Shown: positions 1-64,000 of the stretch, piece after piece
Position numbering within the stretch: the first letter of the stretch is position 1
Layout of the letters: each line of letters opens with the position of its first letter
NCBI RefSeq assembly: GCF_000421825.1
Contig: NZ_ATXT01000014.1
Coordinates: 1 to 64,000, forward strand
From: Humibacter albus DSM 18994
GTDB lineage: Bacteria; Actinomycetota; Actinomycetes; Actinomycetales; Microbacteriaceae
Direction: 5' to 3'
Length of the DNA stretch: 64,000 nt
Program-made: the position numbers and the translations under genes
Notes under the pieces: generated by a model
What the model was told of the DNA's origin: nothing
The model's database searches: none
What the model saw: only the letters and a program-made list of their open reading frames with translations

Positions 1-184
1 TGCTGGACCGATCCGCCATCCCGATCGGCCCTTCCGAGCGCAGTCGGGTTGCCCACTTTCGGGCGGTGACGGGCGAGACCATGAACATCTTCGCCGCGAC
101 CGACGGCGGCCACCCGTCCTCGACGATCAAGCGCGCCAGCCGCAGCCGGGCACGCGGAGTCAGGGCAGCATTAGCATGGGACAC
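1..184 (-). CDS. IS481-family transposase, N-terminal part (cut by window edge)
   Basis: Reading leftwards from a GTG at 184, about 61 residues are present. They begin VSHANAALTPRARLRLARL and continue with a helix-turn-helix-like stretch that includes WPPSVAAKMFMVSPVTARKW and ends GPIGMADRSS. This is the N-terminal DNA-binding region of IS481 transposases as I recall it, where a conserved 'G..GM.DRSS' ends the HTH part before the rve integrase domain with its DDE residues. The catalytic domain lies outside the window, so whether the enzyme is intact is unknown. Confidence 0.75.
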   Translation of the reverse strand, partial: MSHANAALTPRARLRLARLIVEDGWPPSVAAKMFMVSPVTARKWATRLRSEGPIGMADRSS

Positions 185-218
185 GAGGGCCTCCAGGTTC
201 GTGAAGCGGTTGAACTCA
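1..218 (-). mobile_element. IS481-family insertion sequence, left end (partial)
   Basis: The element contains the start of a transposase reading leftwards and off the window. Upstream of that start, the minus strand reads TGAGTTCAACCGCTTCACG with the outer base near 218. This resembles the terminal inverted repeats that I know from actinobacterial IS481 elements, which sit a few dozen bases before the start codon. The other end is outside the window, so completeness, target duplication and exact boundary cannot be determined. The alpha/beta hydrolase fragment starting just beyond 218 suggests the element landed in or next to that gene. Confidence 0.65.
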
Positions 219-315
219 ATAGCTCCACTTCACAACCGGAGGTCCTCGCCCCTCAACTCCTCAAAGCCAAGTCACCGAAACAACGTCCCTGGACATCACA
301 ACTAGCGCGAGCGGG

Positions 316-936
316 ATGATATCTCTCGTAATGAGCTACGCGGGTGAAGAGCAATCTGTCTCGCGCCGAGGGGTTCACTCTTCGCTCGGACTCCGCGAGT
401 GGCGTGACGTCGACGCGGCAATTGCCTTCGCACTTCGGTCGGGCGCAAAGCGGGTGGTGCTCTTTGGATGGTCCATGGGGGCGACAGCCGCACTTCTTTC
501 GGGAGAGCGATCAATCAACCGCGATTCGATCGCAGCATTTGTTTTCATCGACCCGGCCACGAACTGGCGCAGCATCGTACGCTCCGCCGCGCGTCAGGCC
601 CATGCGCCAGCCATCCTTGCGTGGCTGGCGTGTGCGATCCTGGCCGCTCCGGGGCTCTTCCGTCTGACTGGTTCGCCAGTTCGCTTGGACTTCGACGAAC
701 TCGACTGGACACGGCGGTGGAGGGTCGTAGCGCCCAGTCTCGTAATCCACTCGCATGGAGATCGGCTCGTTCCGTTCGAACTCTCCACAAGATTCGTGTC
801 GGCTCAACAGCCCAACGTGCGGCTCGTCGTGTTCGATGACGTTCCACATTGTGCGGAATACAACGCCGACGCCGCGAGATTCGATAAGACGATTATCGAT
901 TGGCTGGGTTGCTACGTGGCTAACGACCCGAGCTGA
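316..936 (+). CDS. Alpha/beta hydrolase, N-terminally truncated
   Basis: The 206-residue product carries the catalytic half of an alpha/beta hydrolase. The nucleophile elbow GWSMG lies near residues 55-59, an acidic residue lies in HSHGDRLVP, and a candidate histidine lies in VPHCAEYN, which completes a Ser-Asp-His triad. The sequence SYAGEEQ...LGLREWRDV matches the middle of actinobacterial hydrolases of about 350-400 residues whose preceding oxyanion-hole strand and N-terminal segment are missing here. The frame is open back to 223 and is closed by TAG at 220, right beside the IS481 end. The GC content is visibly lower than in the rest of the window. It is probably a gene remnant, and ATG 316 is simply the first in-frame start. 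Function as a folded enzyme is doubtful. Confidence 0.6.
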   Translation: MISLVMSYAGEEQSVSRRGVHSSLGLREWRDVDAAIAFALRSGAKRVVLFGWSMGATAALLSGERSINRDSIAAFVFIDPATNWRSIVRSAARQAHAPAILAWLACAILAAPGLFRLTGSPVRLDFDELDWTRRWRVVAPSLVIHSHGDRLVPFELSTRFVSAQQPNVRLVVFDDVPHCAEYNADAARFDKTIIDWLGCYVANDPS

Positions 937-1245
937 CGCGGCAGTTGTAGATCCAGCATGCGCAGCCGAACATCCCCGTCCGGCGGTCGTACCGCGACCT
1001 ATCGCTACGGTTCCACAATGTGCCGCCTCATGTGCCAAACGGTGTGCTATCGACCGCGTGGCCATGCGTCTACGTATGCCGCAGAATGTCGATCGCGCGC
1101 CTTGCGCCCTGTGAATTACTGCGGTTCCAGCCGATTCATGTTGGTCCAGGTCGCTGATCAGGAATCAGTTCGGGTCCCTCCAGGGGCACCGTTGCGGATG
1201 CCTCGAACCGTTCGGTCACGCTGCCCGGGGCGGGCCATCCCGAGC
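937..1245 (+). other. Intergenic stretch with no convincing gene
   Basis: About 310 bases lie between the hydrolase fragment and the LuxR-type regulator. Both neighbouring genes end here, so it is a convergent gap. Short open frames are present but their translations show no family I recognise and no ribosome binding site. GC is lower than in the rest of the window, which continues the foreign character of the left edge. I see no strong terminator hairpin. Confidence 0.5.
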
Positions 1246-2808
1246 TCAGAACCGCCCGTCACGGCGCAGGATCTCCACGGCGTCCGCCCGGGAGCTCGCG
1301 CCGAGCTTGCGGTAGAGGCGACGCACAGTGGCCTTGAGCGTGTTGGTACTGATGTAGAGACCCGCGGCGATCTCGGCCATCGGCTTCTCGGTCGCGAGCA
1401 AGGTGAGCACCTCGGTTTCTCGCTTCGTGAGCGAATAATCCGGAAGATCGCGGTCGTCCTTGTAGAGTGCCGCGGCCAGCGGTACCGTGACGCCGGCCAA
1501 TGACGCGAGGCGCTCGAGATCCGGGGCGGGCACGCACTCGTATGCCGAGTACAGTCGCTCGTGTTCGATCAGGGCGTTCGCCTGAGCGAAGGCGTCGGCG
1601 GCGTGGCGAGTGCGACCGAGTGCTCGCTCTGCGGCGGCTGTGACGAGCAGGGCGGCGCACTGCGTGCGGGGCGGCTCGGACGCGGCCGCTGCGGCACTGG
1701 CCACCGTGATCGCCTTCTCGTACCGGCCCTTCGCGTAGGCGTGAGCCGATGAGATGACACGGTCGGCGGCCGAGAGGCTTCGTGTGGACGTGTCCTCACC
1801 GGGCGGGCGACGAAGCGCCGAGAGACGGGCCTGCGCGGCGCGCACATAACGACCGTGGGCGCCGCCATGCGCGAGCGCCTTCCCTCGACGGTTCACCTCC
1901 TCGAACAACTCGTTCTCAACGATCGCGGCGCCGGCGGGCCCGCGGGCGTGCATGGCACGCACCCACAGCGCCGCGGACCAGTACTCACCCACCTCGAGAC
2001 CGTGCGCTCTCGAGAGCTCACGACCCGCGCCGGCGATGTCTCCGCGATCGAGCTTGAGCAGGGCGTCGGTCAGGTAGACGACCACCTCATAGCGGCCGCC
2101 GGTCGGCGCGAGTGCCATCGAACGGGCGAGCCAGGTTTCAGCGAAGTTCAGCCGTCCTCGCATCGCGAGCAGCCAGGCGAACTGTGCGGCCGCGCGACGT
2201 GCCACGGCCGGCTGCTCGGTGGCCATGGCGAGATCGTATGATTCCTCGTACTCGCGATCGGCACCCGGCGCATTGCCCAGCTCGAGCGAGCGTCCCCATT
2301 GGATGCGGTAATGCGGAAGCGAGACGCTCACTGCGGCCCGTTCGCGCGCGGTGGCCTCTTCCAGCGCACTGTGGGCCTGGAGCGCTGCGCGAACCGACTC
2401 GGCGAATCGTCCCTCGGTACGCAGGCTTGCCGTTTTGCCGGTGAACAGGCCGAGCGTGTCCATGAGCGTCGCCCGGCCCGAGTCGGTCGCGGAGTCCAGC
2501 CATTCGCCGTGCGAGAACGTGCCCGGCTTTCCACCGGCCAGAACGTGCTGGAGAAAATTGGCGGCCACGAGCATGGTCGGTCGCTCGATGAAGGCGTCGC
2601 CGGGCAGTGCGCGAATGGCCTCGAGAAGCCGGGCCGGCGCGCTCGAGACATAGCGGTCCCAGTGCCGTTCCACGAGCGCCTGCGCCGGTTCCCAGCCTTC
2701 CCGCTCTGCGGTGGATGCCACGACACCCGGCAGTCGATGCGGCGCTACCCAGGCGGTGCCCGGCCGATCGTCGGAGTCGGATGCTGAACCGTTTCCGTTG
2801 GACACCAT
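1246..2808 (-). CDS. LuxR-family transcriptional regulator with helical repeat N-terminus
   Basis: This is a 520-residue protein. The last ~65 residues form a LuxR/FixJ helix-turn-helix: SLTKRETEVLTLLATEKPMAEIAAGLYIS followed by TLKATVRRLYRKLGASSRADAV. The long N-terminal part is Ala/Arg/Leu-rich and alpha-helical, with TPR-like pairs. I see no Walker A, so it is not a full MalT/LAL protein with the ATPase, although such regulators sometimes retain only the TPR-like arm. It starts at an ATG at 2808 and is divergent from the surface protein at 3036, which it could control. The target and signal are unknown. Confidence 0.8.
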   Translation of the reverse strand: MVSNGNGSASDSDDRPGTAWVAPHRLPGVVASTAEREGWEPAQALVERHWDRYVSSAPARLLEAIRALPGDAFIERPTMLVAANFLQHVLAGGKPGTFSHGEWLDSATDSGRATLMDTLGLFTGKTASLRTEGRFAESVRAALQAHSALEEATARERAAVSVSLPHYRIQWGRSLELGNAPGADREYEESYDLAMATEQPAVARRAAAQFAWLLAMRGRLNFAETWLARSMALAPTGGRYEVVVYLTDALLKLDRGDIAGAGRELSRAHGLEVGEYWSAALWVRAMHARGPAGAAIVENELFEEVNRRGKALAHGGAHGRYVRAAQARLSALRRPPGEDTSTRSLSAADRVISSAHAYAKGRYEKAITVASAAAAASEPPRTQCAALLVTAAAERALGRTRHAADAFAQANALIEHERLYSAYECVPAPDLERLASLAGVTVPLAAALYKDDRDLPDYSLTKRETEVLTLLATEKPMAEIAAGLYISTNTLKATVRRLYRKLGASSRADAVEILRRDGRF

Positions 2809-3035
2809 GACACCTCAGTCTGTCATGGCGTGCATCACTGAAAGGAGGGCTTGACCGGAGCCGCGCACGTCGTTGACGGTCTACCCCGCAAACGGGGGCC
2901 GGAACGGTGCATTTCCACGGGCGCCGGGGTTAAAACGCTCCGCTCGGTTTGTGCTCCACGACTTCTTATCGATTGGCTTGAGAAAACCTGTGAGCACAGC
3001 CGCGCGTGGGGCGCGCGCCGAAGGAGAGCTGTGCC

Positions 3036-6000
3036 GTGAGTCGGTTTGAACCGGGGGATGCACCGATGGTCCGCAATTCTGTTGTGCTCAGCACGCGATC
3101 GCGAGTGACGCGCGTCACGGCAGTCGGCGTCGTGATCGCGATGCTCGCCGCGTTCCTCGCGCTTGTCACCACGGTGCAGACGGCCCAGGCTGCCGGCAAT
3201 GTGCCGGGGACGAGCGGCTGGGGACACAACGTCATCTACGCGTACGCGAAGGCGGGCGAATCGGTAGTCGTCTCGGGCGGCGTCGGCACGGTTCAGGAAC
3301 CAGACGGCACGGCGCATACCGGCGCGGGCACGTACCCCGCGACGACGGCGGGCGTCTGGACGATCGACCTGCCAAGCGCATCCACCTACAACTGGAACGT
3401 CACCGTCGACGCGGCGGGGGCCGAGGTGACCGGGCGGACCTGGACGAACTCGTACAGCATCGCCCAGACCAACGCCGTACCGGAGCTCAACTACTGGGTC
3501 GTCAACGACACGGGGTACCTGTACCAGGTGCACCTGCCCAGCTATAACGGCATCAATTCCACCATCCAGGCCAATTCGGTGGGCTGGCCTTCTAAAGACT
3601 GCACTCCGACATACGCCTCGTACGAGATCACGCAAGACGGTTCCAACGGCCCGCTGCCGCCGCTCCCCGACTGTGGAGAGCTGTACCGGGTGTTCTTCGA
3701 GGCGCCGTCCGCTGACCTTCCCCAGTCCGCACCGTCCGCAGCGGGCACGGTGAACGTGCTCCCGGACGTTCTCTCGCCCGCCGACCTTGCGGTGGACGAC
3801 CTGGCGTTCGAGCAGGACTCGTTGAGCGCGAGCAGTGGAACGTTCAGCTACTCGATCAACCCGCGCTTCTCCGGGAGCTATCAGCTCCAGATCGACGTGG
3901 ACGGAAACGGCAGCTACGACGACGCCCGGGACGTCGTGGCGCAACTCGGCGCCGATGGCAGCGGAAGCTACACGTACCACTTCGACGGAGTCGACGGCAC
4001 CGGCGACCGGATCACGGACTGCACTCAGATGCATGCCCGGCTGTTCTTCGACAAGCTGGGCGAGATCCACGTGCTGCAGACCGATGTCGAGCAGCGTGGC
4101 GGCATCTCCATCACCCGCCTGAACGGCACCGGTTCACCCGACTCCACCATCTACTGGAACGACAGCACGATGCCCGGGACCAGGGCGAACGGAACCCCTC
4201 AGACCGATGGAACCGCCGGCGTCGATTCATCGACTCCTGTCCATGGCTGGGACTACAGCACGAACAGCTGGGGCAACCAGCGCGTCATCGACGACTGGAC
4301 CTACCTGCCCGCGGATCTCGGAACCGGTGAAATCAGCCTGAGCGGCCGCTGTCTCTCGATAGTCAAGACGTCGACGGCGAGCAGCAGCACGCGAGTGGGC
4401 GACACCGTGGCATACACCGTGACGGCGACGAACAACGGCGACCTCGACTACACCGCCGACCAGCCGGCGACGGTCTTCGACGACCTCTCGGGTGTGCTGG
4501 ACGACGCAGACTACAAGGGGGATGCGCAGGCGAGCGTGGGCGACGCGCCCACGTTCATCGCTCCGTCGTTCCTACGGTGGAGCGGCCCACTGGCGGCAGG
4601 CCGGTCAGTGACCCTGACCTACTCGGTCACGCTGAAGGCCGGCGGTGACGGAGCTGTGCGCAACGTCGCTTGGCAGCCCGAGGCGGTAACGCCGCCCGAT
4701 GAACCGCCGGCCACCGTGCCGTCATGCGACATCACGGACGAGCCCGGCGCCGATCCGGCGACCGGCGAGCCCTGCGCGCCGGAGAACTTCACCCTGCCCA
4801 GGCTGACGATTGCCAAAGTGGCCGATCGCGCCGAGATCGGAGCCAACGGCGGGGTGGTCACCTACACGGTGACCGTCACCAACAAGGGACCGGGCGGCTT
4901 CACCGCCGCTGCTCCCGCCACCGCGACCGACGACCTCTCCCGGGTCATCGACGACGGTGAGTACCGGGACGACGCGTCCTCAACGGTCGGCACTGTCGTC
5001 TTCGACGACGCGCACACGTTGTCGTGGACCGGTGCGCTCGACGCCGACCAGTCCGCCGTCATCACCTACTCCGTCGCCTACGACTCCACCGCCGACGGTG
5101 ATGCCTCGCTCGCGAACACGGCATGTGTTCCGGCGAACCTGGCGCTCGACCCGGCGGCGGCCTGCGCAGACGTCGTCGTGCCCGCCGCGCACCTGACCGA
5201 GTCGAAGAGCGTGAACCCGGCCGACGGCAGCAGCGTGGTGCCCGGTCAGAACGTGGAGTACACGCTCACGTTCGCCAACAGCGGTGGTGCCGCGGCGATC
5301 GTCGACACGTCGGACGACCTGTCCGGCGTTCTCGATGACGCCGATCTCGTGACGGGACCGACGGCATCCGCGCCCGGACTGACGCTCGGCGCGGTGAACG
5401 GCGATGGGGTGTTCACGATCACCGGTGCGGTTCCTGCGAACAGTACGACGACCGTCACTTACTCGGTCGCGGTGAAGGACTTCGCGGACCAGAGCGATCA
5501 TGTGCTCGGGAACGTGCTGGCCTGCGATGCGAGCCTGCCGGCCTGCGACCCGCCGGCGACCTCGAACCCCGTGCGTCACATCGCCATCGACAAGGTCGCC
5601 GACCCGGCCGCCGGTGTGAACACGGGCGACACTGTCACGTACACGGTCACGGTGCACAACGACGGGGCGGCCGACTACACGGCGGGCGACCCCGCGATCG
5701 TGACGGACGACATGACCGGCGTTCTCGACGATGCCGTGCTCGACACCGACACCATCGACAGTGAGTCCGGCAGTACTGCATGGGACGACACGTCGAAGAC
5801 GCTCACCTGGCGCGGAGCGCTGGCCTCGAGAGCCGTCACCTCGTTCAGCTACACCGTGACGGTGACCGATGTCGGCGACCACTCCCTGGTGAACGCGGTG
5901 ACCTGCGCGGATGACTGTGCCCCGGTGACCGTCACCGTTCGGTTGCCCCACGTGGTTGCCGCCAAGGCATCGGATCCCGCCTCGGGCGCTGCGGTGCAGG

Positions 6001-7286
6001 CGGGCCAGGTGGTCACCTACACGCTGACGTACGTCAACGACGGAACGGCGGCCGGAGTCGTCGACTCCACCGACGATCTCAGCGGCGTGCTGGATGACGC
6101 CGACCTCACGAGCGCACCGGCGGCATCCGACCCCGCGGTATCAGCGGCGGTCGTCGACGAGAGCATTCGGGTGACCGGACCGATCGCCACGGGGACGACC
6201 GTCACGGTCACGTATCAGGTGACGGTGAAACCGGACGGGAAGCGGGGCGACAACATCGCCGCCAACGTGCTGACGCCCGACGTCCCGCAGATCTGCGGCG
6301 ACGGGCCGTGCGGGCCGCCGACGACGGAACATCCGATCGGCGAGCTCACCGACTGGAAGACCGTCGACCCCGCATCCGGGACGAACGTGGCGCCCGGGCA
6401 GTCGGTGACCTACACGCTGCACTTCCGGAACACGGGCGCCGCGCCGGTCGCGATTGATCGTGAGGACGATCTGACGGGCGTGCTCGACGACGCGACGGTG
6501 ACGGCCGACCCGGTGGCATCCGATCCCATCGTGTCGGTGTCGCCCCTCACCGATGGTCGTCTCGCTGTTCACGCGGATGCGCTGTCTCCCGGGCAGACGG
6601 TGACGGTGGAGTACACCGTGACGGTCAGCGCCGACGGTCAGCGCGGAGACGACCAGCTGGGCAACTTCCTGGTCGACCCGGGCGAGGCTCCGCTCGCGAG
6701 CTGCGACCCCGCCGACGACGAGTTCCCGGACTGCACCGTGAACTACGTCTCGCACATCATCGCGACCAAGAGCGTGAACCCGGCTTCGGGGACCGCCGTC
6801 AAGGACGGTCAGCGCGTGACGTACACGCTCGCGTTCACCAACGTGTCGACCAACCCCGCTGCTGCAGCCGGCCGCGTCGAGTACACCGACTACCTCAAGG
6901 ACGTGCTCGACGATGCCGCCATCACCACGGCGCCACACAGCTCGGCGGCCTCGGTGAAGGCGTCGATCACCGGTGACGCCATGGAGATCAGTGGCAGCCT
7001 GGCGAGCGGAGCGGCGGCTCAAGTGACCTACACCGTGACGGTGAAGGATCACGCCAAGCAGGGCAACCACAGGCTCGGCAACATCCTCGCCGTGACCGGC
7101 GGCGACCCGATCTGCGCCCCGGGCAGCAACCTCTGCACCGACAACGGCATCACCCCGCCACCGCCGGGACTCGCCTCGACCGGCTCGAACCTGAGCCCTG
7201 CCGGGCCGCTGGGTGCGCTCTTCGCGCTCCTCGCCGGGGTCGGACTCATGATGATGCGCCGTCGGAGGAACGCCACCGACGACTGA
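3036..7286 (+). CDS. Giant sortase-anchored surface protein with seven DUF11-like repeats
   Basis: The product is about 1,416 residues from GTG 3036, which follows AAGGAG at 3021-3026 with good spacing. It opens with a long signal peptide whose hydrophobic core VIAMLAAFLALVTTVQTAQA is cleaved after AQA. A globular N-terminal region of ~400 residues follows. Then come seven repeats of 120-140 residues, beginning near residues 438, 587, 718, 846, 970, 1100 and 1237. Each has a lead like 'K.v.PasG..V..Gq.VtYTlt..N.G' and a signature DDLSGVLDDA. The DUF11 family typically makes beta-sandwich stalks on Gram-positive surfaces. The C-terminus has LASTG, a membrane segment and RRRR, so a class-E-type sortase should attach it to peptidoglycan. 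No sortase gene is in the window. Confidence 0.88.
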   Translation: MSRFEPGDAPMVRNSVVLSTRSRVTRVTAVGVVIAMLAAFLALVTTVQTAQAAGNVPGTSGWGHNVIYAYAKAGESVVVSGGVGTVQEPDGTAHTGAGTYPATTAGVWTIDLPSASTYNWNVTVDAAGAEVTGRTWTNSYSIAQTNAVPELNYWVVNDTGYLYQVHLPSYNGINSTIQANSVGWPSKDCTPTYASYEITQDGSNGPLPPLPDCGELYRVFFEAPSADLPQSAPSAAGTVNVLPDVLSPADLAVDDLAFEQDSLSASSGTFSYSINPRFSGSYQLQIDVDGNGSYDDARDVVAQLGADGSGSYTYHFDGVDGTGDRITDCTQMHARLFFDKLGEIHVLQTDVEQRGGISITRLNGTGSPDSTIYWNDSTMPGTRANGTPQTDGTAGVDSSTPVHGWDYSTNSWGNQRVIDDWTYLPADLGTGEISLSGRCLSIVKTSTASSSTRVGDTVAYTVTATNNGDLDYTADQPATVFDDLSGVLDDADYKGDAQASVGDAPTFIAPSFLRWSGPLAAGRSVTLTYSVTLKAGGDGAVRNVAWQPEAVTPPDEPPATVPSCDITDEPGADPATGEPCAPENFTLPRLTIAKVADRAEIGANGGVVTYTVTVTNKGPGGFTAAAPATATDDLSRVIDDGEYRDDASSTVGTVVFDDAHTLSWTGALDADQSAVITYSVAYDSTADGDASLANTACVPANLALDPAAACADVVVPAAHLTESKSVNPADGSSVVPGQNVEYTLTFANSGGAAAIVDTSDDLSGVLDDADLVTGPTASAPGLTLGAVNGDGVFTITGAVPANSTTTVTYSVAVKDFADQSDHVLGNVLACDASLPACDPPATSNPVRHIAIDKVADPAAGVNTGDTVTYTVTVHNDGAADYTAGDPAIVTDDMTGVLDDAVLDTDTIDSESGSTAWDDTSKTLTWRGALASRAVTSFSYTVTVTDVGDHSLVNAVTCADDCAPVTVTVRLPHVVAAKASDPASGAAVQAGQVVTYTLTYVNDGTAAGVVDSTDDLSGVLDDADLTSAPAASDPAVSAAVVDESIRVTGPIATGTTVTVTYQVTVKPDGKRGDNIAANVLTPDVPQICGDGPCGPPTTEHPIGELTDWKTVDPASGTNVAPGQSVTYTLHFRNTGAAPVAIDREDDLTGVLDDATVTADPVASDPIVSVSPLTDGRLAVHADALSPGQTVTVEYTVTVSADGQRGDDQLGNFLVDPGEAPLASCDPADDEFPDCTVNYVSHIIATKSVNPASGTAVKDGQRVTYTLAFTNVSTNPAAAAGRVEYTDYLKDVLDDAAITTAPHSSAASVKASITGDAMEISGSLASGAAAQVTYTVTVKDHAKQGNHRLGNILAVTGGDPICAPGSNLCTDNGITPPPPGLASTGSNLSPAGPLGALFALLAGVGLMMMRRRRNATDD

Positions 7287-7423
7287 CGGTGACGGGGATC
7301 GCCCTGCACCCCTGGGCAATCCCATGGATCCCTGGCACGGTTGTCGATATGACGGTGCTCCCGTTCGTCGATGAAGTGAGCGGGTTCGACGTGAGCCCGA
7401 CATTCACCTTCGAGGAGATCGAG

Positions 7424-7783
7424 ATGGGCAAGTACATGCTGTTGATCCACGGCGACCGAGAGGCGTGGGAAGAGACTCCCGCCGACGAGCGTCGCCGCAT
7501 CGAGGAGGGTCATCGAGGCTTCGTGGCCGCCGCCGGCACGAGGATCCTCGAGGGGCGCGAACTCGAGGCAGCGAGCACGGCGACCACGGTGCGCTCGCGA
7601 CGCGACGGCGCCTCCGACGTGACGGACGGGCCGTTCCTGGAGACGAAGGAGGTCGTCGGCGGCTACTACGTCATCGAGGCGGCCGATCTCGATGAGGCGA
7701 TCGGTCTCGCATCCCTTCTGCCCGAGACCGCCGCCCCCTACACGGCGGGCGTCGAGATCAGGCCGGTGGTCGAGCCTGTCTGA
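7424..7783 (+). CDS. YCII-related (DGPF) protein
   Basis: This 119-residue protein has the hallmark VTDGPFLETKEVVGGYYVIEA segment of the YCII/DGPF family (ferredoxin-like fold). The start at ATG 7424 follows GAGGAG at 7412-7417. The longer open frame upstream to 7289 has no ribosome binding site and does not match the family. In actinobacteria and proteobacteria DGPF proteins are very often encoded directly before an ECF sigma factor of the SigJ/ECF41-like type, and exactly that pairing is seen here. Its biochemical role in that pairing is not settled; binding a small ligand or acting as an accessory to sigma is inferred. Confidence 0.85.
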   Translation: MGKYMLLIHGDREAWEETPADERRRIEEGHRGFVAAAGTRILEGRELEAASTATTVRSRRDGASDVTDGPFLETKEVVGGYYVIEAADLDEAIGLASLLPETAAPYTAGVEIRPVVEPV

Positions 7784-9074
7784 GCCTCGGTCGCAGGACA
7801 CGAACGCGGTCGCCGAGGCGATCACGGCGGCCTCCCGTGACGAGTGGCCGCTGCTCGTGGCCACGATCGTCCGGCTCACGCGCGACCTCGATCTCGCGGA
7901 GGACTGCGTACAGGACGCGTTCACCGCGGCGCTTTCGCGATGGCCGCACGACGGCATCCCGAGCAGACCCGGTGCCTGGCTGATCACGGTCGCCCGGCGC
8001 CGGGCTCTCGACCTGATGCGCCGCGACGCCCGGGCCGCGCGAAATCTGCCGCTCCTGGTGGTCGAGGAACGGGATGCCGCCGATCCCGCAGACCAGGTCG
8101 CCGTCGGTCTCGACGACGACCGGTTACGACTCATCTTCACGTGCTGTCACCCGTCGCTCGAGCGGCGATCGCAGGTCGCGCTGACGCTGCGGCTGCTGTG
8201 CGGGCTCTCCACCGCGGAGGTGGCTCGCGCCTTCCTCGTGCCCGAATCGACGATGGCGGCACGCATCACGCGAGCGAAGCGGAAGATCGCTCTGGCTCGC
8301 ATCCCGTTCCGCACGCCCGCTGCGGACGAGCTCGAGGAACGCCTCGACAGCGTGCTCGCCGTCGTGCACCTCATCTTCACCACGGGGCACACCGCGCCCT
8401 CGGGAGCGCGCTTGCGTCGTGACGATCTCGCCGATCGCGGCGTGCGGCTGGCGCGTCTGCTGCATGACCTCGTTCCGCGGGACGCGCGGGTGTCGGGTCT
8501 GCTCGCGCTGCTGCTTCTCATCGATGCTCGCCGCGGGACGCGGGTGTCTGCGACCGGGGAGGCGGTCATGCTCGCGGATCAGGACCGCTCGGGGTGGGAC
8601 GCGGCCATGATCGGCGAGGGAACCGCGCTCGTCGCTCGAAGCCTGCGCGAGGGGACGACCGAGTACGGCGTCCAGGCCGCGATCGCGGCCGTTCACGCGA
8701 CCGCCTCGTCATGGGAGGCGACCGACTGGGACGAGATCGTCGCACTGTACGGCGAGCTCCTCGAGCGGTGGCCATCACCCGTCGTCGAGCTCAACCGTGC
8801 CGTGGCGATCGGCTTCCGCGACGGACCGCAGGCCGGACTGGACGCGTTGGAACCGTTGCGCGCGGCGCCGATCTCCGGCGTGTATCCCTACGTCGCGGCC
8901 GCGTACGCCGATCTGCTTCGGCGTGCGGGGAAGCGGGACGACGCGGTGCGCGCGTATGAGGCGGCCATCGCCCTCACGCAGAACGACGTGGAGCGTGCGC
9001 TTCTGTCGCGGCACCGAGAGGAACTGCGTCGAACAGCGGCACGCACAGCACCTGCTCGATGCGGCGACGGATGA
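7692..9074 (+). CDS. ECF RNA polymerase sigma factor, YCII-associated (SigJ/DUF6596 type)
   Basis: This is a sigma-70 family protein. Region 2 is recognised by DEWPLLVATIVRLTRDLDLAE and RPGAWLITVARRRALDLMRR, and region 4 by LTLRLLCGLSTAEVARAFLV. A long C-terminal TPR-like extension (DUF6596) of over 200 residues ends PYVAAAYADLLRRAG.... It directs RNA polymerase to a small, unknown regulon. The only ATG in frame (7692) lies inside the YCII gene. There is no in-frame GTG or TTG nearby, but CTG 7776 would give (M)SEPRSQDT, a much more usual N-terminus right at the YCII stop. The true start is therefore uncertain. The 3' end overlaps the convergent tetR gene by about 100 bases. Confidence 0.85.
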   Translation: MRRSVSHPFCPRPPPPTRRASRSGRWSSLSEPRSQDTNAVAEAITAASRDEWPLLVATIVRLTRDLDLAEDCVQDAFTAALSRWPHDGIPSRPGAWLITVARRRALDLMRRDARAARNLPLLVVEERDAADPADQVAVGLDDDRLRLIFTCCHPSLERRSQVALTLRLLCGLSTAEVARAFLVPESTMAARITRAKRKIALARIPFRTPAADELEERLDSVLAVVHLIFTTGHTAPSGARLRRDDLADRGVRLARLLHDLVPRDARVSGLLALLLLIDARRGTRVSATGEAVMLADQDRSGWDAAMIGEGTALVARSLREGTTEYGVQAAIAAVHATASSWEATDWDEIVALYGELLERWPSPVVELNRAVAIGFRDGPQAGLDALEPLRAAPISGVYPYVAAAYADLLRRAGKRDDAVRAYEAAIALTQNDVERALLSRHREELRRTAARTAPARCGDG

Positions 9075-9639
9075 CACCCGGCATGTCGACCGACTCGGGG
9101 TCGAGGAGCCACTGCACCTGCAGACCGTCCATCAGCGCCGTCAACTCGATCGCGGCATCCTCCACCTCCACGCCGTCCGCGAGGTAACCGGCGTCGCCCG
9201 CACGCCTCAGCGCCGTCGCAGTACCGCTGCGGATGCGCTCATATCGACGCACGAAGTAGTCGTGCGCAGGATGCGTCGGCGTTCCCGCCTCGGCGGAGAG
9301 CACGGCGTAGAGGCCGATGATCCCTGGCACCGCCGTGTTGTGCACCGCCAGGTCGACCATGCCGCGCAGGATGCCCATGCCGTCCGCACCCCCGGAGCCG
9401 TTCTTGCGGAAGCGCTCGAGGTCTTCGCGGTCGCGCGTCTCGAGCACCGCCTCCAGCAGCGACTCCTTGGTGGGGAAGTGGTGCGACAGACCCGCCCGCG
9501 AGATGCCGCACTCCGCGGCGACCTCGAGCATGGTGGCGCCGTTGAATCCGACCTGCCCGAAGAGCGTCGTGGCGACATCGATGATCTTCTCGCGGCGGGC
9601 TCGACCGGCGGCATATCCCTGTTCGGTGCGCTCAGACAT
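8974..9639 (-). CDS. TetR-family transcriptional repressor
   Basis: About 221 residues start at MSERTEQGYAAGRARREK; an alternative ATG is nine bases upstream at 9648. The N-terminal TetR HTH is clear: IIDVATTLFGQVGFNGATML, then EVAAECGISRAGLSHHFPTK and ESLLEAVLE. The C-terminal ligand domain includes a tail with LTALMDGLQVQWLLDPE, typical of the TetR_C_6/AcrR-like group. The gene is divergent from the MFS transporter / GH3 operon, and the intervening DNA has a perfect 8-4-8 palindrome (9721-9740) that is its likely operator. It probably senses the sugar or aglycone handled by that operon. The last ~100 bases overlap the end of the sigma-factor gene on the other strand. Confidence 0.85.
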   Translation of the reverse strand: MSERTEQGYAAGRARREKIIDVATTLFGQVGFNGATMLEVAAECGISRAGLSHHFPTKESLLEAVLETRDREDLERFRKNGSGGADGMGILRGMVDLAVHNTAVPGIIGLYAVLSAEAGTPTHPAHDYFVRRYERIRSGTATALRRAGDAGYLADGVEVEDAAIELTALMDGLQVQWLLDPESVDMPGVIRRRIEQVLCVPLFDAVPLGAATEAHAPRRSA

Positions 9640-9690
9640 CCCTGACATTCTGCCGTCGAAGGGTGAATGGACGCGCTCCCTGAGCATGAA

Positions 9691-9740
9691 AACCGGCACA
9701 TTTGTAGATTTTTCTCAAGAAACCGGCAGAAGTGCCGGTT
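9691..9740. promoter_or_regulatory. Candidate TetR operator (palindrome plus half site)
   Basis: AACCGGCAGAAGTGCCGGTT at 9721-9740 is a perfect inverted repeat with 8-base arms and a 4-base centre. The same half site AACCGGCA recurs at 9691-9698, exactly 30 bases upstream. Both lie between the divergent tetR (start 9639) and MFS gene (start 9806), where autoregulation plus control of the operon is expected for TetR repressors. Confidence 0.65.
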
Positions 9741-9805
9741 TTATGTGTTAGCGTGCATCCGATCGTCCATCCGAACCGTCGCACTCATCGCACCCAAGGA
9801 ACGAA

Positions 9806-11164
9806 ATGACACCGTCGTCAGAACCCTCGTCCTCGTCGTCCACCTCCGAACCCGTCATCCAGCAGATCGTGGAGCCGACCGCAGCTCCGATCGTGTCGGA
9901 GCCCCTCACGGAGACGACCTTCGTCGCCACTGCTGGAGGGACCGACGACCCGCCGGCGCCCGTGAAGGGCATCCGTCGCCTCCTGGTCTGGATCGCCCCG
10001 GCGAACTTCGCCGTCTTCGTGCTCTGGGGTGCGATTCCCGGTATCCTCCTTCCGCAGCAGGTGACCCTGCTGAATCCATCCGACAAAGTCGCGAACCTCG
10101 CGCTCGTGTCGACCATCGGTGCGTTCGCCGCCATGGTCGCGCAGCCGGTGGCCGGCCAGATCTCGGACCGCACCCGAGCCCGCTTCGGCCGTCGCGCGCC
10201 GTGGATGGTGCTCGGCGCGCTCGCCGGCGCCCTGTCCCTCGTCGGCCTCGCGTTCGCGAACAGCCTGTGGGGCATCGCCATCGCGTGGACGCTCGTGCAG
10301 ATCACTTTCAACTTCGTGCAGGGCCCGCTGAGCGCGATCATGCCCGACCGCGTTCCGGTCGCCCGACGGGGCACGTTCGCCGCGCTCACGGGGATCGGCG
10401 CCATGGTCGGCGCGCTCGGCGGGCAGATCGTCGGCTCGATGTTCTTCAACAGCCTGGCCGCGGGCTACATCGTGTTCGCCGTGTTCACGCTTCTGGTCAC
10501 GCTGCTCTTCGTCGCCTTCAACCCCGACCACCCCAGCACGAACATCACCCCCGAGCCGTTCAAGTTCATCGATTTCGTGAAGACGTTCTGGGTCAACCCG
10601 ATTGCATACCCGGACTTCTTCTGGGCGTTCATCGGCCGACTCTTCCTCTACACCGGGTACTTCGCCGTTACCGGGTATCAGCTGTACATCCTGACTGACT
10701 ACCTGCACGTGAAGGAGCCCCAGGAGGTCATCCCGCTCCTCGGAATCCTCAGCCTCGCCGGCGTCATCATCGCCACGCTCGTCTCCGGCCCGCTCTCCGA
10801 CAAGGTCGGCCGCCGCAAGCCTTTCGTGTTCGCGTCCTCCGTGGTGACGGGTCTGGCGCTGGTGTTCCCCTGGCTCTCGCCGACGCTCGGCTCGTGGATG
10901 ATCATGACCGTCGTCGCCGGACTCGGCTTCGGCATGTTCCAGGCGGTGGACACCGCGCTGATGAGCCAGGTGCTCCCGTCTGCGAAGTCGTTCGCCAAGG
11001 ATCTCGGCGTGGTCAACATCGCCGCGACCCTGCCCCAGACGCTCGCCCCGGCGGTCGCCGGCGGCATCGTGCTCGCCTTCGGCTATGCGGGCCTGTTCCC
11101 GGTCGGCATCGTGCTGAGCATTCTCGGCGCATTCGCGGTCTGGTTCATCAAGTCGACCCGCTGA
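9806..11164 (+). CDS. MFS transporter, probable glycoside/oligosaccharide permease
   Basis: This is a 452-residue protein with a hydrophilic N-terminal tail of ~55 residues rich in Ser/Thr/Pro and then about 12 membrane helices. The conserved loop after helix 2 is GQISDRTRARFGRRAPWMVLG, the D-R-T-R-x-R-x-G-R-R-x-P motif that I associate with the GPH/sugar-type branch of the MFS. A second copy, GPLSDKVGRRKPFV, sits after helix 8. AAGGAACGAA precedes the ATG. The gene is followed after 53 bases by a GH3 glycosidase and is controlled by the divergent TetR, so uptake of a beta-glucoside-like compound is the likely role. The substrate is not visible from sequence. Confidence 0.83.
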   Translation: MTPSSEPSSSSSTSEPVIQQIVEPTAAPIVSEPLTETTFVATAGGTDDPPAPVKGIRRLLVWIAPANFAVFVLWGAIPGILLPQQVTLLNPSDKVANLALVSTIGAFAAMVAQPVAGQISDRTRARFGRRAPWMVLGALAGALSLVGLAFANSLWGIAIAWTLVQITFNFVQGPLSAIMPDRVPVARRGTFAALTGIGAMVGALGGQIVGSMFFNSLAAGYIVFAVFTLLVTLLFVAFNPDHPSTNITPEPFKFIDFVKTFWVNPIAYPDFFWAFIGRLFLYTGYFAVTGYQLYILTDYLHVKEPQEVIPLLGILSLAGVIIATLVSGPLSDKVGRRKPFVFASSVVTGLALVFPWLSPTLGSWMIMTVVAGLGFGMFQAVDTALMSQVLPSAKSFAKDLGVVNIAATLPQTLAPAVAGGIVLAFGYAGLFPVGIVLSILGAFAVWFIKSTR

Positions 11165-11217
11165 CAGACATCCCTTGAAGGCATCCCTCACCGAGACGAA
11201 TATCGAAGGAAGATCGA

Positions 11218-12993
11218 ATGACCATGACCGACACCGCGCGCGACGCGCGCTTCCCGTACCAGGATGTCTCGCTCGGCCTCGAGCAACGCGTCGACGACCT
11301 GCTCTCGCGCATGGACACCGCCGACAAGGCCGGCGCCATGTTCCACATGATGGTCGGCGTCTCCGACCCGTCTGCCGGGAACTCCGCGTTCGGCATCCCG
11401 TCGCTGCTGGCGATGGTGCGCAACCGACGCATGAACCACTTCAACCTGCTCGGCGCGGCGCCCTCCGGACGCGAGTTCGCGGCCTGGCACAACGCGGCGC
11501 AGAAGATCGCCCTCGAGACCGGGCTCGGCATCCCGATCACGTTCTCGACCGACCCGCGCCACTCCTTCACCGACAATCCCGGTGCGGCCATGCTCGCGGG
11601 CCCGTTCTCGCAGTGGCCGGAGACGCTGGGCCTCGCGGCGCTTCGCTCGCCCGAACGCGTTCGCCGCTTCGCCGACGTCGCTCGCCGCGAGTACACCGCC
11701 GTCGGTCTGCGTGTCACACTGCACCCGCAGATCGACCTCGCCACGGAGCCGCGCTGGTCGCGCATCAACGGCACCTTCGGTGAGGATGCCGAGCTCACCT
11801 CCGAGCTGGTCGTCGCCTACATCGAGGGCTTCCAGGGCGAGAGAATCGGCGCGACATCCGTGTCGACGATGGTGAAGCACTTCCCGGGCGGCGGACCGCA
11901 GAAAGATGGCGAAGACCCGCACTTCGCCCACGGGCGGGAGCAGATCTATCCCGGCGACAACTTCGAGTATCACCTCAAGCCGTTCCGCGCAGCCATCGCC
12001 GCCGGCGCCCGCCAGATGATGCCCTACTACGGAATGCCCGTCGACACCGAGTACGAAGAGGTCGGCTTCGGCTTCAACAAGGCGGTCCTCACCACCCTGT
12101 TGCGCGACGAACTCGGATTCGAGGGCATCGTCTGCACCGACTGGGGCCTGCTCACCGACGTCTCGATCATGGGAACGCCGATGCCGGCGCGCGCCTGGGG
12201 CGTCGAGTCGCTCAGTCGCGATGAGCGCATGCTCAAGGCGCTGAACGCCGGCGTCGACCAGTTCGGCGGAGAGCTCTGCACCGATGTGCTGCTCGACCTC
12301 GTCGCCGAGCGACGCGTCACCGAAGACCGGCTCGACGTCTCGGTGCGCCGACTGCTGCGCGAGAAGTTCGCCCTCGGACTCTTCGACGACCCGTACGTCG
12401 ACGAGGATCGGGCCGAGGCCGTCGTCGGCAGCGACGAGTTCGTCGCCGAGGGGCTGGATGCCCAGAGCGACTCGCTCACGCTGCTCACGAACCGAGACGC
12501 TCTGCTCCCGCTGTCGCGAGGCATCCGCGTGTACGTCGAGGGCATCGACGCGACGGCACTGGCGCCGTACGCCACCGTGGTCACGACCCCCGACGACGCG
12601 GACGCCGCGATCCTGCGCGTCAAGGCGCCCTACGAGGACCGCTCCGATCGCGGCGGTTTCGAGGGCTTCTTCCACGCGGGGTCGCTGGAGTTCCCGCCCG
12701 CGGAACTGGAGCGCATCACCGCTGTCGCGCGTGCCCTGCCGACGGTCGTCGACATCTACCTGGACCGACCGGCGGTGCTCGGCGGCCTGGAAGACGAGGC
12801 GGGGGCGATCGTCGCGGACTTCGGCGTAAGCGACGCGGCGCTGCTGCCGGTGCTCTTCGGCGACCGGGGACCGCAGGGCTCGCTCCCGTTCGACCTGCCC
12901 CGGTCGATGGACGCCGTCGTCGCGAGCCGCACCGACGTTCCGTTCGACACCGCGGATCCGACGTTCCGCTTCGGGCACGGCCTGCGATACTGA
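11218..12993 (+). CDS. Glycoside hydrolase family 3 (beta-glucosidase-like)
   Basis: The 591-residue enzyme is a retaining glycosidase. Typical GH3 landmarks are present: LGIPITFSTDPRH, ATEPRWSRINGTFGEDAEL, STMVKHFPGGG, and the nucleophile loop IVCTDWG with Asp as catalytic base. A smaller C-terminal alpha/beta sandwich domain follows, ending FRFGHGLRY. No signal peptide is present, so it acts in the cytoplasm on substrate imported by the preceding MFS permease. GAAGGAAG sits just upstream of ATG 11218; a second ATG two codons later is possible. The protein lacks a fibronectin-like third domain, so it is one of the shorter GH3 forms. The exact glycosidic bond is unknown. Confidence 0.85.
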   Translation: MTMTDTARDARFPYQDVSLGLEQRVDDLLSRMDTADKAGAMFHMMVGVSDPSAGNSAFGIPSLLAMVRNRRMNHFNLLGAAPSGREFAAWHNAAQKIALETGLGIPITFSTDPRHSFTDNPGAAMLAGPFSQWPETLGLAALRSPERVRRFADVARREYTAVGLRVTLHPQIDLATEPRWSRINGTFGEDAELTSELVVAYIEGFQGERIGATSVSTMVKHFPGGGPQKDGEDPHFAHGREQIYPGDNFEYHLKPFRAAIAAGARQMMPYYGMPVDTEYEEVGFGFNKAVLTTLLRDELGFEGIVCTDWGLLTDVSIMGTPMPARAWGVESLSRDERMLKALNAGVDQFGGELCTDVLLDLVAERRVTEDRLDVSVRRLLREKFALGLFDDPYVDEDRAEAVVGSDEFVAEGLDAQSDSLTLLTNRDALLPLSRGIRVYVEGIDATALAPYATVVTTPDDADAAILRVKAPYEDRSDRGGFEGFFHAGSLEFPPAELERITAVARALPTVVDIYLDRPAVLGGLEDEAGAIVADFGVSDAALLPVLFGDRGPQGSLPFDLPRSMDAVVASRTDVPFDTADPTFRFGHGLRY

Positions 12994-13051
12994 CGGGCGC
13001 GAACGCACGCGCGCCTCCCCTGTCCGCTACCGTCGGCAGGGGAGGTGCGCG

Positions 13052-13570
13052 ATGAAGGATGCGGAAGCCAGCCGCAGCGACGACGAGGTCGATCTCGTCA
13101 TCGACGCGTGGTCCGGCATCCTTCCGGATGTCGATCTGTCTCCGCTCGACGTGATGTCTCGGCTCCGCCGCGTCGCAGCATCCGTGCGCCGGGTGCGAGA
13201 GCGTGCGATGAGCGAGGCAGGGCTCGCACCCTGGGAATTCGAGATCCTCTCCAGCCTGCGCACGGCGCCGCGCTCCACGCTGACGCCCTCGCAGCTGGGC
13301 GCGCAGATCCACATCTCCTCGGCGACCGTGGCCTACCGGATCGACCGGCTCGAGAAGCGACGACTGATCGAACGCACCGCCGATCCGGCCGACTCGCGCA
13401 GCCGTCCGGTGCGCATCACCGCGGGCGGTGCCGAGTCGGTGGAGAACGCGATGGTCGTGCTGGCCTCTCGCGAGGCCGAGGTGCTTTCCGCGATCTCCCG
13501 TCCGCAGCAGGATGCCCTGATCGCCCTGCTGCGCGAACTCGGACGGGTGGCTTCTCGCGCATCGAAGTAA
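13052..13570 (+). CDS. MarR-family transcriptional regulator
   Basis: The product is 172 residues. The winged HTH is evident: LAPWEFEILSSLRTAPRSTL, then LTPSQLGAQIHISSATVAYR for the recognition helix, and a wing region RRLIERTADPADSRSRPVRIT with the conserved D-x-R-S. GGGGAGGTGCGCG precedes the ATG. It is followed by a ferredoxin gene with a near-palindromic AT-rich element (13571-13596) directly between them, which could be its binding site. The ligand is unknown. Confidence 0.85.
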   Translation: MKDAEASRSDDEVDLVIDAWSGILPDVDLSPLDVMSRLRRVAASVRRVRERAMSEAGLAPWEFEILSSLRTAPRSTLTPSQLGAQIHISSATVAYRIDRLEKRRLIERTADPADSRSRPVRITAGGAESVENAMVVLASREAEVLSAISRPQQDALIALLRELGRVASRASK

Positions 13571-13596
13571 TATAAAGGAGAAACATCCTTTTTATA
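13571..13596. promoter_or_regulatory. AT-rich inverted repeat between marR and ferredoxin gene
   Basis: Left arm TATAAAGGA (13571-13579) faces right arm TCCTTTTTATA (13586-13596). The element is strikingly A+T-rich in this GC-rich setting and begins at the base after the MarR stop codon. It could be a MarR operator controlling fdxA, or include a -10 element (TATAGT at 13593-13598) for the ferredoxin promoter. Confidence 0.45.
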
Positions 13597-13619
13597 GTGC
13601 TTCAACAGCGGGAGGTGGG

Positions 13620-13961
13620 ATGGTCTTCGTCATCGCCGAGCCGTGCATCGACGTCATGGACCGCGCCTGCGTCGACGAGTGCCCCGTTGACTGCATCTAC
13701 GAGGGCGGCCGGTCGCTCTACATCCACCCCGACGAATGCATCGACTGCGGTGCCTGCGAGCCGGTCTGCCCGGTCGAAGCCATCTATTATGAGGATGATC
13801 TCCCCGCAGAATGGTCGGACTACCGGCTCGACAACGCCCGCTTCTTCGTCGATGTGCTGCCCGGTCGCGCTTCCCCGCTCGGCTCGCCCGGCGGCGCGCA
13901 GAAGATCGGTCCGCTGGGTGTCGACACCCCCTTGGTGGCGGCGCACCCTGTGCGGGGATGA
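13620..13961 (+). CDS. fdxA: 7Fe ferredoxin, FdxA type
   Basis: This is a 113-residue ferredoxin. Cysteines at 9, 17, 21 and 25, then 40, 43, 46 and 50, give the spacing of actinobacterial 7Fe ferredoxins that carry one 3Fe-4S and one 4Fe-4S cluster: DRACVDECPVDCIYEGGR and ECIDCGACEPVCPVEAIYYE. The C-terminal ~50 residues form the usual variable tail. GGAGGTGGG lies immediately before the ATG. FdxA proteins donate electrons to enzymes such as cytochromes P450 or glutamate synthase and are often induced by low pH, hypoxia or NO; none of this is proven here. The next gene is glutamate dehydrogenase. Confidence 0.92.
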   Translation: MVFVIAEPCIDVMDRACVDECPVDCIYEGGRSLYIHPDECIDCGACEPVCPVEAIYYEDDLPAEWSDYRLDNARFFVDVLPGRASPLGSPGGAQKIGPLGVDTPLVAAHPVRG

Positions 13962-13978
13962 ACGCCGGAACGGAATGA

Positions 13979-15352
<1,374 letters not shown>

Positions 15353-15376
15353 CGCGGCGCTGCTGAGCGTGCCACT

Positions 15377-15415
15377 CGGTTAAGAAGCAGAGAATTTCGG
15401 TTTAATCGGGTTATC
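15377..15415 (+). promoter_or_regulatory. Promoter/operator region of the SufR-like regulator
   Basis: The 39 bases before GTG 15416 contain CGGTTAAG (15377-15384) and CGGTTTAAT (15398-15406) in the same orientation. CGGTTTAAT recurs exactly at the start of the NnrS-like gene (58443-58451), and a one-base-shorter form, CGGTTAAT, is found on the minus strand at 16640-16647 upstream of the neighbouring membrane protein. The spacing to the start codon leaves no room for a ribosome binding site of normal strength. Confidence 0.35.
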
Positions 15416-16063
15416 GTGAATGACATGGATGACACGACGGCCGCACTGGAGCCGAGCGCGCGCAGACGTGTGCTCGACGTGCTCGCGGCGGCACAGCATC
15501 CGTTGGACGCCCACGCCGTCGCCGATGCGCTCGGCGTGCACGTGACGACGGCGCGCTTCCATCTCGATCAGCTCGGCGTTGCCGGACTCGTGCAGCGACG
15601 GGCGATGCAGGAGAAGCGGCGCGGGCGTCCCCGCATGGTGTACTCGCCGGCCGGCGAGGTGCGGGCGGCGGGAGCGCGGGAGCAGCTGCTCGAAGCGCTG
15701 GTGCAGGTCGTCGGCGGCGAGGACACGGGCGAACGCGCCTCCGTGAACGCGGGCCGGCGCTGGGCGGAGGCGATGCCGGAACCGGTGGTGCCGGCATCCG
15801 ATGACGAGAGCGCCGTGAACGATCTCGTCGACGTGCTCGACACCCTGGGGTTCGAGCCGGAGCACGTCGGCGATGACATCCTGATGCACGGATGTCCGTT
15901 CCGCGACATCGCACGCGCACGTCCCGACGTGGTGTGCTCCGTGCATCGCGGCCTCATCGAGGGGCTGTTGCAGCGGGCCGGCACCGACGAGCCGGCGCGG
16001 CTCGTCCCCTTCGTCGAGCCGGAGCTGTGCAAGGTGTCGCTCGGCGGCACGCTGACGCGCTGA
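15416..16063 (+). CDS. SufR-like HTH regulator with C-terminal cysteine cluster
   Basis: The 215-residue product has an N-terminal ArsR/DeoR-like HTH: ARRRVLDVLAAAQHPLDAHA, then ALGVHVTTARFHLDQLGVAG. The C-terminus is HGCPFRDIARARPDVVCSVH...PFVEPELCKVSLGG. Three cysteines in that arrangement match the SufR/Fe-S-binding type of regulator, where a labile cluster senses iron-sulphur status, oxygen or NO. A GTG at 15416 or an ATG at 15425 could be the start. The gene is convergent with a small membrane protein (16114-16548), although a shared promoter motif suggests it could control that gene. The cluster-binding role is inferred from family, not shown here. Confidence 0.75.
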   Translation: MNDMDDTTAALEPSARRRVLDVLAAAQHPLDAHAVADALGVHVTTARFHLDQLGVAGLVQRRAMQEKRRGRPRMVYSPAGEVRAAGAREQLLEALVQVVGGEDTGERASVNAGRRWAEAMPEPVVPASDDESAVNDLVDVLDTLGFEPEHVGDDILMHGCPFRDIARARPDVVCSVHRGLIEGLLQRAGTDEPARLVPFVEPELCKVSLGGTLTR

Positions 16064-16072
16064 CGGCGTCGC

Positions 16073-16131
16073 GCGACGAGGCTAGGCGGCGACGAGGCTA
16101 GGCGGCGACGAGGCTACGCGGCGACGAGGCC
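16073..16131. repeat. 16-bp tandem repeat, 3.7 copies
   Basis: GCGACGAGGCTAGGCG at 16073-16088 is repeated exactly at 16089-16104, with one change at 16105-16120, and partly at 16121-16131. The last copies encode the C-terminus of the minus-strand membrane protein (LVAA, then stop). Each extra copy therefore repeats the end of that gene including its TAG, which looks like replication slippage across the gene end. Confidence 0.85.
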
Positions 16132-16548
16132 GATGACGCCGATCCACACCAGCAGGGCGACCTTGATCACCTCGAGGCCGACGTAGCCGAAGTGCAGGTT
16201 GTTCTTCGGCATGTGGTCGGCTGTCTTGCCATGCCGCACGCGGCGGTCCATCAGGGGACGCAGCACGAGCGCTCCGAGGATGAGCACGACCGCGAGGGCG
16301 ATCGCGATCGGCAGCGACCATGCCCAGGCGGACGGCCCCTGCACGAGGACCGCCACGAGCAGCACGGCGGCGGCGACACCCTCCACCACGTTGAGCACGC
16401 CGAACACGAGGCGTCCGATGCCGACGCCGAGCTCGATCGTGATCCCCGGCGCCTGGAACTTGACCGGCGCCTCGATGAACGAGATGCCCAGCACGAGTCC
16501 GAGCCACACGAAGGCGACGGCGATCTGGAGAGCGAGAGCAGCGGACAC
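16114..16548 (-). CDS. Conserved small integral membrane protein
   Basis: This is a 144-residue protein with about four membrane helices. It starts at GTG 16548 with GAAAGG upstream, rather than the longer frame to 16671 whose N-terminus is not hydrophobic. Visible features are SAALALQIAVAFVWLGLVLG, then ISFIEAPVKFQAPGITIELG, then GRLVFGVLNVVEGVAAAVLL, and a conserved-looking loop DHMPKNNLHFGYVGLEVIKV. I recognise this as a conserved actinobacterial/proteobacterial membrane family but know no function for it. The stop codon lies inside a 16-bp tandem repeat. It faces the SufR-like regulator tail to tail. Confidence 0.7.
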   Translation of the reverse strand: MSAALALQIAVAFVWLGLVLGISFIEAPVKFQAPGITIELGVGIGRLVFGVLNVVEGVAAAVLLVAVLVQGPSAWAWSLPIAIALAVVLILGALVLRPLMDRRVRHGKTADHMPKNNLHFGYVGLEVIKVALLVWIGVIGLVAA

Positions 16549-16685
16549 GGGGAATGCCTTTCGGTGCGTGAGGCTGGACAATGGAGCCCAGAACGGCGGA
16601 GCGGGATGCGCGTGCGGGCTCCCTCGGCCGGCGCTCATAATTAACCGCACCTGCTTCCTTTTTATCATCAAACCAGGAGTGCCGC

Positions 16686-17759
16686 ATGCAGACAGGATCC
16701 GCCGACCGACTCACCCGGACGCTCGGCATCGATGTCCCCGTCGTGCTCGCACCGTTCGGCGGCCTCTCGTCGGTGGAGCTGACGGCGCGCGTGAGCGAGC
16801 TCGGGGGCCTCGGGTCGTATGGGCTGTACGGGTACGACGCGGACCGCATCCGCACGACCGCCCACGCCCTGAGGGTGCAGACCGACCGCCCGTTCGGGCT
16901 GAATCTGTGGCTGCCGACCGGAACCGAGCGCGATGCCACGGCCGACGAGTACGCACGGGCGGTGGGTACGATGCTGCCCCTTTTCGCCGAGGTCGGGATC
17001 GAGCCGCCCGCGCCTCCGGAGCGCTACCTCCCGCCCTTCCAGGAGCAGTTCGAGGCGGTGCTGGAGGCACGGCCGGCCGTGCTGAGCCTCGTCTTCGGCG
17101 TTCCGGATGCTCGCACCATTGAGGCCGCACATGATCGCGGCATCGCCGTGGTCGGCACCGCCACCACGGTCGACGAGGCGGTGGCGCTCGCCGATGGCGG
17201 CGTGGACGCCGTGGTCGCGACCGGCGCCGAGGCGGCCGGCCACCGGGTGTCGTTTCTGCAGCCGGCCGAGCATTCGCTCGTGGGCCTGATGGCCCTCGTG
17301 CCGCAGGTGCGCGACGCCGTGCACATCCCCGTGATCGCCGCCGGCGGCATCGCGGACCGCCGAGGCGTCGCCGCCGCGTTCGCGCTCGGAGCTGACGGTG
17401 TGCAGGTCGGCACCGCCTTCCTGCACGCCCGTCAGTCGGCGGCGAACGACGCGCATCGCCGAGCGATCGAGGAGACGCCGGCGCACGGCAGCGTGCTCAC
17501 CCGAGCGATGAGCGGCCGCCTCTCGCGCGGGGCGCGCAACCTCGCCGTGCGCACGCTCGAGGAGGCGGATGCCATCGCCCCGTTCCCGACGCAGAACTGG
17601 CTCACCGGACGGTTCCGCGCGCTCGCCGGGCAGCAGGGCAAGGGCGAGCTGCAGTCGCTGTGGCTCGGGCAGGCGAGCCGGCTCGCCCGGTTCGACGACG
17701 CGGGCGACGTGTTCGCGGAACTCGTGGCAGGCATCCCGAACGCCGCGCGGCGCCCGTGA
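16686..17759 (+). CDS. Nitronate monooxygenase (NMO / 2-nitropropane dioxygenase family)
   Basis: This 357-residue FMN-dependent TIM-barrel enzyme oxidises alkyl nitronates such as propionate-3-nitronate to aldehyde plus nitrite. FMN-site landmarks are VVLAPFGGLSSVELTARVSE at the N-terminus, then GAEAAGHRVSF, IPVIAAGGIADRRGVAAAFA and ADGVQVGTAFL. The strict G-[AT]-EAGGHR-like motif is GAEAAGHR here, the class I pattern. CAGGAG lies nine bases before the ATG. The stop codon overlaps the GTG of the EamA transporter by 4 bases, so they are translationally coupled. The physiological substrate is unknown. Confidence 0.87.
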   Translation: MQTGSADRLTRTLGIDVPVVLAPFGGLSSVELTARVSELGGLGSYGLYGYDADRIRTTAHALRVQTDRPFGLNLWLPTGTERDATADEYARAVGTMLPLFAEVGIEPPAPPERYLPPFQEQFEAVLEARPAVLSLVFGVPDARTIEAAHDRGIAVVGTATTVDEAVALADGGVDAVVATGAEAAGHRVSFLQPAEHSLVGLMALVPQVRDAVHIPVIAAGGIADRRGVAAAFALGADGVQVGTAFLHARQSAANDAHRRAIEETPAHGSVLTRAMSGRLSRGARNLAVRTLEEADAIAPFPTQNWLTGRFRALAGQQGKGELQSLWLGQASRLARFDDAGDVFAELVAGIPNAARRP

Positions 17760-18601
17760 TCGGAGCACTGCTCGGTCTCGTCGCCGCGCTCGCCTACGGG
17801 TCCTCCGACTTCGTCGCCGGCGTCGCCGGCCGCCGCAGCCCCGTGCTGTACGTGACCGCCGTGACGCTCGTGGTCGGCTTCGTGTTCGGCGCCGTGACGC
17901 TGATGTTCGCCCACGGGTCGGGTCCGGCGTGCGCGCCCTTGCTCTGGGGCGCGATCAGCGGCGTGGGCAGCGCGCTCGGCACTCTCGCGCTCTACCAGGG
18001 ATTCGCGGTCGGGTCGATGAGCGTCGTGGCGACGGTCTCGGGCGTGCTCACGGTGGCGATCCCCGCTGTCGTCGGCGTCGCCATTGGCAACCGTCTCTCG
18101 CCGCTCGGCGTCGCCGGCGTGATCGCGGCGATCGTCGCGGTGGCGCTCGTGTCGTGGGCCGGCGGCGGACTGCGCGCCGGAGGTGCGCTCTACGGGGTGG
18201 GCGCGGGTGCGGGATTCGCACTGCTGTTCATCGCGCTCGAGCGCGCCGGGACTGCTGCCGGGGTCTGGCCTGTCGTCACCGGCCAGCTCGTGGCGTGCCT
18301 CGTGATCGCACCGTTCCTGCTCGTTCCGCTGTGGCGAGGCGGGACGCCTTCCGCACGCACGCCCGCCCGCGGCTCGCTCCGGCTCCCTGCGCTGGCGGGC
18401 GTGCTGGCCGCCGTCGCCGCGATCGCGTACTCGGCCGGCACGGGCGAGGGCGAACTGGTGGTGATCGCGGTGATCACCTCGATGTATCCGGCGGTCACGG
18501 TGCTGCTGGCACGGATAGTGCTGAAGGAACGCTGGTCTCGCCTGCAGTCGACGGGGCTCGTGCTGTCCGCGGCGTCGGTCGCGGTGATCGCCCTGTCCTG
18601 A
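17756..18601 (+). CDS. EamA/DMT-family transporter
   Basis: The 281-residue product has ten predicted membrane helices in two five-helix EamA repeats: an N-terminal half beginning GALLGLVAALAYGSSDFVAG and a C-terminal half ending LQSTGLVLSAASVAVIALS. The conserved glycine-rich ends LYQGFAVGSMSVVATVSGVL and ITSMYPAVTVLLARIVLKER are typical of drug/metabolite exporters. The start is GTG 17756, in a GTGA overlap with the nitronate monooxygenase stop. Export of a small metabolite, perhaps related to that enzyme, is inferred only from coupling. Confidence 0.85.
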   Translation: MIGALLGLVAALAYGSSDFVAGVAGRRSPVLYVTAVTLVVGFVFGAVTLMFAHGSGPACAPLLWGAISGVGSALGTLALYQGFAVGSMSVVATVSGVLTVAIPAVVGVAIGNRLSPLGVAGVIAAIVAVALVSWAGGGLRAGGALYGVGAGAGFALLFIALERAGTAAGVWPVVTGQLVACLVIAPFLLVPLWRGGTPSARTPARGSLRLPALAGVLAAVAAIAYSAGTGEGELVVIAVITSMYPAVTVLLARIVLKERWSRLQSTGLVLSAASVAVIALS

Positions 18602-18642
18602 ACAGTTCTGTCCTGACGAATACCCCGACGTAGGCTGAGCGC

Positions 18643-19761
18643 ATGGCCGAGGAACGTTTCTCCGCATCCGTCTACGTCGCACGGCTGGCCCGCGCCGCCG
18701 AGCTCGCCCGCGACGCGGGACTCGACGCCGTGATCGTCACTCCGGGCCCCGACCTGCAGTACCTGACGGGATCCCGTGCGAGCACGTTCGAGCGGCTCAC
18801 GGCGCTCGTCGTCCCGGCCGACGGCGACCCGTACGTGGTCGTTCCGCGGATGGAGCTCGCCGCGCTCCGTGCCTCTGCCGTGGGCGAGGCCGGGATCGAG
18901 GTGCGCGACTGGGTGGACGGCGACGACCCGTACGCCCTCGCGTTACGCGGCTTGGGCGTGCTGCGTCGGCTGGCCGTCGCGGAGGCGGCGCCCGCGCTGC
19001 ACACGGTGCCCCTGGCATCCACGGCGGATGCCCGCCTCGAGCTCGCCACGCCCGTGCTGCGCCGCCAGCGCATGGTCAAGGACGCCGCCGAGCTCGACGC
19101 GCTGCGTGAGGCAGGTGCCGCCATCGACCGCGTGCACGCGCGTATGGCTCAGTGGCTGCGGCCGGGTCGCACCGAGCGGCAGGTCGCCGCGGACATCGCG
19201 GCCGCGATCGTGGAAGAAGGGCACGCTGTCGCGGACTTCGTGATCGTCGGTTCTGGACCGAACGGCGCCGACCCGCACCACGAGGTCTCCGATCGTGTGA
19301 TCGGGGAGGGCGAGACCGTCGTCGTCGACATCGGCGGCCCGACCGCGCTCGGCTACAACTCGGACAGCACGCGAACGTACGCGACCGGTGAGGTGGGTGC
19401 AGGCATCCGCGAGGCGTATGACGCGCTGCAGCGCGCGCAGCAGGCCGCCGTCGACGCCGTGCGGCCCGGCGCGAGCGCGCAGAGCGTGGATGCCGCTGCG
19501 CGCGCCGTGCTCGCCGACGCCGGCTTCGCGGACCGCTTCATCCACCGCACCGGGCACGGCATCGGGCTCTCGGTGCATGAGGAGCCGTACATCGTGGCGG
19601 GCAACGGCATCGAACTGCAGCCCGGCATGGCGTTCAGCATCGAGCCGGGCGTGTACTTCCCGGGGGAGTGGGGCGCCCGCATCGAAGACATCGTCATCGT
19701 CACCGACGACGGTGTCGAGCGCCTCAACGTGCGGCCGCACGAGCTCGCGGTGCTGTCGTGA
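18643..19761 (+). CDS. M24-family metallopeptidase (Xaa-Pro dipeptidase-like)
   Basis: This is a 372-residue cytoplasmic peptidase with an N-terminal creatinase-like domain and a pita-bread catalytic domain. All five dinuclear metal ligands are visible: Asp in VVVDIGG, Asp in NSDSTRTY, His in RTGHGIG, Glu in FSIEPGVY and Glu in ARIEDIVIV. It would release N-terminal residues before proline or cleave Xaa-Pro dipeptides. Its stop overlaps the GTG of the formimidoylglutamase gene by 4 bases, which places it at the head of the hut segment rather than with the transporter upstream, from which it is separated by 41 bases. Confidence 0.88.
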   Translation: MAEERFSASVYVARLARAAELARDAGLDAVIVTPGPDLQYLTGSRASTFERLTALVVPADGDPYVVVPRMELAALRASAVGEAGIEVRDWVDGDDPYALALRGLGVLRRLAVAEAAPALHTVPLASTADARLELATPVLRRQRMVKDAAELDALREAGAAIDRVHARMAQWLRPGRTERQVAADIAAAIVEEGHAVADFVIVGSGPNGADPHHEVSDRVIGEGETVVVDIGGPTALGYNSDSTRTYATGEVGAGIREAYDALQRAQQAAVDAVRPGASAQSVDAAARAVLADAGFADRFIHRTGHGIGLSVHEEPYIVAGNGIELQPGMAFSIEPGVYFPGEWGARIEDIVIVTDDGVERLNVRPHELAVLS

Positions 19762-20681
19762 CCGACGCCGCCAGCACGGTCGCGCCGCTGTTCGACGATC
19801 CGCACTGGCCGCGCGCGGGACGCTGGCCGTCCGCGCTCAGAGCATCCGAGTCCGTGGGCGTCGGCATCATCGGCGTGCCGACCTGGCGTACGTCGCTGTC
19901 GGCGACCGGAGCCCATGCGACGCCGGCGGCCATCAGGGCCGCGCTGCAACGCTATGGCACGTTCGCGCCGGGCGTCGATTGGCCCTCCGTCGCCGACTTC
20001 GGCGACGTGACGGAGCCGGACGGCGACGGCGAGGCGGAGGCGGTTGCGGCCGTGCGTACCGCCGCCTCGCGGGCGGGCCTCGTGATCGCACTCGGCGGCG
20101 ACAATGCTCTCACCTACAGCGTCGCTCTCGGCGCCTGGTCTGCGGGTGAGGCGGGCGACCGGGTCGGTGACGCCGGTCTCATCACGATCGACGCCCACCA
20201 CGATCTGCGCGACGGCATCTCGAACGGCGCGCCGGTGCGCCGCCTGCTCGAGGCAGGACTCGACGGACGCCGCACCGTGCAACTCGGCATCGCCGATTTC
20301 GCCAACTCGGCGTTCTACGACGGCCGCGCGCGCGAGGCCGGCATCACGATCGTGCCCCGCGGCGATTTCGAGGAGCGACGCCTCGACGACATCGTCGCCC
20401 AGGCGCTCGCGACCGGGGGCTCGGCGGGCGGTCCGATCCATGTGGACGTCGACGTGGATGCCTGCGACCGCTCCGTCGCTCCGGCCTGCCCGGCCTCTGT
20501 CCCCGGAGGCCTCAGCGCGTACCAGCTGCGACGCACCGTGCGGCTGCTCGCGCGCGACGAGCGCGTGACCTCCCTCGACATCGCCGAAGTGGATGCCACG
20601 CGTGACGCGGTCGACGGACGAACCGTTCGCCTGTGCGCGCTGGTCGTGCTGGAGGCGATCGCGGGCTTCGCCGAGCGCTGA
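19758..20681 (+). CDS. hutG: Formimidoylglutamase / arginase-family ureohydrolase
   Basis: The 307-residue arginase-fold enzyme is expected to hydrolyse N-formimino-L-glutamate to glutamate and formamide, the last step of the histidine pathway. Mn-binding segments are ALGGDNALTY, IDAHHDLRD and HVDVDVDACDRSVAPACPAS. Arginase-family members usually have GGDH as the first metal motif; here residue 116 is Asn, so a ligand is substituted. The start GTG 19758 overlaps the M24 peptidase stop. A longer frame back to 19668 lies inside that peptidase. An agmatinase-like role is possible, but the hut context favours HutG. Confidence 0.82.
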   Translation: MTDAASTVAPLFDDPHWPRAGRWPSALRASESVGVGIIGVPTWRTSLSATGAHATPAAIRAALQRYGTFAPGVDWPSVADFGDVTEPDGDGEAEAVAAVRTAASRAGLVIALGGDNALTYSVALGAWSAGEAGDRVGDAGLITIDAHHDLRDGISNGAPVRRLLEAGLDGRRTVQLGIADFANSAFYDGRAREAGITIVPRGDFEERRLDDIVAQALATGGSAGGPIHVDVDVDACDRSVAPACPASVPGGLSAYQLRRTVRLLARDERVTSLDIAEVDATRDAVDGRTVRLCALVVLEAIAGFAER

Positions 20682-20685
20682 CGCG

Positions 20686-21438
20686 CTAGCCGCCGATGCG
20701 TCGGCCCAGTTCGGCCGCGGCGTGCGCGATCCGTGCGGCTGTGGCCTGCACGTCCACGTCGCGATCGGCCGCGAACGTGACGGCCACCGACGCGGCGGGC
20801 CAGCCGACGTGATCCGGCACGGCCACCGCCACCGACTTGATTCCGTCGGTGATGGACGAGTCCTCCACCGCGTACCCGCGCTCCCTGGTCGCCCGCAGCT
20901 CGGTGCTCAATTCGCGGTACGACCCGATACCGGAGCCGGTGCGGGTGGTGAACGAGCCGCGGTCGGGGTAGAGCGCGCGCACCTGTGCCGCCGGCAGGTC
21001 GGCGAGCATGGCGAGGCCCGAGGCGGTGAGATGCGCGGGAAGCCGCACGCCGACATCCGTCACGAGATAGGGGCCGTGCGGTGCGCGTTCCTCGACGAGG
21101 TAGACCACGTCGCGGCCGAGCAGCACCGTGAGATGGCCGCTCAGCCCGACCTCGTCGACGAGCCGCGCGAGCACGGGTGCCCCGACCCGGGTGAGCGGCT
21201 GCTGCCTGCTGAAGCCGCTGGAGAGCTCGAATGCCGCGACGCCCAGGCCGAACTTCGCCAGCTCGGGAATGGGTATCACGAATCCGTGCTCCGTCATGGC
21301 GGCGAGCAGTTGGTACACGGTCGAGCGGGGCAGCTCGAGCGTGCGTGCAATGGTCGCGGCAGCGACGGGCCCGCGCTGCTGGGAGAGGAGCCGCAGAATG
21401 CGCAACGTGGCGTCTGCGGCGGGGGCTTTCGGCGGCAT
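20686..21438 (-). CDS. IclR-family regulator of the hut genes
   Basis: This is a 250-residue regulator with an IclR winged HTH (ATLRILRLLSQQRGPVAAAT, then TLELPRSTVYQLLAAM) and the C-terminal IclR effector domain with GDxxYLVEE-like VVYLVEERAPHGPYL and LPAHLTASGLAMLA. It is convergent with hutG and divergent from hutH across a 101-base gap that contains a 29-base inverted repeat (21462-21490). It most likely represses or activates hutH-hutU-hutI in response to urocanate or histidine; the effector is inferred from context. Confidence 0.85.
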   Translation of the reverse strand: MPPKAPAADATLRILRLLSQQRGPVAAATIARTLELPRSTVYQLLAAMTEHGFVIPIPELAKFGLGVAAFELSSGFSRQQPLTRVGAPVLARLVDEVGLSGHLTVLLGRDVVYLVEERAPHGPYLVTDVGVRLPAHLTASGLAMLADLPAAQVRALYPDRGSFTTRTGSGIGSYRELSTELRATRERGYAVEDSSITDGIKSVAVAVPDHVGWPAASVAVTFAADRDVDVQATAARIAHAAAELGRRIGG

Positions 21439-21461
21439 GCCGCCAGTTTAGGCGGCGCAGG

Positions 21462-21490
21462 TCGATGTCATCCGGTATCCCGGACATCGA
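21462..21490. promoter_or_regulatory. Candidate IclR operator upstream of hutH
   Basis: TCGATGTC at 21462-21469 pairs with GACATCGA at 21483-21490, and the centre contains a further partly symmetric TCCGG/CCCGGA. The site lies between the divergent IclR gene and hutH and overlaps where both promoters are expected. Confidence 0.5.
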
Positions 21491-21539
21491 TCGGCCGGCG
21501 CGGACGACGCCTCCACCGGTTCCGGCGTGCAATGGAACC

Positions 21540-23123
21540 ATGACCAGCAGCACGACCGGAACCGACAACCGCGCCTCGTCTTCCGCCCTCGAGGTCGTCG
21601 TCGGCGTCGGCCCGCTCAGCATCCCCGACGTGGTAGCGGTGGCCAGGCACGACGCGCGGGTCGTGCTGCACCCGGATGCCCTCGCCGCCGTGGCGGAGAC
21701 GCGTCGCGTCGTCGAGTTGCTCGCCGACGATCCGGAGCCGCACTACGGCATCTCGACGGGCTTCGGGGCGCTGGCCACCACGTACATCCAGAGCGAGGAT
21801 CGCGAACGTCTGCAACTCAGCCTGATCCGATCGCACGCGGCCGGATCCGGGCCCGAGGTCGAACGCGAGGTCGTGCGCGCCCTCATGCTGCTGCGGTTGA
21901 GCACGCTGATGACGGGGCGCACCGGTGTGCGGCCGGCGACCGCGCAGGCGTACGCCGACGTGCTGAACGCGGGCATCACCCCCGTCGTGCGCGAGTACGG
22001 CTCGCTCGGCTGCTCCGGCGACCTCGCACCGCTCGCGCACTGTGCGCTCGCGGTGATCGGCGAGGGCGAGGTGCGCACGGCCGACGGGGTTCTCGTGCCT
22101 TCAGCACTGGCGCTGGCCGAGGCGGGCATCCGTCCGATCACCCTCGCCGAGAAGGAGGGCCTGGCACTCATCAACGGCACCGACGGCATGCTCGGCATGC
22201 TCGCGCTCGCCATCACCGACCTCTCGGCGCTGTACCGTACGGCCGATCTCACGGCTGCGATGAGCGTGGAGGCGTTGCTCGGCACGGATGCCGTGTTCGC
22301 CGCCGACCTGCAAGCGCTGCGCCCGCAGGTCGGCCAGGCGGACTCCGCCGCGAATCTGCGAGCCATTCTGGCGGGCTCGCCGATCGTCGCCAGTCACGCC
22401 GGACCCCAGGATCCGACGGTGCAGGACGCGTACTCTCTGCGCTGCGCACCGCAGGTGAACGGCGCCGGGCGCGACACGCTCGCGCATGCGCGGCAGGTCG
22501 CCGGCCGTGAGCTCGCCTCCGCGGTGGACAACCCGGTGGTCACGCTCGACGGTCGCGTGGTCTCCAACGGCAACTTCCACGGCGCCCCGGTGGCATACGT
22601 GCTCGACTTCCTCGCCATCGCCGCAGCGGATGCCGCCAGCATGGCCGAGCGCCGCATCGACCGCCATCTCGACGTCTCGCGCAACAAGGGGCTGCCGGCG
22701 TTTCTCGCCGATAAGGCAGGCGTCGACTCCGGGCTCATGATCGCGCAGTACACGGCAGCCGGGATCGTGAGCGAGCTCAAGCGGCTGGCGGTGCCGGCAT
22801 CCGTCGACTCCATCCCGTCCAGCGCCATGCAGGAGGACCACGTGTCGATGGGCTGGGCCGCCGCCCGCAAGCTGCGCCGCGCCGTCGACGGCCTCACGCG
22901 CGTGCTCGCCATCGAGCTGCTCACGGCTGCGCGGTCCCTCGACCTGCGGGCCCCGTTGCAGCCGGGCCCGGCCACGGCCGCCGCGCGCGCCATGCTCCGC
23001 GAGCACGTCGCCGGCCCGGGCCCCGACCGGCCGCTCTCCGCCGAGATCGAGGCCGCAGTGGCGCTGGTCGCAGGTGGCGCCGTGCTGACCGCCGTCGAAG
23101 CCGTGACCGGACCCCTGCGTTGA
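21540..23123 (+). CDS. hutH: Histidine ammonia-lyase
   Basis: This 527-residue enzyme converts L-histidine to trans-urocanate and ammonia. The MIO prosthetic group forms from the segment [14 protein letters not shown], with Cys158-Ser159-Gly160 in place of the commoner Ala-Ser-Gly; as I recall, Cys is frequent at this place in actinobacteria. Other landmarks are [35 protein letters not shown] and [17 protein letters not shown]. The start is ATG 21540; the open frame extends 309 bases further upstream through the operator region, with no ribosome site. hutU follows after a 100-base gap containing a hairpin-like inverted repeat. Confidence 0.95.
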
Positions 23124-23155
23124 CAGAAGCAGGACAGAAAGCGGTTACCCGCTGA

Positions 23156-23197
23156 AAACAGGACGATCTGGCATGTTCTCGGCCGGATGTCCTGTTT
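23156..23197. promoter_or_regulatory. Inverted repeat in the hutH-hutU gap
   Basis: AAACAGGAC (23156-23164) faces GTCCTGTTT (23189-23197) across a 24-base spacer, a perfect 9-base inverted repeat. A third related word, GCAGGACAG, lies at 23129-23137. It is close to the hutU ribosome binding site (GAAGGAG at 23211). It could be an operator for a second promoter in the cluster or a messenger hairpin that tunes hutU. Confidence 0.45.
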
Positions 23198-23223
23198 CGG
23201 AAACGTCGAAGAAGGAGTTGCCC

Positions 23224-24879
23224 ATGAACGGCCGAGAGCCGATCCACGCCCCTCGTGGCACGAAGCTGCACGCCAAGTCGTGGCAGACCGAGGCGCCGCT
23301 GCGCATGATCATGAACAATCTCGACCCCGAGGTGGCCGAGCGGCCGGAGGACCTCGTCGTCTACGGTGGCACCGGCCGCGCTGCGCGCAGCTGGGAGGCG
23401 TACGACGCCATCGTGCGCACGCTGAAGACCCTGGATGCCGACGAGACGCTCCTCGTGCAGTCCGGCAAGCCCGTCGGCGTCTTCCGCACCCACGAGTGGG
23501 CGCCTCGCGTGCTGATCGCGAACTCCAACCTCGTGCCCGACTGGGCGAACTGGCCCGAGTTCCGCCGGCTCGAGGCGGAGGGCCTCACGATGTACGGCCA
23601 GATGACCGCCGGGTCGTGGATCTACATCGGAAGCCAGGGCATCCTGCAGGGAACCTATGAGACCTTCGCGGCCGTCGCCGAGAAGCGATTCGGCGGCACT
23701 CTCGCCGGCACGCTCACGCTCACTGCCGGCTGCGGCGGCATGGGCGGCGCGCAGCCGCTGGCTGTCACGATGAACGACGGCGCCGTGTTGATCGTCGACG
23801 TCGACCGTGCGCGCCTGCAGCGCCGCGTCGACCACGGGTACCTCGACGAGCTCACGGACGATCTCGACGACGCCGTCACCCGGGCCTTGGCCGCCCGGCA
23901 GGCGGGGCAGGCGCACTCGATCGGTCTCGTCGGCAACGCCGCCACCGTCTTCCCGGAGCTGCTGCGCCGCGGCACGCCGATCGACATCGTCACCGACCAG
24001 ACGAGCGCGCACGACCCGCTCAGCTATCTGCCCGAGGGGATCAGCGTCGAGACGTGGCACGAGGCCGCGCAGGCAGACCCTGAGGAGTTCACGACGCGGG
24101 CACGGGCATCCATGGCGAAGCACGTCGAGGCGATGGTGGGCTTCCTCGACGCGGGGGCGGAGGTCTTCGACTACGGCAACTCGATCCGCGCGGAGGCGCA
24201 ACTCGGCGGGTACGAGCGGGCGTTCGCGTTCCCCGGGTTCGTGCCGGCGCACATCCGCCCGCTGTTCGAGGAGGGCAAGGGGCCGTTCCGCTGGGCGGCC
24301 CTCTCCGGCGACCCGCACGACATCGAGGTCACCGACCGCGCCATCCTCGAACTCTTCCCCGACGATGAGAAGCTGCGCCGCTGGATCACGAAGGCGCAGC
24401 AGAAGGTGCACTTCGAGGGCCTTCCGGCGCGCATCTGCTGGCTGGGGTACCAGGAGCGGCACCTGGCGGGCCTGAAGTTCAACGAGCTGGTGGCCTCCGG
24501 CGAGATCTCCGCACCGATCGTGATCGGCCGCGATCACCTCGACTCGGGCTCCGTCGCTTCGCCGTACCGCGAGACCGAGGGCATGAAGGACGGGTCGGAT
24601 GCCATCGCCGACTGGCCGCTCCTCAACGCGCTCCTGAACACGGCGTCCGGCGCCACCTGGGTGTCGATCCACCACGGCGGCGGCGTCGGCATCGGCCGCT
24701 CGATCCATGCCGGCCAGGTGACCGTCGCCGACGGCACCGAGCTCGCGGCGCAGAAGATCGAGCGCGTGCTCACGAACGATCCGGGGACCGGCGTGATGCG
24801 CCACGTGGACGCCGGTTACGAACGCGCCGCACAGGTTGCACGCGAACGCGGTCTGCGGGTCCCCATGCTGGAGTCGTGA
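23224..24879 (+). CDS. hutU: Urocanate hydratase
   Basis: The 551-residue NAD-dependent enzyme adds water to urocanate to give 4-imidazolone-5-propionate. Characteristic segments are [20 protein letters not shown] at the N-terminus, [40 protein letters not shown], and the C-terminal substrate/NAD site [17 protein letters not shown] and [17 protein letters not shown]. Length and order fit the family. ATG 23224 follows GAAGGAG; the frame extends to 23173 without better signals. The stop overlaps the hutI GTG by 4 bases. Confidence 0.96.
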
Positions 24880-26102
24880 GCACGCTCTTCCTGCACGGCA
24901 TCGGGTCGCTGGTCACGAACGACCCGCAGGCGCGCGGCGCGCGCGAGGGCGACCCGCTCGGCGCCATACCCGACGCAGCGCTCATCGCCCGCGAGGGAGA
25001 AATCGTCTGGGCGGGTCCCCAGGCCGACGCCGCACCGCAGGTCGCCCGCCTCCTGCAGGGCGACGTGGAGCGCGTGGATGCCGGTGGCCGCGCCGTCATC
25101 CCCGGTTTCGTCGACAGCCACACCCACCTCGCGTTCGCCGGCGACCGCTCCGCCGAGTTCACGGCGCGCATGGCGGGGGAGCGGTACGCGGCCGGCGGCA
25201 TCCTGAGCACGGTCGCCGCCACGCGCGCTGCGAGCGACGAACAGCTGCGCGCCACGCTGCAGCGGTTCGAGCGCGAGCTCGCTTCGCAGGGCACGACCAC
25301 ATTCGAGGTGAAGACCGGTTACGGGCTCGACGTGCCGAACGAGGAACGCCTTGCCGCGCTGGCAGCCGAAGTGACCGACGAGGTCACCTTCCTCGGCGCC
25401 CACGTGGTGCCACCGGAGTACGCCGACGACCGTGCGGGATATGTCGATCTCGTGACCGGACCGATGCTGGATGCCTGCGTCGGCCACGCGCGCTGGATCG
25501 ACGTCTTCTGCGACGAGGGTGCGTTCACGGCCGCCGAGGCCGAGCGCATTCTGAAAGCGGGCATGGCGCGCGGGCTCGGCGCGCGCATCCACGCCGGACA
25601 GCTCGGAGTCGGCGACGGCGTGCGCGTCGCGGTCGAGCTCGGCGCCGCGAGCGTCGACCATGCCACCTATCTCTCCGACGACGATGTCGCCGCGCTCGCC
25701 GGCTCGGCCGCGCAGGGCGTCGGCACCGTCTGCACGCTGCTTCCGGGTGTGGAGTTCAGCACGCGACACCCGTACCCGAGCGCACGCGGCCTGATCGACG
25801 CGGGCGTCACGGTGGCGCTCGCCAGCGACTGCAACCCCGGATCGTGCTTCACATCGTCGATGCCGTTCGTGATCGCTCTGGCCGTGCGGGAGTTGGGCAT
25901 GACGCCCGACGAGGCGCTGTGGGCCGCCACCGCGGGCGGTGCCCTCGCGCTGCGCCGCCACGATGTCGGTCGGCTCTCCGCCGGAGCGAGTGCCGACCTC
26001 GTGCTCCTGGATGCCCCGTCGCCCGTCTACCTCGCGTACCGCCCCGGCGTGCCGCTCGTGCGTCGGGTCTGGAAGCACGGCGTCGAGCTGCGCGTGGACT
26101 GA
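24876..26102 (+). CDS. hutI: Imidazolonepropionase
   Basis: This 408-residue amidohydrolase opens the imidazolone ring to give N-formimino-L-glutamate. Metal ligands of the amidohydrolase barrel are visible: [19 protein letters not shown] (HxH), [17 protein letters not shown], and [18 protein letters not shown] with the catalytic Asp. The GTG at 24876 overlaps the hutU stop, so translation is coupled. With hutH, hutU and hutG the complete four-step route from histidine to glutamate is present; no histidine permease is seen in the window. Confidence 0.95.
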
Positions 26103-26117
26103 GCCGCAGCGTGCGCG

Positions 26118-26549
26118 TCATGACGCGCCGAGCCGCCGCATCACCTCGTGCCAGTGCGCCTGGGCAGCTGGAGCGAGACCGCCGAATGCCTCCTCCAGCA
26201 GCTCCATCTGCGATCGCGTCAGCCGGCTCTCGAGCTCGGCCCCCGCCTCGGTGACAGTGAGCCGTCGCACCCGTCGGTCGGAAACGTCCGTCTTGATGCG
26301 CAGCAGGCCGCGCTGCTCGAGTTCCTTGATCGGCTTGTGCACCGCCTGCTTCGTCACGGCCAGCACACTCAGCAGCTCGCCGGCGGACAGGCCGGGGGTG
26401 CGATGCACGAAGTAGAGGATGCGGTGGTGCGTGCGCCCGAGGCCGCGCTCGGCGAGGATCTCGTCCGGCAGCGCCGTGAACGCGCGGTAGCCGAAGTACA
26501 GCTCTTCGATGGCGAGACGGAGCTCGGCCTCACGGTCGGCGCTGCTCAT
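26118..26549 (-). CDS. MarR-family transcriptional regulator
   Basis: The 143-residue product has a MarR winged HTH: LGRTHHRILYFVHRTPGLSA, then LSVLAVTKQAVHKPIKELEQ as recognition region, and a wing RIKTDVSDRRVRRLTVTEAG. The start is ATG 26549 with GGAAGGCAG seven bases upstream; the frame extends to 26600 without support. It is divergent from a PLP aminotransferase gene, and the shared gap has two copies of GTCAA-N5-TTGAC, which fit as its operators. It converges with hutI. Confidence 0.86.
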   Translation of the reverse strand: MSSADREAELRLAIEELYFGYRAFTALPDEILAERGLGRTHHRILYFVHRTPGLSAGELLSVLAVTKQAVHKPIKELEQRGLLRIKTDVSDRRVRRLTVTEAGAELESRLTRSQMELLEEAFGGLAPAAQAHWHEVMRRLGAS

Positions 26550-26604
26550 GATCTGCTGCCTTCCATTGCACGCATCTTTCGGCCCGCGTACCTGACGCAT
26601 CTAC

Positions 26605-26661
26605 GTCAAGCAGGTTGACCCGTCTCGTTCTCACCCGCATAATAAAGTCAACCACCTTGAC
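26605..26661. promoter_or_regulatory. Paired operators between marR and the aminotransferase gene
   Basis: GTCAAGCAGGTTGAC at 26605-26619 and GTCAACCACCTTGAC at 26647-26661 are both GTCAA-N5-TTGAC palindromes. Their centres are 42 bases apart, four helical turns, on the same face of DNA. They lie just upstream of the marR start and in the promoter region of the divergent aminotransferase. The second site contains TTGAC at 26657-26661, which could serve as part of a -35 element and would be masked by repressor binding. Confidence 0.65.
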
Positions 26662-26757
26662 CTATTCGGTGCGAGGGGCGACACACCCGCCGCCCAGCGC
26701 CCCTTGCGGCACGCGACACATGACGTCGGCCATCGAAGACCACCGAGGAATCACGTC

Positions 26758-27891
26758 ATGTTCTCCGAGCGTATCGAGCGGCTGCGGCCCTCACCGATCC
26801 GAGCCATTCTGAGCGTCATCGATCGACCCGGCATGGTCTCGTTCGCGGGCGGCCTCCCCGCGACCGAGACGCTCCCCGACTGGTCGGGCACGGCATCCGC
26901 CGATGTTCTGCAGTACGGACCGAGCGAAGGGGAGCCGACGCTGCGCGCGGTGGTGTCCGACCGCCTGCGGGCGCTCGGGCTGGACGCCCCGCCCGAGCGC
27001 GTCATGCTGCTGAGCGGGAGTCAGCAGGGCATCGACCTGGTCTCCAAGCTCTTCGTCGACCCCGGAACGCCGGTGGCGCTCGAGTCGCCGACGTATCTGG
27101 CCGCCCTGCAGGTGTTCCGCCTCTACGGTGCGCGATTTCTCGACCTGCGACGCGAGCTCGAACGCGCCGCGCTGGCGTACGTCATCCCGACGTTCGCGAA
27201 TCCCACCGGGGCGTGCGCCGATGACGCCGAACGCGAGGCGATCGCACGCCGCTGCCGCGACGCCGGCACCGTGCTGTTCGAGGACGACCCCTACCGCGAC
27301 CTCGCCTACGACCCGTGCGAGCGCACCCCGATCGCCGCGCGGATGTCGGGCGGCTCGTGGGTCTACCAGGGCTCGTTCTCGAAGACCTTCGCTCCCGGCC
27401 TACGCCTCGGCTACCTCGCCGCGTCGGAGGACCTGTTCGGCCGGCTCGTCATGCTCAAGCAGGCCCTCGACCTGCACACCTCACGCCTGTCGCAGAGCAT
27501 CGTGCTGGCGGCGATCACCGATTCCGGCTGGGATGCCCGTATCGACTCGCTCGTCGGGTTCTACCGCGCTCGCCGCGACACGTTCGAGAGCAGCCTGCGG
27601 CGGCACTTCGAGCACCTCGCCGAGTGGCAGACGCCGCACGGCGGGTTGTTCTACTGGCTGCGCCTGCGCGAGGTCTCCGGTGCCGGACCGATCGACACGC
27701 GTCCGTTGCTTGCCGCGGCGATCGATCGCGGTGTCGCCTTCATGCCGGGGGAGGAGTTCTTCCCGAACGAGCCGCTCCGGGGCACCATGCGGTTGAACTT
27801 CAGCCACGCGTCGGCGCAGGAGGCCGAACGGGGGTTGCACGTGCTCGCCGAGCTGCTCACCGAGCGCGGTGCGGCGGGGGCACCTGGATGA
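26758..27891 (+). CDS. PLP-dependent aminotransferase, class I/II (MocR/2-aminoadipate type)
   Basis: This is a 377-residue fold-type I enzyme. MVSFAGGLPATETLPDW at the N-terminus and YGPSEGEPTLRAVVSDRL resemble the alpha-aminoadipate/multisubstrate aminotransferases. IPTFANPTGACADDAER carries the NPTG motif, and FEDDPYRDLAYD supplies the PLP Asp. The Schiff-base lysine is in YQGSFSKTFAPGLRLGYLAA. ATG 26758 is used although the frame is open to 26704. Control by the divergent MarR via two operators is probable. The amino donor and acceptor are not deducible; its place beside the hut genes hints at amino-acid catabolism. Confidence 0.85.
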   Translation: MFSERIERLRPSPIRAILSVIDRPGMVSFAGGLPATETLPDWSGTASADVLQYGPSEGEPTLRAVVSDRLRALGLDAPPERVMLLSGSQQGIDLVSKLFVDPGTPVALESPTYLAALQVFRLYGARFLDLRRELERAALAYVIPTFANPTGACADDAEREAIARRCRDAGTVLFEDDPYRDLAYDPCERTPIAARMSGGSWVYQGSFSKTFAPGLRLGYLAASEDLFGRLVMLKQALDLHTSRLSQSIVLAAITDSGWDARIDSLVGFYRARRDTFESSLRRHFEHLAEWQTPHGGLFYWLRLREVSGAGPIDTRPLLAAAIDRGVAFMPGEEFFPNEPLRGTMRLNFSHASAQEAERGLHVLAELLTERGAAGAPG

Positions 27892-28486
27892 CCTCCCGCA
27901 CGTTGTCGGGCCACGTGACGGAGATCGCGTGCCCACCCCCGCCTGCCGGCGCCAGCTCGACTTCGGGGATCGACGACCCCGTGCTCCGGATGCGCAGGGG
28001 GCGGCCGTCAGCGTCCGTGCGCTGCTCTTCGACCCGAGGCATGGCCGGCGGAGAGGCGCTGTGCCGCACGGCGACGATGACCGGGTAGCCACAGGGCAGG
28101 TCCCGCACCCTCGCCAGCGGCGACGTACCGGCACGATCGCCCGTCGTCGTGTCGGCGAGGGTGATATCGCCGTCCCACGGCACGAGAAGCCGCAACTCCG
28201 AGTGGTCCTCGTCGTCACTGCCTCGCCGCGTGCAGAGGTCGACGCCCTGATGCAGGCGCGTGGCATCCAGCTCGACGTCCGCAAGTGCCGGCCCCGTCAA
28301 TCGAACGCCGCGGCAGACGCCGTCGCCGTCGACGCGCACGATGCGCAGTTCCCACGGCGCGTGCACGGCGCGCACGAGGGTGAGAGGCCACCCGCCGAGC
28401 GTGGTCTGCGTGCCGGCGAACGGCATCCATTCCGTGCGTGCACCGGTCGCCGCGAGCAGCGCCACGGCGTCGGCCGGCGCCGTCAC
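27857..28486 (-). CDS. Uncharacterised protein
   Basis: The 209-residue product starts at GTG 28486, which overlaps the stop of the small membrane protein upstream by 4 bases; that overlap is the main reason to accept it as real. It has no signal peptide or membrane helix. It opens APADAVALLAATGARTEWMP and contains acidic and arginine-rich beta-like stretches such as SELRLLVPWDGDITLADTTT. I recognise no family. The 3' end overlaps the convergent aminotransferase gene by 35 bases. Confidence 0.55.
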   Translation of the reverse strand: MTAPADAVALLAATGARTEWMPFAGTQTTLGGWPLTLVRAVHAPWELRIVRVDGDGVCRGVRLTGPALADVELDATRLHQGVDLCTRRGSDDEDHSELRLLVPWDGDITLADTTTGDRAGTSPLARVRDLPCGYPVIVAVRHSASPPAMPRVEEQRTDADGRPLRIRSTGSSIPEVELAPAGGGGHAISVTWPDNVREVIQVPPPHRAR

Positions 28487-28728
28487 TCTTCGTGCTTGAG
28501 TGCCACACCGAGGGCGAGCAGCACGGCTACCCACTCCCCGATGAAGAGTCCCCACCGATCGGACTGGTCCCGTTCATCGTGCTTGATGCGGGAGACGACC
28601 CAGCTGAGGAAGACCAGTCCGAGCGAGACGAACGCTGCCAGGTAGGCGTGTTCGCTCCGGAATCCCCAGCCGTACAGGGTCTTGATCGGGTTGCCGCCCA
28701 GTTCGACGACGTCGTCGCGCTTGCTCAT
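28483..28728 (-). CDS. Small membrane protein of unknown function
   Basis: This 81-residue protein starts MSKRDDVVELGGNPIKTLYG at ATG 28728, after GGGGAG. It has two membrane segments: AYLAAFVSLGLVFLSWVVSR and LFIGEWVAVLLALGVALK. The frame extends to 28818 without a ribosome binding site. It is coupled by a 4-base overlap to the uncharacterised gene downstream. No family is recognised with confidence. Confidence 0.6.
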   Translation of the reverse strand: MSKRDDVVELGGNPIKTLYGWGFRSEHAYLAAFVSLGLVFLSWVVSRIKHDERDQSDRWGLFIGEWVAVLLALGVALKHEE

Positions 28729-28911
28729 CGATACTCCCCAGGAATCACAGGTTCGAATCTGAAAACCGCCCCGCGTCAGCCTACGCCGACGGGTGCTCTT
28801 ATACCCCATATTCGTCATGGACGGATGCCGCGAAACGGCCTCGCCTCACGGGCATCCGGGCCCCTGACGCATAGGGTTTCGGGTGTGCGCAGACCGGAGA
28901 AGAGACACGAC

Positions 28912-31900
28912 GTGGATTTCACGTCGTTGGATTCGTGGGAAGACGAAGCCCTCGACCCGCGCACGGCGACGGGCCCGTACACCGTGACCCTCGGCGATCC
29001 GAATGTTTCGGCCGGCAATATCTCCGAGCCGTCGTGGGCATCCTGGCGTGAAGAGGTGGCCGCGATCGGGGGCCCGTCTCCGCTGCTGCACTTCGTCGAT
29101 GCCCCGCGCACCCGCATCGAGCTGAGCTCGACGCACCCGGGCGGTCTGCCGCAGTTCATCACCGGCGACCGCACTCTGCTCTCCAGCCTCATCCGCGACG
29201 ACATCGCCCTGCGCACGGCGAAGGCGGCCGCGGGAGCGATCACCGCGAAGGGCATCGAGCTGCGCGCCGTGCGCGGCATCGACGCCATCCATCTCGGCGT
29301 GGGGCTTGCACACTGGCGCGACGGTGCCGAGGAGTACGACGCCCCGGTGTTGCTGCGTCCGGTGGCGATCCGCCGCTACGGGCGCGATTTCGAGCTGAAG
29401 CTGCGTGGCCGCACTTTTCTCAACCCGGAGTTGAAGCACGCGCTGCACCAGCAGTTCCGCATCGAGCTCGATGCCGACGCGTTCGTCGCACTGTCGGAGT
29501 CGAACGGCGTCTTCAAGCCGCAACCCGTGATCGACCGCCTGCGCGGCCTCACCAGTCATCTCGAGTTCTTCTCCGTGCAGCCGCGGCTGGTGGTCTCGTC
29601 GTTCGCCGACGTAGCCAGCAGCATGTCGGCCGATCTCGGCAACTTCGATCACGACGTGCTGCTCGCGCTCTCCGGCAACCCGAGCGCCCGGGAGCGCATC
29701 GAGGGTGCTTTCTCTCCGGCCGAGGTGGTTCCGCAGGACAACCGGCCGCCCTCGATCGACACGCTCCTGGTGGATGCCGACCCCGAGCAGGAGGGGGTCG
29801 TGGCGCAGGTGGCCAGCGGCAACTCCATCGTGGTCAAGACGCTGCCGGGAACCGGCGCCACCCAGACCGTGGTGAACGCCATCGGCGCGCTCGTGGCGCG
29901 CAACCGGCGCGTGCTCGTCGTCGGCCCACGGCGTTCCAGCCTGGATGCCATCGCGCACCGCCTCGACCAGGTCGGCCTGGGCGGCGCCGCTGTGGCGACC
30001 CGTTCCGTGCGCCGGGATCTGATCAGGTCCATCACCCGCAATGAGAAGGCGGCCAAGCCCGCCACCGACGACGTCGACGACGCGCTCGTGCGACTGCGCC
30101 GGGTGCTGCTCGACTATCGCGGCGCCCTCACCTCCGCCGACCCCGCCTTCGGCGTGAGCGTGCTGGACGCCCTCGGCGAGCTCGCGCGGCTCGCTCTGCT
30201 GCCCACGCCGCCGCGCACGCGAGCGCGCCTCGATCGGGCCTCCATCGAAGCGCTCGCGCGCGACCGCACCGAGGCCGCCGGCATTCTGCGCAAGGCCGCG
30301 GCGCTCGGCGAGTTCCGCTACGGTCCGGGCGACTCGCCCTGGTACGGGGCGGACTTCGCCTCCACGTCGCAGGCGACAGCCGCGCACGCGCTGGCCAAGA
30401 AGCTCAGCAGCATCGAAGTTCCGCGGCTCATCGACCGCGCGACCACACTCATCGAGGGCACGCGGCTGCGACCGTTCGAGAACATCACCGAGCTCGGCGT
30501 CTATCTGCGGCTGCTCGCCGATCTGCGCGAGACGCTCGACCGCTTTCTGCCCGCGGTGTTCGACCGGCCTCTCGACGAGCTGATCACGGCCACCTCGAAC
30601 CGGCGCGACACCCCTGGCATGTCGGGCGCGACCCGGCGCCGGCTGCGCAAGCTCGCTCTGGAGTACGTGCGACCCGGCGGTCACGTGGCCGACCTCAACG
30701 AGTCTCTGCGGCGCATCCAACAGCAGCGCAAGCTGTGGAACCGGTTCGCGGATGCGGGCGCTCCGCCGCGCGTGCCCGTGGGCGTCGCCGATGTGCAGGT
30801 CGCGTACCAGCGCGTCAGTGAAGACCTGACGAGCCTGGATGTCCCGCTCGGCCGCACCGGCACGGCGCAGTCGCTGATGACGCTGCCGCTGAACGAGCTG
30901 ACGAGCGCGCTCGGCGGGCTCGCCGTCGAGTCCGAGGTTCTCATCAACCTGCAGGAGCGCACCTCACTGCTCTCCAGGCTGCGCGAACTGCACCTCGACC
31001 CACTGCTGTCGGACCTGTCGGCTCGGCACGTCACGAGCGAGAACGTGGCGGCGGAACTCGAACTGGCCTGGTGGCAGTCCGTGCTCGAGACGCTGCTGGC
31101 CGACGACACGGCGCTACTCGGCGCCAACACGCGCGTGCTCGACCGCCTGGAGGCGGACTTCCGGCTCGTCGACCAGGCGCACGCGTCAGCGACCGGCCAG
31201 ATGCTGGCATCCCAGCTCTCGGTGCAGTGGAAGATCGCTCTGGCCGACAACCTCGAGCAGGCCGACGCGCTGCGCCGCATGCTCAAGGCCGGGAACGTGA
31301 CACCCGCGCTGCTCGCCGAGCGCGCACCGCAGTTGAGCCGAGTGCTCGCACCGGTCTGGCTCGCGTCGCCGTACGACGTGGCATCCCTGCCCGCCTCGAT
31401 GGCGTTCGACACCGTCGTGCTCGTGGACGCCGGAGCGTGCACACTCGTGGAGAACATCGGTGCGATTCGCCGCGCCCGGCAGGTGGTGGCGTTCGGCGAC
31501 CCGGTGACGCAGACGCCGTCGCCGTTCCGCATCGCCGTCACCGACCCGTCGCCCGCGGCGCCGGAGCCGCACGATGTGGATGCCTGGCACGACTCGTCTG
31601 CGCTCGCGCGGCTCTCCGACCTCCTGCCCGTGTACACCCTCACGCGCAGCTATCGCTCCGTGGGCGACGACCTCGCGGAGCTCGTCAATCGCCGGTTCTA
31701 CGGCGGCCAGATCGAGTCGCTGCCGTGGGCCGGGAGCTTTCTCGGGCACGCGAGCCTCACGCTCAGCTATGTGCGTGGTGGGCACGGCATGCCGGATGGC
31801 GACACCGGCACCGTGGAGAGCGTGGATGCCGAACTGGCTCGCGTCGTCGAGCTCGTTCTGGAGCACGCCCTGAACCGCTCGCGGGAGTCGCTCATGGTGG

Positions 31901-32613
31901 TGACCGCCAGCGCGAAGCACGCCGTGCGCGTGCAGCACGCAGTGCTGGCGGCATCCACGAAGCGGCAGGAGCTCGCGGACTTCATTCTCGGAGACCGGCC
32001 CGAGCCGTTCACCGTGGTCACGCTCGAGGAGTCCGTGGCGCAGAGCCGCGATCGGGTCATCTTCTCCATCGGCTACGGTCGCACGCCGCACGGCCGCCTG
32101 CTGTCGTCGTTCGGACCGCTCGGCGAGCCGGGCGGCGAGCGCCTGCTGGCGGTGGGACTCACCAGGGCGCGCCGGGCGATGGACATCGTCTCGTGCTTCC
32201 GTCCCGACGACATCGACGTCTCGCGCATGAAGCACGGCATCGTGGCTCTCGCGCAGGTGCTCGAAGAGGCGGCCGAGATCGAGGCGGCGGACGACGCGGT
32301 TCCCGACGACTCCGAGCCGTTGCTCATCGACCTCGCCTACCGGCTCGAGAAGCTCGGCATGAACGTGCAGCTCGGCCATCGCGGAGTGCTGCCCCTGGCC
32401 GCATCGTTCCGCGGCAAAGCCGTCGTGGTGGAGACCGACAGGGTGCTCGGCGGCGCGAGCCTGCGGGAGTCGCTGCGGCTGCGCCCGGAGGTGCTGCGCC
32501 GTCTGGGCTGGCACTACCTGCGCGTGCACAGCTTCGAGCTCTTCGCAGATCCCGAGGCCGTCGCCCAGCGCATCGGACGCCTGCTGGGCGCGATCGAGCG
32601 CGACGACGCCTAG
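28912..32613 (+). CDS. Helicase-like protein (SF1/DUF4011 type) with degenerate ATPase motifs
   Basis: About 1,233 residues start from GTG 28912 (GGAGAAGAG upstream); GTG 28885 is an alternative. The layout is that of large SF1 helicases of the DUF4011 kind: an N-terminal domain, then a P-loop region near residue 311, a long helical insertion, a second RecA-like domain and a small nuclease-like C-terminal domain. The Walker A reads LPGTGATQT with Ala316 where Lys is required, and motif II reads VLVDAGAC instead of DEA. Motif III (FGDPVTQTPSPF) and the late ALTRAR-like motif (VGLTRARRAMDIVS) are kept. The C-terminus (VVVETDRVLGGAS, then RRLGWHYLRVHS) looks like the MTES/Vsr-type fold. ATP hydrolysis is doubtful. 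Function is unknown. Confidence 0.75.
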   Translation: MDFTSLDSWEDEALDPRTATGPYTVTLGDPNVSAGNISEPSWASWREEVAAIGGPSPLLHFVDAPRTRIELSSTHPGGLPQFITGDRTLLSSLIRDDIALRTAKAAAGAITAKGIELRAVRGIDAIHLGVGLAHWRDGAEEYDAPVLLRPVAIRRYGRDFELKLRGRTFLNPELKHALHQQFRIELDADAFVALSESNGVFKPQPVIDRLRGLTSHLEFFSVQPRLVVSSFADVASSMSADLGNFDHDVLLALSGNPSARERIEGAFSPAEVVPQDNRPPSIDTLLVDADPEQEGVVAQVASGNSIVVKTLPGTGATQTVVNAIGALVARNRRVLVVGPRRSSLDAIAHRLDQVGLGGAAVATRSVRRDLIRSITRNEKAAKPATDDVDDALVRLRRVLLDYRGALTSADPAFGVSVLDALGELARLALLPTPPRTRARLDRASIEALARDRTEAAGILRKAAALGEFRYGPGDSPWYGADFASTSQATAAHALAKKLSSIEVPRLIDRATTLIEGTRLRPFENITELGVYLRLLADLRETLDRFLPAVFDRPLDELITATSNRRDTPGMSGATRRRLRKLALEYVRPGGHVADLNESLRRIQQQRKLWNRFADAGAPPRVPVGVADVQVAYQRVSEDLTSLDVPLGRTGTAQSLMTLPLNELTSALGGLAVESEVLINLQERTSLLSRLRELHLDPLLSDLSARHVTSENVAAELELAWWQSVLETLLADDTALLGANTRVLDRLEADFRLVDQAHASATGQMLASQLSVQWKIALADNLEQADALRRMLKAGNVTPALLAERAPQLSRVLAPVWLASPYDVASLPASMAFDTVVLVDAGACTLVENIGAIRRARQVVAFGDPVTQTPSPFRIAVTDPSPAAPEPHDVDAWHDSSALARLSDLLPVYTLTRSYRSVGDDLAELVNRRFYGGQIESLPWAGSFLGHASLTLSYVRGGHGMPDGDTGTVESVDAELARVVELVLEHALNRSRESLMVVTASAKHAVRVQHAVLAASTKRQELADFILGDRPEPFTVVTLEESVAQSRDRVIFSIGYGRTPHGRLLSSFGPLGEPGGERLLAVGLTRARRAMDIVSCFRPDDIDVSRMKHGIVALAQVLEEAAEIEAADDAVPDDSEPLLIDLAYRLEKLGMNVQLGHRGVLPLAASFRGKAVVVETDRVLGGASLRESLRLRPEVLRRLGWHYLRVHSFELFADPEAVAQRIGRLLGAIERDDA

Positions 32614-32635
32614 CCAGCGCCGTACGCTGGTAGGC

Positions 32636-32869
32636 GTGGCCGAGCACGGAACAGGACAGCGCCGAACAGGACAGCGCACGACCGGCCGTCGTGCCCATCG
32701 CCCCGGTGCCCCGGGTGCCGACCCGACTCCGCAGGCGGGGGTCGAGGATGCCGCGGTGCCGGCATCCGAGAACACTGATCGAGCATGGGGAGAGCGGTCG
32801 CAGACGAACGATGATCGCCTGTTGCGCGACCTCCCACCGCACTGGGGCGCGGGGGACCGGCGGGGGTAG
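32636..32869 (+). CDS. Small conserved actinobacterial protein with C-terminal PPHW motif
   Basis: The 77-residue, highly polar, probably disordered protein starts at GTG 32636, 22 bases after the helicase-like gene. Its end, NDDRLLRDLPPHWG, matches a short C-terminal signature that I recall from small hypothetical proteins in many actinobacteria, which is why I accept it despite its size. The first half is Arg/Gly/Thr-rich. The function is unknown; co-transcription with the helicase-like protein is likely. Confidence 0.6.
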   Translation: MAEHGTGQRRTGQRTTGRRAHRPGAPGADPTPQAGVEDAAVPASENTDRAWGERSQTNDDRLLRDLPPHWGAGDRRG

Positions 32870-32908
32870 ACCGCGCGCGTTCCGCGACGTCGCTACTCCG
32901 CGGCGCTG

Positions 32909-33379
32909 TTACTCCGCCGAGTTGTCGGCCGGCGCGTCCGCGTGCCGCCCGGCCGCCTGCAGCTTGGCGTCCGCCTGCGCCGCGAGCAGGTCGCGGATCT
33001 CGGTGAGCAGGTCGACGTCGGTGAGCGGCTCCGCCTCGGGCTCCTGCCCCGCAGCGCGACGCGCTTCGGCGAGCTTGCGGAAGTGGTTCATCGGCAGGAC
33101 GAACACGAAGTAGACGACCACGGCGACCGCGATGAACTGGATGACGGCGCCGATGATCGCGCCGAGCGTCAGGTACGACGTGCCGCCCGACACGGTGGGG
33201 ATTCCGACCTTGAGGGCGTCGTCGAGCGACTTCGAGTTGAAGACCGCGCTGATCAGCGGATTGATGAGCCCGGAGACGATCGCGTTGACGACCGCGGTGA
33301 ACGCGGCACCGATCACGACCGCGACGGCGAGGTCGATGACGTTGCCCCGCATGATGAAGTCTCTGAAGCCCTTGATCAC
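32909..33379 (-). CDS. mscL: Large-conductance mechanosensitive channel
   Basis: This 156-residue protein of the cytoplasmic membrane releases solutes on hypo-osmotic shock. The N-terminus IKGFRDFIMRGNVIDLAVAV and the first pore helix VVIGAAFTAVVNAIVSGLIN are the family hallmarks. A short periplasmic loop follows, then TM2 IGAVIQFIAVAVVVYFVFVL and a cytoplasmic helix. It starts at a GTG at 33379 (VIKGF). A long in-frame Arg-rich extension upstream is out of character and rejected. The acidic C-terminal helix with alanines ends NSAE. It lies next to fmdB as in mycobacteria. Confidence 0.95.
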   Translation of the reverse strand: MIKGFRDFIMRGNVIDLAVAVVIGAAFTAVVNAIVSGLINPLISAVFNSKSLDDALKVGIPTVSGGTSYLTLGAIIGAVIQFIAVAVVVYFVFVLPMNHFRKLAEARRAAGQEPEAEPLTDVDLLTEIRDLLAAQADAKLQAAGRHADAPADNSAE

Positions 33380-33440
33380 AGTGAACCCCCGTGTGTCTTG
33401 TGCCGCCTCTTCGGTTAGATCGTACGGAAGAAAGCGGCGA

Positions 33441-33767
33441 TCAGGCCGCAGAACCCGCGGTCGTCGCCGCAGGAGTGCTCTTCTTCTCGCCGGAAGCGCT
33501 CTTCGTCTCGCCGGAGGAGCTCTTCGTCTCCGCGGAAGCGCTCGGAGACGAAGACTCCTTCTTCGCCGACGGCGCGGACTGCGTCGTGCCCGACCGCGAG
33601 TCGGTGCGGTAGAAGCCCGACCCCTTGAACGTGACACCGACCGAGCCGAACACCTTGCGCAGCTGCCCGCCGCACTCGGGGCAGGTCGTCAACGCGTCGT
33701 CGCTGAAGGACTGGTGGATGTCGAACGCGTGGCCGCATTCGGTGCACTTGTAGGAGTAGGTGGGCAT
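33441..33767 (-). CDS. FmdB-family zinc-ribbon protein with Ser/Lys-rich tail
   Basis: The 108-residue product starts MPTYSYKCTECGHAFDIHQS and continues DDALTTCPECGGQLRKVFGS, giving two CxxC knuckles of the CxxC_CxxC_SSSS zinc ribbon, then GVTFKGSGFYRTDSR, a conserved FmdB segment. The last ~45 residues are low-complexity Ser/Thr/Lys/Glu, as in the mycobacterial homologue. ATG 33767 is preceded by GAAAGAGA. The gene follows 5-formyl-THF cyclo-ligase in the same direction, an arrangement conserved in actinobacteria; mycobacterial work has linked the homologue to chaperone/redox function, as I recall. Confidence 0.88.
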   Translation of the reverse strand: MPTYSYKCTECGHAFDIHQSFSDDALTTCPECGGQLRKVFGSVGVTFKGSGFYRTDSRSGTTQSAPSAKKESSSPSASAETKSSSGETKSASGEKKSTPAATTAGSAA

Positions 33768-33794
33768 GGGATCTCTTTCACTAGGGGCGGTGCC

Positions 33795-33863
33795 AGCTGT
33801 AGCGCTGTCAGCTGTAGCGCTGTCAGCTGTAGCGGGCGTCAACTGAAGCACTGTCAACTGAAC
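33795..33863. repeat. 15/16-bp tandem repeat between cyclo-ligase and fmdB
   Basis: AGCTGTAGCGCTGTC at 33795-33809 is repeated exactly at 33810-33824, then diverges as AGCTGTAGCGGGCGTC (33825-33840), AACTGAAGCACTGTC (33841-33855) and a partial AACTGAAC. The last copy overlaps the end of the cyclo-ligase gene and supplies its stop codon. Units contain AGCTGTAGCGCTGTCAGCT-type self-complementarity, so short hairpins are possible in the intergenic messenger. Confidence 0.85.
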
Positions 33864-34468
33864 CGGAGAATACGGGTCGGAGTCACCGCTCCGTTCACCG
33901 GCTCGTCGTGCCGTTCGCGGGGCACCTCGTCGAGCACCTCGCCGTCGAACACCACGGCATACACCGGTGGACATTTTTCCATGCTCCCCAAGGTTTTGTC
34001 GAAGTAGCCCCTGCCCCAGCCCATCCGCATGCCGCCGGAGTCCACTGCGGCCGCCGGAACGATGATGAGGTCGACGTCGTTGATCGCGATGGGTCCGAGC
34101 AGCTCTCCGACGGCCTCGGGCAGGCCGTGGATGCCCAGTGCCTCCGATTCCCCGTCGTCCACCGTCCAGTCCAAGAGTCCGTCGTCGCGGCTGATCGGGA
34201 GCAGCACGCGCAGCCCCTGAGCGAACGCCCAGTTCAGGAACGGGCGCGTGTTCGGCTCGTTCGGGCCGGAGAGATAGCAGGAGAGCGAATTCGCCCCGTA
34301 CTGCCGTACGAGCTGCTGCAGCTGGGCCGTGATCCCCTCCGCGGCCTTCTCCCGCTGCATCGCGGTGGCGTTCTTGCGGCGCTCGCGGAGTTCGGCGCGA
34401 AGGGCGCGCTTCGCGCTGCTCGGATCCGCGGGCGACGCGCTGCTCGGGGCGGGGGCCATAGCAGGCAT
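33854..34468 (-). CDS. 5-formyltetrahydrofolate cyclo-ligase
   Basis: This 204-residue enzyme converts 5-formyl-THF to 5,10-methenyl-THF with ATP. Family landmarks are KRALRAELRERRKNATAM at the N-terminus, then SCYLSGPNEPNTRPFLNWAF, DLIIVPAAAVDSGGMRMGWG and GRGYFDKTL with the conserved G-[RK]-G-[GY]-Y-[FY]-D core. The start at 34468 (MPAMAPAP) or 34459 is not settled by a strong ribosome site. It is divergent from galU by 47 bases, exactly as in mycobacterial chromosomes. The stop codon lies within a tandem repeat. Confidence 0.92.
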   Translation of the reverse strand: MPAMAPAPSSASPADPSSAKRALRAELRERRKNATAMQREKAAEGITAQLQQLVRQYGANSLSCYLSGPNEPNTRPFLNWAFAQGLRVLLPISRDDGLLDWTVDDGESEALGIHGLPEAVGELLGPIAINDVDLIIVPAAAVDSGGMRMGWGRGYFDKTLGSMEKCPPVYAVVFDGEVLDEVPRERHDEPVNGAVTPTRILRFS

Positions 34469-34515
34469 CCTAAAGGGATTCTCGTCGCGCTCGGCCAGCG
34501 GATACCCTGAGCAGC

Positions 34516-35457
34516 ATGGTCATCACCAAAGCTGTCATTCCCGCGGCCGGGCTGGGAACACGATTCTTGCCGGCCACCAAGGCGATGCCGAAGGAGATGC
34601 TGCCGGTCGTCGACAAGCCCGCCATTCAGTATGTGGTGGAGGAGGCCGTGGGAGCCGGGCTGGATGACGTGCTGCTGATCACCGGCCGCAACAAGAACGC
34701 GCTCGAGAACCACTTCGACCGCGCGACCGAGATCGAGACCACGCTGCAGGCGAAGGGCGACCTCGAGAAGCTGCGCCGCGTGATGTACTCGACCGATCTG
34801 GCCGACATGCACTACGTGCGGCAGGGCGATCCCAAGGGCCTCGGGCACGCGGTGCTCCGAGCGAAGAAGCATGTTGGCGCGCAGCCCTTCGCGGTGCTGC
34901 TCGGCGATGACATCATCGACGGCCGCGACGTGCTGCTGACGCGCATGATCGAGGTGGCGCAGGAGCGCGGCACGAGCGTCGTGGCTCTGCTCGAGGTCGA
35001 CCCCTCGCAGATCCACCTCTACGGCGCCGCGGCCGTCGACAAGACCGACGACGACGATGTGGTGCGCGTGCGCGGGCTGGTCGAGAAGCCGGCAGCCGAG
35101 GACGCCCCGTCGAACCTCGCCATCATCGGCCGGTATGTGCTGCAGCCGGAGGTGTTCGACGTGCTCGAGCACACCGAGCCGGGCAAGGGCGGCGAGATCC
35201 AGCTGACGGATGCTCTCCAGGAGATGGCGGCGGAGGCCGATGGCCCCGGTGTGTACGGTGTCGTGTTCCGTGGTCGGCGCTACGACACCGGCGACCGTCT
35301 CGACTACCTGAAGTCGATCGTGCAGCTCGCGGTGGATCGCGAGGATCTGGGCCCGCAGCTGCGCCCGTGGCTGCGCGAGTTCGCGTCGGGCCTGGCCGAC
35401 GAGCCCTCCAGCGGACAGACGATCGACGAGCCGGGCGTCGGCAGTTCACAAGACTGA
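34516..35457 (+). CDS. galU: UTP-glucose-1-phosphate uridylyltransferase
   Basis: The 313-residue nucleotidyltransferase makes UDP-glucose for glycans and trehalose. It begins TKAVIPAAGLGTRFLPATKA, continues MPKEMLPVVDKPAIQYVVEE (UTP/Mg-binding loop and lysine), and has VLLGDDIIDG and LVEKPAAEDAPSNLAIIGRY later. The length is typical. The C-terminal ~25 residues are a polar tail. It is divergent from the folate cyclo-ligase gene. In mycobacteria and corynebacteria a moeA/glp gene normally follows; here only 31 bases separate galU from the acetyltransferase. Confidence 0.94.
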   Translation: MVITKAVIPAAGLGTRFLPATKAMPKEMLPVVDKPAIQYVVEEAVGAGLDDVLLITGRNKNALENHFDRATEIETTLQAKGDLEKLRRVMYSTDLADMHYVRQGDPKGLGHAVLRAKKHVGAQPFAVLLGDDIIDGRDVLLTRMIEVAQERGTSVVALLEVDPSQIHLYGAAAVDKTDDDDVVRVRGLVEKPAAEDAPSNLAIIGRYVLQPEVFDVLEHTEPGKGGEIQLTDALQEMAAEADGPGVYGVVFRGRRYDTGDRLDYLKSIVQLAVDREDLGPQLRPWLREFASGLADEPSSGQTIDEPGVGSSQD

Positions 35458-35488
35458 GAACGACGACTGAGGACAAGGCCGACGACTC

Positions 35489-36142
35489 GTGTACGTGCCC
35501 AGCTTGAACGACGGTGCGGTGGGCATCCGTCCCATTCGGTTGCGTGATGCGCGCGCCCTGGAGAAGGAGCTCGTCGACAATCGCACCTGGCTGCGGCAAT
35601 GGGAGGCGACCAGCCCGCACGGGCCGGCGACGTTCGACACGCGGGCGAGCATCCGGTCGCTGCAGTCCTCGGCGCGCGCCGGACACGGGCTCCCGTTCGT
35701 CATGGAGTACGACGGCCAGCTCGCCGGTCAGCTGAACGTGTCGTCGATCACCTACGGTTCGCTGGCGTCCGCGACGCTCGGGTACTGGGTGGCGGAGCGT
35801 TTCGCCGGCAAGGGCGTGACCCCCACGAGCGTCGCGCTGGCGACGGACTACTGCTTCTTCCAGCTGGGTCTGCACCGCATGGAGATCTGCATCCGCCCGG
35901 AGAACGGACCGTCGCTGCGCGTGGTGAAGAAGCTCGGCTTCCGGTACGAGGGACTGCGTCGCCGGTACATCCACATCAACGGCGACTGGCGCGACCACTT
36001 CTGCTTCGCGCTCGTCGTCGAGGAGATACCGCAGGGCGTGCTGCGCCGGTGGCGCTCGGGCGACGTCCCCGCGGATGCCGCCACGGTTCCGCTCGCCGAC
36101 ATCGAGGCGGCGACGAAGCCGCTGCTGTCGCGGGGACGGTGA
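35489..36142 (+). CDS. GNAT-family N-acetyltransferase (RimJ/RimL-like)
   Basis: The 217-residue product has the acetyl-CoA fold: IRPIRLRDARALEKELVDNR at the N-terminus, ATLGYWVAERFAGKGVTPTS with a Q/RxxGxG/A-like loop (here FAGKGVTP), and HRMEICIRPENGPSLRVVKK with the conserved N-x-x-S. It resembles RimJ, which acetylates the N-terminus of ribosomal protein S5, but substrates of actinobacterial members are largely unknown. The start is GTG 35489. Its position between galU and a GlpR-like gene mirrors the Rv0995 position in M. tuberculosis. Confidence 0.87.
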   Translation: MYVPSLNDGAVGIRPIRLRDARALEKELVDNRTWLRQWEATSPHGPATFDTRASIRSLQSSARAGHGLPFVMEYDGQLAGQLNVSSITYGSLASATLGYWVAERFAGKGVTPTSVALATDYCFFQLGLHRMEICIRPENGPSLRVVKKLGFRYEGLRRRYIHINGDWRDHFCFALVVEEIPQGVLRRWRSGDVPADAATVPLADIEAATKPLLSRGR

Positions 36143-36242
36143 GCATCCTGGTTCCGGGGTGCCGATCGGGGACACAGCGCCGATCGGGGACACACGGGCT
36201 CGGCGACGGCCGGTTGCGTCGTGGTGCGCCTACCGTAGTGGC

Positions 36243-37328
36243 ATGAACGGGGGGACGTTGAGCGGCGGTGTCGTCATCGCTCTCGCCGCGGTCCTGTGGC
36301 TCGCGTATCTCGTGCCGACTTGGCTGCGACGCCGCGACTACCTCAACGCCGAACGCAACGCGGTGCGTCTGCAGCAGACCTTGCGCATACTCGCCGAGAC
36401 GGCGGAGGTGCCCGAAGAGGTGCGCGTCGAAGCGACGGCCCGTGATGTGGCACGACAGCAGAAACTTCTGAAGAAAGCCAGAGCCAACGCGGATGCCGCC
36501 GCTCGCGCTCACGCGCAGTCGGAGGCCAGGGCCGCGGCCCGGCTCGCCGCCGAGCGGGAGGCCGAGCGCGAAGCACAGGCGCAGGCGCGTGCCACCGCTC
36601 GCGACGCGATGCAGGCGCGGACCGGGTCGGGGACGGTCGCGCCGGCGACGCGTCTTCAGCGCGAGCGCACCTTCACCCACGCCGTGCGCCGCAGCCGACT
36701 CGTCACGTTCGGTGCCGTGGTCGCGTCGCTGATCGGGCTCTGCTTCGGGGCGTACGCGGCGGCCACCGCTGGATCGTGGTGGGTGTTCCTGGCCTCCGCA
36801 GCACTGCTCGTCTGTGCCATCGCCGTGCTGCGTCGGCTCGCGCTGCAGGTCGCCGCGCACCGTGCAGCGCGTCCGGCCCGGGTGGCGACAGTGCGAGCGG
36901 AGCCCGAGCTCTTCGACCACTCTCTCGAGGTCGCGACGGAGTCGCCGTCGGCGCCGGCAACGGTCACGTGGGAGCCGCAGCCGTTGCCCAAGCCGATGTA
37001 TCAGTCGCCGGGGTCGCGGGCGGCCGCGGCCATGGCATCCCTCGATGCGGCGGTGGCCTTGCGCCGTGCCGCGGCGCGAGCGGAGCTGGAAGCGCGGGCG
37101 GCGAAGATCGCTGAAGCCTCCGTGCCGACGTTGCCGAAGCGGGAGGCGCCGGCCGCCCACGTCGAGGCGCCCGAGACGGAGAGCGCCGCGGTGGAGAGCA
37201 TCGCGGTGGAGAACACCGCGGTGGAGAGCGCCGCGCCCAGCCGCTTCGCCCGCATGGGCGTGCTGGACGGCGTCGAGAGCGAGCACCTCGATCTCGACGA
37301 GGCGTTGCGCCGCCGTCGCGTCGGCTGA
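36243..37328 (+). CDS. GlpR/Rv0996-like membrane protein
   Basis: This is a 361-residue protein: TM1 near residues 8-25 (GVVIALAAVLWLAYLVPTW), a charged coiled-coil-like Ala/Arg/Glu-rich segment (residues ~40-120), two adjacent TMs near 155-205 (VTFGAVVASLIGLCFGAYAA, WWVFLASAALLVCAIAVLRR), and a long cytoplasmic Ala/Glu-rich tail. Length and layout match the membrane protein that follows rimJ in mycobacteria (Rv0996) and, as I recall, the corynebacterial receptor GlpR that binds the MoeA-like protein Glp at the divisome. A function in division is inferred from synteny. The tail contains three copies of a 15-bp repeat (37188-37232) encoding AVESI/AVENT/AVESA. ATG 36243 is chosen over the frame to 36075. 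Confidence 0.75.
   Translation: MNGGTLSGGVVIALAAVLWLAYLVPTWLRRRDYLNAERNAVRLQQTLRILAETAEVPEEVRVEATARDVARQQKLLKKARANADAAARAHAQSEARAAARLAAEREAEREAQAQARATARDAMQARTGSGTVAPATRLQRERTFTHAVRRSRLVTFGAVVASLIGLCFGAYAAATAGSWWVFLASAALLVCAIAVLRRLALQVAAHRAARPARVATVRAEPELFDHSLEVATESPSAPATVTWEPQPLPKPMYQSPGSRAAAAMASLDAAVALRRAAARAELEARAAKIAEASVPTLPKREAPAAHVEAPETESAAVESIAVENTAVESAAPSRFARMGVLDGVESEHLDLDEALRRRRVG
37188..37232. repeat. 15-bp coding repeat, three copies, in the GlpR-like gene
   Basis: GCGGTGGAGAGCATC, GCGGTGGAGAACACC and GCGGTGGAGAGCGCC follow each other without gaps and encode a five-residue Ala-Val-Glu-x-x repeat in the cytoplasmic tail. A recent in-frame expansion is likely. Confidence 0.8.
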
Positions 37329-37334
37329 CGCCAG

Positions 37335-37403
37335 AACAGCAGACATCGCCCGGAACAGCAGCATTCCTGCTGTTCCGGTGTCGCCGTCGGCGTGTCTGCT
37401 GTT
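37335..37403. terminator. Nested inverted repeats downstream of the GlpR-like gene
   Basis: The inner hairpin is CGGAACAGCAG (37351-37361), loop CATTC, CTGCTGTTCCG (37367-37377): a perfect 11-bp stem. An outer perfect 11-base pair of arms, AACAGCAGACA (37335-37345) and TGTCTGCTGTT (37393-37403), encloses it. There is no clear T-run, so it is either a U-tract-less terminator of the galU operon or a structured element. The word ACAGCAG occurs four times counting both strands, so alternative pairings are possible. Confidence 0.65.
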
Positions 37404-37522
37404 GTCGACGACAGATGTCGGAGGTCACGTGGGGTATTTCGGGACGGCTTCATGGCGGCGGCCGGAACCCGTGCTCGATTCCGAATCGGCCCGCACCTCG
37501 TGCTAAAGTCACATACGCACTT

Positions 37523-37595
37523 GGGGCTATGGCGCAGTTGGTAGCGCGTCTCGTTCGCAATGAGAAGGTCCGGGGTTCGAATCCCCGTAGCTCCA
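37523..37595 (+). tRNA. tRNA-Ala(CGC)
   Basis: A 73-base cloverleaf: acceptor GGGGCTA pairs with TAGCTCC and includes the G3-U70 wobble that identifies alanine tRNAs. The D arm is GCGC-AGTTGGTA-GCGC. The anticodon loop TTCGCAA gives anticodon CGC. The T arm is CGGGG-TTCGAAT-CCCCG. The discriminator is A at 37595. The genomic 3' end continues CCG, so the final CCA is completed by the nucleotidyltransferase. Confidence 0.97.
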
Positions 37596-37786
37596 CCGAA
37601 GAAGACTCATGAGACCCGCTCCGGCAGGTTCTCGCCCGGCGTCTCGTACGAGAAGATTTCCTGTCGTCTGCGGCTCGGCCACCGGGGTCCGCCGTCCGCG
37701 GATCCACTAGGCTGGCGAACGCGCTGTCCAGCTGGTCGCGCCGCTCCGTGGCGACACGGGAGCTCCCCGACGAGAGTGGACCTGAG

Positions 37787-39274
37787 ATGCCGCGCAGTGC
37801 CGTCGCCCCCGAGACCTCGGCGACCGAACGGACGCGACGAGTGGGCATGCTCGCCGCCGCCGCCGCGGTCGCTGCCGCGGCAGCCCTCGTCATCGGACCC
37901 GTCTCGGCAGCCCACGCCGACGAAGCGGTCAGCTCGATCTCCGATCTCGCGCACGCGTTCGCGACCCAGCCCTCCGGTTCGACGATCACCCTCGGCGCCG
38001 ACCTCACCGGCGATGCCGACAGCGACGTCGTCAAGGTCCACGCCGGCAACGCGCTGACTCTCGACCTGAACGGCCACCGGCTCACATTGGTCGCCGGCGA
38101 CGAGGACCCCGTCGGGTCGGCCGGGCTCGGCGTCCCGGTGGGAACCACCCTCACGATCGTCGACTCAGCCCCCGGCGGAGTCAACGGAGCCCTCGACGCG
38201 ACCGGCAGCTACGGAGACACATCAAGTGGCGGCGGAGCCGGAATCGGCGGAGCCGACGGTGAGGACGCGGGCACGATCACGATCGACGGCGGCGTGATCG
38301 CCACCCGGGGACAGAACGGCGGAGCCGGAATCGGCGGCGGGAACGGCGGCGCCGGCGGCACCACCACCATCAACGGCGGCACTGTCACCACGACCGGTGG
38401 CGAGTGGGCTGCGGGGATCGGTGGCGGCCGTGACGGTGACGGCGGCAGGATCGTCATCGACGGCGGCACCGTGACGGCGGGAAACAGCAACGAGCAGTCC
38501 GCGGGGATCGGTGGCGGTTACTTCGGCTCCGGTGCATCCCTCTCGATCGGCGCGGGCGCCGTGGTCACCGTCGGCTCGGGGCTCAGCTCGAACGTGATCG
38601 GCCCCGGCGACGGCGTCGCGCCGGACAGCACTAACTTCGGATCGCTGTCCAACGCCGGCACCTTGATCCTGCCTCCTTTCAACCGCATCGACATCCCGGC
38701 GGGCGTCGTCGCCACCAACTCCGGCACGATCCGCAACGAGGGCACGCTCACCGTCTCCGGCACCCTCGCGAACACCGGCACCATCCAGAACCCCTACATC
38801 AGTCAGAAGCCCGACGCCATCCAGAACCCGGAGAACGTGACGGGACACAACGTCACCGTGCTGCTCGACGGCAACGGCGGTACGGTGCCGACCGCTTCCG
38901 GCGCCGTCTACGCGCGCACCTTCCAGGACGGCGAGGTCGACTTTCCCGCGGACGCGACTCGCGCGGGCTACGTCTTCGACGGATGGTTCACGCAGGCCAT
39001 TGGTGGCACCCCGGTGATCGCCACAACCGACCTGGGCCTCGGCGGCCCGAAGTCGCTCACCCTCTACGCACGCTGGAGCAACCCGGCGACTGACGTCGGC
39101 GGCGATGACGACCCGCCGACAGTCGCCGCCGGCGACGCCCCGTCGGCAATCGGCGACGCCCCGTCGGCTCTCGCCAACACGGGCGTGGACGTGCTCCCGA
39201 TCGGGTCCGCCGGTGCGGCGCTGATCCTCATCGGGTTCGCCCTGCGTCTGCGCAGACGCCGCACCGCGCGCTGA
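37787..39274 (+). CDS. Sortase-anchored surface protein with glycine-rich repeats and InlB-type repeat
   Basis: About 495 residues start from ATG 37787; GTG 37748 is an in-frame alternative and neither has a strong ribosome site. The signal peptide core is MLAAAAAVAAAAALVIGPVS, cleaved near AHA. The middle has four imperfect repeats of the form 'GaGIGGg.G..gG.i.I.GG.vta.GG' (e.g. GAGIGGGNGGAGGTTTINGG), suggestive of a right-handed beta-helix. A Listeria-Bacteroides/InlB_B-like repeat follows (VTVLLDGNGGTVPTASGAVY ... GYVFDGWFT ... LTLYARW). It ends LANTG, a membrane helix and RRRR: a class-E sortase signal. It follows tRNA-Ala and is likely an adhesin or wall glycan-binding protein. Confidence 0.82.
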   Translation: MPRSAVAPETSATERTRRVGMLAAAAAVAAAAALVIGPVSAAHADEAVSSISDLAHAFATQPSGSTITLGADLTGDADSDVVKVHAGNALTLDLNGHRLTLVAGDEDPVGSAGLGVPVGTTLTIVDSAPGGVNGALDATGSYGDTSSGGGAGIGGADGEDAGTITIDGGVIATRGQNGGAGIGGGNGGAGGTTTINGGTVTTTGGEWAAGIGGGRDGDGGRIVIDGGTVTAGNSNEQSAGIGGGYFGSGASLSIGAGAVVTVGSGLSSNVIGPGDGVAPDSTNFGSLSNAGTLILPPFNRIDIPAGVVATNSGTIRNEGTLTVSGTLANTGTIQNPYISQKPDAIQNPENVTGHNVTVLLDGNGGTVPTASGAVYARTFQDGEVDFPADATRAGYVFDGWFTQAIGGTPVIATTDLGLGGPKSLTLYARWSNPATDVGGDDDPPTVAAGDAPSAIGDAPSALANTGVDVLPIGSAGAALILIGFALRLRRRRTAR

Positions 39275-39463
39275 GCGGGCGAGCGCCGACCGGGGCCCTG
39301 CTGGCCGCATGAGGGCAGACCTCACCGGTCTACTTGCGTCTTTACTGCTCCACGCAGCGCCCACGCACAGGTGCAGGTGTCGCACGCCTTCCAGCCGGTG
39401 CACCCGAGCCGCGAACGGGCTCGGAAGCGAGACCGCGCCCGACAGACTATGTGGCCTAATGTC

Positions 39464-39491
39464 TTGACATATATACGTAAGTCGGTATCGT
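39464..39491 (+). promoter_or_regulatory. Promoter with embedded near-palindrome upstream of the sugar operon
   Basis: TTGACA (39464-39469) and TATCGT (39486-39491) are separated by 16 bases, a good -35/-10 pair. The spacer includes the near-palindrome CTTGACATATATACGTAAG (39463-39481), AT-rich in a GC-rich setting, which overlaps the -35 and could be the operator of a LacI- or ROK-type regulator encoded elsewhere. The rest of the 250-base gap (39275-39524) shows no gene. Confidence 0.5.
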
Positions 39492-39524
39492 GATCATCAT
39501 CTCAAGGGTGAGAGGAGGCGATGA

Positions 39525-40766
39525 ATGGGGCAGGACTTCGACCGGCTTGGCGTGGGGCTGATCAGCGTGGGCTGGATGGGAAAGGTACACGCGCGCGCAT
39601 ACCGCGCGCTTCCCGAGTTCTACCCGGAGTTGGGTATCCGTCCCGTCCTCGTGCACGCGGCCGACACGGCGGCGGACCGCCTCGACTACGCGCGCGACGG
39701 ACTCGGGTTCGCGCGGGCATCCACCGACTATCACGCGGTGATCGACGACCCGGAGGTGGACGTCGTCTCGATCTGCGCCCCGAACTTTCTGCACGCCGAG
39801 ATGGCGACCGCGGCCGCGAGCGCGGGGAAGGCGTTCTGGATCGAGAAGCCGGCGGGCCGGGACGCGTCTGAGACACAGGCGATCGCCGAGGCGGCGGATG
39901 CCGCGCATGTCGTCACCGCCGTCGGCTTCAACTATCGGAACGCACCGGCCGTCGAACACGCGAAGAAGCTGATCGCGGACGGGGCGATCGGCCGCATCAC
40001 GAACGTGCGGGGCACGATGTTCGCCGACTACTCGGCCGAACCGGCCGGCGGCCTGTCGTGGCGGTTCATCCGCTCGCTGGCCGGATCGGGAGTGCTCGGC
40101 GATCTGATGGGGCACCTCGTCGACCTGGTGCAGTATCTGGTCGGACCCATCGACGACGTGGCGGCGCTCACCAGCACCGTGCACGCCACGCGCCCGAAGC
40201 TCGCGATGGGTCAGGCCACGCACTTCGCAGTGAGCGACAGCGCCGAACGCGGCGAGGTCGAGAACGAGGACTATGCGGGGATGCTCGTGCGGCTGAGTGA
40301 CGGAGCGGTCGGCACGCTCGAGGCGAGTCGCGTGGCCACCGGCCGTCGTGCGCACTACGAGCTCGAGGTCTACGGCACCGAGGGCGCCCTCGTCTGGGAC
40401 TTCGAGCGGATGAACGAGCTGCGACTCGCGGTCGGGCGGGGCCCGCATTCCGGGTTCACGAGCATCCTCGCCGGTCCCGGCTTCGGTGACTTCGCGCGCT
40501 TCCAGCCCGGAGCCGGAACGGGGATGGGCTACGACGACCTCAAGGTGATCGAGGCGTCGAAGTTCCTCGCGTCGTACAGCGGCCGCGAGGCGCCGAGCGC
40601 CGACATCCACGATGCCCTCGCCGCGGCCCGCGTAGCGGCGGCGGCCGAGGCCGCTGCGAGCGACCGCACCTGGCACGCGGTTCCGCCGACTGCCGGCACG
40701 AACGGTGCAGGCACGAACGGTGCGGGGGCGAACGGCTCCGCAAGCCAGGCCGGCACGACGACCTGA
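39525..40766 (+). CDS. Gfo/Idh/MocA-family oxidoreductase (inositol/sugar dehydrogenase-like)
   Basis: This 413-residue NAD(P)-dependent dehydrogenase has an N-terminal Rossmann domain that starts LGVGLISVGWMGKVHARAYR (glycine-rich loop G-x-x-G-x-M/G). The family motif EKP appears in FWIEKPAGRDASE, and the C-terminal alpha/beta domain has GGLSWRFIRSLAGSGVLGDL and MGHLVDLVQYLVGP, with the catalytic His in G-H-x-x-D. The C-terminus is a low-complexity Thr/Gly/Asn tail (GTNGAGTNGAGANGSAS). GAGAGGAGG lies before ATG 39525. It heads an operon with an ABC sugar importer, so it probably oxidises the imported cyclitol or aldose. Confidence 0.87.
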   Translation: MGQDFDRLGVGLISVGWMGKVHARAYRALPEFYPELGIRPVLVHAADTAADRLDYARDGLGFARASTDYHAVIDDPEVDVVSICAPNFLHAEMATAAASAGKAFWIEKPAGRDASETQAIAEAADAAHVVTAVGFNYRNAPAVEHAKKLIADGAIGRITNVRGTMFADYSAEPAGGLSWRFIRSLAGSGVLGDLMGHLVDLVQYLVGPIDDVAALTSTVHATRPKLAMGQATHFAVSDSAERGEVENEDYAGMLVRLSDGAVGTLEASRVATGRRAHYELEVYGTEGALVWDFERMNELRLAVGRGPHSGFTSILAGPGFGDFARFQPGAGTGMGYDDLKVIEASKFLASYSGREAPSADIHDALAAARVAAAAEAAASDRTWHAVPPTAGTNGAGTNGAGANGSASQAGTTT

Positions 40767-40861
40767 AAATCCGCGGCCTCCGGGCCGCATTCGCTCCACC
40801 CCTGACGCGTCTACGCCGCGCAGGACTTCGTCACCAGACGTACCCAAAGGAGGATACGCAC

Positions 40862-41863
40862 ATGTTCCGAAGCACCAAGCAGGTCTGGCTCGCGGCTACC
40901 GCCGTGGCCGCCGGTGTCGTACTCACGCTCTCCGCGTGCACCGGCACCGGAGCCGTCGACAAACAGAAGGACTCGAACACGCAGGCCGCCGCATCGACCA
41001 GCGGCAAGTACACCTTCGCCGTCATCACGCACGCCGCTCCCGGTGACACGTTCTGGGACGTCGTCAAGACCGGAGCGATGGCCGGCGGCAAGGCGATGGG
41101 CGACAAGGTCACCTATCAGGGCGACCCCGACGTGCAGAAGCAGAGCCAGCTCATCGAGTCGGCGATCGCTCAGAAGGTGGACGGCCTGGTCGTCTCGATG
41201 GCGAACCCGGAAGGGTTGAAGGGCGCGCTCGCGGATGCCACGAAGGCCGGCATCCCGTTCGTTACCATCAACTCGGGGCTGGCCCAGTCGCAGGAGTACG
41301 GGGCGATCACGCACGTCGGCCAGGATGAAGAGCTGGCGGGCGAGTCGGTGGGCAAGAGACTCGACTCCGAGGGCTTGAAGAACGTGCTCTGCATCATTCA
41401 CGAAGCCGGCAACCAGGGCCTGGAGCAGCGCTGCGACGGCATCAAGAAGACGTTCACCGGCACGGTGAAGAACGTGCAGGTCGACATCAACAACGTCGCC
41501 GACGCGGGCAACACGATCAAGAGTGCGCTGCTCTCCGACACTTCGGTGGATGGCGTCGTGGCTCTGAACCCGGAGGTCGCGGTCGCAGCGGAACAGGCGC
41601 GTGACAACGCGGGCAGCAAGGCGAAGGTAGCCACCTTCGATGTCTCCAGCGACGTGCTCAAGCTCATCGAGCAGGGCAAGATCCTGTTCGCCGTCGATCA
41701 GCAGCAGTACCTGCAGGGCTATCTTCCGATCGTCTTCCTGCACCTGTACAAGTCGAACGGCAACACGGTCGGCGGTGGGATGCCCGTCTACTCCGGACCG
41801 GGATACATCACGAAGGACAACGCCGCCCAGGTCGCGAAGTACGCGAAGAACGGAACGAGGTAA
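40862..41863 (+). CDS. Sugar ABC transporter, substrate-binding lipoprotein
   Basis: The 333-residue type I periplasmic-binding-like protein is exported as a lipoprotein: the signal peptide ends LTLSAC with the lipobox cysteine. The mature part follows Peripla_BP_4/RbsB layout: [20 protein letters not shown], then [29 protein letters not shown] and [20 protein letters not shown]. The motif [20 protein letters not shown] is typical of ribose/fructose/inositol binding proteins. A strong AAAGGAGG precedes the ATG. Confidence 0.9.
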
Positions 41864-41872
41864 GGAGCATCC

Positions 41873-42934
41873 ATGACCACCTCGACACTCCCCGGCGGTG
41901 CCGCACCGTCGCTCGACGAACGGCTCAAGCGCGCGAACCCGCTGGTGAAGGCGCTGCGTCGTCCCGAGGTCGGCGCGGGGGTCGCCGCGATCCTGATCTT
42001 CATCTTCTTCTCGGTCGTGACCGACTCGTTCCTGACTCCCGCCGGGGTGTCGACGTGGCTGTACTCGGCGTCGCTCTACGGCATCATGGCCGTGGCCGTG
42101 GCGCTGCTCATGATCGGCGGGGAGTTCGATCTCTCCGCCGGCGCGATGACCGGCACGACGGGTCTCATGGTCGGCGTCTTGACCACGTGGTACGGCCTGA
42201 GCGTCTGGGTGGCGCTGATCATCGCGCTGGCGTTCGCGTTGGGGATCGGCTTCTTCAACGGGATCATCGTCATGAAGACCGGCCTGCCGAGCTTCATCGT
42301 GACCCTCGGCACGTTCTTCATCCTGCAGGGCATCAACCTGGCTGTGACCAAGCTGATCACCGGCCAGGTCGCCATCCAGGGCATGACGAACGTGCCCGGG
42401 TACTCGGGGGTGAAGGCGATCTTCGGCGAGAGCATCGGCTTCGGCTCGAGCGGTTTCCACCTGGAGACCGCCGTCATCTGGTGGGTCGTGATCACGATCA
42501 TCGCGACCGTGGTGCTGATGCGCACGCGTGCCGGCAACTGGATCTTCGCCGTCGGAGGTCAGTTGCAGTCCGCGCGGCAGACCGGCGTTCCTGTGAACCG
42601 CACGAAGATCGGCCTGTTCATGACCACGGCCGGCTGCGGCTGGCTCGTGGGCATGCTCTCGCTGTTCGACGTGGGCACCGTGCAAGCCACGACCGGTATC
42701 GGCGACGAGTTCATCTACATCATCTGCGCGGTGGTGGGCGGATGCCTGCTCACCGGTGGTTTCGGATCGGCCGCCGGTGCCGCGATCGGCGCGCTCATCT
42801 ACGGCATGACGCTGCAGGGCATCGTGTTCGCCCAGTGGGACAACAACTGGCTGAAGGCATTCCTCGGCGCCATGCTGCTGCTGGCCGTGCTCATCAACCT
42901 GTACGTGCGACGACAGGCGGGAGGTCGCGAATGA
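41873..42934 (+). CDS. Sugar ABC transporter permease (RbsC/FrcC-like)
   Basis: The 353-residue integral membrane protein has eight to ten helices. The BPD_transp_2 signature is visible: [20 protein letters not shown] (conserved G-G-x-D-L-S-x-G), [20 protein letters not shown] and the C-terminal EAA-like loop followed by [23 protein letters not shown] precedes the ATG. The stop overlaps the ATP-binding gene by 4 bases. It forms a homodimeric channel with the other two gene products. Confidence 0.92.
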
Positions 42935-43836
42935 ACGAGAACGAGGAAGTCGCCGACGAACGGGTGCTCGAGAAGGCGCTCTCGCGCGACTCCGCACCCC
43001 CAGAGGCCGGTGCGGCCGGAACCGTCCCGGGGTCGGAGCTGCTGACGGATGCCGTCGACATGTCGATCGTCGGAGAGCCCGCCATTCTCGAGGTGCGTGA
43101 CATCGGCAAGACGTACGGATCGATCATCGCGTTGAAGGGCGTGTCGGCCTCGGTCTCCGCGAGCGAGGTGCTCTGCGTGCTCGGCGACAACGGTGCAGGC
43201 AAGTCCACGTTCATCAAGATTCTCGCCGGTGCTCACGACTACAGCTCAGGCGCCCTGCTCGTGGACGGCGTGAAAAGACACTTCTCCAGTCCGCGTGCTG
43301 CACTGGACGCGGGCGTCGCCACGGTCTACCAGGACCTCGCCGTCGTGCCGCTGATGCCGGTGTGGCGCAACTTCTTCCTCGGATCCGAGCTGAGCTCTGC
43401 CGGCATGCTCAAGGTGCGGCAGATGAAGGCCATCACCAAGCAAGAGCTGGGCAAGATGGGCATCGACCTGCGCGACGTCGACCAGCCGATCGGCACACTC
43501 TCCGGCGGTGAGCGGCAGTCGGTGGCGATCGCCCGCGCGGTGTATTTCGGGGCCCGCGTGGTCATCCTCGACGAGCCGACCTCGGCTCTCGGGGTGAAAC
43601 AGGCCGGTGTGGTGCTGAAGTACATCGCCCGCGCGCGCGACAACGGGCTCGGCGTGGTCTTCATCACGCACAACCCGCACCACGCGTATCCGGTGGGGGA
43701 TCGCTTCCTGCTGTTGAAGCGCGGTGTCAGCCTGGGGCTCTACGACAAGTCCGAGATCGCGATCGACGAGTTGACCGGCCTCATGGCCGGCGGCGCCGAG
43801 CTCGAGGCGCTGGCGCACGAGCTCGCGCGGGCGTGA
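42931..43836 (+). CDS. Sugar ABC transporter ATP-binding protein, single NBD (FrcA-like)
   Basis: This is a 301-residue protein with one nucleotide-binding domain, unlike the double-NBD RbsA/MglA proteins, so it resembles FrcA-type systems. Motifs are Walker [11 protein letters not shown]-loop VYQDLAV, signature LSGGERQ, Walker B VVILDEP and switch ITHN. A ~50-residue acidic N-terminal extension precedes the domain. ATG 42931 overlaps the permease stop (ATGA) and has GGAGGTCG upstream; the open frame running back to 42055 lies inside the permease gene and is rejected. Confidence 0.92.
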
Positions 43837-43857
43837 GGCTCGCGATCGGCGCGTTGA

Positions 43858-45081
43858 TCAGAACGGCGGTGGATCGCTGTCGTACCCGGTCGGTGTTCGC
43901 ACCCGGATTCCGCCGTTGGGCTTCGGGTCGAGGCGGATGCGCGTGGCCGACTTGAGTCGGTGCAGTCGCGGCTTGAGCGGGACGAGATTCGCGACATCCG
44001 TCACTCCGCCGTATTGGAACTCGATGATGTGATCGATCTCGGCATCGGGGGAGACGAAGGGCGCCGCAGCGTCGTCCAGCCCGTAGTTGAGGCGGAGCCA
44101 GGTGCGCTGATCGGCGGACGGCCGGTACTGCCCCTTGTCGAGCACGAGGCGGGCGGGGCGCACCGGGTCTTCGACGACGCGGCGGAACGACGGCGCATCG
44201 TGAAGCGAAGCAGCGGCGGTGCGCGGATCGATCGGACCATAGCCGAGCACCTCGGCGAACCGCCCGCCGCCGTCGATGAGGACGAACGGGTGTGCGGTGG
44301 CCGCGGTCGGAGTGCCGTCGCCGCAGAGCCAGGCGATGAAGGCATCCGCCCGCAGTTGTGCCTTGGTGCGGGCTTCGCCCGACTCCTTGCGCATGCGCGT
44401 GGCGGTCGCGCTCAGACGGGCGTCGGCGCGTGCCGCGTCTGCGAGCGGCACGTAGGCGCTGATCCACGCCATGCCGTCGTTCACCGGCTCGACGACCACG
44501 CGGCGCTTCGCGCGCTCCCGGTCGTGACGCTCCTGCAGGCTGTCGATGCTGAGCCGCTCGCGCACCAGCCTGCAGCGACGCGCGAACACGTCGGGACGAA
44601 GACCGGCAGCGACGGCAGCGAGGCGCTCGTCATACCGTTCGAGCGCCTCTGCGGGAACGCCGGTGGTGTTCTCCACGGCGGCTTTCACGTGTCGGTGACT
44701 GATGATGCCCTCGATGAAAAGGTCGCGGATGTGCGGAAGTGAGGAATCGAGCACGCGCGCCTGATAGTCGTAGTCGCGCACCACGTTCTCACTCAGGTGG
44801 AGGCGTTGGGCGAGATCGAAGGCGATCGACCGCCGTGCGAAGTCGAGATCTTCCACGCCCGGGATGGTGCTCGCCCCGACGGGCACGTAGACGCGCGGGC
44901 TCGCCAGCGCTGCGTCGAAGGCGTCGCGCACGGTGAAGATCTGGCGCGCGGCGAGCCGGTTCGCCATGAGTTGCGTCGTCTCGGCATCGTCGATCGTCCG
45001 GTCGAGGAGCTCGAACGGTGACGGCACGCGGATGCGTTGCGGCGGAAGCCCGTCGCCGATGTCTCCGTTCGCGTCGATCAT
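43858..45081 (-). CDS. DUF222/HNH endonuclease family protein
   Basis: The 407-residue product has an N-terminal DUF222-like helical domain (SPFELLDRTIDDAETTQLMA ... RRSIAFDLAQRLHLSENVVR ... VKAAVENTTGVPAEALERYD) and a C-terminal HNH domain: PDAEIDHIIEFQYGG, then VTDVANLVPLKPRLHRLKSA with the D-H, N and H residues. Such genes occur in many near-identical copies in actinobacteria and have been suspected of mobility or phage defence; the function is unproved. ATG 45081 is chosen; the frame upstream to 45516 covers the regulatory inverted repeats and is rejected. Confidence 0.87.
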   Translation of the reverse strand: MIDANGDIGDGLPPQRIRVPSPFELLDRTIDDAETTQLMANRLAARQIFTVRDAFDAALASPRVYVPVGASTIPGVEDLDFARRSIAFDLAQRLHLSENVVRDYDYQARVLDSSLPHIRDLFIEGIISHRHVKAAVENTTGVPAEALERYDERLAAVAAGLRPDVFARRCRLVRERLSIDSLQERHDRERAKRRVVVEPVNDGMAWISAYVPLADAARADARLSATATRMRKESGEARTKAQLRADAFIAWLCGDGTPTAATAHPFVLIDGGGRFAEVLGYGPIDPRTAAASLHDAPSFRRVVEDPVRPARLVLDKGQYRPSADQRTWLRLNYGLDDAAAPFVSPDAEIDHIIEFQYGGVTDVANLVPLKPRLHRLKSATRIRLDPKPNGGIRVRTPTGYDSDPPPF

Positions 45082-45197
45082 AAGGCCGATTCTACCAGGA
45101 AACGGGGCGTCATAGATACGAACATATCTTCTAAACAGGATGAGTGTTCTCTCGCTCATGCAGGGTTGGGCGTACGAGCCGCCACCGGGAGGGGCAC

Positions 45198-45244
45198 GGG
45201 GAGGACTTCCCCTGCGTGAGGAACATGGGGAGTCCTCCCCATGT
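45198..45244. promoter_or_regulatory. Two GGGGA-type palindromes upstream of the OmpA-domain gene
   Basis: ACATGGGGAG at 45223-45232 and CTCCCCATGT at 45235-45244 form a perfect 10-base inverted repeat with a 2-base centre. A weaker relative, GGGGAGGACTTCCCC (45198-45212), lies 28 bases upstream centre to centre. Both share GGGGA...TCCCC. They sit between the divergent HNH endonuclease and OmpA-domain genes; an unknown regulator or a hairpin in the 5' leader are both possible. Confidence 0.5.
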
Positions 45245-45277
45245 CGAGGCAAGGCGAAGCTCCGTAACGTCTTCGAC

Positions 45278-46435
45278 ATGCGAGGGGGAGAAGTACGACC
45301 GGCCGTCCGCTCGACGATGCGGGGGCATCCTCGGCGACCAAGGCGAGAGGTCGTGCGCCCCTTCGCGCGCGGTGTGGCGGTGGCGCTGGGCGTGATCTGC
45401 GGGCTCGCTCTGGCCTCGCCGGCGAGCGAGGCGCCGGCACACGCCGCGACTGCACAGGCCCCTTCAGCCCAGGGGAAGTCGTCGTCGCACGGCGTGCCCG
45501 TAGCTGCCACCTTCACCTATGACCCGGCTCAGGACTCGTCGAACGAGGTGATCCACGGCGCGATCAACGCCGTGGTGCGCATTCCCGGCGGAACCGCGGT
45601 GTTCTACAGCCTGGGCGGCCCCGGCAACTCGTCGGCCTTGAACATGCCCTCGATCGGGCTGAGCACGCCGTACCGGGCGTTCGACGCGTGGGCCGTCGGC
45701 ATCGTCGACACCGCGGGGCTGAAGTACTACCTGCCGCTGGTCGGTTCCGACCGTCACTGCCTGTGCAGCCGCATCGGTGACATCGGCGGTCTCAACGGCA
45801 CGAGAACACCGCTGGTCGGCTACGCGGTGCTGCCGCCGCTTCCGGCTCGCATGAAGACCGCCACGATCGACTTCGGCTACGGCAACCTCGTTCAGGACGT
45901 GCCGATCACCGACGCGCTTCCGCGGCCCATCGTGGCGACGAAGCCCGTGAAGCTCGGCAGAGGATGGCCGACGCTGCCGACGAAGTCCGCGATCGACGCG
46001 GCGGACACGAGTCTGTCGATCCGACCGATGGCGACGAACACCGCGAATCCCAAAGCGGCGACGAAGGACACGCCGACGACGACCTCCATCGCGCTGAACT
46101 CCAGCGTGTTGTTCGACTTCGGGAAGTCGACGCTGACCACGGCGGCACAGGCTGTGCTGAAGGATGTCGCGACCAAGCTCTCGAAAGCGGGCTCCGGCAC
46201 CGTGTCGATCGTCGGCTACACCGACAGCATCGGTGACGACTCGGACAACCAGACGCTGTCGGAGGCGCGTGCGAACGCGGTCAAGGACGCGCTGTCGACA
46301 ATGGTGACCCGCTCGGGAATCTCGTTGACGGCATCCGGGATGGGCGAACAGGACCCGGTGGCCGACAACAGCACCGATGCCGGGCGCGCATTGAACCGGC
46401 GGGTGACGATCACGTTCACGACGGGAGGCAAGTGA
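45278..46435 (+). CDS. Exported OmpA-domain protein
   Basis: The product is about 385 residues from ATG 45278; other in-frame starts at 45140, 45317 and 45370 cannot be excluded, and no strong ribosome site decides. The signal peptide core is VAVALGVICGLALASPASEA. The middle domain (YSLGGPGNSSALNMPSIGLS, GIVDTAGLKYYLPLVGSDRH) is not recognised. The C-terminal ~110 residues are an OmpA/MotB-like peptidoglycan-binding domain: LFDFGKSTLTTAAQAVLKDV, VGYTDSIGDDSDNQTLSEAR and GRALNRRVTITF. In a Gram-positive this suggests a wall-bound exported protein. Its stop overlaps the next lipoprotein gene by 4 bases. Confidence 0.78.
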   Translation: MRGGEVRPAVRSTMRGHPRRPRREVVRPFARGVAVALGVICGLALASPASEAPAHAATAQAPSAQGKSSSHGVPVAATFTYDPAQDSSNEVIHGAINAVVRIPGGTAVFYSLGGPGNSSALNMPSIGLSTPYRAFDAWAVGIVDTAGLKYYLPLVGSDRHCLCSRIGDIGGLNGTRTPLVGYAVLPPLPARMKTATIDFGYGNLVQDVPITDALPRPIVATKPVKLGRGWPTLPTKSAIDAADTSLSIRPMATNTANPKAATKDTPTTTSIALNSSVLFDFGKSTLTTAAQAVLKDVATKLSKAGSGTVSIVGYTDSIGDDSDNQTLSEARANAVKDALSTMVTRSGISLTASGMGEQDPVADNSTDAGRALNRRVTITFTTGGK

Positions 46436-47079
46436 TGGAGGGGACGGGGATGACACGGCGCGGGATGTCCGTGCTCGCGACGGTCGTCGTGGCCGCGGGC
46501 CTCGTGCTGTGCGGCTGCACCGCTCCGAGTTCCACCGGCAGTACGGCGTCGCCCGGCTCGGCGGCAGGAGCGCGGGACGATACGCAGTCGCTCTCGCCGA
46601 AGGATGCGGTCACGAAGGTCATGGCGGACCCGAAGGCGCTTCCCGTTCTCGCGACGTCGAAGGGGACGATCGAGACGGGGACCGGCGCCGGCACGTCCGC
46701 CGTGATCGCGCAGGTGCTCGAAGTGCGGTCAGAGGCGAATTCGACACTCGTCGTCTGGCGCTTGAAGAGTGCGACGGGCGGCAGCGTGGACACGGCGTCG
46801 TTCCAGCTCGCGTACCCGCCGTTGATGGACACCCGATTGCTCGGCGTCGTCGACCCCGCGACGAAGACGACCTTTCGGCCATACACGTATGTGCCCGCGA
46901 ACGGCGATGGCCGAGACCTGGACTGCGCGTGCAGCACGCTGCCGCAGAGCGTCGACGGTTCGGGTCAAGTGCTCTACGCTCTCGTTCCGTCGCTGCCGAA
47001 GTCGGTGCAGAAGGTCGAGATCACGATTCCCGGGTTCGCGACGACGAAGGGCATCAGCGTGGAGCGCGCCCGGGCCTAG
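46432..47079 (+). CDS. Lipoprotein coupled to the OmpA-domain protein
   Basis: The 215-residue product starts from a GTG at 46432 in a GTGA overlap with the preceding stop. The signal sequence MSVLATVVVAAGLVLCGCTA ends in a lipobox (LCGC) so it should be acylated and held on the outer face of the membrane. The mature part contains a linker rich in Ser/Thr/Gly and a domain with LVVWRLKSATGGSVDTASFQ and a CAC pair (RDLDCACSTLPQS). No family is recognised. Because it is translationally coupled and shares topology, it may form a complex with the OmpA-domain protein. Confidence 0.72.
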   Translation: MMEGTGMTRRGMSVLATVVVAAGLVLCGCTAPSSTGSTASPGSAAGARDDTQSLSPKDAVTKVMADPKALPVLATSKGTIETGTGAGTSAVIAQVLEVRSEANSTLVVWRLKSATGGSVDTASFQLAYPPLMDTRLLGVVDPATKTTFRPYTYVPANGDGRDLDCACSTLPQSVDGSGQVLYALVPSLPKSVQKVEITIPGFATTKGISVERARA

Positions 47080-47121
47080 TCGAGGTACGCGTGCGCGGTG
47101 ACCCGCGAGATGCCGAACTCG

Positions 47122-47724
47122 CTACTTGACCAGCGCGGCGAGAGCGGGCAACTGCTCGGGATCTTCCAGCGCGGAGCCGACCGCGACCACGCGCACACCG
47201 GCTGCGAGGAAGGCGGGAGCGGTAGAGGCATCCATTCCGCCCGTGGCGACGAACGACATGTTCGGGAACGGGCCGCGCATCGCACCGAACCACCCTGTTC
47301 CGAGCAGCGACGCGGGGAAGGCCTTGAGCCAGGTGAGGCCCTCCTTGCCGGCCAACTGCACCTCCGTCGGCGTCGACACGCCGGGCAGAGAGGGCAGGCC
47401 GGCGTCGTGCGACGCTCGGACGATTTCGACATCGAACCCGGGGCTCACCGTGAACTCGGCGCCTGCCTGTTCGGCCAGACGAACGTGCTGCGGCGTGACG
47501 ACCGTGCCGGCGCCGACGTGCAGACCGCGCGCACGGCCCGCTTCGGCGACGACGCGCAACGCCTCCACGTCGGTCGGGGTCTGCACCGGGATCTCGACGA
47601 GGTCGATGCCGAGCTCCCAGGCCGTCGTGGCGACGGCGAGACTGCGCTCGACGCCCATGCCGCGCAGAATCGCCATGAGCGGCACCTCGCCGAAGAGCTC
47701 GCCGAAAGAAGAGTTGTCTGTCAT
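47122..47724 (-). CDS. eda: KDPG aldolase (2-keto-3-deoxy-6-phosphogluconate aldolase)
   Basis: The 200-residue class I aldolase is a TIM-barrel that splits KDPG to pyruvate and glyceraldehyde-3-phosphate. The Schiff-base lysine is K134 in LTWLKAFPAS and the catalytic Glu is E44 in LVEIPVQTP; LHVGAGTVVTPQHV and FVATGGMDAS complete the site. The gene lies 16 bases downstream of a KDG kinase on the same strand, so KDG made elsewhere is phosphorylated and cleaved. 2-keto-4-hydroxyglutarate or 6-phospho-2-keto-3-deoxygalactonate aldolase activity is also possible within the family. Confidence 0.9.
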   Translation of the reverse strand: MTDNSSFGELFGEVPLMAILRGMGVERSLAVATTAWELGIDLVEIPVQTPTDVEALRVVAEAGRARGLHVGAGTVVTPQHVRLAEQAGAEFTVSPGFDVEIVRASHDAGLPSLPGVSTPTEVQLAGKEGLTWLKAFPASLLGTGWFGAMRGPFPNMSFVATGGMDASTAPAFLAAGVRVVAVGSALEDPEQLPALAALVK

Positions 47725-47740
47725 GGGCGCGGTCCGCCTT

Positions 47741-48676
47741 TCACTGAATGTGTTCCATCACGAAGTCGCTGGTCGACAGCAGAACGAGGTGCGCCCGTTC
47801 GTGCCCTGCGCGCAGACGGGAGGCGGCATCCGCGCCGTTCAGAAGCGCTGCGAGGTAACCGGCGGCGAACGCGTCTCCGGCGCCGACCGGCTCCACGACG
47901 GCGGTGGCGATGGCCGGCTCGAACGTCGTCTCGTCCCGATCGGCACCACGGTCGAACTCGGTGGCACCGATGTCGCCGTCCTTCACGACGAGTCGCGCCG
48001 GCTCGGGAAGCGCTGCGCGCACGTCGGCGGGGGTCTCGCAGCCCCAGAGTACGGATGCCTCGTCGAGGCCCACGAAGACGAGGTCCGCCCGGCGCGCGAG
48101 GGAGCGCAGAACGGGAGCGGCGGCATCCGGCGACCACAGTGGCGGACGGAGGTTGACATCGAAGCTGAGCACGGCGGCGGATGCCGCGACCCGCTCGATC
48201 ACGGAGTCGACAAGCTCGGCGCAGCTGTCGGACAGCGCCGGTGTGATTCCGGAGAGGTGCACGACCTCGGCGCCCTCGAACGGCACGTGCGCGACGGCCT
48301 CGGCCGTGAGGCGGGAGGCGGCGGATCCGCGTCGGTAGTAGAGCACACCGTTGCCGGGGTCTTTGAAGTACACGCCGGTCGGCGCGTGCGGATCGCTCGT
48401 CACCCAGCGCACGTCGACGCCGCGCTCCGCGACGACCCGGCGCACTCGTCGGCCGAGCACGTCATCGCCCACCGCGCTAACCCAGGCGCAGGGAACGCCG
48501 AGCGCGGCGGCGTGAGTCGCCACGTTGGACTCGGCTCCGCCCACGTGCAGCCGCAAGTCGTCGGCGGTGGCCAGCGACTCGGCCCGCGCGGGGGTGATCA
48601 TCACCATGGTCTCGCCGAGCGCGATGAGGCGGGGCAGCGGTGTGCTCAGGGGTGCGCTCGCCGGGGCGGATGTCAT
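47741..48676 (-). CDS. kdgK: 2-keto-3-deoxygluconate kinase (PfkB family)
   Basis: The 311-residue ribokinase-fold protein starts LPRLIALGETMVMITPARAE, continues LHVGGAESNVATHAAALGVP (substrate-binding GG), and ends with the PfkB signature containing VEPVGAGDAFAAGYLAALL, the anion-hole GAGD with the catalytic Asp. VVKDGDIGATEF is the nucleotide-binding strand. Substrate KDG is inferred from the KDPG aldolase directly downstream. ATG 48676 is used; the frame extends to 48901 over the promoter region. It is divergent from a dehydratase-like gene across a perfect palindrome. Confidence 0.85.
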   Translation of the reverse strand: MTSAPASAPLSTPLPRLIALGETMVMITPARAESLATADDLRLHVGGAESNVATHAAALGVPCAWVSAVGDDVLGRRVRRVVAERGVDVRWVTSDPHAPTGVYFKDPGNGVLYYRRGSAASRLTAEAVAHVPFEGAEVVHLSGITPALSDSCAELVDSVIERVAASAAVLSFDVNLRPPLWSPDAAAPVLRSLARRADLVFVGLDEASVLWGCETPADVRAALPEPARLVVKDGDIGATEFDRGADRDETTFEPAIATAVVEPVGAGDAFAAGYLAALLNGADAASRLRAGHERAHLVLLSTSDFVMEHIQ

Positions 48677-48706
48677 GACGCTAGTGTGAAGAGCGCGTGC
48701 GGAACG

Positions 48707-48722
48707 CGCAACGTACGTTGCA
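48707..48722. promoter_or_regulatory. Perfect palindrome, candidate IclR operator
   Basis: GCAACGTACGTTGC (48708-48721) is a perfect 14-base palindrome in the 110-base gap between divergent kdgK and the PLP-enzyme operon. The latter operon carries its own IclR regulator (51673). Binding here could control both arms at once. IclR-family sites are commonly palindromes of about this size. Confidence 0.6.
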
Positions 48723-48786
48723 TCATGTGCACATTCGCCGAAGCGATGCAGGGCGCGAAGGCCGACGTGATGCAGGGAGGGGACCT

Positions 48787-50070
48787 GTGAGCGAGGAACG
48801 CTTGAACGCCCGCGACAAGGGCATTCCGGATCGTGCTGTGGGGAAGACGCCCGCGGAGTTCCTCGCGACGGAGCCTGCGCTTTCGGAGTTCTGGACGCCA
48901 CTGGTCGTGCTCGACGACGCGGCCATGCGGCACAATGCGACGACGATGGCCACGTGGTGCGCCGAGCGCGGGCTCGAACTGATGCCGCACGGCAAGACCA
49001 CCATGGCGCCGGCGCTGTGGCAACGCCAGCTGGATGCCGGGAGCCTGGGGATCACGCTCGCGACGATGGGTCAAGTGCGCACCGCCCGGAGTCTGGGGTT
49101 CGACTCGATCATGCTCGCCAACGCCGCCGTCGATCCACGCGCGCTGCGCTTCCTCGCCGGCGAGCTGGCAGCTCCGGCACTCCGCTTCGTGTGCTGGGCG
49201 GATTGCATCGAGACGGTCGAGGCGATGGAGCGGGCGTTGGAAGGCACCGCGTTGCCGCGCCGCGTCGACGTGTGCGTCGAGCTCGGGGCACCGGGTGGCC
49301 GCACCGGGGCGCGCAGCGTCGGGGAGGCGACGGGCGTGGCGCGGCGGGTGGCGGCATCCGCGGTTCTGCGTCTCGCAGGGGTGGCCGGGTACGAGGGCGC
49401 GCTGGCTCACGACCGCTCCGAGGCAGGGCTGCGTGCCGTGCGCGGGTACCTCGAACGCCAGGTGGAGCTGCACGAGCGGCTGTTGTCGAGCTACGACGAC
49501 GGCGACGTCTACGTCACGGCAGGAGGCAGCGCCTACTTCGACGTCGTCGCCGACGTGTACACCGCAGCGCGGCAGGCGGTCGGCCGGGCGCAGGGGCGTA
49601 CGCACTTCGTGCTGCGCTCGGGCGCGTACCTCGTGCACGACGACGGCTACTACCGCACGGTCTCACCGTTCGACGAGGCACGAGCGCGGGACGACACCCC
49701 GCGCTTTCTGCCGGCGATGCGGGGCATCGCGCGCGTGGTATCGCACCCCGAACCGTCGCTGGCTCTGCTCGACGGCGGCCGGCGCGACTTCCCGTTCGAC
49801 GAGGGACTGCCGATACCGCGCGCCGTCGCGGCGGACCTGGGCGAGCCGTCGGCTCCGCTGACAGCTGCCACGATCTCGGCACTCAACGATCAGCACGCGT
49901 ATCTGCGACTGAGCGACGCGGATGCCTCGCGCGGCATCGCTCCGATCGGCTCCGTCGTCTCGCTTGGCCTCTCGCACCCGTGCACGGCTTTCGACAAGTG
50001 GCGGGTGCTGCCCGTGGTCGAGTCTGCGGACTCCGACCGGGTGGTCGAGCTGGTGCGGACGTACTTCTGA
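48787..50070 (+). CDS. D-serine/D-threonine dehydratase-like PLP enzyme (candidate D-glucosaminate dehydratase)
   Basis: The 427-residue protein has an alanine-racemase-like N-terminal barrel: TPLVVLDDAAMRHNATTMAT, then LELMPHGKTTMAPALW with the PLP lysine K70. A C-terminal D-serine-dehydratase-like domain has SLGLSHPCTAFDKW, whose His and Cys bind zinc in the family. Family members remove ammonia from D-serine, split D-threonine, or act on D-glucosaminate to give 2-keto-3-deoxygluconate. The neighbouring KDG kinase, KDPG aldolase, deacylase and RidA favour the last. GTG 48787 follows GGGAGGGGA. The stop and the next start overlap (TGATG). Confidence 0.82.
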   Translation: MSEERLNARDKGIPDRAVGKTPAEFLATEPALSEFWTPLVVLDDAAMRHNATTMATWCAERGLELMPHGKTTMAPALWQRQLDAGSLGITLATMGQVRTARSLGFDSIMLANAAVDPRALRFLAGELAAPALRFVCWADCIETVEAMERALEGTALPRRVDVCVELGAPGGRTGARSVGEATGVARRVAASAVLRLAGVAGYEGALAHDRSEAGLRAVRGYLERQVELHERLLSSYDDGDVYVTAGGSAYFDVVADVYTAARQAVGRAQGRTHFVLRSGAYLVHDDGYYRTVSPFDEARARDDTPRFLPAMRGIARVVSHPEPSLALLDGGRRDFPFDEGLPIPRAVAADLGEPSAPLTAATISALNDQHAYLRLSDADASRGIAPIGSVVSLGLSHPCTAFDKWRVLPVVESADSDRVVELVRTYF

Positions 50071-51671
50071 TGCCGACACGGGTCGTCCTCCGCGGCGGTG
50101 AAATCGTGAGCGCGGGCGGCGTGCGTCGTGCCGATGTCGCCGTGCGCGACGGCGTGATCGCCGCGCTCGGCCAGGTCGAGCCGGTCGACGGCGACCACGT
50201 CGTCGATTGCGGAGGGCGGTACGTGCTGCCCGGGTTCGTCGACGCGCACTCGCACGCCGACGGCCTCCTCGGCGATGACGGTGTGCAGCGCTCGCTGCTG
50301 CGCCAGGGTGTCACCAGCGTGATCTGCGGCCAGGACGGCGTCTCGTACGCGCCGGGCGACGGCCGCTACGCGAGTGACTACTTCGGCGCGATCAACGGTG
50401 ACCCCGCGGCCTACGCGGGCGATGGGGTGGCCGGCTACCTGGCATCCATCGACGGCACCACCCGGGTGAACGCGGGCTACCTCGTGCCGGCCGGCACCGT
50501 GCGGTTCGAGGTCTGCGGGCGGGACGACGGCGCCGCGGATGCCGCACAACTGGCGCGCATGCTGCACCTGGTGGAGAGCGGTTTGCGCGAGGGGGCGCTC
50601 GGCCTCTCCACGGGGCTCGACTACGTGCCGGGGCTTTTCCAATCGAGCGAGGAGATCGCCGCACTGTGCGAGCCCGTCGCCCGCGCCGGGGGCGTGTACG
50701 TGAGCCACCTGCGCGGCGGATACGAGGCGAACACCGTCGTCGGCACCGGCGAGGCGGCGCGCATCGCCGACCGCGTGCTCGCCGCGACGGGATCGCGCCT
50801 GCCCGTGCACGTCTCGCACCTGCACGCCGACGCCGACATCGTGCTGGGGGAGTTGGAGACGCTCGCCGCGCGCGGACACGACGTCACGTTCGACGCCTAC
50901 CCGTACGTGCGTGGCTGCTCCCTGATGACGATGCCGCTGCTGCCGCCAGCGCTCTCGGCGCGGCCCACCGACGAGGTGGTCCGCGTGCTCGGCGATCCGG
51001 AGGAACGCGAGCGACTGCGCCGCGACTGGTTCCCGCTCGTCGCGCACAACCCGAGTCTCGGGCCGCAGTGGCCGCGGATGATCACTCTGGCAGGCATCGA
51101 GGCGTCGGAGTACGCGTGGATGCTCGGCCTCACCCTGGCGCAAGCCGCCGGCCGCGCGGGCCGCGACGTGATCGACCTCGCGCTCGACGTGATGCGGGCA
51201 TCCCGCCTGGGCGTGAGCATCGTGATGGCCGTGCAGAACCCGCGGCCCGTCTCCGAGCTGGCGCGCATCTTCGCGCACCCGGCCCACGTGGGCGGCTCGG
51301 ACGGCATCTTCCTCGGCGGACATCCGCATCCGCGTGCTCGCGGCACGTTCGCGCGGTTCCTGCGCGAGTACGTGCGCGAGACGGCGACCTGGTCGTGGCC
51401 GGACGCGGTGCGGCATCTCTCGCTGACGGCCGCGGAGCGTTTCGGGCTGGGGCGGCGCGGCGAGGTCGCGGTCGGAGCGGTCGCCGACCTGGCAGTCGTG
51501 GATCCGGGGACCGTCGCAGACCGGGCAACGTATGAGGAGCCGCTGCGCGATGCCGTCGGAATCGACGACGTGCTGGTGGCGGGTGTGCCGGTGCTGCACG
51601 ACGGTGAGCTGACGGATGCCCGTCCGGGCCGGGGACTGCGCCGCGCGTCCCGTAGCGCGAGGAAGGCGTGA
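50070..51671 (+). CDS. N-acyl-D-amino-acid deacylase family amidohydrolase
   Basis: The 533-residue enzyme is an amidohydrolase of the D-aminoacylase type. Metal-binding features are GFVDAHSHADG (H60, H62), VTSVICGQDGVS with the bridging-Cys position, VYVSHLRGGYE, HVSHLHAD, and the catalytic Asp in HVGGSDGIFLGGHPHPRARG. It would strip an acyl (often acetyl) group from an N-acyl-D-amino acid. With the downstream dehydratase-like enzyme, KDG kinase and aldolase, N-acetyl-D-glucosaminate is a plausible substrate. ATG 50070 overlaps the previous stop. Confidence 0.86.
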   Translation: MPTRVVLRGGEIVSAGGVRRADVAVRDGVIAALGQVEPVDGDHVVDCGGRYVLPGFVDAHSHADGLLGDDGVQRSLLRQGVTSVICGQDGVSYAPGDGRYASDYFGAINGDPAAYAGDGVAGYLASIDGTTRVNAGYLVPAGTVRFEVCGRDDGAADAAQLARMLHLVESGLREGALGLSTGLDYVPGLFQSSEEIAALCEPVARAGGVYVSHLRGGYEANTVVGTGEAARIADRVLAATGSRLPVHVSHLHADADIVLGELETLAARGHDVTFDAYPYVRGCSLMTMPLLPPALSARPTDEVVRVLGDPEERERLRRDWFPLVAHNPSLGPQWPRMITLAGIEASEYAWMLGLTLAQAAGRAGRDVIDLALDVMRASRLGVSIVMAVQNPRPVSELARIFAHPAHVGGSDGIFLGGHPHPRARGTFARFLREYVRETATWSWPDAVRHLSLTAAERFGLGRRGEVAVGAVADLAVVDPGTVADRATYEEPLRDAVGIDDVLVAGVPVLHDGELTDARPGRGLRRASRSARKA

Positions 51672-51672
51672 C

Positions 51673-52404
51673 GTGTCGAACAGTGTGAAGCGGGCCGCCG
51701 ACATCCTCGACTCCCTGGCGGCGGAGCCGAAGACGGTGATGGCGCTGGCCGAGGAATTCGGCATCCATCGCTCCACCATGTTCCGCGAGTTGCAGACGCT
51801 TCAGGAGGTCGGGTTCGCCCGGCGCCGCGCCGACGGGACCTACGCGCCGGGGTTCCGGCTCGGCGTGCTCGGGACGGCCGCGATGGAGCGGCTCGATCTG
51901 AGCGAAGCCGCTCACTCCGCGGTGCGACGGCTGCACCGCGCGGTGGGCAATACGGTGCACGTCGCCGCGCTCGTCGACGACGAGATCGTGTACGTCGACA
52001 AGGTCGAAGACCCGGGCCGGGTGCGGCTGTACTCCCGGGTCGGCTCACCCGTGCGGCCGCAATGCAGCGCGCTGGGCAAGGCGGTCCTCGCCGGGCTCGC
52101 ACCCAGCAGACGGGATGCCGTGCTCGCCGGCGTGCAGTGGACCGCCTACACCGAGCGCACGATGACCACCAGGGCGCAGCTCGACGCCGAGCTCGAGGCG
52201 GTCGAGCACCGAGGCTGGGCGTGCGACGACGGCGAGTTCGAGGAGGTCGTGAACTGCATCGCGGTGCCGATCACGATCGCGGCCGGCGTCGTGGGCGCGG
52301 TCTCGATCACTGCGTTGCGGGTGGTGCGCGACCTGCACGGCCTTCAGGCCGGCATTCCTGCTCTCCAGCAGACCGCGGCGCAGATCGCCCGCGAACTCGG
52401 CTGA
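51673..52404 (+). CDS. IclR-family transcriptional regulator
   Basis: This is a 243-residue regulator starting at GTG 51673, one base after the deacylase stop. The N-terminal HTH is VKRAADILDSLAAEPKTVMA, LAEEFGIHRSTMFRELQTL, and the effector domain carries GNTVHVAALVDDEIVYVDKV, SALGKAVLAGLAP and CIAVPITIAAGVVGAVSITA, typical of IclR. It likely binds the palindrome at 48708-48721 and senses a pathway intermediate such as KDG, as KdgR-type IclR proteins do; the effector is inferred. Confidence 0.87.
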   Translation: MSNSVKRAADILDSLAAEPKTVMALAEEFGIHRSTMFRELQTLQEVGFARRRADGTYAPGFRLGVLGTAAMERLDLSEAAHSAVRRLHRAVGNTVHVAALVDDEIVYVDKVEDPGRVRLYSRVGSPVRPQCSALGKAVLAGLAPSRRDAVLAGVQWTAYTERTMTTRAQLDAELEAVEHRGWACDDGEFEEVVNCIAVPITIAAGVVGAVSITALRVVRDLHGLQAGIPALQQTAAQIARELG

Positions 52405-52442
52405 GCGAGACGAACGAAAGACCGAGAGGAAAGGGAAACACC

Positions 52443-52817
52443 ATGTCGAAGACCGCAGTACACGCGACCGCCGCGCCGCAGCCGGCCGGCCCCTACAGCC
52501 AGGGGATCGTCGCGAACGGATTCTTCTACACCGCCGGATTCGGACCGCAGGATCCTGCGAACGGCGGTGCCGTCGCCGACTCGGTCGCCGAGCAGACCAG
52601 GCAGGTGCTGCGCAACATCTCGGCGGTGCTCGCCGAGCGCTCCCTCACGCTCGACGACTGCGTGAAGACCACGGTGCACCTGGCCGACCTGGCGGACTTC
52701 GCCGAGTTCAACGCCGCCTACCGGGAGTTCTTCACCGAGCCGTTCCCGGTGCGCACCACGGTCGGCTCGCAGCTGGCGGGCATCCTCGTGGAGATCGACG
52801 TGGTGGCGGCGCTGTAG
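52443..52817 (+). CDS. RidA-family enamine/imine deaminase
   Basis: The 124-residue protein follows the RidA fold: PQPAGPYSQGIVANGFFYTA with the conserved PAGPYSQ, DDCVKTTVHLADLADFAEFN, and FPVRTTVGSQLAGILVEIDV with the substrate-clamping Arg. RidA hydrolyses reactive 2-aminoacrylate-type enamines released by PLP dehydratases, which fits its place at the end of an operon with a D-serine-dehydratase-like enzyme. GAGGAAAGGG precedes ATG 52443. Confidence 0.92.
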   Translation: MSKTAVHATAAPQPAGPYSQGIVANGFFYTAGFGPQDPANGGAVADSVAEQTRQVLRNISAVLAERSLTLDDCVKTTVHLADLADFAEFNAAYREFFTEPFPVRTTVGSQLAGILVEIDVVAAL

Positions 52818-52819
52818 CC

Positions 52820-53959
52820 TCAGCCCTTCGCGCGGCGGGGCACTCGCTTGCGCACGGGCGGCGGTGCGACTTCGTGCTGAGGCTTCAGCCGCACCTGCTG
52901 CGCCGTGCTCGAGTCGTCGAGGTCGGCGATCTCGGAGCGCGACTTGATGAAGTCGGAGAACGAGCGGTAGCCGAGTTGCTTCTCGCTGAACGACGGGTCC
53001 ATGCGCTTCATCTGCGACTTCACCACGGAGCTGTGCAGCCACTCGGAGTCGTCCTTCTCATGGCCGATGCGCAGGGCGCGGTCGAGCAGGCGCGTGGCGT
53101 CCTGCTGCGGGTCGCGTTCGGCGTCTTCGGCATCCTGGCTCTCGGCACGGGCGGCGCGCTGCGCGGCGGCCGATGTGGTGGATGCCTTCGTGCCGCGCTT
53201 GGCGGTTGTCTTCGGCTTGGTCTCGGTGGACTCCGTCTCGGTGGACTCCGTCTCGGTGGGCTCCGTCTCGGGCGCACGTTCCGAGTCGGTCTCCGCGGCT
53301 TCAGTGCCCTCGGCCGGCTTCGCCGTGGCCTTCTTGCCCTTGGGCGACCGCGTCTTCTTGGGCTCAGCGGGCGGCGGTAAGGGCTTCTCGATGCCGGGCA
53401 GCGCGTCGTAGCTGTAGAACTCGTCGCACGCGGCGGCGAGTGTGCGGCTCGTCGAGCCCGCCACGCCGATGCCGACCACGTAACGGCCGAGCCGTTTGCA
53501 GCGCTGGGCGAGCGGCACGTAGTCGCTGTCGCCGGCCACGATGATGACGTGCGTCAGATCGGGCAGGCGGAACATGTCCTCGACCGCGTCGACGGCCAGG
53601 CGGATGTCCGCGCCGTTCTTCGCGTACGCCGCCGCCGGAAACAGCTGCACGAGGTCGACGGCGCGGCCGACGAGTTGGTGGCGGTACTCCGCGTTCACCG
53701 GTGCTGACCAGTCCGCGTACGCGCGGGTGAGCACGAGTGTGCCGAACGACGCCGAGAAGTCGATGACCGCTCCCACGTCGACGGTGGCGGCATCGAGGCG
53801 ATCGGTCGTGACGGCATCCGCTCCGGTCTCGTCCGGATCGAACTGACGCACCCGGTCGCGCTGGAACGAGTTGCGCCCGTTCACCTGGTCGTAGCGGGAG
53901 ATGACGATGTTGTCGAAGTCGATGTAGACGGCCACACGGCTGTCGGTGGTGTCGGGCAT
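52820..53959 (-). CDS. NYN-domain putative ribonuclease with C-terminal LOTUS/OST-HTH domain
   Basis: The 379-residue product has an N-terminal NYN (PIN-like) nuclease domain: SRVAVYIDFDNIVISRYD with the Asp pair, LTRAYADWSAPVNAEYR, NGADIRLAVDAVEDM and HVIIVAGDSDYVPLAQRCK with GDSD. The middle is a 90-residue low-complexity Thr/Glu/Lys linker, including a 15-bp repeat. The C-terminal ~90 residues (EWLHSSVVKSQMKRMDPSF, then SEKQLGYRSFSDFIKSRS) resemble the OST-HTH/LOTUS RNA-binding fold. NYN-LOTUS fusions are thought to cleave structured RNA; no bacterial function is firmly assigned. It is convergent with ridA. Confidence 0.83.
   Translation of the reverse strand: MPDTTDSRVAVYIDFDNIVISRYDQVNGRNSFQRDRVRQFDPDETGADAVTTDRLDAATVDVGAVIDFSASFGTLVLTRAYADWSAPVNAEYRHQLVGRAVDLVQLFPAAAYAKNGADIRLAVDAVEDMFRLPDLTHVIIVAGDSDYVPLAQRCKRLGRYVVGIGVAGSTSRTLAAACDEFYSYDALPGIEKPLPPPAEPKKTRSPKGKKATAKPAEGTEAAETDSERAPETEPTETESTETESTETKPKTTAKRGTKASTTSAAAQRAARAESQDAEDAERDPQQDATRLLDRALRIGHEKDDSEWLHSSVVKSQMKRMDPSFSEKQLGYRSFSDFIKSRSEIADLDDSSTAQQVRLKPQHEVAPPPVRKRVPRRAKG
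53220..53271. repeat. 15-bp coding repeat in the NYN-protein linker
   Basis: GTCTCGGTGGACTCC is present at 53220-53234 and 53235-53249, with one change at 53250-53264 and a partial copy after. On the minus strand it encodes Glu-Ser/Pro-Thr-Glu-Thr repeats in the disordered linker. Confidence 0.8.
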
Positions 53960-54108
53960 GGAGTCCTTTCGCCGCGGACGTCCGGCGCGGTGCACGGGCA
54001 GACGGGATGCTTCGAGCGTAGCCGCGAGCGAGGCGACTCGGGAGGGGGATCGGCGGCGTCAGGCGTGCGCGCCGGGCGACGACCTCGGTGACGATACATC
54101 GCCCCGTT

Positions 54109-55038
54109 TCACCCGGGCACGATGTCGGAGACCATGATCCGGTCCAGCGTGCTCCTGCCGAGTGCGCTCATGGCCGGGTTGCTCTCGCGGTAATACCAGA
54201 CGAGCCCCAGCGCCTGCTCGAACGCCCAGGCCGCGCCACGGGCCCAGGTGAGGTCGTCTGGGAAAGGCTGGACGGCATGCCGCAGCATCGTGCGAACCGG
54301 CTCGTCGAAGACGTGCCAGGCCACGACCAGGTCGAGTGCCGGGTCGGCGGGGCCGAAGCCACCGGAGTCGAGCACGCCGGCGAGGTGACCGTCTACGACG
54401 AGCAGGTTGGCCGGAACAAGGTCCTTGTGCGACATGACGTCGGGGGCGCGGCGCGGGAGGTCGCGCAAGACGGCCCACGCCGCGGCGAGCCGGGGCACGT
54501 CGAGCAGGTCGGAGCTCTCGTCGAGGCAGAGGCGCATCCACTCGTCATGGTCGGGTAGGCTGCCGCCTCGCCCGAGCCCGGAGAACATGCGGCCACGCGT
54601 CGGGGCCGCCCGCAACTCCGTGAGGAGAGCGGCGATTTCGAGGGCGAAGTCTCGGGATGCCTTCAGCCCCGTGGGCGTCGCCGGCTCGCCGTCCAACCAG
54701 GTGGTGACCGACCACGGCCCCGGGTAGCCGCGGCCGGGTCTGCCGACGGCCATGGTGAGAGATGCAGGGACGTGCGTAGTGTCGGCGAGTTCGCGCGCGG
54801 CGGTCGCCTCTGTCTCGATGACCGCGGCGGTCGCATCCGGATCGTCGACGACGAGCGGGAACCGGGCGACGTGCTCTTCGCCGACACGGAAGATCGCGTT
54901 CACGGTGCCCGAGCCCGCGACCGGCACGACGGGCTCGCGCGCCCACCGGGGGAACTGATCGCGGAGCAGGGCGTGAACCGTTGACGCGTCGACTCTCAGC
55001 TGCCCCGCGTGCAGGGCGCCGACGGCACGCCCGGTCAC
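54109..55038 (-). CDS. Aminoglycoside phosphotransferase-family kinase
   Basis: This is a protein of about 309 residues with the APH fold: GSGTVNAIFRVGEEHVARFP at the nucleotide-binding lobe, VTTWLDGEPAT hinge, catalytic loop VMSHKDLVPANLLV (H-x-D-L-x-x-x-N) and metal-binding DSGGFGPADPALDL. The canonical HGD is HKD here. The start is uncertain; GTG 55038 gives a natural family N-terminus just before ALHAGQLRVDASTVHALLRD, whereas the frame is open back to 55395. Members phosphorylate antibiotics, sugars or other small alcohols, and resistance should not be assumed. Confidence 0.8.
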   Translation of the reverse strand: MTGRAVGALHAGQLRVDASTVHALLRDQFPRWAREPVVPVAGSGTVNAIFRVGEEHVARFPLVVDDPDATAAVIETEATAARELADTTHVPASLTMAVGRPGRGYPGPWSVTTWLDGEPATPTGLKASRDFALEIAALLTELRAAPTRGRMFSGLGRGGSLPDHDEWMRLCLDESSDLLDVPRLAAAWAVLRDLPRRAPDVMSHKDLVPANLLVVDGHLAGVLDSGGFGPADPALDLVVAWHVFDEPVRTMLRHAVQPFPDDLTWARGAAWAFEQALGLVWYYRESNPAMSALGRSTLDRIMVSDIVPG

Positions 55039-55175
55039 GCCGGCACGAGGCTCAGCGTCGAGCCGTGTGAAGCCTCGTCGCCGATCGTCTGCAACTCCTG
55101 TCCACTCCACACCGAGGTCATGCGTCGAGGCTACGGAACGTGTCCCGGACGCGCACACTCTGCCAGTCTGATCGC

Positions 55176-55757
55176 ATGGCCCTTCTGCACCGTGCGACCC
55201 TGACCCCTCCGAAGCTCGAACTCGTCGCCGGCTGGCTGCCGTCGCAGCCGTTCGGGCGCGCCGTCGAAGCGGAGCACATCGAACGCATCGCCGCCTTCCG
55301 CTTCGACGATCCCGCAGGAGAGGTCGGGATCGAGACACTCCTCGTGGGTGCGGGCGATCGTGTTCTACAGATCCCGTTGACGTATCGGAACGCACCGCTC
55401 GACGGCGCCGAGCCGTGGCTCATCGGCACGATGGAGCACAGCGTGCTCGGCACCAGGTGGGTGTACGACGCCGTGGGCGACCCCGTCTATCTGGCCGAGC
55501 TCGTGCGGGTCATCGCCACCGGCGACGGCGAGGTCGAACAGCACTACGAGGAGAACGGGGTCCGGATCACGAAGGAACCCGATGCACGCGTGCACGGCAG
55601 CGGGCATCCCGGCGCGGATGTTCCCGCCGTGGGTGCCGTCGACGTGAGCGTGGTGCGGGTGGTGGGGGAGGCATCCGATGATGCCGGCGCGGCCACGCTC
55701 AGGGGGACATGGGAAGGGACCGTCGACGCCCTGCTGGCGACCGTGCGGACCCGCTGA
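55176..55757 (+). CDS. Maltokinase N-terminal cap-like domain protein
   Basis: The 193-residue protein starts MALLHRATLTPPKLELVAGW at ATG 55176, followed by LPSQPF, then FRFDDPAGEVGIETLLVG and EHSVLGTRWVYDAVGDPVYL. This is the pattern of the Mak_N_cap domain that forms the N-terminal lobe of actinobacterial maltokinases and also occurs as free-standing proteins next to trehalose/glucan genes. No kinase domain follows here. Upstream and divergent is an APH-fold kinase of the same superfamily as maltokinase, which may or may not be related. Function unknown. Confidence 0.75.
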   Translation: MALLHRATLTPPKLELVAGWLPSQPFGRAVEAEHIERIAAFRFDDPAGEVGIETLLVGAGDRVLQIPLTYRNAPLDGAEPWLIGTMEHSVLGTRWVYDAVGDPVYLAELVRVIATGDGEVEQHYEENGVRITKEPDARVHGSGHPGADVPAVGAVDVSVVRVVGEASDDAGAATLRGTWEGTVDALLATVRTR

Positions 55758-55864
55758 ACGCCAGGGAGCCTTCGCGCGCGGAATGGCACCGCCGCCGCAC
55801 GCGTTGCACCGCGGTGGCGCTCGAGAGCGAACGTCGCCACACGAACCAGGAAGGCTGTCGACGC

Positions 55865-56518
55865 ATGCGCATCGCGATCATCGGAGGAACCGGCTACACC
55901 GGAGGCAACATCGCCCGCGAGGCGGTGAAGCGCGGCTGGCAGGTGCGTTCGCTCTCGCGCCATGAGCCCGCCGATCCGGTCGACGGCGTCGAGTACGTCA
56001 CCGGCTCCTACGGCGACGCGGAGGATCTCGATCACTTCGCCGATGGTGCGGATGCGCTCGTCCTCGCCGTTCATGCCACGACCGATGACGGTGCGAGCGT
56101 GCTGCTGCCGCACCTGCAGACCATCGCCGATGCGGCCGAGAACGCCGGAGCGCGCCTGGGCATCGTGGGAGGCGCGGGCAGCTCGTTCGTCTCCGACGGC
56201 GGTCCGCGGCTGGTCGACACCCCGGAGTTCCTGGATGCCTGGAAACCGGAATCGCTCACGCACGCCAAAGTGCTCGAGTGGCTCGCGCAGAACCGTCCGG
56301 CCGGAAGCGGCCTGCACTGGTTCTATGTCAGCCCCGCGGCCCTGTACGGCAGCTACGCGCCCGGCGAGACGACCGGGAAGTACCGTACCGGCGGCGACAT
56401 CCTGGTCTCGAAGGACGACGGATCGTCCGAGATCTCGGGCACGGACTTCGCGCTGGCGTTCGCCGACGAGCTCGCCGATCCGAAGCACCAGAACCGCCGG
56501 TTCACGGTCGGGCACTGA
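55865..56518 (+). CDS. NAD(P)-binding oxidoreductase (NAD-dependent epimerase-like)
   Basis: This 217-residue Rossmann protein starts MRIAIIGGTGYTGGNIAREA with the GxxGxxG loop, and has GVEYVTGSYGDAEDLDHFAD and ADALVLAVHAT as in atypical SDR NAD(P)-binding proteins (YwnB/SDR_a5 kind). The end ISGTDFALAFADELADPKHQ is characteristic of that group. AGGAAGG lies before ATG 55865. The substrate is unknown; some relatives act on flavin or methylglyoxal-like substrates. Confidence 0.85.
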   Translation: MRIAIIGGTGYTGGNIAREAVKRGWQVRSLSRHEPADPVDGVEYVTGSYGDAEDLDHFADGADALVLAVHATTDDGASVLLPHLQTIADAAENAGARLGIVGGAGSSFVSDGGPRLVDTPEFLDAWKPESLTHAKVLEWLAQNRPAGSGLHWFYVSPAALYGSYAPGETTGKYRTGGDILVSKDDGSSEISGTDFALAFADELADPKHQNRRFTVGH

Positions 56519-56537
56519 GGCGGCGCCGGCGCCGGTC

Positions 56538-57161
56538 TCAGGAGCCGGCGAGCACCTCGAGTGCGAGTGTCGCCGCGATCACGAACATCGTGACCGCGAT
56601 CAGCACGTCGAGCACGCGCCAGGCGACCGGCGAGCGGAACACGGGACGCAGCATGCGCGCACCGAAGCCGAGCGCCGTGAACCAGAGGGCACTCGCCAGT
56701 GCGGCGCCGAGCGCGAACCACCATCGGCTCTCTCCGTAGCCGTTGCCGATCGTGCCCATCAGCACGACCGTGTCGAGGTAGACGTGCGGATTCAGCCACG
56801 TGAAGGCGAGGCACGCGGCGAGCGTCGCGCCGAGGCCCGCGGGGCCTGAGCCGGAAGCCGGATCGAGCTCTCCGGGATGCCACGCCCGTCTTGCCGCGAG
56901 CACGCCGTAGACGACGAGGAAGGCCACTCCCACCCAGCGCACGATCACGAGAAGCCAGGGCGCCGCGAGCACGAGCACGCCGACTCCCGCGATGCCCGCG
57001 AAGATGAGCAGGGCATCCGTGCCGGCGCACACGAGAACGATCGGCAGCACGTGCTCGCGGCGCAGGCCCTGGCGCAGCACGAACGCGTTCTGCGCGCCGA
57101 TCGCGACGATCAGCGAGAGGCTGAAGCCGAGTCCGGCGAAGACGGTGGCGAGGGGATGCAC
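56538..57161 (-). CDS. lysE: LysE/ArgO-family amino-acid exporter
   Basis: The 207-residue protein has five to six membrane helices. The LysE signature is seen at the N-terminus: FSLSLIVAIGAQNAFVLRQG, then LREHV-like loop RREHVLPIVLVCAGTDALLI. FTWLNPHVYLDTVVLMGTIG is the second conserved block (N-P-H-V-Y-L-D). It exports lysine and/or arginine. The gene is divergent from a LysG/ArgP-type LysR regulator, which is the classic arrangement. Confidence 0.92.
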   Translation of the reverse strand: MHPLATVFAGLGFSLSLIVAIGAQNAFVLRQGLRREHVLPIVLVCAGTDALLIFAGIAGVGVLVLAAPWLLVIVRWVGVAFLVVYGVLAARRAWHPGELDPASGSGPAGLGATLAACLAFTWLNPHVYLDTVVLMGTIGNGYGESRWWFALGAALASALWFTALGFGARMLRPVFRSPVAWRVLDVLIAVTMFVIAATLALEVLAGS

Positions 57162-57232
57162 GGAACGAGGCTAGGCATCCGCACTCGTGAAGTGAAGCTT
57201 CAGTTCCTTCACGACCATTAGCATTGCTGTTG

Positions 57233-58093
57233 ATGGACCTCGATCCGGCTCAGCTTCGCGCACTCGACGCGGCGGTGACCCATGGCACGTTGGATGCCGC
57301 CGCACGCGCCCTGCACGTGACTCCGTCGGCGGTGAGCCAGCGGGTCCGCGCGTTGGAGGCATCCCTCGGGCGCGTGCTGCTGGTGCGTTCGAAGCCCGTG
57401 ACGGTCACGGCCTCCGGCGCGGCGGTGCTGCGCGTGGCGCGGCAGATCGACGCGATCGCGGGGACGCTGTCGGCGGAACTCGAGCTCGAGGGTGCGCGGC
57501 GCACGATCTCTCTCGCGGTGAACGCGGACTCGCTCGCCACCTGGGTGCTGCCCGCACTCGCGGAGGTCGACGGCGTCGACTTCGAGTTCCACCGCGAAGA
57601 CCAGGAGCACACCACCTCGTATCTGCGTGACGGCACGGTGATGGCTGCGATCACGGCCGACGCGGCACCGGTGCAGGGCTGTACCGTCGAGCGGCTCTGC
57701 GTCGCGCGCTACCTGCCGTGCGCAGAACGAGACTTCGCGGAACGATGGTTCCCGCACGGCGTCACCAAGACGGCGCTGCGACGGGCGCCCGTCGTGGAGT
57801 TCGATCGCAAGGACGAGCTGCAGCGGCGCTACCTGACACGCAGGGGCGCGGGGGAGGCGACGCCGCCGCGGCACCAGGTGCCGGCATCCGCCGACTTCGT
57901 GGCCGCCATCCGACTCGGCTTCGGCTGGGGGATGGTGCCCACCTGGCAACGCGAGGACGCCGGCAGCGACGTCATCGTTCTCGACGAGCGCGGCATCGAC
58001 GTGCCGCTCTACTGGCAGCAGTGGAACCTGCGCAGCGCCGCCCTGGATCGCGTTCGCGAAGCGATCATGGCGGGGGCGGCGGCGCTGCGCTAG
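57233..58093 (+). CDS. lysG: LysR-family regulator LysG/ArgP
   Basis: The 286-residue LysR regulator has an N-terminal HTH LDPAQLRALDAAVTHGTLDA, then AARALHVTPSAVSQRVRALE, and SLGRVLLVRSKPVTVTASG typical of the ArgP/IciA/LysG branch. It activates the divergent lysE in response to lysine, arginine or histidine. ATG 57233 is favoured, TTG 57224 is in frame. No ribosome site lies upstream, which suggests a leaderless messenger. The shared gap contains TGAAGCTTCA, a small palindrome that may be its binding core. Confidence 0.9.
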   Translation: MDLDPAQLRALDAAVTHGTLDAAARALHVTPSAVSQRVRALEASLGRVLLVRSKPVTVTASGAAVLRVARQIDAIAGTLSAELELEGARRTISLAVNADSLATWVLPALAEVDGVDFEFHREDQEHTTSYLRDGTVMAAITADAAPVQGCTVERLCVARYLPCAERDFAERWFPHGVTKTALRRAPVVEFDRKDELQRRYLTRRGAGEATPPRHQVPASADFVAAIRLGFGWGMVPTWQREDAGSDVIVLDERGIDVPLYWQQWNLRSAALDRVREAIMAGAAALR

Positions 58094-58121
58094 GCCCTGT
58101 TGTGCTGTGCGGGCCTCGGGC

Positions 58122-58370
58122 TCAGCTCGCGACGCGGCCGATCGCCACTCGCCAGGTCTCGGGGCCCTCCTCGAGGTACTCCCAGCTGAACTGGCCAGCG
58201 TGCTCGGCCGCGAACTGGTAGTACAGCGGCTTCGGGTCGTGGTCGTTGACGAGCACGAAGCGCTCGCCGGCCGGCAGTGCGCCGTACGTCTCGAAGATGA
58301 GCGTATGGCGACGCGCCGGCTCCTCGGAGCGCACGTCGAGGATGGCGTCGGGGGAAGTCGAATCAGGCAC
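58122..58370 (-). CDS. DUF2249 domain protein
   Basis: The 82-residue protein starts at GTG 58370 after GAAAGGAAC and reads PDSTSPDAILDVRSEEPARR, HTLIFETYGALPAGERFVLV, NDHDPKPLYYQFAAEHAGQF and then SWEYLEEGPETWRVAIGRV. These are the DUF2249 hallmarks (L-D-V-R, N-D-H-D-P-x-P-L). DUF2249 proteins are regularly encoded with hemerythrin-like, NO-detoxification and nitrite-reduction genes; here the divergent neighbours are NnrS-like and NirK genes. Molecular role unknown. Confidence 0.88.
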   Translation of the reverse strand: MPDSTSPDAILDVRSEEPARRHTLIFETYGALPAGERFVLVNDHDPKPLYYQFAAEHAGQFSWEYLEEGPETWRVAIGRVAS

Positions 58371-58425
58371 GATGGGTTCCTTTCGCAGGCGGGAAGATGA
58401 CACGAACGTAGCACTCATTCGCGCA

Positions 58426-58451
58426 TAAAACGGAATAGAATGCGGTTTAAT
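58426..58451 (+). promoter_or_regulatory. Leaderless promoter / operator of the nitrite module
   Basis: TAGAAT at 58436-58441 is a good -10 and lies only eight bases before ATG 58450, so transcription should begin at or near the start codon. It is embedded in an imperfect inverted repeat, TAAAACGGAAT (58426-58436) facing AATGCGGTTTA (58439-58449), 8 of 11 positions matching. The right arm contains CGGTTTAAT, also present before the SufR-like gene at 15398-15406. Confidence 0.5.
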
Positions 58452-59604
58452 GACGGACACGAACAGCGCTCGCCGCCCGCCCGCTGCGGCTGCGCGAAGC
58501 CGGCCGGTTCTCGCGCGCGGCGGAGTGCGAGCACTGTTCCTCATCCCCGGTGGGCTGGCGATGCTCGCCGGCCTCGACGCCGCCCTCCTGCTGCTCGGGC
58601 TTCCGGCGCCGGTGACCACCGCGCGACTGCCCGTCGTGCACGGACCCTTGCTCGTGTTCGGCTTCATCGGCACCGTCATCGCCCTCGAACGCGCCGTCGC
58701 ACTGCGTCGCTGGTGGGCGATGGCGTCGCCGGCGTTCCTGGGAGTGGGAGGCATCCTGCTCATCACGCCGTTGCCGATCGTCGTGGGCCAGGCGTTCCTG
58801 GCCGCCGGGTGCGTGGGGCTGATCCTCATCTACGCCGGCATCTGGCGTCGACAGCAGATGCTCGCGTCGGCCGTGCAAGCGCTCGGGGCCTGGCTCGCCC
58901 TGGCCTCGACCATGCTCTGGATCGGCGGGCTGCCCGCCTCGTCGCTGGTGCCCGGCATGACGGGGTTCATCGTGCTCACCATCGCCGGCGAGCGCATCGA
59001 GCTGGCCCGCCTGGTGGCGATGAGCCGGCGCACCGAGGCCGTCGCCATCGCCGTGAGCATCACCCTCGGTCTCAGTGTGCTCGTCGCCATGCTCTGGCCG
59101 GCCGTCGGCTACCGGCTGTTCGGCGCCTGCCTGCTCGCGTTCGTCGCCTGGTTGCTCGTCTTCGACGTGGCCACGCGACTCGTCATCGGTGCCCGCCGCT
59201 TGCCGCGCTACGTCGCCGCCTGCCTGCTGGCGGGCTATGGCTGGCTCATCGTGGCCGGGCTGATCTGGCTGTTCGTCGGTCAGACGGTGGACGGTCCGTG
59301 GTACGACGGTGCCGTGCATGCGGTCTTCCTCGGGTTCACGGTGGGCATGATCATGGCGCACGCGCCCGTCATCCTGCCCGCTGTGCTGCGCCGACCTCTG
59401 CCGTACCGGCCGATGCTGGGCTGGCCCGTACTGCTGCTCAACCTGTCGCTCGTCGCACGCGTTCTCGTCGGCGACACGCAGAATCTGCCCGTCTGGGTGC
59501 AGATCGGCGGGGTCGCCGGTGTCGTGGCGCTGCTGCTGTTCGTGGTGCTCGCGGTGGCATCCTCGCTGATGGGGCCGCCGACACGGGAAAGGGTGGCGCG
59601 GTGA
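58450..59604 (+). CDS. NnrS-like multi-pass membrane protein
   Basis: The 384-residue protein has about 12 membrane helices. Conserved histidines sit in membrane contexts: ARLPVVHGPLLVFGFIGTVI and GAVHAVFLGFTVGMIMAHAPVILPAV. These resemble NnrS, a haem- and copper-containing protein that protects cells from nitrosative stress. The stop overlaps the GTG of the nitrite-reductase fusion by 4 bases. ATG 58450 lies right behind a -10 element, so the messenger is probably leaderless. Confidence 0.78.
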   Translation: MTDTNSARRPPAAAARSRPVLARGGVRALFLIPGGLAMLAGLDAALLLLGLPAPVTTARLPVVHGPLLVFGFIGTVIALERAVALRRWWAMASPAFLGVGGILLITPLPIVVGQAFLAAGCVGLILIYAGIWRRQQMLASAVQALGAWLALASTMLWIGGLPASSLVPGMTGFIVLTIAGERIELARLVAMSRRTEAVAIAVSITLGLSVLVAMLWPAVGYRLFGACLLAFVAWLLVFDVATRLVIGARRLPRYVAACLLAGYGWLIVAGLIWLFVGQTVDGPWYDGAVHAVFLGFTVGMIMAHAPVILPAVLRRPLPYRPMLGWPVLLLNLSLVARVLVGDTQNLPVWVQIGGVAGVVALLLFVVLAVASSLMGPPTRERVAR

Positions 59605-62246
59605 AGCTCTCCCGACGCACGTGGTACGCCGCCACGAACGGCGTGGTCGCCGCGTGGATAATCGCTGCAGGAATCGCACTCATCTGCAGCGCGCTCGTCG
59701 GCGCGCCGGTCTGGCTGGCCGTACACCTCATGCTGCTCGGCGGAGCGACGAGCGCCATCCTGGTCTGGAGCCAGCACTTCGCCGACACCATCCTGCGCAA
59801 GGCCGGCTCCCGCACGCCCATCGCTGTGCGGTTCGCCGTGCACACGCTCGGCGCGGTACTGGTGCTCGTCGGAGTGATGAACGGCCTGTGGATGCTCGCG
59901 CTCGCCGGCGGCACGCTCGTCGCCTTCGTCGCCGCCTGGCAATCCGCCTCTCTCACGGTTCGGATGCGCCGGGCGCTGCCGTCGAGGTTCGGTCCCCTCG
60001 TGCGCTACTACGTGTTCGCCGGCATCGCGCTGATCGCCGGCGTCACGGTGGGCGTCATCATGGCCCGCAGCGATGTTCCCGACCTCGCGCACGACAGGCT
60101 CTTCGTCGCGCACATCACGCTGAACGTGCTCGGCTGGATCGGGCTGACCGTGGTGGGCACGGTCATCCTTCTCTGGCCGACCGTCTTGCACGCGCGCATC
60201 GGCGACGCGTCGCAGCGCCGGTCGCGGGTGGCGCTGGCGGCGCTCTGCACGGGAGTGCTCGTCGTGGCCGCCGCGTGCGTGATCGGCGTGCGTGTCGGCA
60301 TCCTCGTCGGGGTGGCGATCTACCTCGCCGGCCTCATCGTCGTCGGCGTGGACCTGGGCGAGGCGGCCCGACGCACGCCACCGGTGAACTACGGCGGCTG
60401 GAGCATGGGTGCGGCTCTGCTCTGGTTCGCAGCGAGCGTCGTCGCGTTCGGCGTCGAGGTGGCGTTCGCCCGCTCCTGGCAGGCCGTGGCGGCTGGCTTC
60501 GTCACGTTGCTCGTGCCGTTCGGAATCGGCTTCGTCGCCCAACTGGTGATGGCGGCCTTGAGCTACCTCGTGCCGGTGGTGTTCGGCGGCGGGCCGCTGC
60601 GGGTGCGCGCGACGAACGCGGAGCTCGACAGGTTCGGGCTGTTCCGCGTGATCCTGATCAACGGGACGCTTGCGCTCGCCGTGATCCCGTCCGTGCCGGC
60701 GCGCGGCGTGTTCCTCGCCGTCGCCGGCCTCACGCTGCTCGTGCCGCTCGTGCTCGGCGTGCGCGCCCTCGTGGTGGCGCGCACCATGCCGGATCCGACG
60801 CCGGGGGAGCGGCACGTGCGACACGAAGGCACCAGGCGGCCGACGGGGGCGGAGCACCTGCACGGGAACAGCGGCGGCATCATGGCCGCGATCGGCGTGC
60901 TCGTGCTCGTAGCCTCCGTGAGCGTCGGCGTGGTGAATGCCACGGGAAGCGCGCCGGCGGGTGCGAGTTCCTCGGCCGCGACGACCACCGTGCACATGGT
61001 GATGAAGAACATGCGGTTCTCACCGTCGACCATCGATGTTCCGGTCGGAAACAGGCTGATCATCCACGTGAAGAACGACGACGACATGGTGCACGACCTC
61101 ACGCTTGCCGACGGCATCACGTCGGGGCGGCTCGTGGGCGGCGAGTCGGCCACCGTGGATGCGGGCGTCATCACCGCGTCCGAGGACGGCTGGTGCTCCG
61201 TCGTGGGCCACCGGCAGCTGGGCATGGTGTTCACCGTGGTAGCGACGGGCGCGGTCGCGTCGGGCGAAGCATCCGGCGAGGCGTCCGGCGGCATGGCGGG
61301 CATGCCCGGCATGACGGGTTCAGGTTCGGGGTCCGGTTCCGGATCGGCAGGGCCGTCGGCCGCCGACGACATCGACTGGGCGCGGGAGCCGTCGAAGTCG
61401 TTCACGGCGCGGGATGCCTCGCTCCCGCCGGCCCCGTCGGCTACCGTGCACGACTACACGTTCACGGTGCGCGACGTGGTGACCTCGGTGGCGCCGGGCG
61501 TCAAGCAGACGCTGTGGACCTACAACGGGACCGCGCCCGGACCTATTCTGCGCGGCAAGGTCGGGGACGTCTTCCACGTCACGCTCGTCAACAAGGGCAC
61601 GATGGGTCACTCGATCGACTTCCATGCCGGGTCGCTGGCGCCGAACAAACCGATGCGCACCATCCAACCCGGGCAGTCCCTCACCTACACCTTCACGGCC
61701 ACGCGCAGCGGCATCTGGCTCTACCACTGCTCGACCATGCCGATGTCGGCGCACATCGCGAACGGGATGTTCGGCGCCGTGATCATCGATCCGCCTGGGC
61801 TCGACAGCGTCTCGAAGGAGTTCGTGTTCGTGCAGAGCGAGTACTACCTCGGTCCGCAGAAGGGCATCGTCGACACCACGAAGCTCGCCGCCGAGAACCC
61901 CGACCTCGTCGTGTTCAACGGCTACGCGAACCAGTACCGGTACCGTCCGATCACGGTGAAGGCGGGCGAGAAGGTGCGCATCTGGGTGATGGATGCCGGT
62001 CCCAACAAGGCGAGCTCGTTCCACGTCGTGGGCGCGCAGTTCGACACCGTCTACAAGGAGGGCGACTATCTGCTGAGGAACGGCGGGTCCACCGGCACCG
62101 GCGGCTCGCAGGCGCTCGACCTGGAGCCCGCGCAGGGCGGATTCGTCGAGCTGACGTTCCCCGAGCCGGGCGACTACTCGTTCGTGACGCACATCATGTC
62201 CGACGCCGAGAAGGGCGCGGCGGGCACGTTCCACGTGGTGAAGTGA
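59601..62246 (+). CDS. Membrane-fused copper nitrite reductase (NirK) with extra cupredoxin
   Basis: The 881-residue fusion starts from GTG 59601. Residues 1-~410 are a multi-pass membrane domain with several intramembrane histidines (VHLMLLGGATSAILVW, FVAHITLNVLGWIG), NnrS/haem-copper-like. One further helix lies near 430-445. Residues ~460-545 form an azurin-type cupredoxin with a complete T1 copper set (MVHDL, then WCSVVGHRQLGM). After a Gly/Ser/Met linker (GGMAGMPGM) residues ~613-881 are a two-domain nitrite reductase: GHSIDFH (T1 and T2 His plus the catalytic Asp), YHCSTMPMSAHIANGM (H, C, H, M), SSFHVVGAQFD and THIMSDAEKGAAG. It would reduce nitrite to NO outside the cell, with the fused cupredoxin as electron donor. 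Confidence 0.9.
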   Translation: MKLSRRTWYAATNGVVAAWIIAAGIALICSALVGAPVWLAVHLMLLGGATSAILVWSQHFADTILRKAGSRTPIAVRFAVHTLGAVLVLVGVMNGLWMLALAGGTLVAFVAAWQSASLTVRMRRALPSRFGPLVRYYVFAGIALIAGVTVGVIMARSDVPDLAHDRLFVAHITLNVLGWIGLTVVGTVILLWPTVLHARIGDASQRRSRVALAALCTGVLVVAAACVIGVRVGILVGVAIYLAGLIVVGVDLGEAARRTPPVNYGGWSMGAALLWFAASVVAFGVEVAFARSWQAVAAGFVTLLVPFGIGFVAQLVMAALSYLVPVVFGGGPLRVRATNAELDRFGLFRVILINGTLALAVIPSVPARGVFLAVAGLTLLVPLVLGVRALVVARTMPDPTPGERHVRHEGTRRPTGAEHLHGNSGGIMAAIGVLVLVASVSVGVVNATGSAPAGASSSAATTTVHMVMKNMRFSPSTIDVPVGNRLIIHVKNDDDMVHDLTLADGITSGRLVGGESATVDAGVITASEDGWCSVVGHRQLGMVFTVVATGAVASGEASGEASGGMAGMPGMTGSGSGSGSGSAGPSAADDIDWAREPSKSFTARDASLPPAPSATVHDYTFTVRDVVTSVAPGVKQTLWTYNGTAPGPILRGKVGDVFHVTLVNKGTMGHSIDFHAGSLAPNKPMRTIQPGQSLTYTFTATRSGIWLYHCSTMPMSAHIANGMFGAVIIDPPGLDSVSKEFVFVQSEYYLGPQKGIVDTTKLAAENPDLVVFNGYANQYRYRPITVKAGEKVRIWVMDAGPNKASSFHVVGAQFDTVYKEGDYLLRNGGSTGTGGSQALDLEPAQGGFVELTFPEPGDYSFVTHIMSDAEKGAAGTFHVVK

Positions 62247-62262
62247 CGCGGGCGCAGACGGC

Positions 62263-63120
62263 TCAGTCGCGAACGCGCTCGACCACCTTGCCGAGGAAGT
62301 CGACGGCGCGAAGCGGGTCGGGCATCCTCGTCGATACGTAGGCGGTCGTGAAGCCCAGCTCACGCAGGGCGTCGAGTTGGGCGACGAACTCGTCCAGATC
62401 GGTGTCGTCGTAGATCGCGGTCGTCGTGGTCTTCTCGACCGTGTCGTAGTCGCGGTTCTCCACGTCGCACCAGTGGCGCAGCACGTCGAGTTTGTGCGCC
62501 GCGTCCGGGCTGCCGAAGATGTTGCAGGCATCCGCGTATCTGGCGACGAAGCGGAGCGTCTTCTTCTCGCCGACGCCGCCGATCATCAGAGAGGGACGCG
62601 GTTTCGACAGCGGCTGCGGCGAGTTGAGCGTGCGGCCAAGGCGATAGTGCTCGCCGTCGTAGGGGCTCTCGTCGTCGCTCCACATCTGCAGGCAGATCTG
62701 CAGCGCCTCTTCGAGCCGTTCGAAGCGCTCCTTGGTGGGCGGGAACGGAATGCCCAGGCCCTTCGACTCCTCCTCGTTCCAGCCGGCGCCGATACCGAGG
62801 CCGGCGCGGCCGCCGGAGAGCACGTCGAGCGTGGAGATCTGCTTCGCCAGGATGGCGGGCTCGCGGTAGATCACGCCCGTCACCAGGGTGTGCAGCAGCA
62901 CGCGCTGCGTGTGCGCGGCGAGGAAGCCGAGCGCGGTATAGCCCTCGAGCATGGGCTTCTCCGGCGTGCCGATCGAGCCGATCTGCCAGAAATGGTCCAT
63001 GACCGTGATGCGGCTGATACCGGCGCTCTCCGCCTCCGCAGCGGCGTGCGCGAGCGTGGCGCCGAGCTGCGAGTCCGGCACGTCCCAGGTGAAATTCGCG
63101 ATGTGGAATCCGATGTCCAT
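62263..63120 (-). CDS. LLM-class (F420-dependent type) oxidoreductase
   Basis: The 285-residue luciferase-like TIM-barrel protein starts MDIGFHIANFTWDVPDSQLG. It has TVMDHFWQIGSIG, LLHTLVTGVIYREPAILAKQ and STLDVLSGGRAGLGIGAGWN, the classic actinobacterial F420-dependent LLM pattern (G-R-x-x-L-G-x-G-x-G-W). The end LDALRELGFTTAYVSTRMPD is typical. The cofactor is inferred as F420; FMN is the alternative. The substrate is unknown. It is tail to tail with the nitrite-reductase gene. Confidence 0.87.
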   Translation of the reverse strand: MDIGFHIANFTWDVPDSQLGATLAHAAAEAESAGISRITVMDHFWQIGSIGTPEKPMLEGYTALGFLAAHTQRVLLHTLVTGVIYREPAILAKQISTLDVLSGGRAGLGIGAGWNEEESKGLGIPFPPTKERFERLEEALQICLQMWSDDESPYDGEHYRLGRTLNSPQPLSKPRPSLMIGGVGEKKTLRFVARYADACNIFGSPDAAHKLDVLRHWCDVENRDYDTVEKTTTTAIYDDTDLDEFVAQLDALRELGFTTAYVSTRMPDPLRAVDFLGKVVERVRD

Positions 63121-63169
63121 GCCGGAACGCTAGCGTCGGCGCCCCGCCGTCGCTGTGGTTCTGCCGCTG

Positions 63170-63376
63170 CTACTGCGCGCTGCGGATGTTGGTCGCCTGC
63201 GGTCCCTTCGCGCCTTGCTCGACGTCGTACTCGACCTTCTGGTTCTCCTCGAGGTTGCGGTAGCCGCTTCCTACGATCGCGGAGTGGTGCGCGAAGACAT
63301 CGGCCGATCCGTCGTCGGGGGCGATGAAGCCGTAGCCCTTGTCGGAGTTGAACCATTTCACGGTGCCGGTGGCCAT
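63170..63376 (-). CDS. Cold-shock protein (CspA family)
   Basis: The 68-residue OB-fold protein starts [20 protein letters not shown] and has DVFAHHSAI with the RNP1 and RNP2 motifs (KGYGFI, VFAHH). [20 protein letters not shown] is the usual C-terminal half. It binds single-stranded nucleic acid and acts as an RNA chaperone. GAAAGGAAACATCACGAG precedes the start. The 5' leader is short, so long cspA-type leader control is not evident. Confidence 0.95.
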
Positions 63377-63458
63377 CTCGTGATGTTTCCTTTCGTGGTG
63401 TTCCGGGCTGCGTACGCAGCCCTTGTATCGACAGCGCGGAGGCCGTCGAAATCTATGT

Positions 63459-64000
63459 CTACCTGTACTGTGCCACCAATGGGCACGCGAACGGGTCTCG
63501 GGCTTGAAGTCCGACCCGGTTGAGGTAGGCGATGACGATCCCGTAGGACTCGAACAGGTTGGCCTCGGTGTAGGCGACGCCGTGGGTCGCGCAGTGCTCG
63601 CGCACGAGCAGTCGTGCCTTCGCGAGGTGGGGGCGTGCCATGCTCGGGAACAGGTGGTGCTCCACCTGGTAGTTGAGGCCGCCGAAGAGCGTCGTCGCCC
63701 ACCACCCGCCGCGGATGTTTCGCGAGGTCAGCACCTGCTTCGAGAAGAAGTCGAGCTTGGCATCGGCGGGGATGACCGGCATTCCCTTGTGGTTGGGCGC
63801 GAAGGACGCACCCATGTAGATGCCGAAGACGGCCATCTGCACACCGATGAAGGCAGCGGCGATCCCCGGCGGCAGGAAGAAGAACAGCGCGCCGAGGTAC
63901 AGCCCGAAGCGCAAGGCGATAAGGGTGATCTCGGTCTTGCGATGCTTGACGTCGTGGCGGCCGAACAGCAGCTTGAGCGACAACAAGTGCAGGTTCACGC
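63459..64000 (-). CDS. Fatty-acid desaturase, C-terminal part (cut by window edge)
   Basis: The visible 180 residues end a membrane-bound acyl desaturase. The third histidine box is [20 protein letters not shown], preceded by helices [20 protein letters not shown] and [20 protein letters not shown]. The last part, [20 protein letters not shown], is the usual tail of delta-6/linoleoyl-CoA-type desaturases in actinobacteria. The gene continues beyond 64000, where the first two histidine boxes should lie, so start and completeness are unknown. It uses di-iron and electrons from ferredoxin or cytochrome b5-like donors. Confidence 0.88.

Follow-up and report, generated by a model that had tools for sequence, protein, structure and literature searches.

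A predicted HCO subunit-I fold in the membrane domain of an actinobacterial cupredoxin-NirK fusion protein

An actinobacterial copper nitrite reductase (NirK) of about 900 aa was described in 2016 and placed in clade II; in the available part of that report, it carries a transmembrane domain of about 400 aa "of unknown function" and a cupredoxin (PMC4770552). In crystalline Hyphomicrobium denitrificans CuNIR, according to the accessible text, the distance between the extra T1 copper and the core is too great for electrons to pass effectively (PMC7201279). In the consulted sections of PMC10999283, the NirK clade with most actinobacterial sequences is prevalent in all studied biomes except geysers, the NirK described here not itself being placed in that tree, and the genomes of this clade often lack Nor.

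The DNA examined (the window) is a 64,000-nt stretch of Humibacter albus DSM 18994 (GCF_000421825.1, contig NZ_ATXT01000014.1). It encodes a protein with the layout reported in 2016, namely a transmembrane N-terminus of about 400 aa, a cupredoxin, and NirK in a chain of about 900 aa. The features are as follows:

58122-58418, minus strand: divergent DUF2249 gene (PF10006, E 1.7e-29; start inferred)
58450-59604, plus strand: upstream protein (UP), 384 aa, 12 TM helices, predicted HCO subunit-I fold, no Pfam match, four-base overlap with the fusion gene
59601-62246, plus strand: fusion gene, 881 aa, with a 12-TM predicted HCO-fold domain, TM13, cupredoxin, and NirK (one open frame, profile matches)
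59601-60833, plus strand: membrane domain (NTD), residues 1-411, 12 membrane helices, predicted HCO subunit-I fold (AlphaFold2, VIA, Foldseek)
59724-59726, plus strand: H42, at the outer-side start of TM2, invariant (81/81)
59940-59942, plus strand: Q114, TM4 (His in 80/81, Q in the window protein)
60111-60113, plus strand: H171, TM6, outer half, invariant (81/81)
60879-60935, plus strand: TM13, residues 427-445, bringing the chain to the outer face (mean hydropathy 2.68)
60966-61235, plus strand: cupredoxin, residues 456-545, T1 ligands H498, C532, H537, M542 (Pfam and ligand check)
61413-62243, plus strand: NirK, residues 605-881, T1 H670/C710/H718/M723, T2 H675/H709/H864, D673, H808 (TIGR02376, solved CuNIRs, ligand check)

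The frame of the fusion gene is intact, running from a GTG start at 59601 to a stop at 62244-62246, and its start overlaps the stop of the upstream gene by four bases (GTGA). The membrane part has 12 predicted helices and a 13th hydrophobic segment, a counterpart of which is present in 66 of 69 fused relatives. Its loops carry 19 K/R inside versus 5 outside, which supports an outer-face location of the cupredoxin and NirK. Pfam Cupredoxin_1 was matched at residues 455-520 (E 3.3e-11). The NirK part matched solved CuNIRs (best E 1.4e-46), and residues 616-879 matched the TIGR02376 copper nitrite reductase model (E 3.9e-47) with 161.2 bits, below the curated cut-off of 296.3 bits that sets the naming threshold. 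All the copper ligands listed above, including the two His, Cys, and Met of the NirK T1 site and the catalytic D673 and H808, are present in the window protein, their roles being assigned by CuNIR numbering. Completeness was scored at 13 residues in 70 fused sequences, window included: 65 had 13/13, four others differed by M723L alone, and one (L103) lacked eight. A complete cupredoxin T1 site, as in an N-terminal cupredoxin-tethered CuNIR, was found in 69 of the 70, the window protein among them. All three parts share one frame at 68 of the 80 named loci, which span many genera, so the three-part chain is not due to chance. Judged by its sequence, the chain carries a cupredoxin with a complete T1 site and then a NirK with complete sites, behind 13 hydrophobic helices. 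An earlier note on this DNA had described such a fusion, outward facing and complete in the copper sites of both cupredoxin and NirK, and its description holds.

The NTD was modelled by AlphaFold2 with a pLDDT of 93.1 and a pTM of 0.91. The best VIA match was CcoN (8smr_E; Z 33.2, 385 residues aligned, rmsd 3.5); NorB (4xyd_A) gave Z 31.1 and COX1 Z 28.5, and among the 50 matches listed, Z ranged from 25.0 to 33.2 with 367 to 396 residues aligned. All 15 Foldseek matches with E≤0.001 were HCO subunit I. The AlphaFold model of UP (pLDDT 93) also matched CcoN best (VIA Z 27). Both proteins are hence predicted, with high model confidence, to adopt the 12-helix subunit-I fold of the HCO superfamily. 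For the NTD, this fold is visible in the predicted structure alone, since the sequence routes gave nothing significant: neither Pfam scans of the family nor PDB profile searches (each with 15 and 81 members) identified the fold, and nothing significant came from hhalign to the single pSymA FixN, NorB, and NnrS and the own-genome COX1 proteins, or from an hmmsearch of 10 sequences, among which own COX1 scored best (E 0.011). PF00115 was matched by 1 of 81 relatives (E 2.6e-4) and not by the window protein, and no Pfam membrane family matched the fusion protein or UP. The membrane half had been proposed to resemble the protein encoded just before it. This likeness stands for the predicted fold and fails at the sequence level, where hhalign of the NTD against the UP family gave a single-comparison P of 0.012 and a probability of 3.6%.

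Aligned with itself by hhalign, the NTD gives a hint of an internal repeat, some 130 residues long (P 2e-4, probability 44%). TM6 of the NTD also aligns gap-free with TM10 of COX1, sharing H, G, G, W, and P; the scores are not significant, so the alignment is not taken as proof of descent.

In HCOs, the low-spin heme is ligated from TM2 and TM10, the high-spin heme from TM10, and the metal from TM6 and TM7. The NTD family has the TM2 and TM6 histidines in all 81 sequences (H42 and H171), and these are also kept in 11/11 alignable of 12 further loci and in 12/12 further loci, respectively. In seven genomes free of NirK, every alignable NTD keeps them (6/6 and 7/7). Any His in TM7 was seen in 9/81 sequences and any His in TM10 in 20/81, with no single column of either helix having His in more than 15/81. 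With its TM7 and TM10 ligands lost, the NTD cannot be counted as a canonical HCO or NOR. The description "histidine-rich" was overstated, H42 and H171 alone being universal. H59 and H114 were considered as heme ligands and ruled out, as neither is invariant (72/81 and 80/81). A role of the NTD as a canonical NO reductase was ruled out by the absent TM7 and TM10 ligands.

Of 296 genomes of the class, 39 have both NTD and NirK, versus about 7 expected (Fisher P 1e-35). Across 69 proteins (L103 left out), the distances of the two parts are correlated with r 0.88, a value that 0/500 permutations reached. The NTD is absent from 3 of 42 NirK genomes; there (L199-L201), cupredoxin-NirK follows one or two hydrophobic segments at the N-terminus. 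NirK is absent from 10 of 49 NTD genomes: six have a completeness of 95% or more and an almost full-length match (G108, G117, G130, G199, G208, G241), three are 77-84% complete (G120, G169, G191), and G220 has a weak fragment (E 1.6e-4). At L150, NTD and NirK are separate genes, NirK being the next gene. A standalone NTD adjoins DUF2249 and/or hemerythrin genes in five of nine stretches (L141, L142, L145, L148, L152); in the other four (L144, L146, L147, L149), neither DUF2249 nor hemerythrin was matched. Two of the nine (L145, L152) come from genomes with NirK elsewhere, and the NTD of L142 has an in-frame stop. This count omits G314:C53 (L143) and G191:C119 (L151), because the gene runs into the contig end, and L150, because NirK adjoins. 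L103 keeps the NTD; its cupredoxin is gone, and its NirK lacks D673, H675, H709, H718, and M723. The mean identity of the L103 NTD to the others is 40.6%, the seventh lowest of 70, and that of its NirK is 45.1%, the lowest of 70 (next lowest 58.6%). A NorB-like frame lies just downstream at 10 of the 80 loci, so the NTD persists where an NO reductase is present; the single frame scanned, that of L043, belongs to the qNOR type by Pfam.

In the window, the DUF2249 frame is listed as 58122-58829, with the domain at its residues 164-232. UP is itself fused to cupredoxin-NirK at one locus (L198), in a single genome that is 84% complete and broken into about 320 contigs; no second such fusion was found in 3 genomes of the family, the same 3 of the order, or 396 of the phylum. 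The H. albus genome has narG and just two COX1-family genes; as both are aa3-type, no COX1-type NO reductase was found in it.

A role beyond anchoring, and independent of NirK, is probable for the NTD, because this domain has the predicted HCO fold and invariant H42 and H171, UP is also fused to cupredoxin-NirK, the NTD occurs without NirK beside DUF2249/hemerythrin genes, and L103 retains it. We tentatively propose, at somewhat below even probability for the explanation as a whole, that the fusion protein is a membrane-tethered copper nitrite reductase on the outer face of an actinobacterium; NnrS-like NO handling by the NTD, proposed at the same strength, is favoured over quinol-fed electron entry. 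Electrons from the membrane chain would enter at the cupredoxin T1 copper and pass through the NirK T1 to the T2 copper, where nitrite would become NO. The NTD would not need to supply electrons to the cupredoxin. As an HCO/NnrS-like domain with a task of its own, it may hold heme and/or copper at the outer-side H42 and H171, and would most likely bind or process the NO made alongside, or hand it on; NO binding is a guess. UP would be another module with this fold, and the fusion would hold the NO-making site beside an NO-handling domain. Reduction of NO by the NTD in the manner of NorB is very unlikely without the TM7 and TM10 ligands.

Several observations argue for NO handling: the fold match to NorB and CcoN, the two histidines kept even without NirK, the standalone NTDs beside DUF2249/hemerythrin genes, the NTD of L103, the NTD-free NirK of L199-L201, and, in the host genome, the presence of narG and the fact that no COX1-type NO reductase was found. 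In the available text of PMC10999283, many carriers of the actinobacterial and archaeal NirK clades lack Nor and must "tolerate or process" NO otherwise. Against it stand the NorB-like frames downstream of persisting NTDs, the four standalone stretches free of DUF2249/hemerythrin, the stop in L142, the fact that L103 is one sequence, and the lack of a significant NTD sequence match to NnrS. The earlier note had instead suggested a self-contained quinol- or haem-linked enzyme; in such an enzyme, the NTD would draw electrons from quinol, or from the chain, via bound heme and pass them to the cupredoxin. This quinol:nitrite oxidoreductase is unlikely. The invariant histidines on the outer side of a predicted HCO fold, the nearly universal cupredoxin T1 site of the fused proteins, the excess co-occurrence and correlated distances of NTD and NirK, and the attachment of cupredoxin-NirK to either HCO-fold protein are consistent with it; however, no conserved TM10 His completes a low-spin heme, the TM7 ligands are absent, each part occurs without the other, L150 has them as separate genes, and L103 keeps the NTD without a working-looking NirK.

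Less probable again is an anchor, or an assembly or copper-delivery scaffold derived from an HCO-like protein, with no redox cofactor. Most HCO ligands are indeed lost. In L199-L201, one or two helices are enough for anchoring, so that a large NTD would need another task, such as assembly; a 12-helix domain is costly for anchoring, and H42 and H171 are invariant even in the NTDs of NirK-free genomes, which argues against the mere anchor that the earlier note had named as its possible refutation. A sequencing or frame artefact is hardly credible: parts of the fusion lie in different frames in the relatives L031 and L069, nothing of the kind is seen in the window, and the one-frame layout recurs across many genera.

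A broader reading, which we regard as rather doubtful, is that an HCO-fold branch that has lost the oxygen- or NO-reducing site was welded at least twice (the NTD widely, UP in one genome) to an outer-face cupredoxin-NirK and binds heme or copper through a pair of outer-side histidines. Within one chain, it would connect nitrite reduction either with the membrane quinone pool or with NO handling, in organisms often lacking a known NO reductase. If true, the HCO fold would gain a branch without a catalytic site. The prediction gives a domain of about 400 aa listed as "unknown" a fold and two exact candidate ligand residues, with the same fold in a co-made protein, and turns the electron supply to a Gram-positive NirK and the fate of NO into questions for single-residue tests.

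NnrS is a multi-helix membrane protein of nitrite/NO gene clusters that binds heme and copper. Its Pfam family (PF05940) was matched weakly by 3 of 55 members of the UP family (best E 0.047) and by neither window protein, and was not among the 25 of 26 Pfam families listed for the NTD family; the pSymA NnrS scored E 1.9e-113 in the same library as a control. By hhalign, the single pSymA NnrS gave nothing for NTD or UP. A 452-aa pSymA membrane protein near NnrS aligned weakly (hhalign, P 0.002). HCO superfamily members (CcoN, NorB, COX1) have a TM7 His pair and a TM10 HxH. The NTD shares with them the predicted 12-helix subunit-I fold and the histidines in TM2 and TM6, but lacks the TM7 pair and the TM10 HxH and has no significant sequence match. 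Like the window protein, the H. denitrificans CuNIR joins an N-terminal T1 cupredoxin to the CuNIR core; unlike it, this three-domain enzyme has no 12-helix domain mentioned in the available text (PMC7201279). No prior statement of an HCO fold for the NTD was found in the article listings and opening lines of abstracts searched, and none appears in the available portions of PMC4770552, PMC8756737, PMC10999283, PMC11218638, PMC12998184, and PMC7201279. A close counterpart is the Propionibacterium acnes-type NirK, which shares the transmembrane N-terminus of about 400 aa, the extra cupredoxin, and NirK (PMC4770552, accessible part). The layout has been known since 2016; that source, as far as available, gives no function for the transmembrane domain, whereas here it is predicted to have an HCO fold in which two invariant histidines, candidate metal ligands, are kept.

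The fusion gene is a single frame of 881 residues from GTG to stop, and its start shares four bases, GTGA, with the stop of the gene just upstream. The relevant features of the window are as follows.

58122-58418, minus strand: DUF2249 gene, divergent from the fusion operon
58450-59604, plus strand: 384-residue membrane protein (UP)
59601-62246, plus strand: fusion gene, 881 residues, N-terminal membrane domain (NTD), helix, cupredoxin, and NirK

Residues 616-879 resembled copper nitrite reductase TIGR02376 (E 3.9e-47, score under the naming cut-off) and solved CuNIRs (E 1.4e-46); residues 455-520 resembled Cupredoxin_1 (E 3.3e-11). Neither the NTD (residues 1-411) nor UP had a significant match in Pfam or NCBIfam. 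Twelve helices were predicted in the NTD, with the N-terminus inside and loop K/R counts of 19 inside versus 5 outside. In the predicted topology, a 13th hydrophobic segment (residues 427-445), with a counterpart in 66 of 69 fused relatives, takes the cupredoxin and NirK to the outside. The earlier note had described a three-part fusion of membrane domain, cupredoxin, and NirK, which the frame and its relatives confirm; the outer-face placement that it proposed is supported by the predicted helices, loop charges, and 13th segment.

The best 80 of 529 NTD relatives were kept, and in 68 of them the NTD, cupredoxin, and NirK lie in one frame. The other 12 miss at least one part in frame through contig ends, frame breaks, a standalone NTD, or loss (locus L103). 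All 80 are actinobacterial by title except one, an actinobacterial-type NTD on a contig titled Spirochaetaceae MAG (L084), where misbinning is possible. UP lies upstream of the NTD in 53 of the 75 loci with 1.3 kb of upstream sequence; one of the 22 loci counted without it (L081) has a broken UP. Among 296 genomes of the class, the NTD (E ≤ 0.001) was called in 49 and NirK (E ≤ 1e-50) in 42; both occurred in 39, versus about 7 expected. NirK without the NTD was found in three genomes and the NTD without NirK in 10, six of which are nearly complete with a near full-length match. Genome G199 lacks NirK and has two NTD copies (L142, L203); the genome search showed a single in-frame stop in either copy, reflecting decay or sequencing errors.

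All 13 checked copper-site residues were present in 65 of the window protein plus 69 fused relatives, and M723L was the sole change in four. Eight were lost in Speluncibacter jeojiensis (L103).

L103, 7908-10163, plus strand: open 751-residue frame, NTD intact, cupredoxin missing, NirK ligands lost

Here, 13 cupredoxin residues aligned versus 105 in the window protein, and five NirK copper-site positions were altered; H42 and H171 of the NTD were retained. Because both sites are kept together and were jointly lost in L103, the cupredoxin is likely the electron carrier to NirK.

The AlphaFold2 model of the NTD (81 sequences; pLDDT 93.1, pTM 0.91) aligned in VIA-align with CcoN, the cbb3 subunit (Z 33.2 over 385 residues, rmsd 3.5), NorB (Z 31.1), and bovine COX1 (Z 28.5). 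The 50 matches listed were heme-copper oxidase (HCO) subunits throughout (Z at least 25.0), and all 15 Foldseek matches at E ≤ 0.001 were HCO subunit I. The UP model (55 sequences; pLDDT 92.7) gave Z 27.3 to CcoN and 25.6 to NorB. The likeness between NTD and UP claimed earlier thus stands for the predicted fold and not at the sequence level, where hhalign detected no resemblance between the families. Near NnrS on S. meliloti pSymA, a 452-residue multi-helix protein (L168:33231-34589, minus strand) showed weak likeness to the second part of the NTD (P 0.002) and had no Pfam or NCBIfam match.

In HCOs, a ligand of the low-spin heme lies in TM2 and one for copper/iron in TM6. H42 (TM2) and H171 (TM6) were invariant in 81 of 81 aligned NTDs; in 12 further loci, seven from genomes without NirK, H42 was present in 11 of 11 alignable and H171 in 12 of 12. 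The H59 and H114 positions are variable. The window NTD alone has Q114 (59940-59942, TM4), the other 80 of 81 having H. Across TM7 and TM10, His reached at most 15 of 81 sequences in any column. H42 and H171 would sit in separate sites, each missing its partners, an arrangement that would suit a single-histidine, open-site heme better than an electron-transfer heme.

In L150, UP, NTD, and cupredoxin-NirK are three adjoining genes. One contig (L197) carries UP, an NTD adjoining DUF2249, a cupredoxin-NirK preceded by a single N-terminal helix, and genes that by eye resemble narGHJI. L198 carries a different fusion.

L198, 4458-7037, minus strand: single 859-residue frame, UP, helix, cupredoxin, and NirK

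Its UP part conserves 12 of 13 checked positions (R27 was not aligned), and a separate NTD lies about 11 kb away; no second such fusion was found among 396 phylum genomes. In L199-L201, one or two N-terminal hydrophobic segments precede cupredoxin-NirK, and no NTD match was found in these genomes. From these rearrangements, cupredoxin-NirK and the helix before it form a separable module, joined to two different domains of predicted HCO fold; module and domains each occur without the other. In L094 (6130-7968, plus strand), a 612-residue frame places a winged helix-turn-helix (HTH_24, E 4.9e-6) before a UP-type protein, possibly a regulator fused to a membrane sensor, with a putative start codon.

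Our tentative reading is that the NTD handles NO. The predicted HCO fold agrees with this, as do the occurrence of the NTD in genomes without NirK and its retention in L103 after loss of the cupredoxin and NirK ligands. Of the 73 loci for which 2.5 kb or more of upstream sequence was available, 54 have a DUF2249 gene no more than 3.5 kb from the NTD; in the window this is the divergent gene. Such genes occur near the NTD in the presence and absence of NirK, and DUF2249/hemerythrin neighbours accompany five of the nine standalone NTD stretches. In a haloarchaeon, DUF2249 genes are reported to be induced during denitrification (PMC11218638). The Humibacter albus genome (20 contigs, 99% complete) contains narG (TIGR01580, 1596 bits). 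Its two COX1-family genes are of the aa3 type, and the search revealed no COX1-type NO reductase. Against NO handling, the NTD coexists with a NorB-like gene at some loci: in 10 of the 80 relatives, all Cryobacterium (nine isolates and one MAG), the fusion gene is directly followed by a NorB-like frame of 801-849 residues (L031-L035, L037, L040, L043, L058, L079). The L043 frame, the one scanned with Pfam, is qNOR-type.

Electron entry to cupredoxin-NirK through the NTD would accord with the fusion itself and with NTD/NirK co-inheritance (r 0.88); we consider it doubtful, as the TM10 ligands are missing and the two also occur separately. That the NTD serves as a scaffold, the null explanation, appears improbable.

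A literature search for the NTD fold, the UP fold, and the UP-cupredoxin-NirK fusion found no earlier statement of them. The NTD-cupredoxin-NirK architecture was already published in 2016 (PMC4770552), and the window protein therefore belongs to a known kind.
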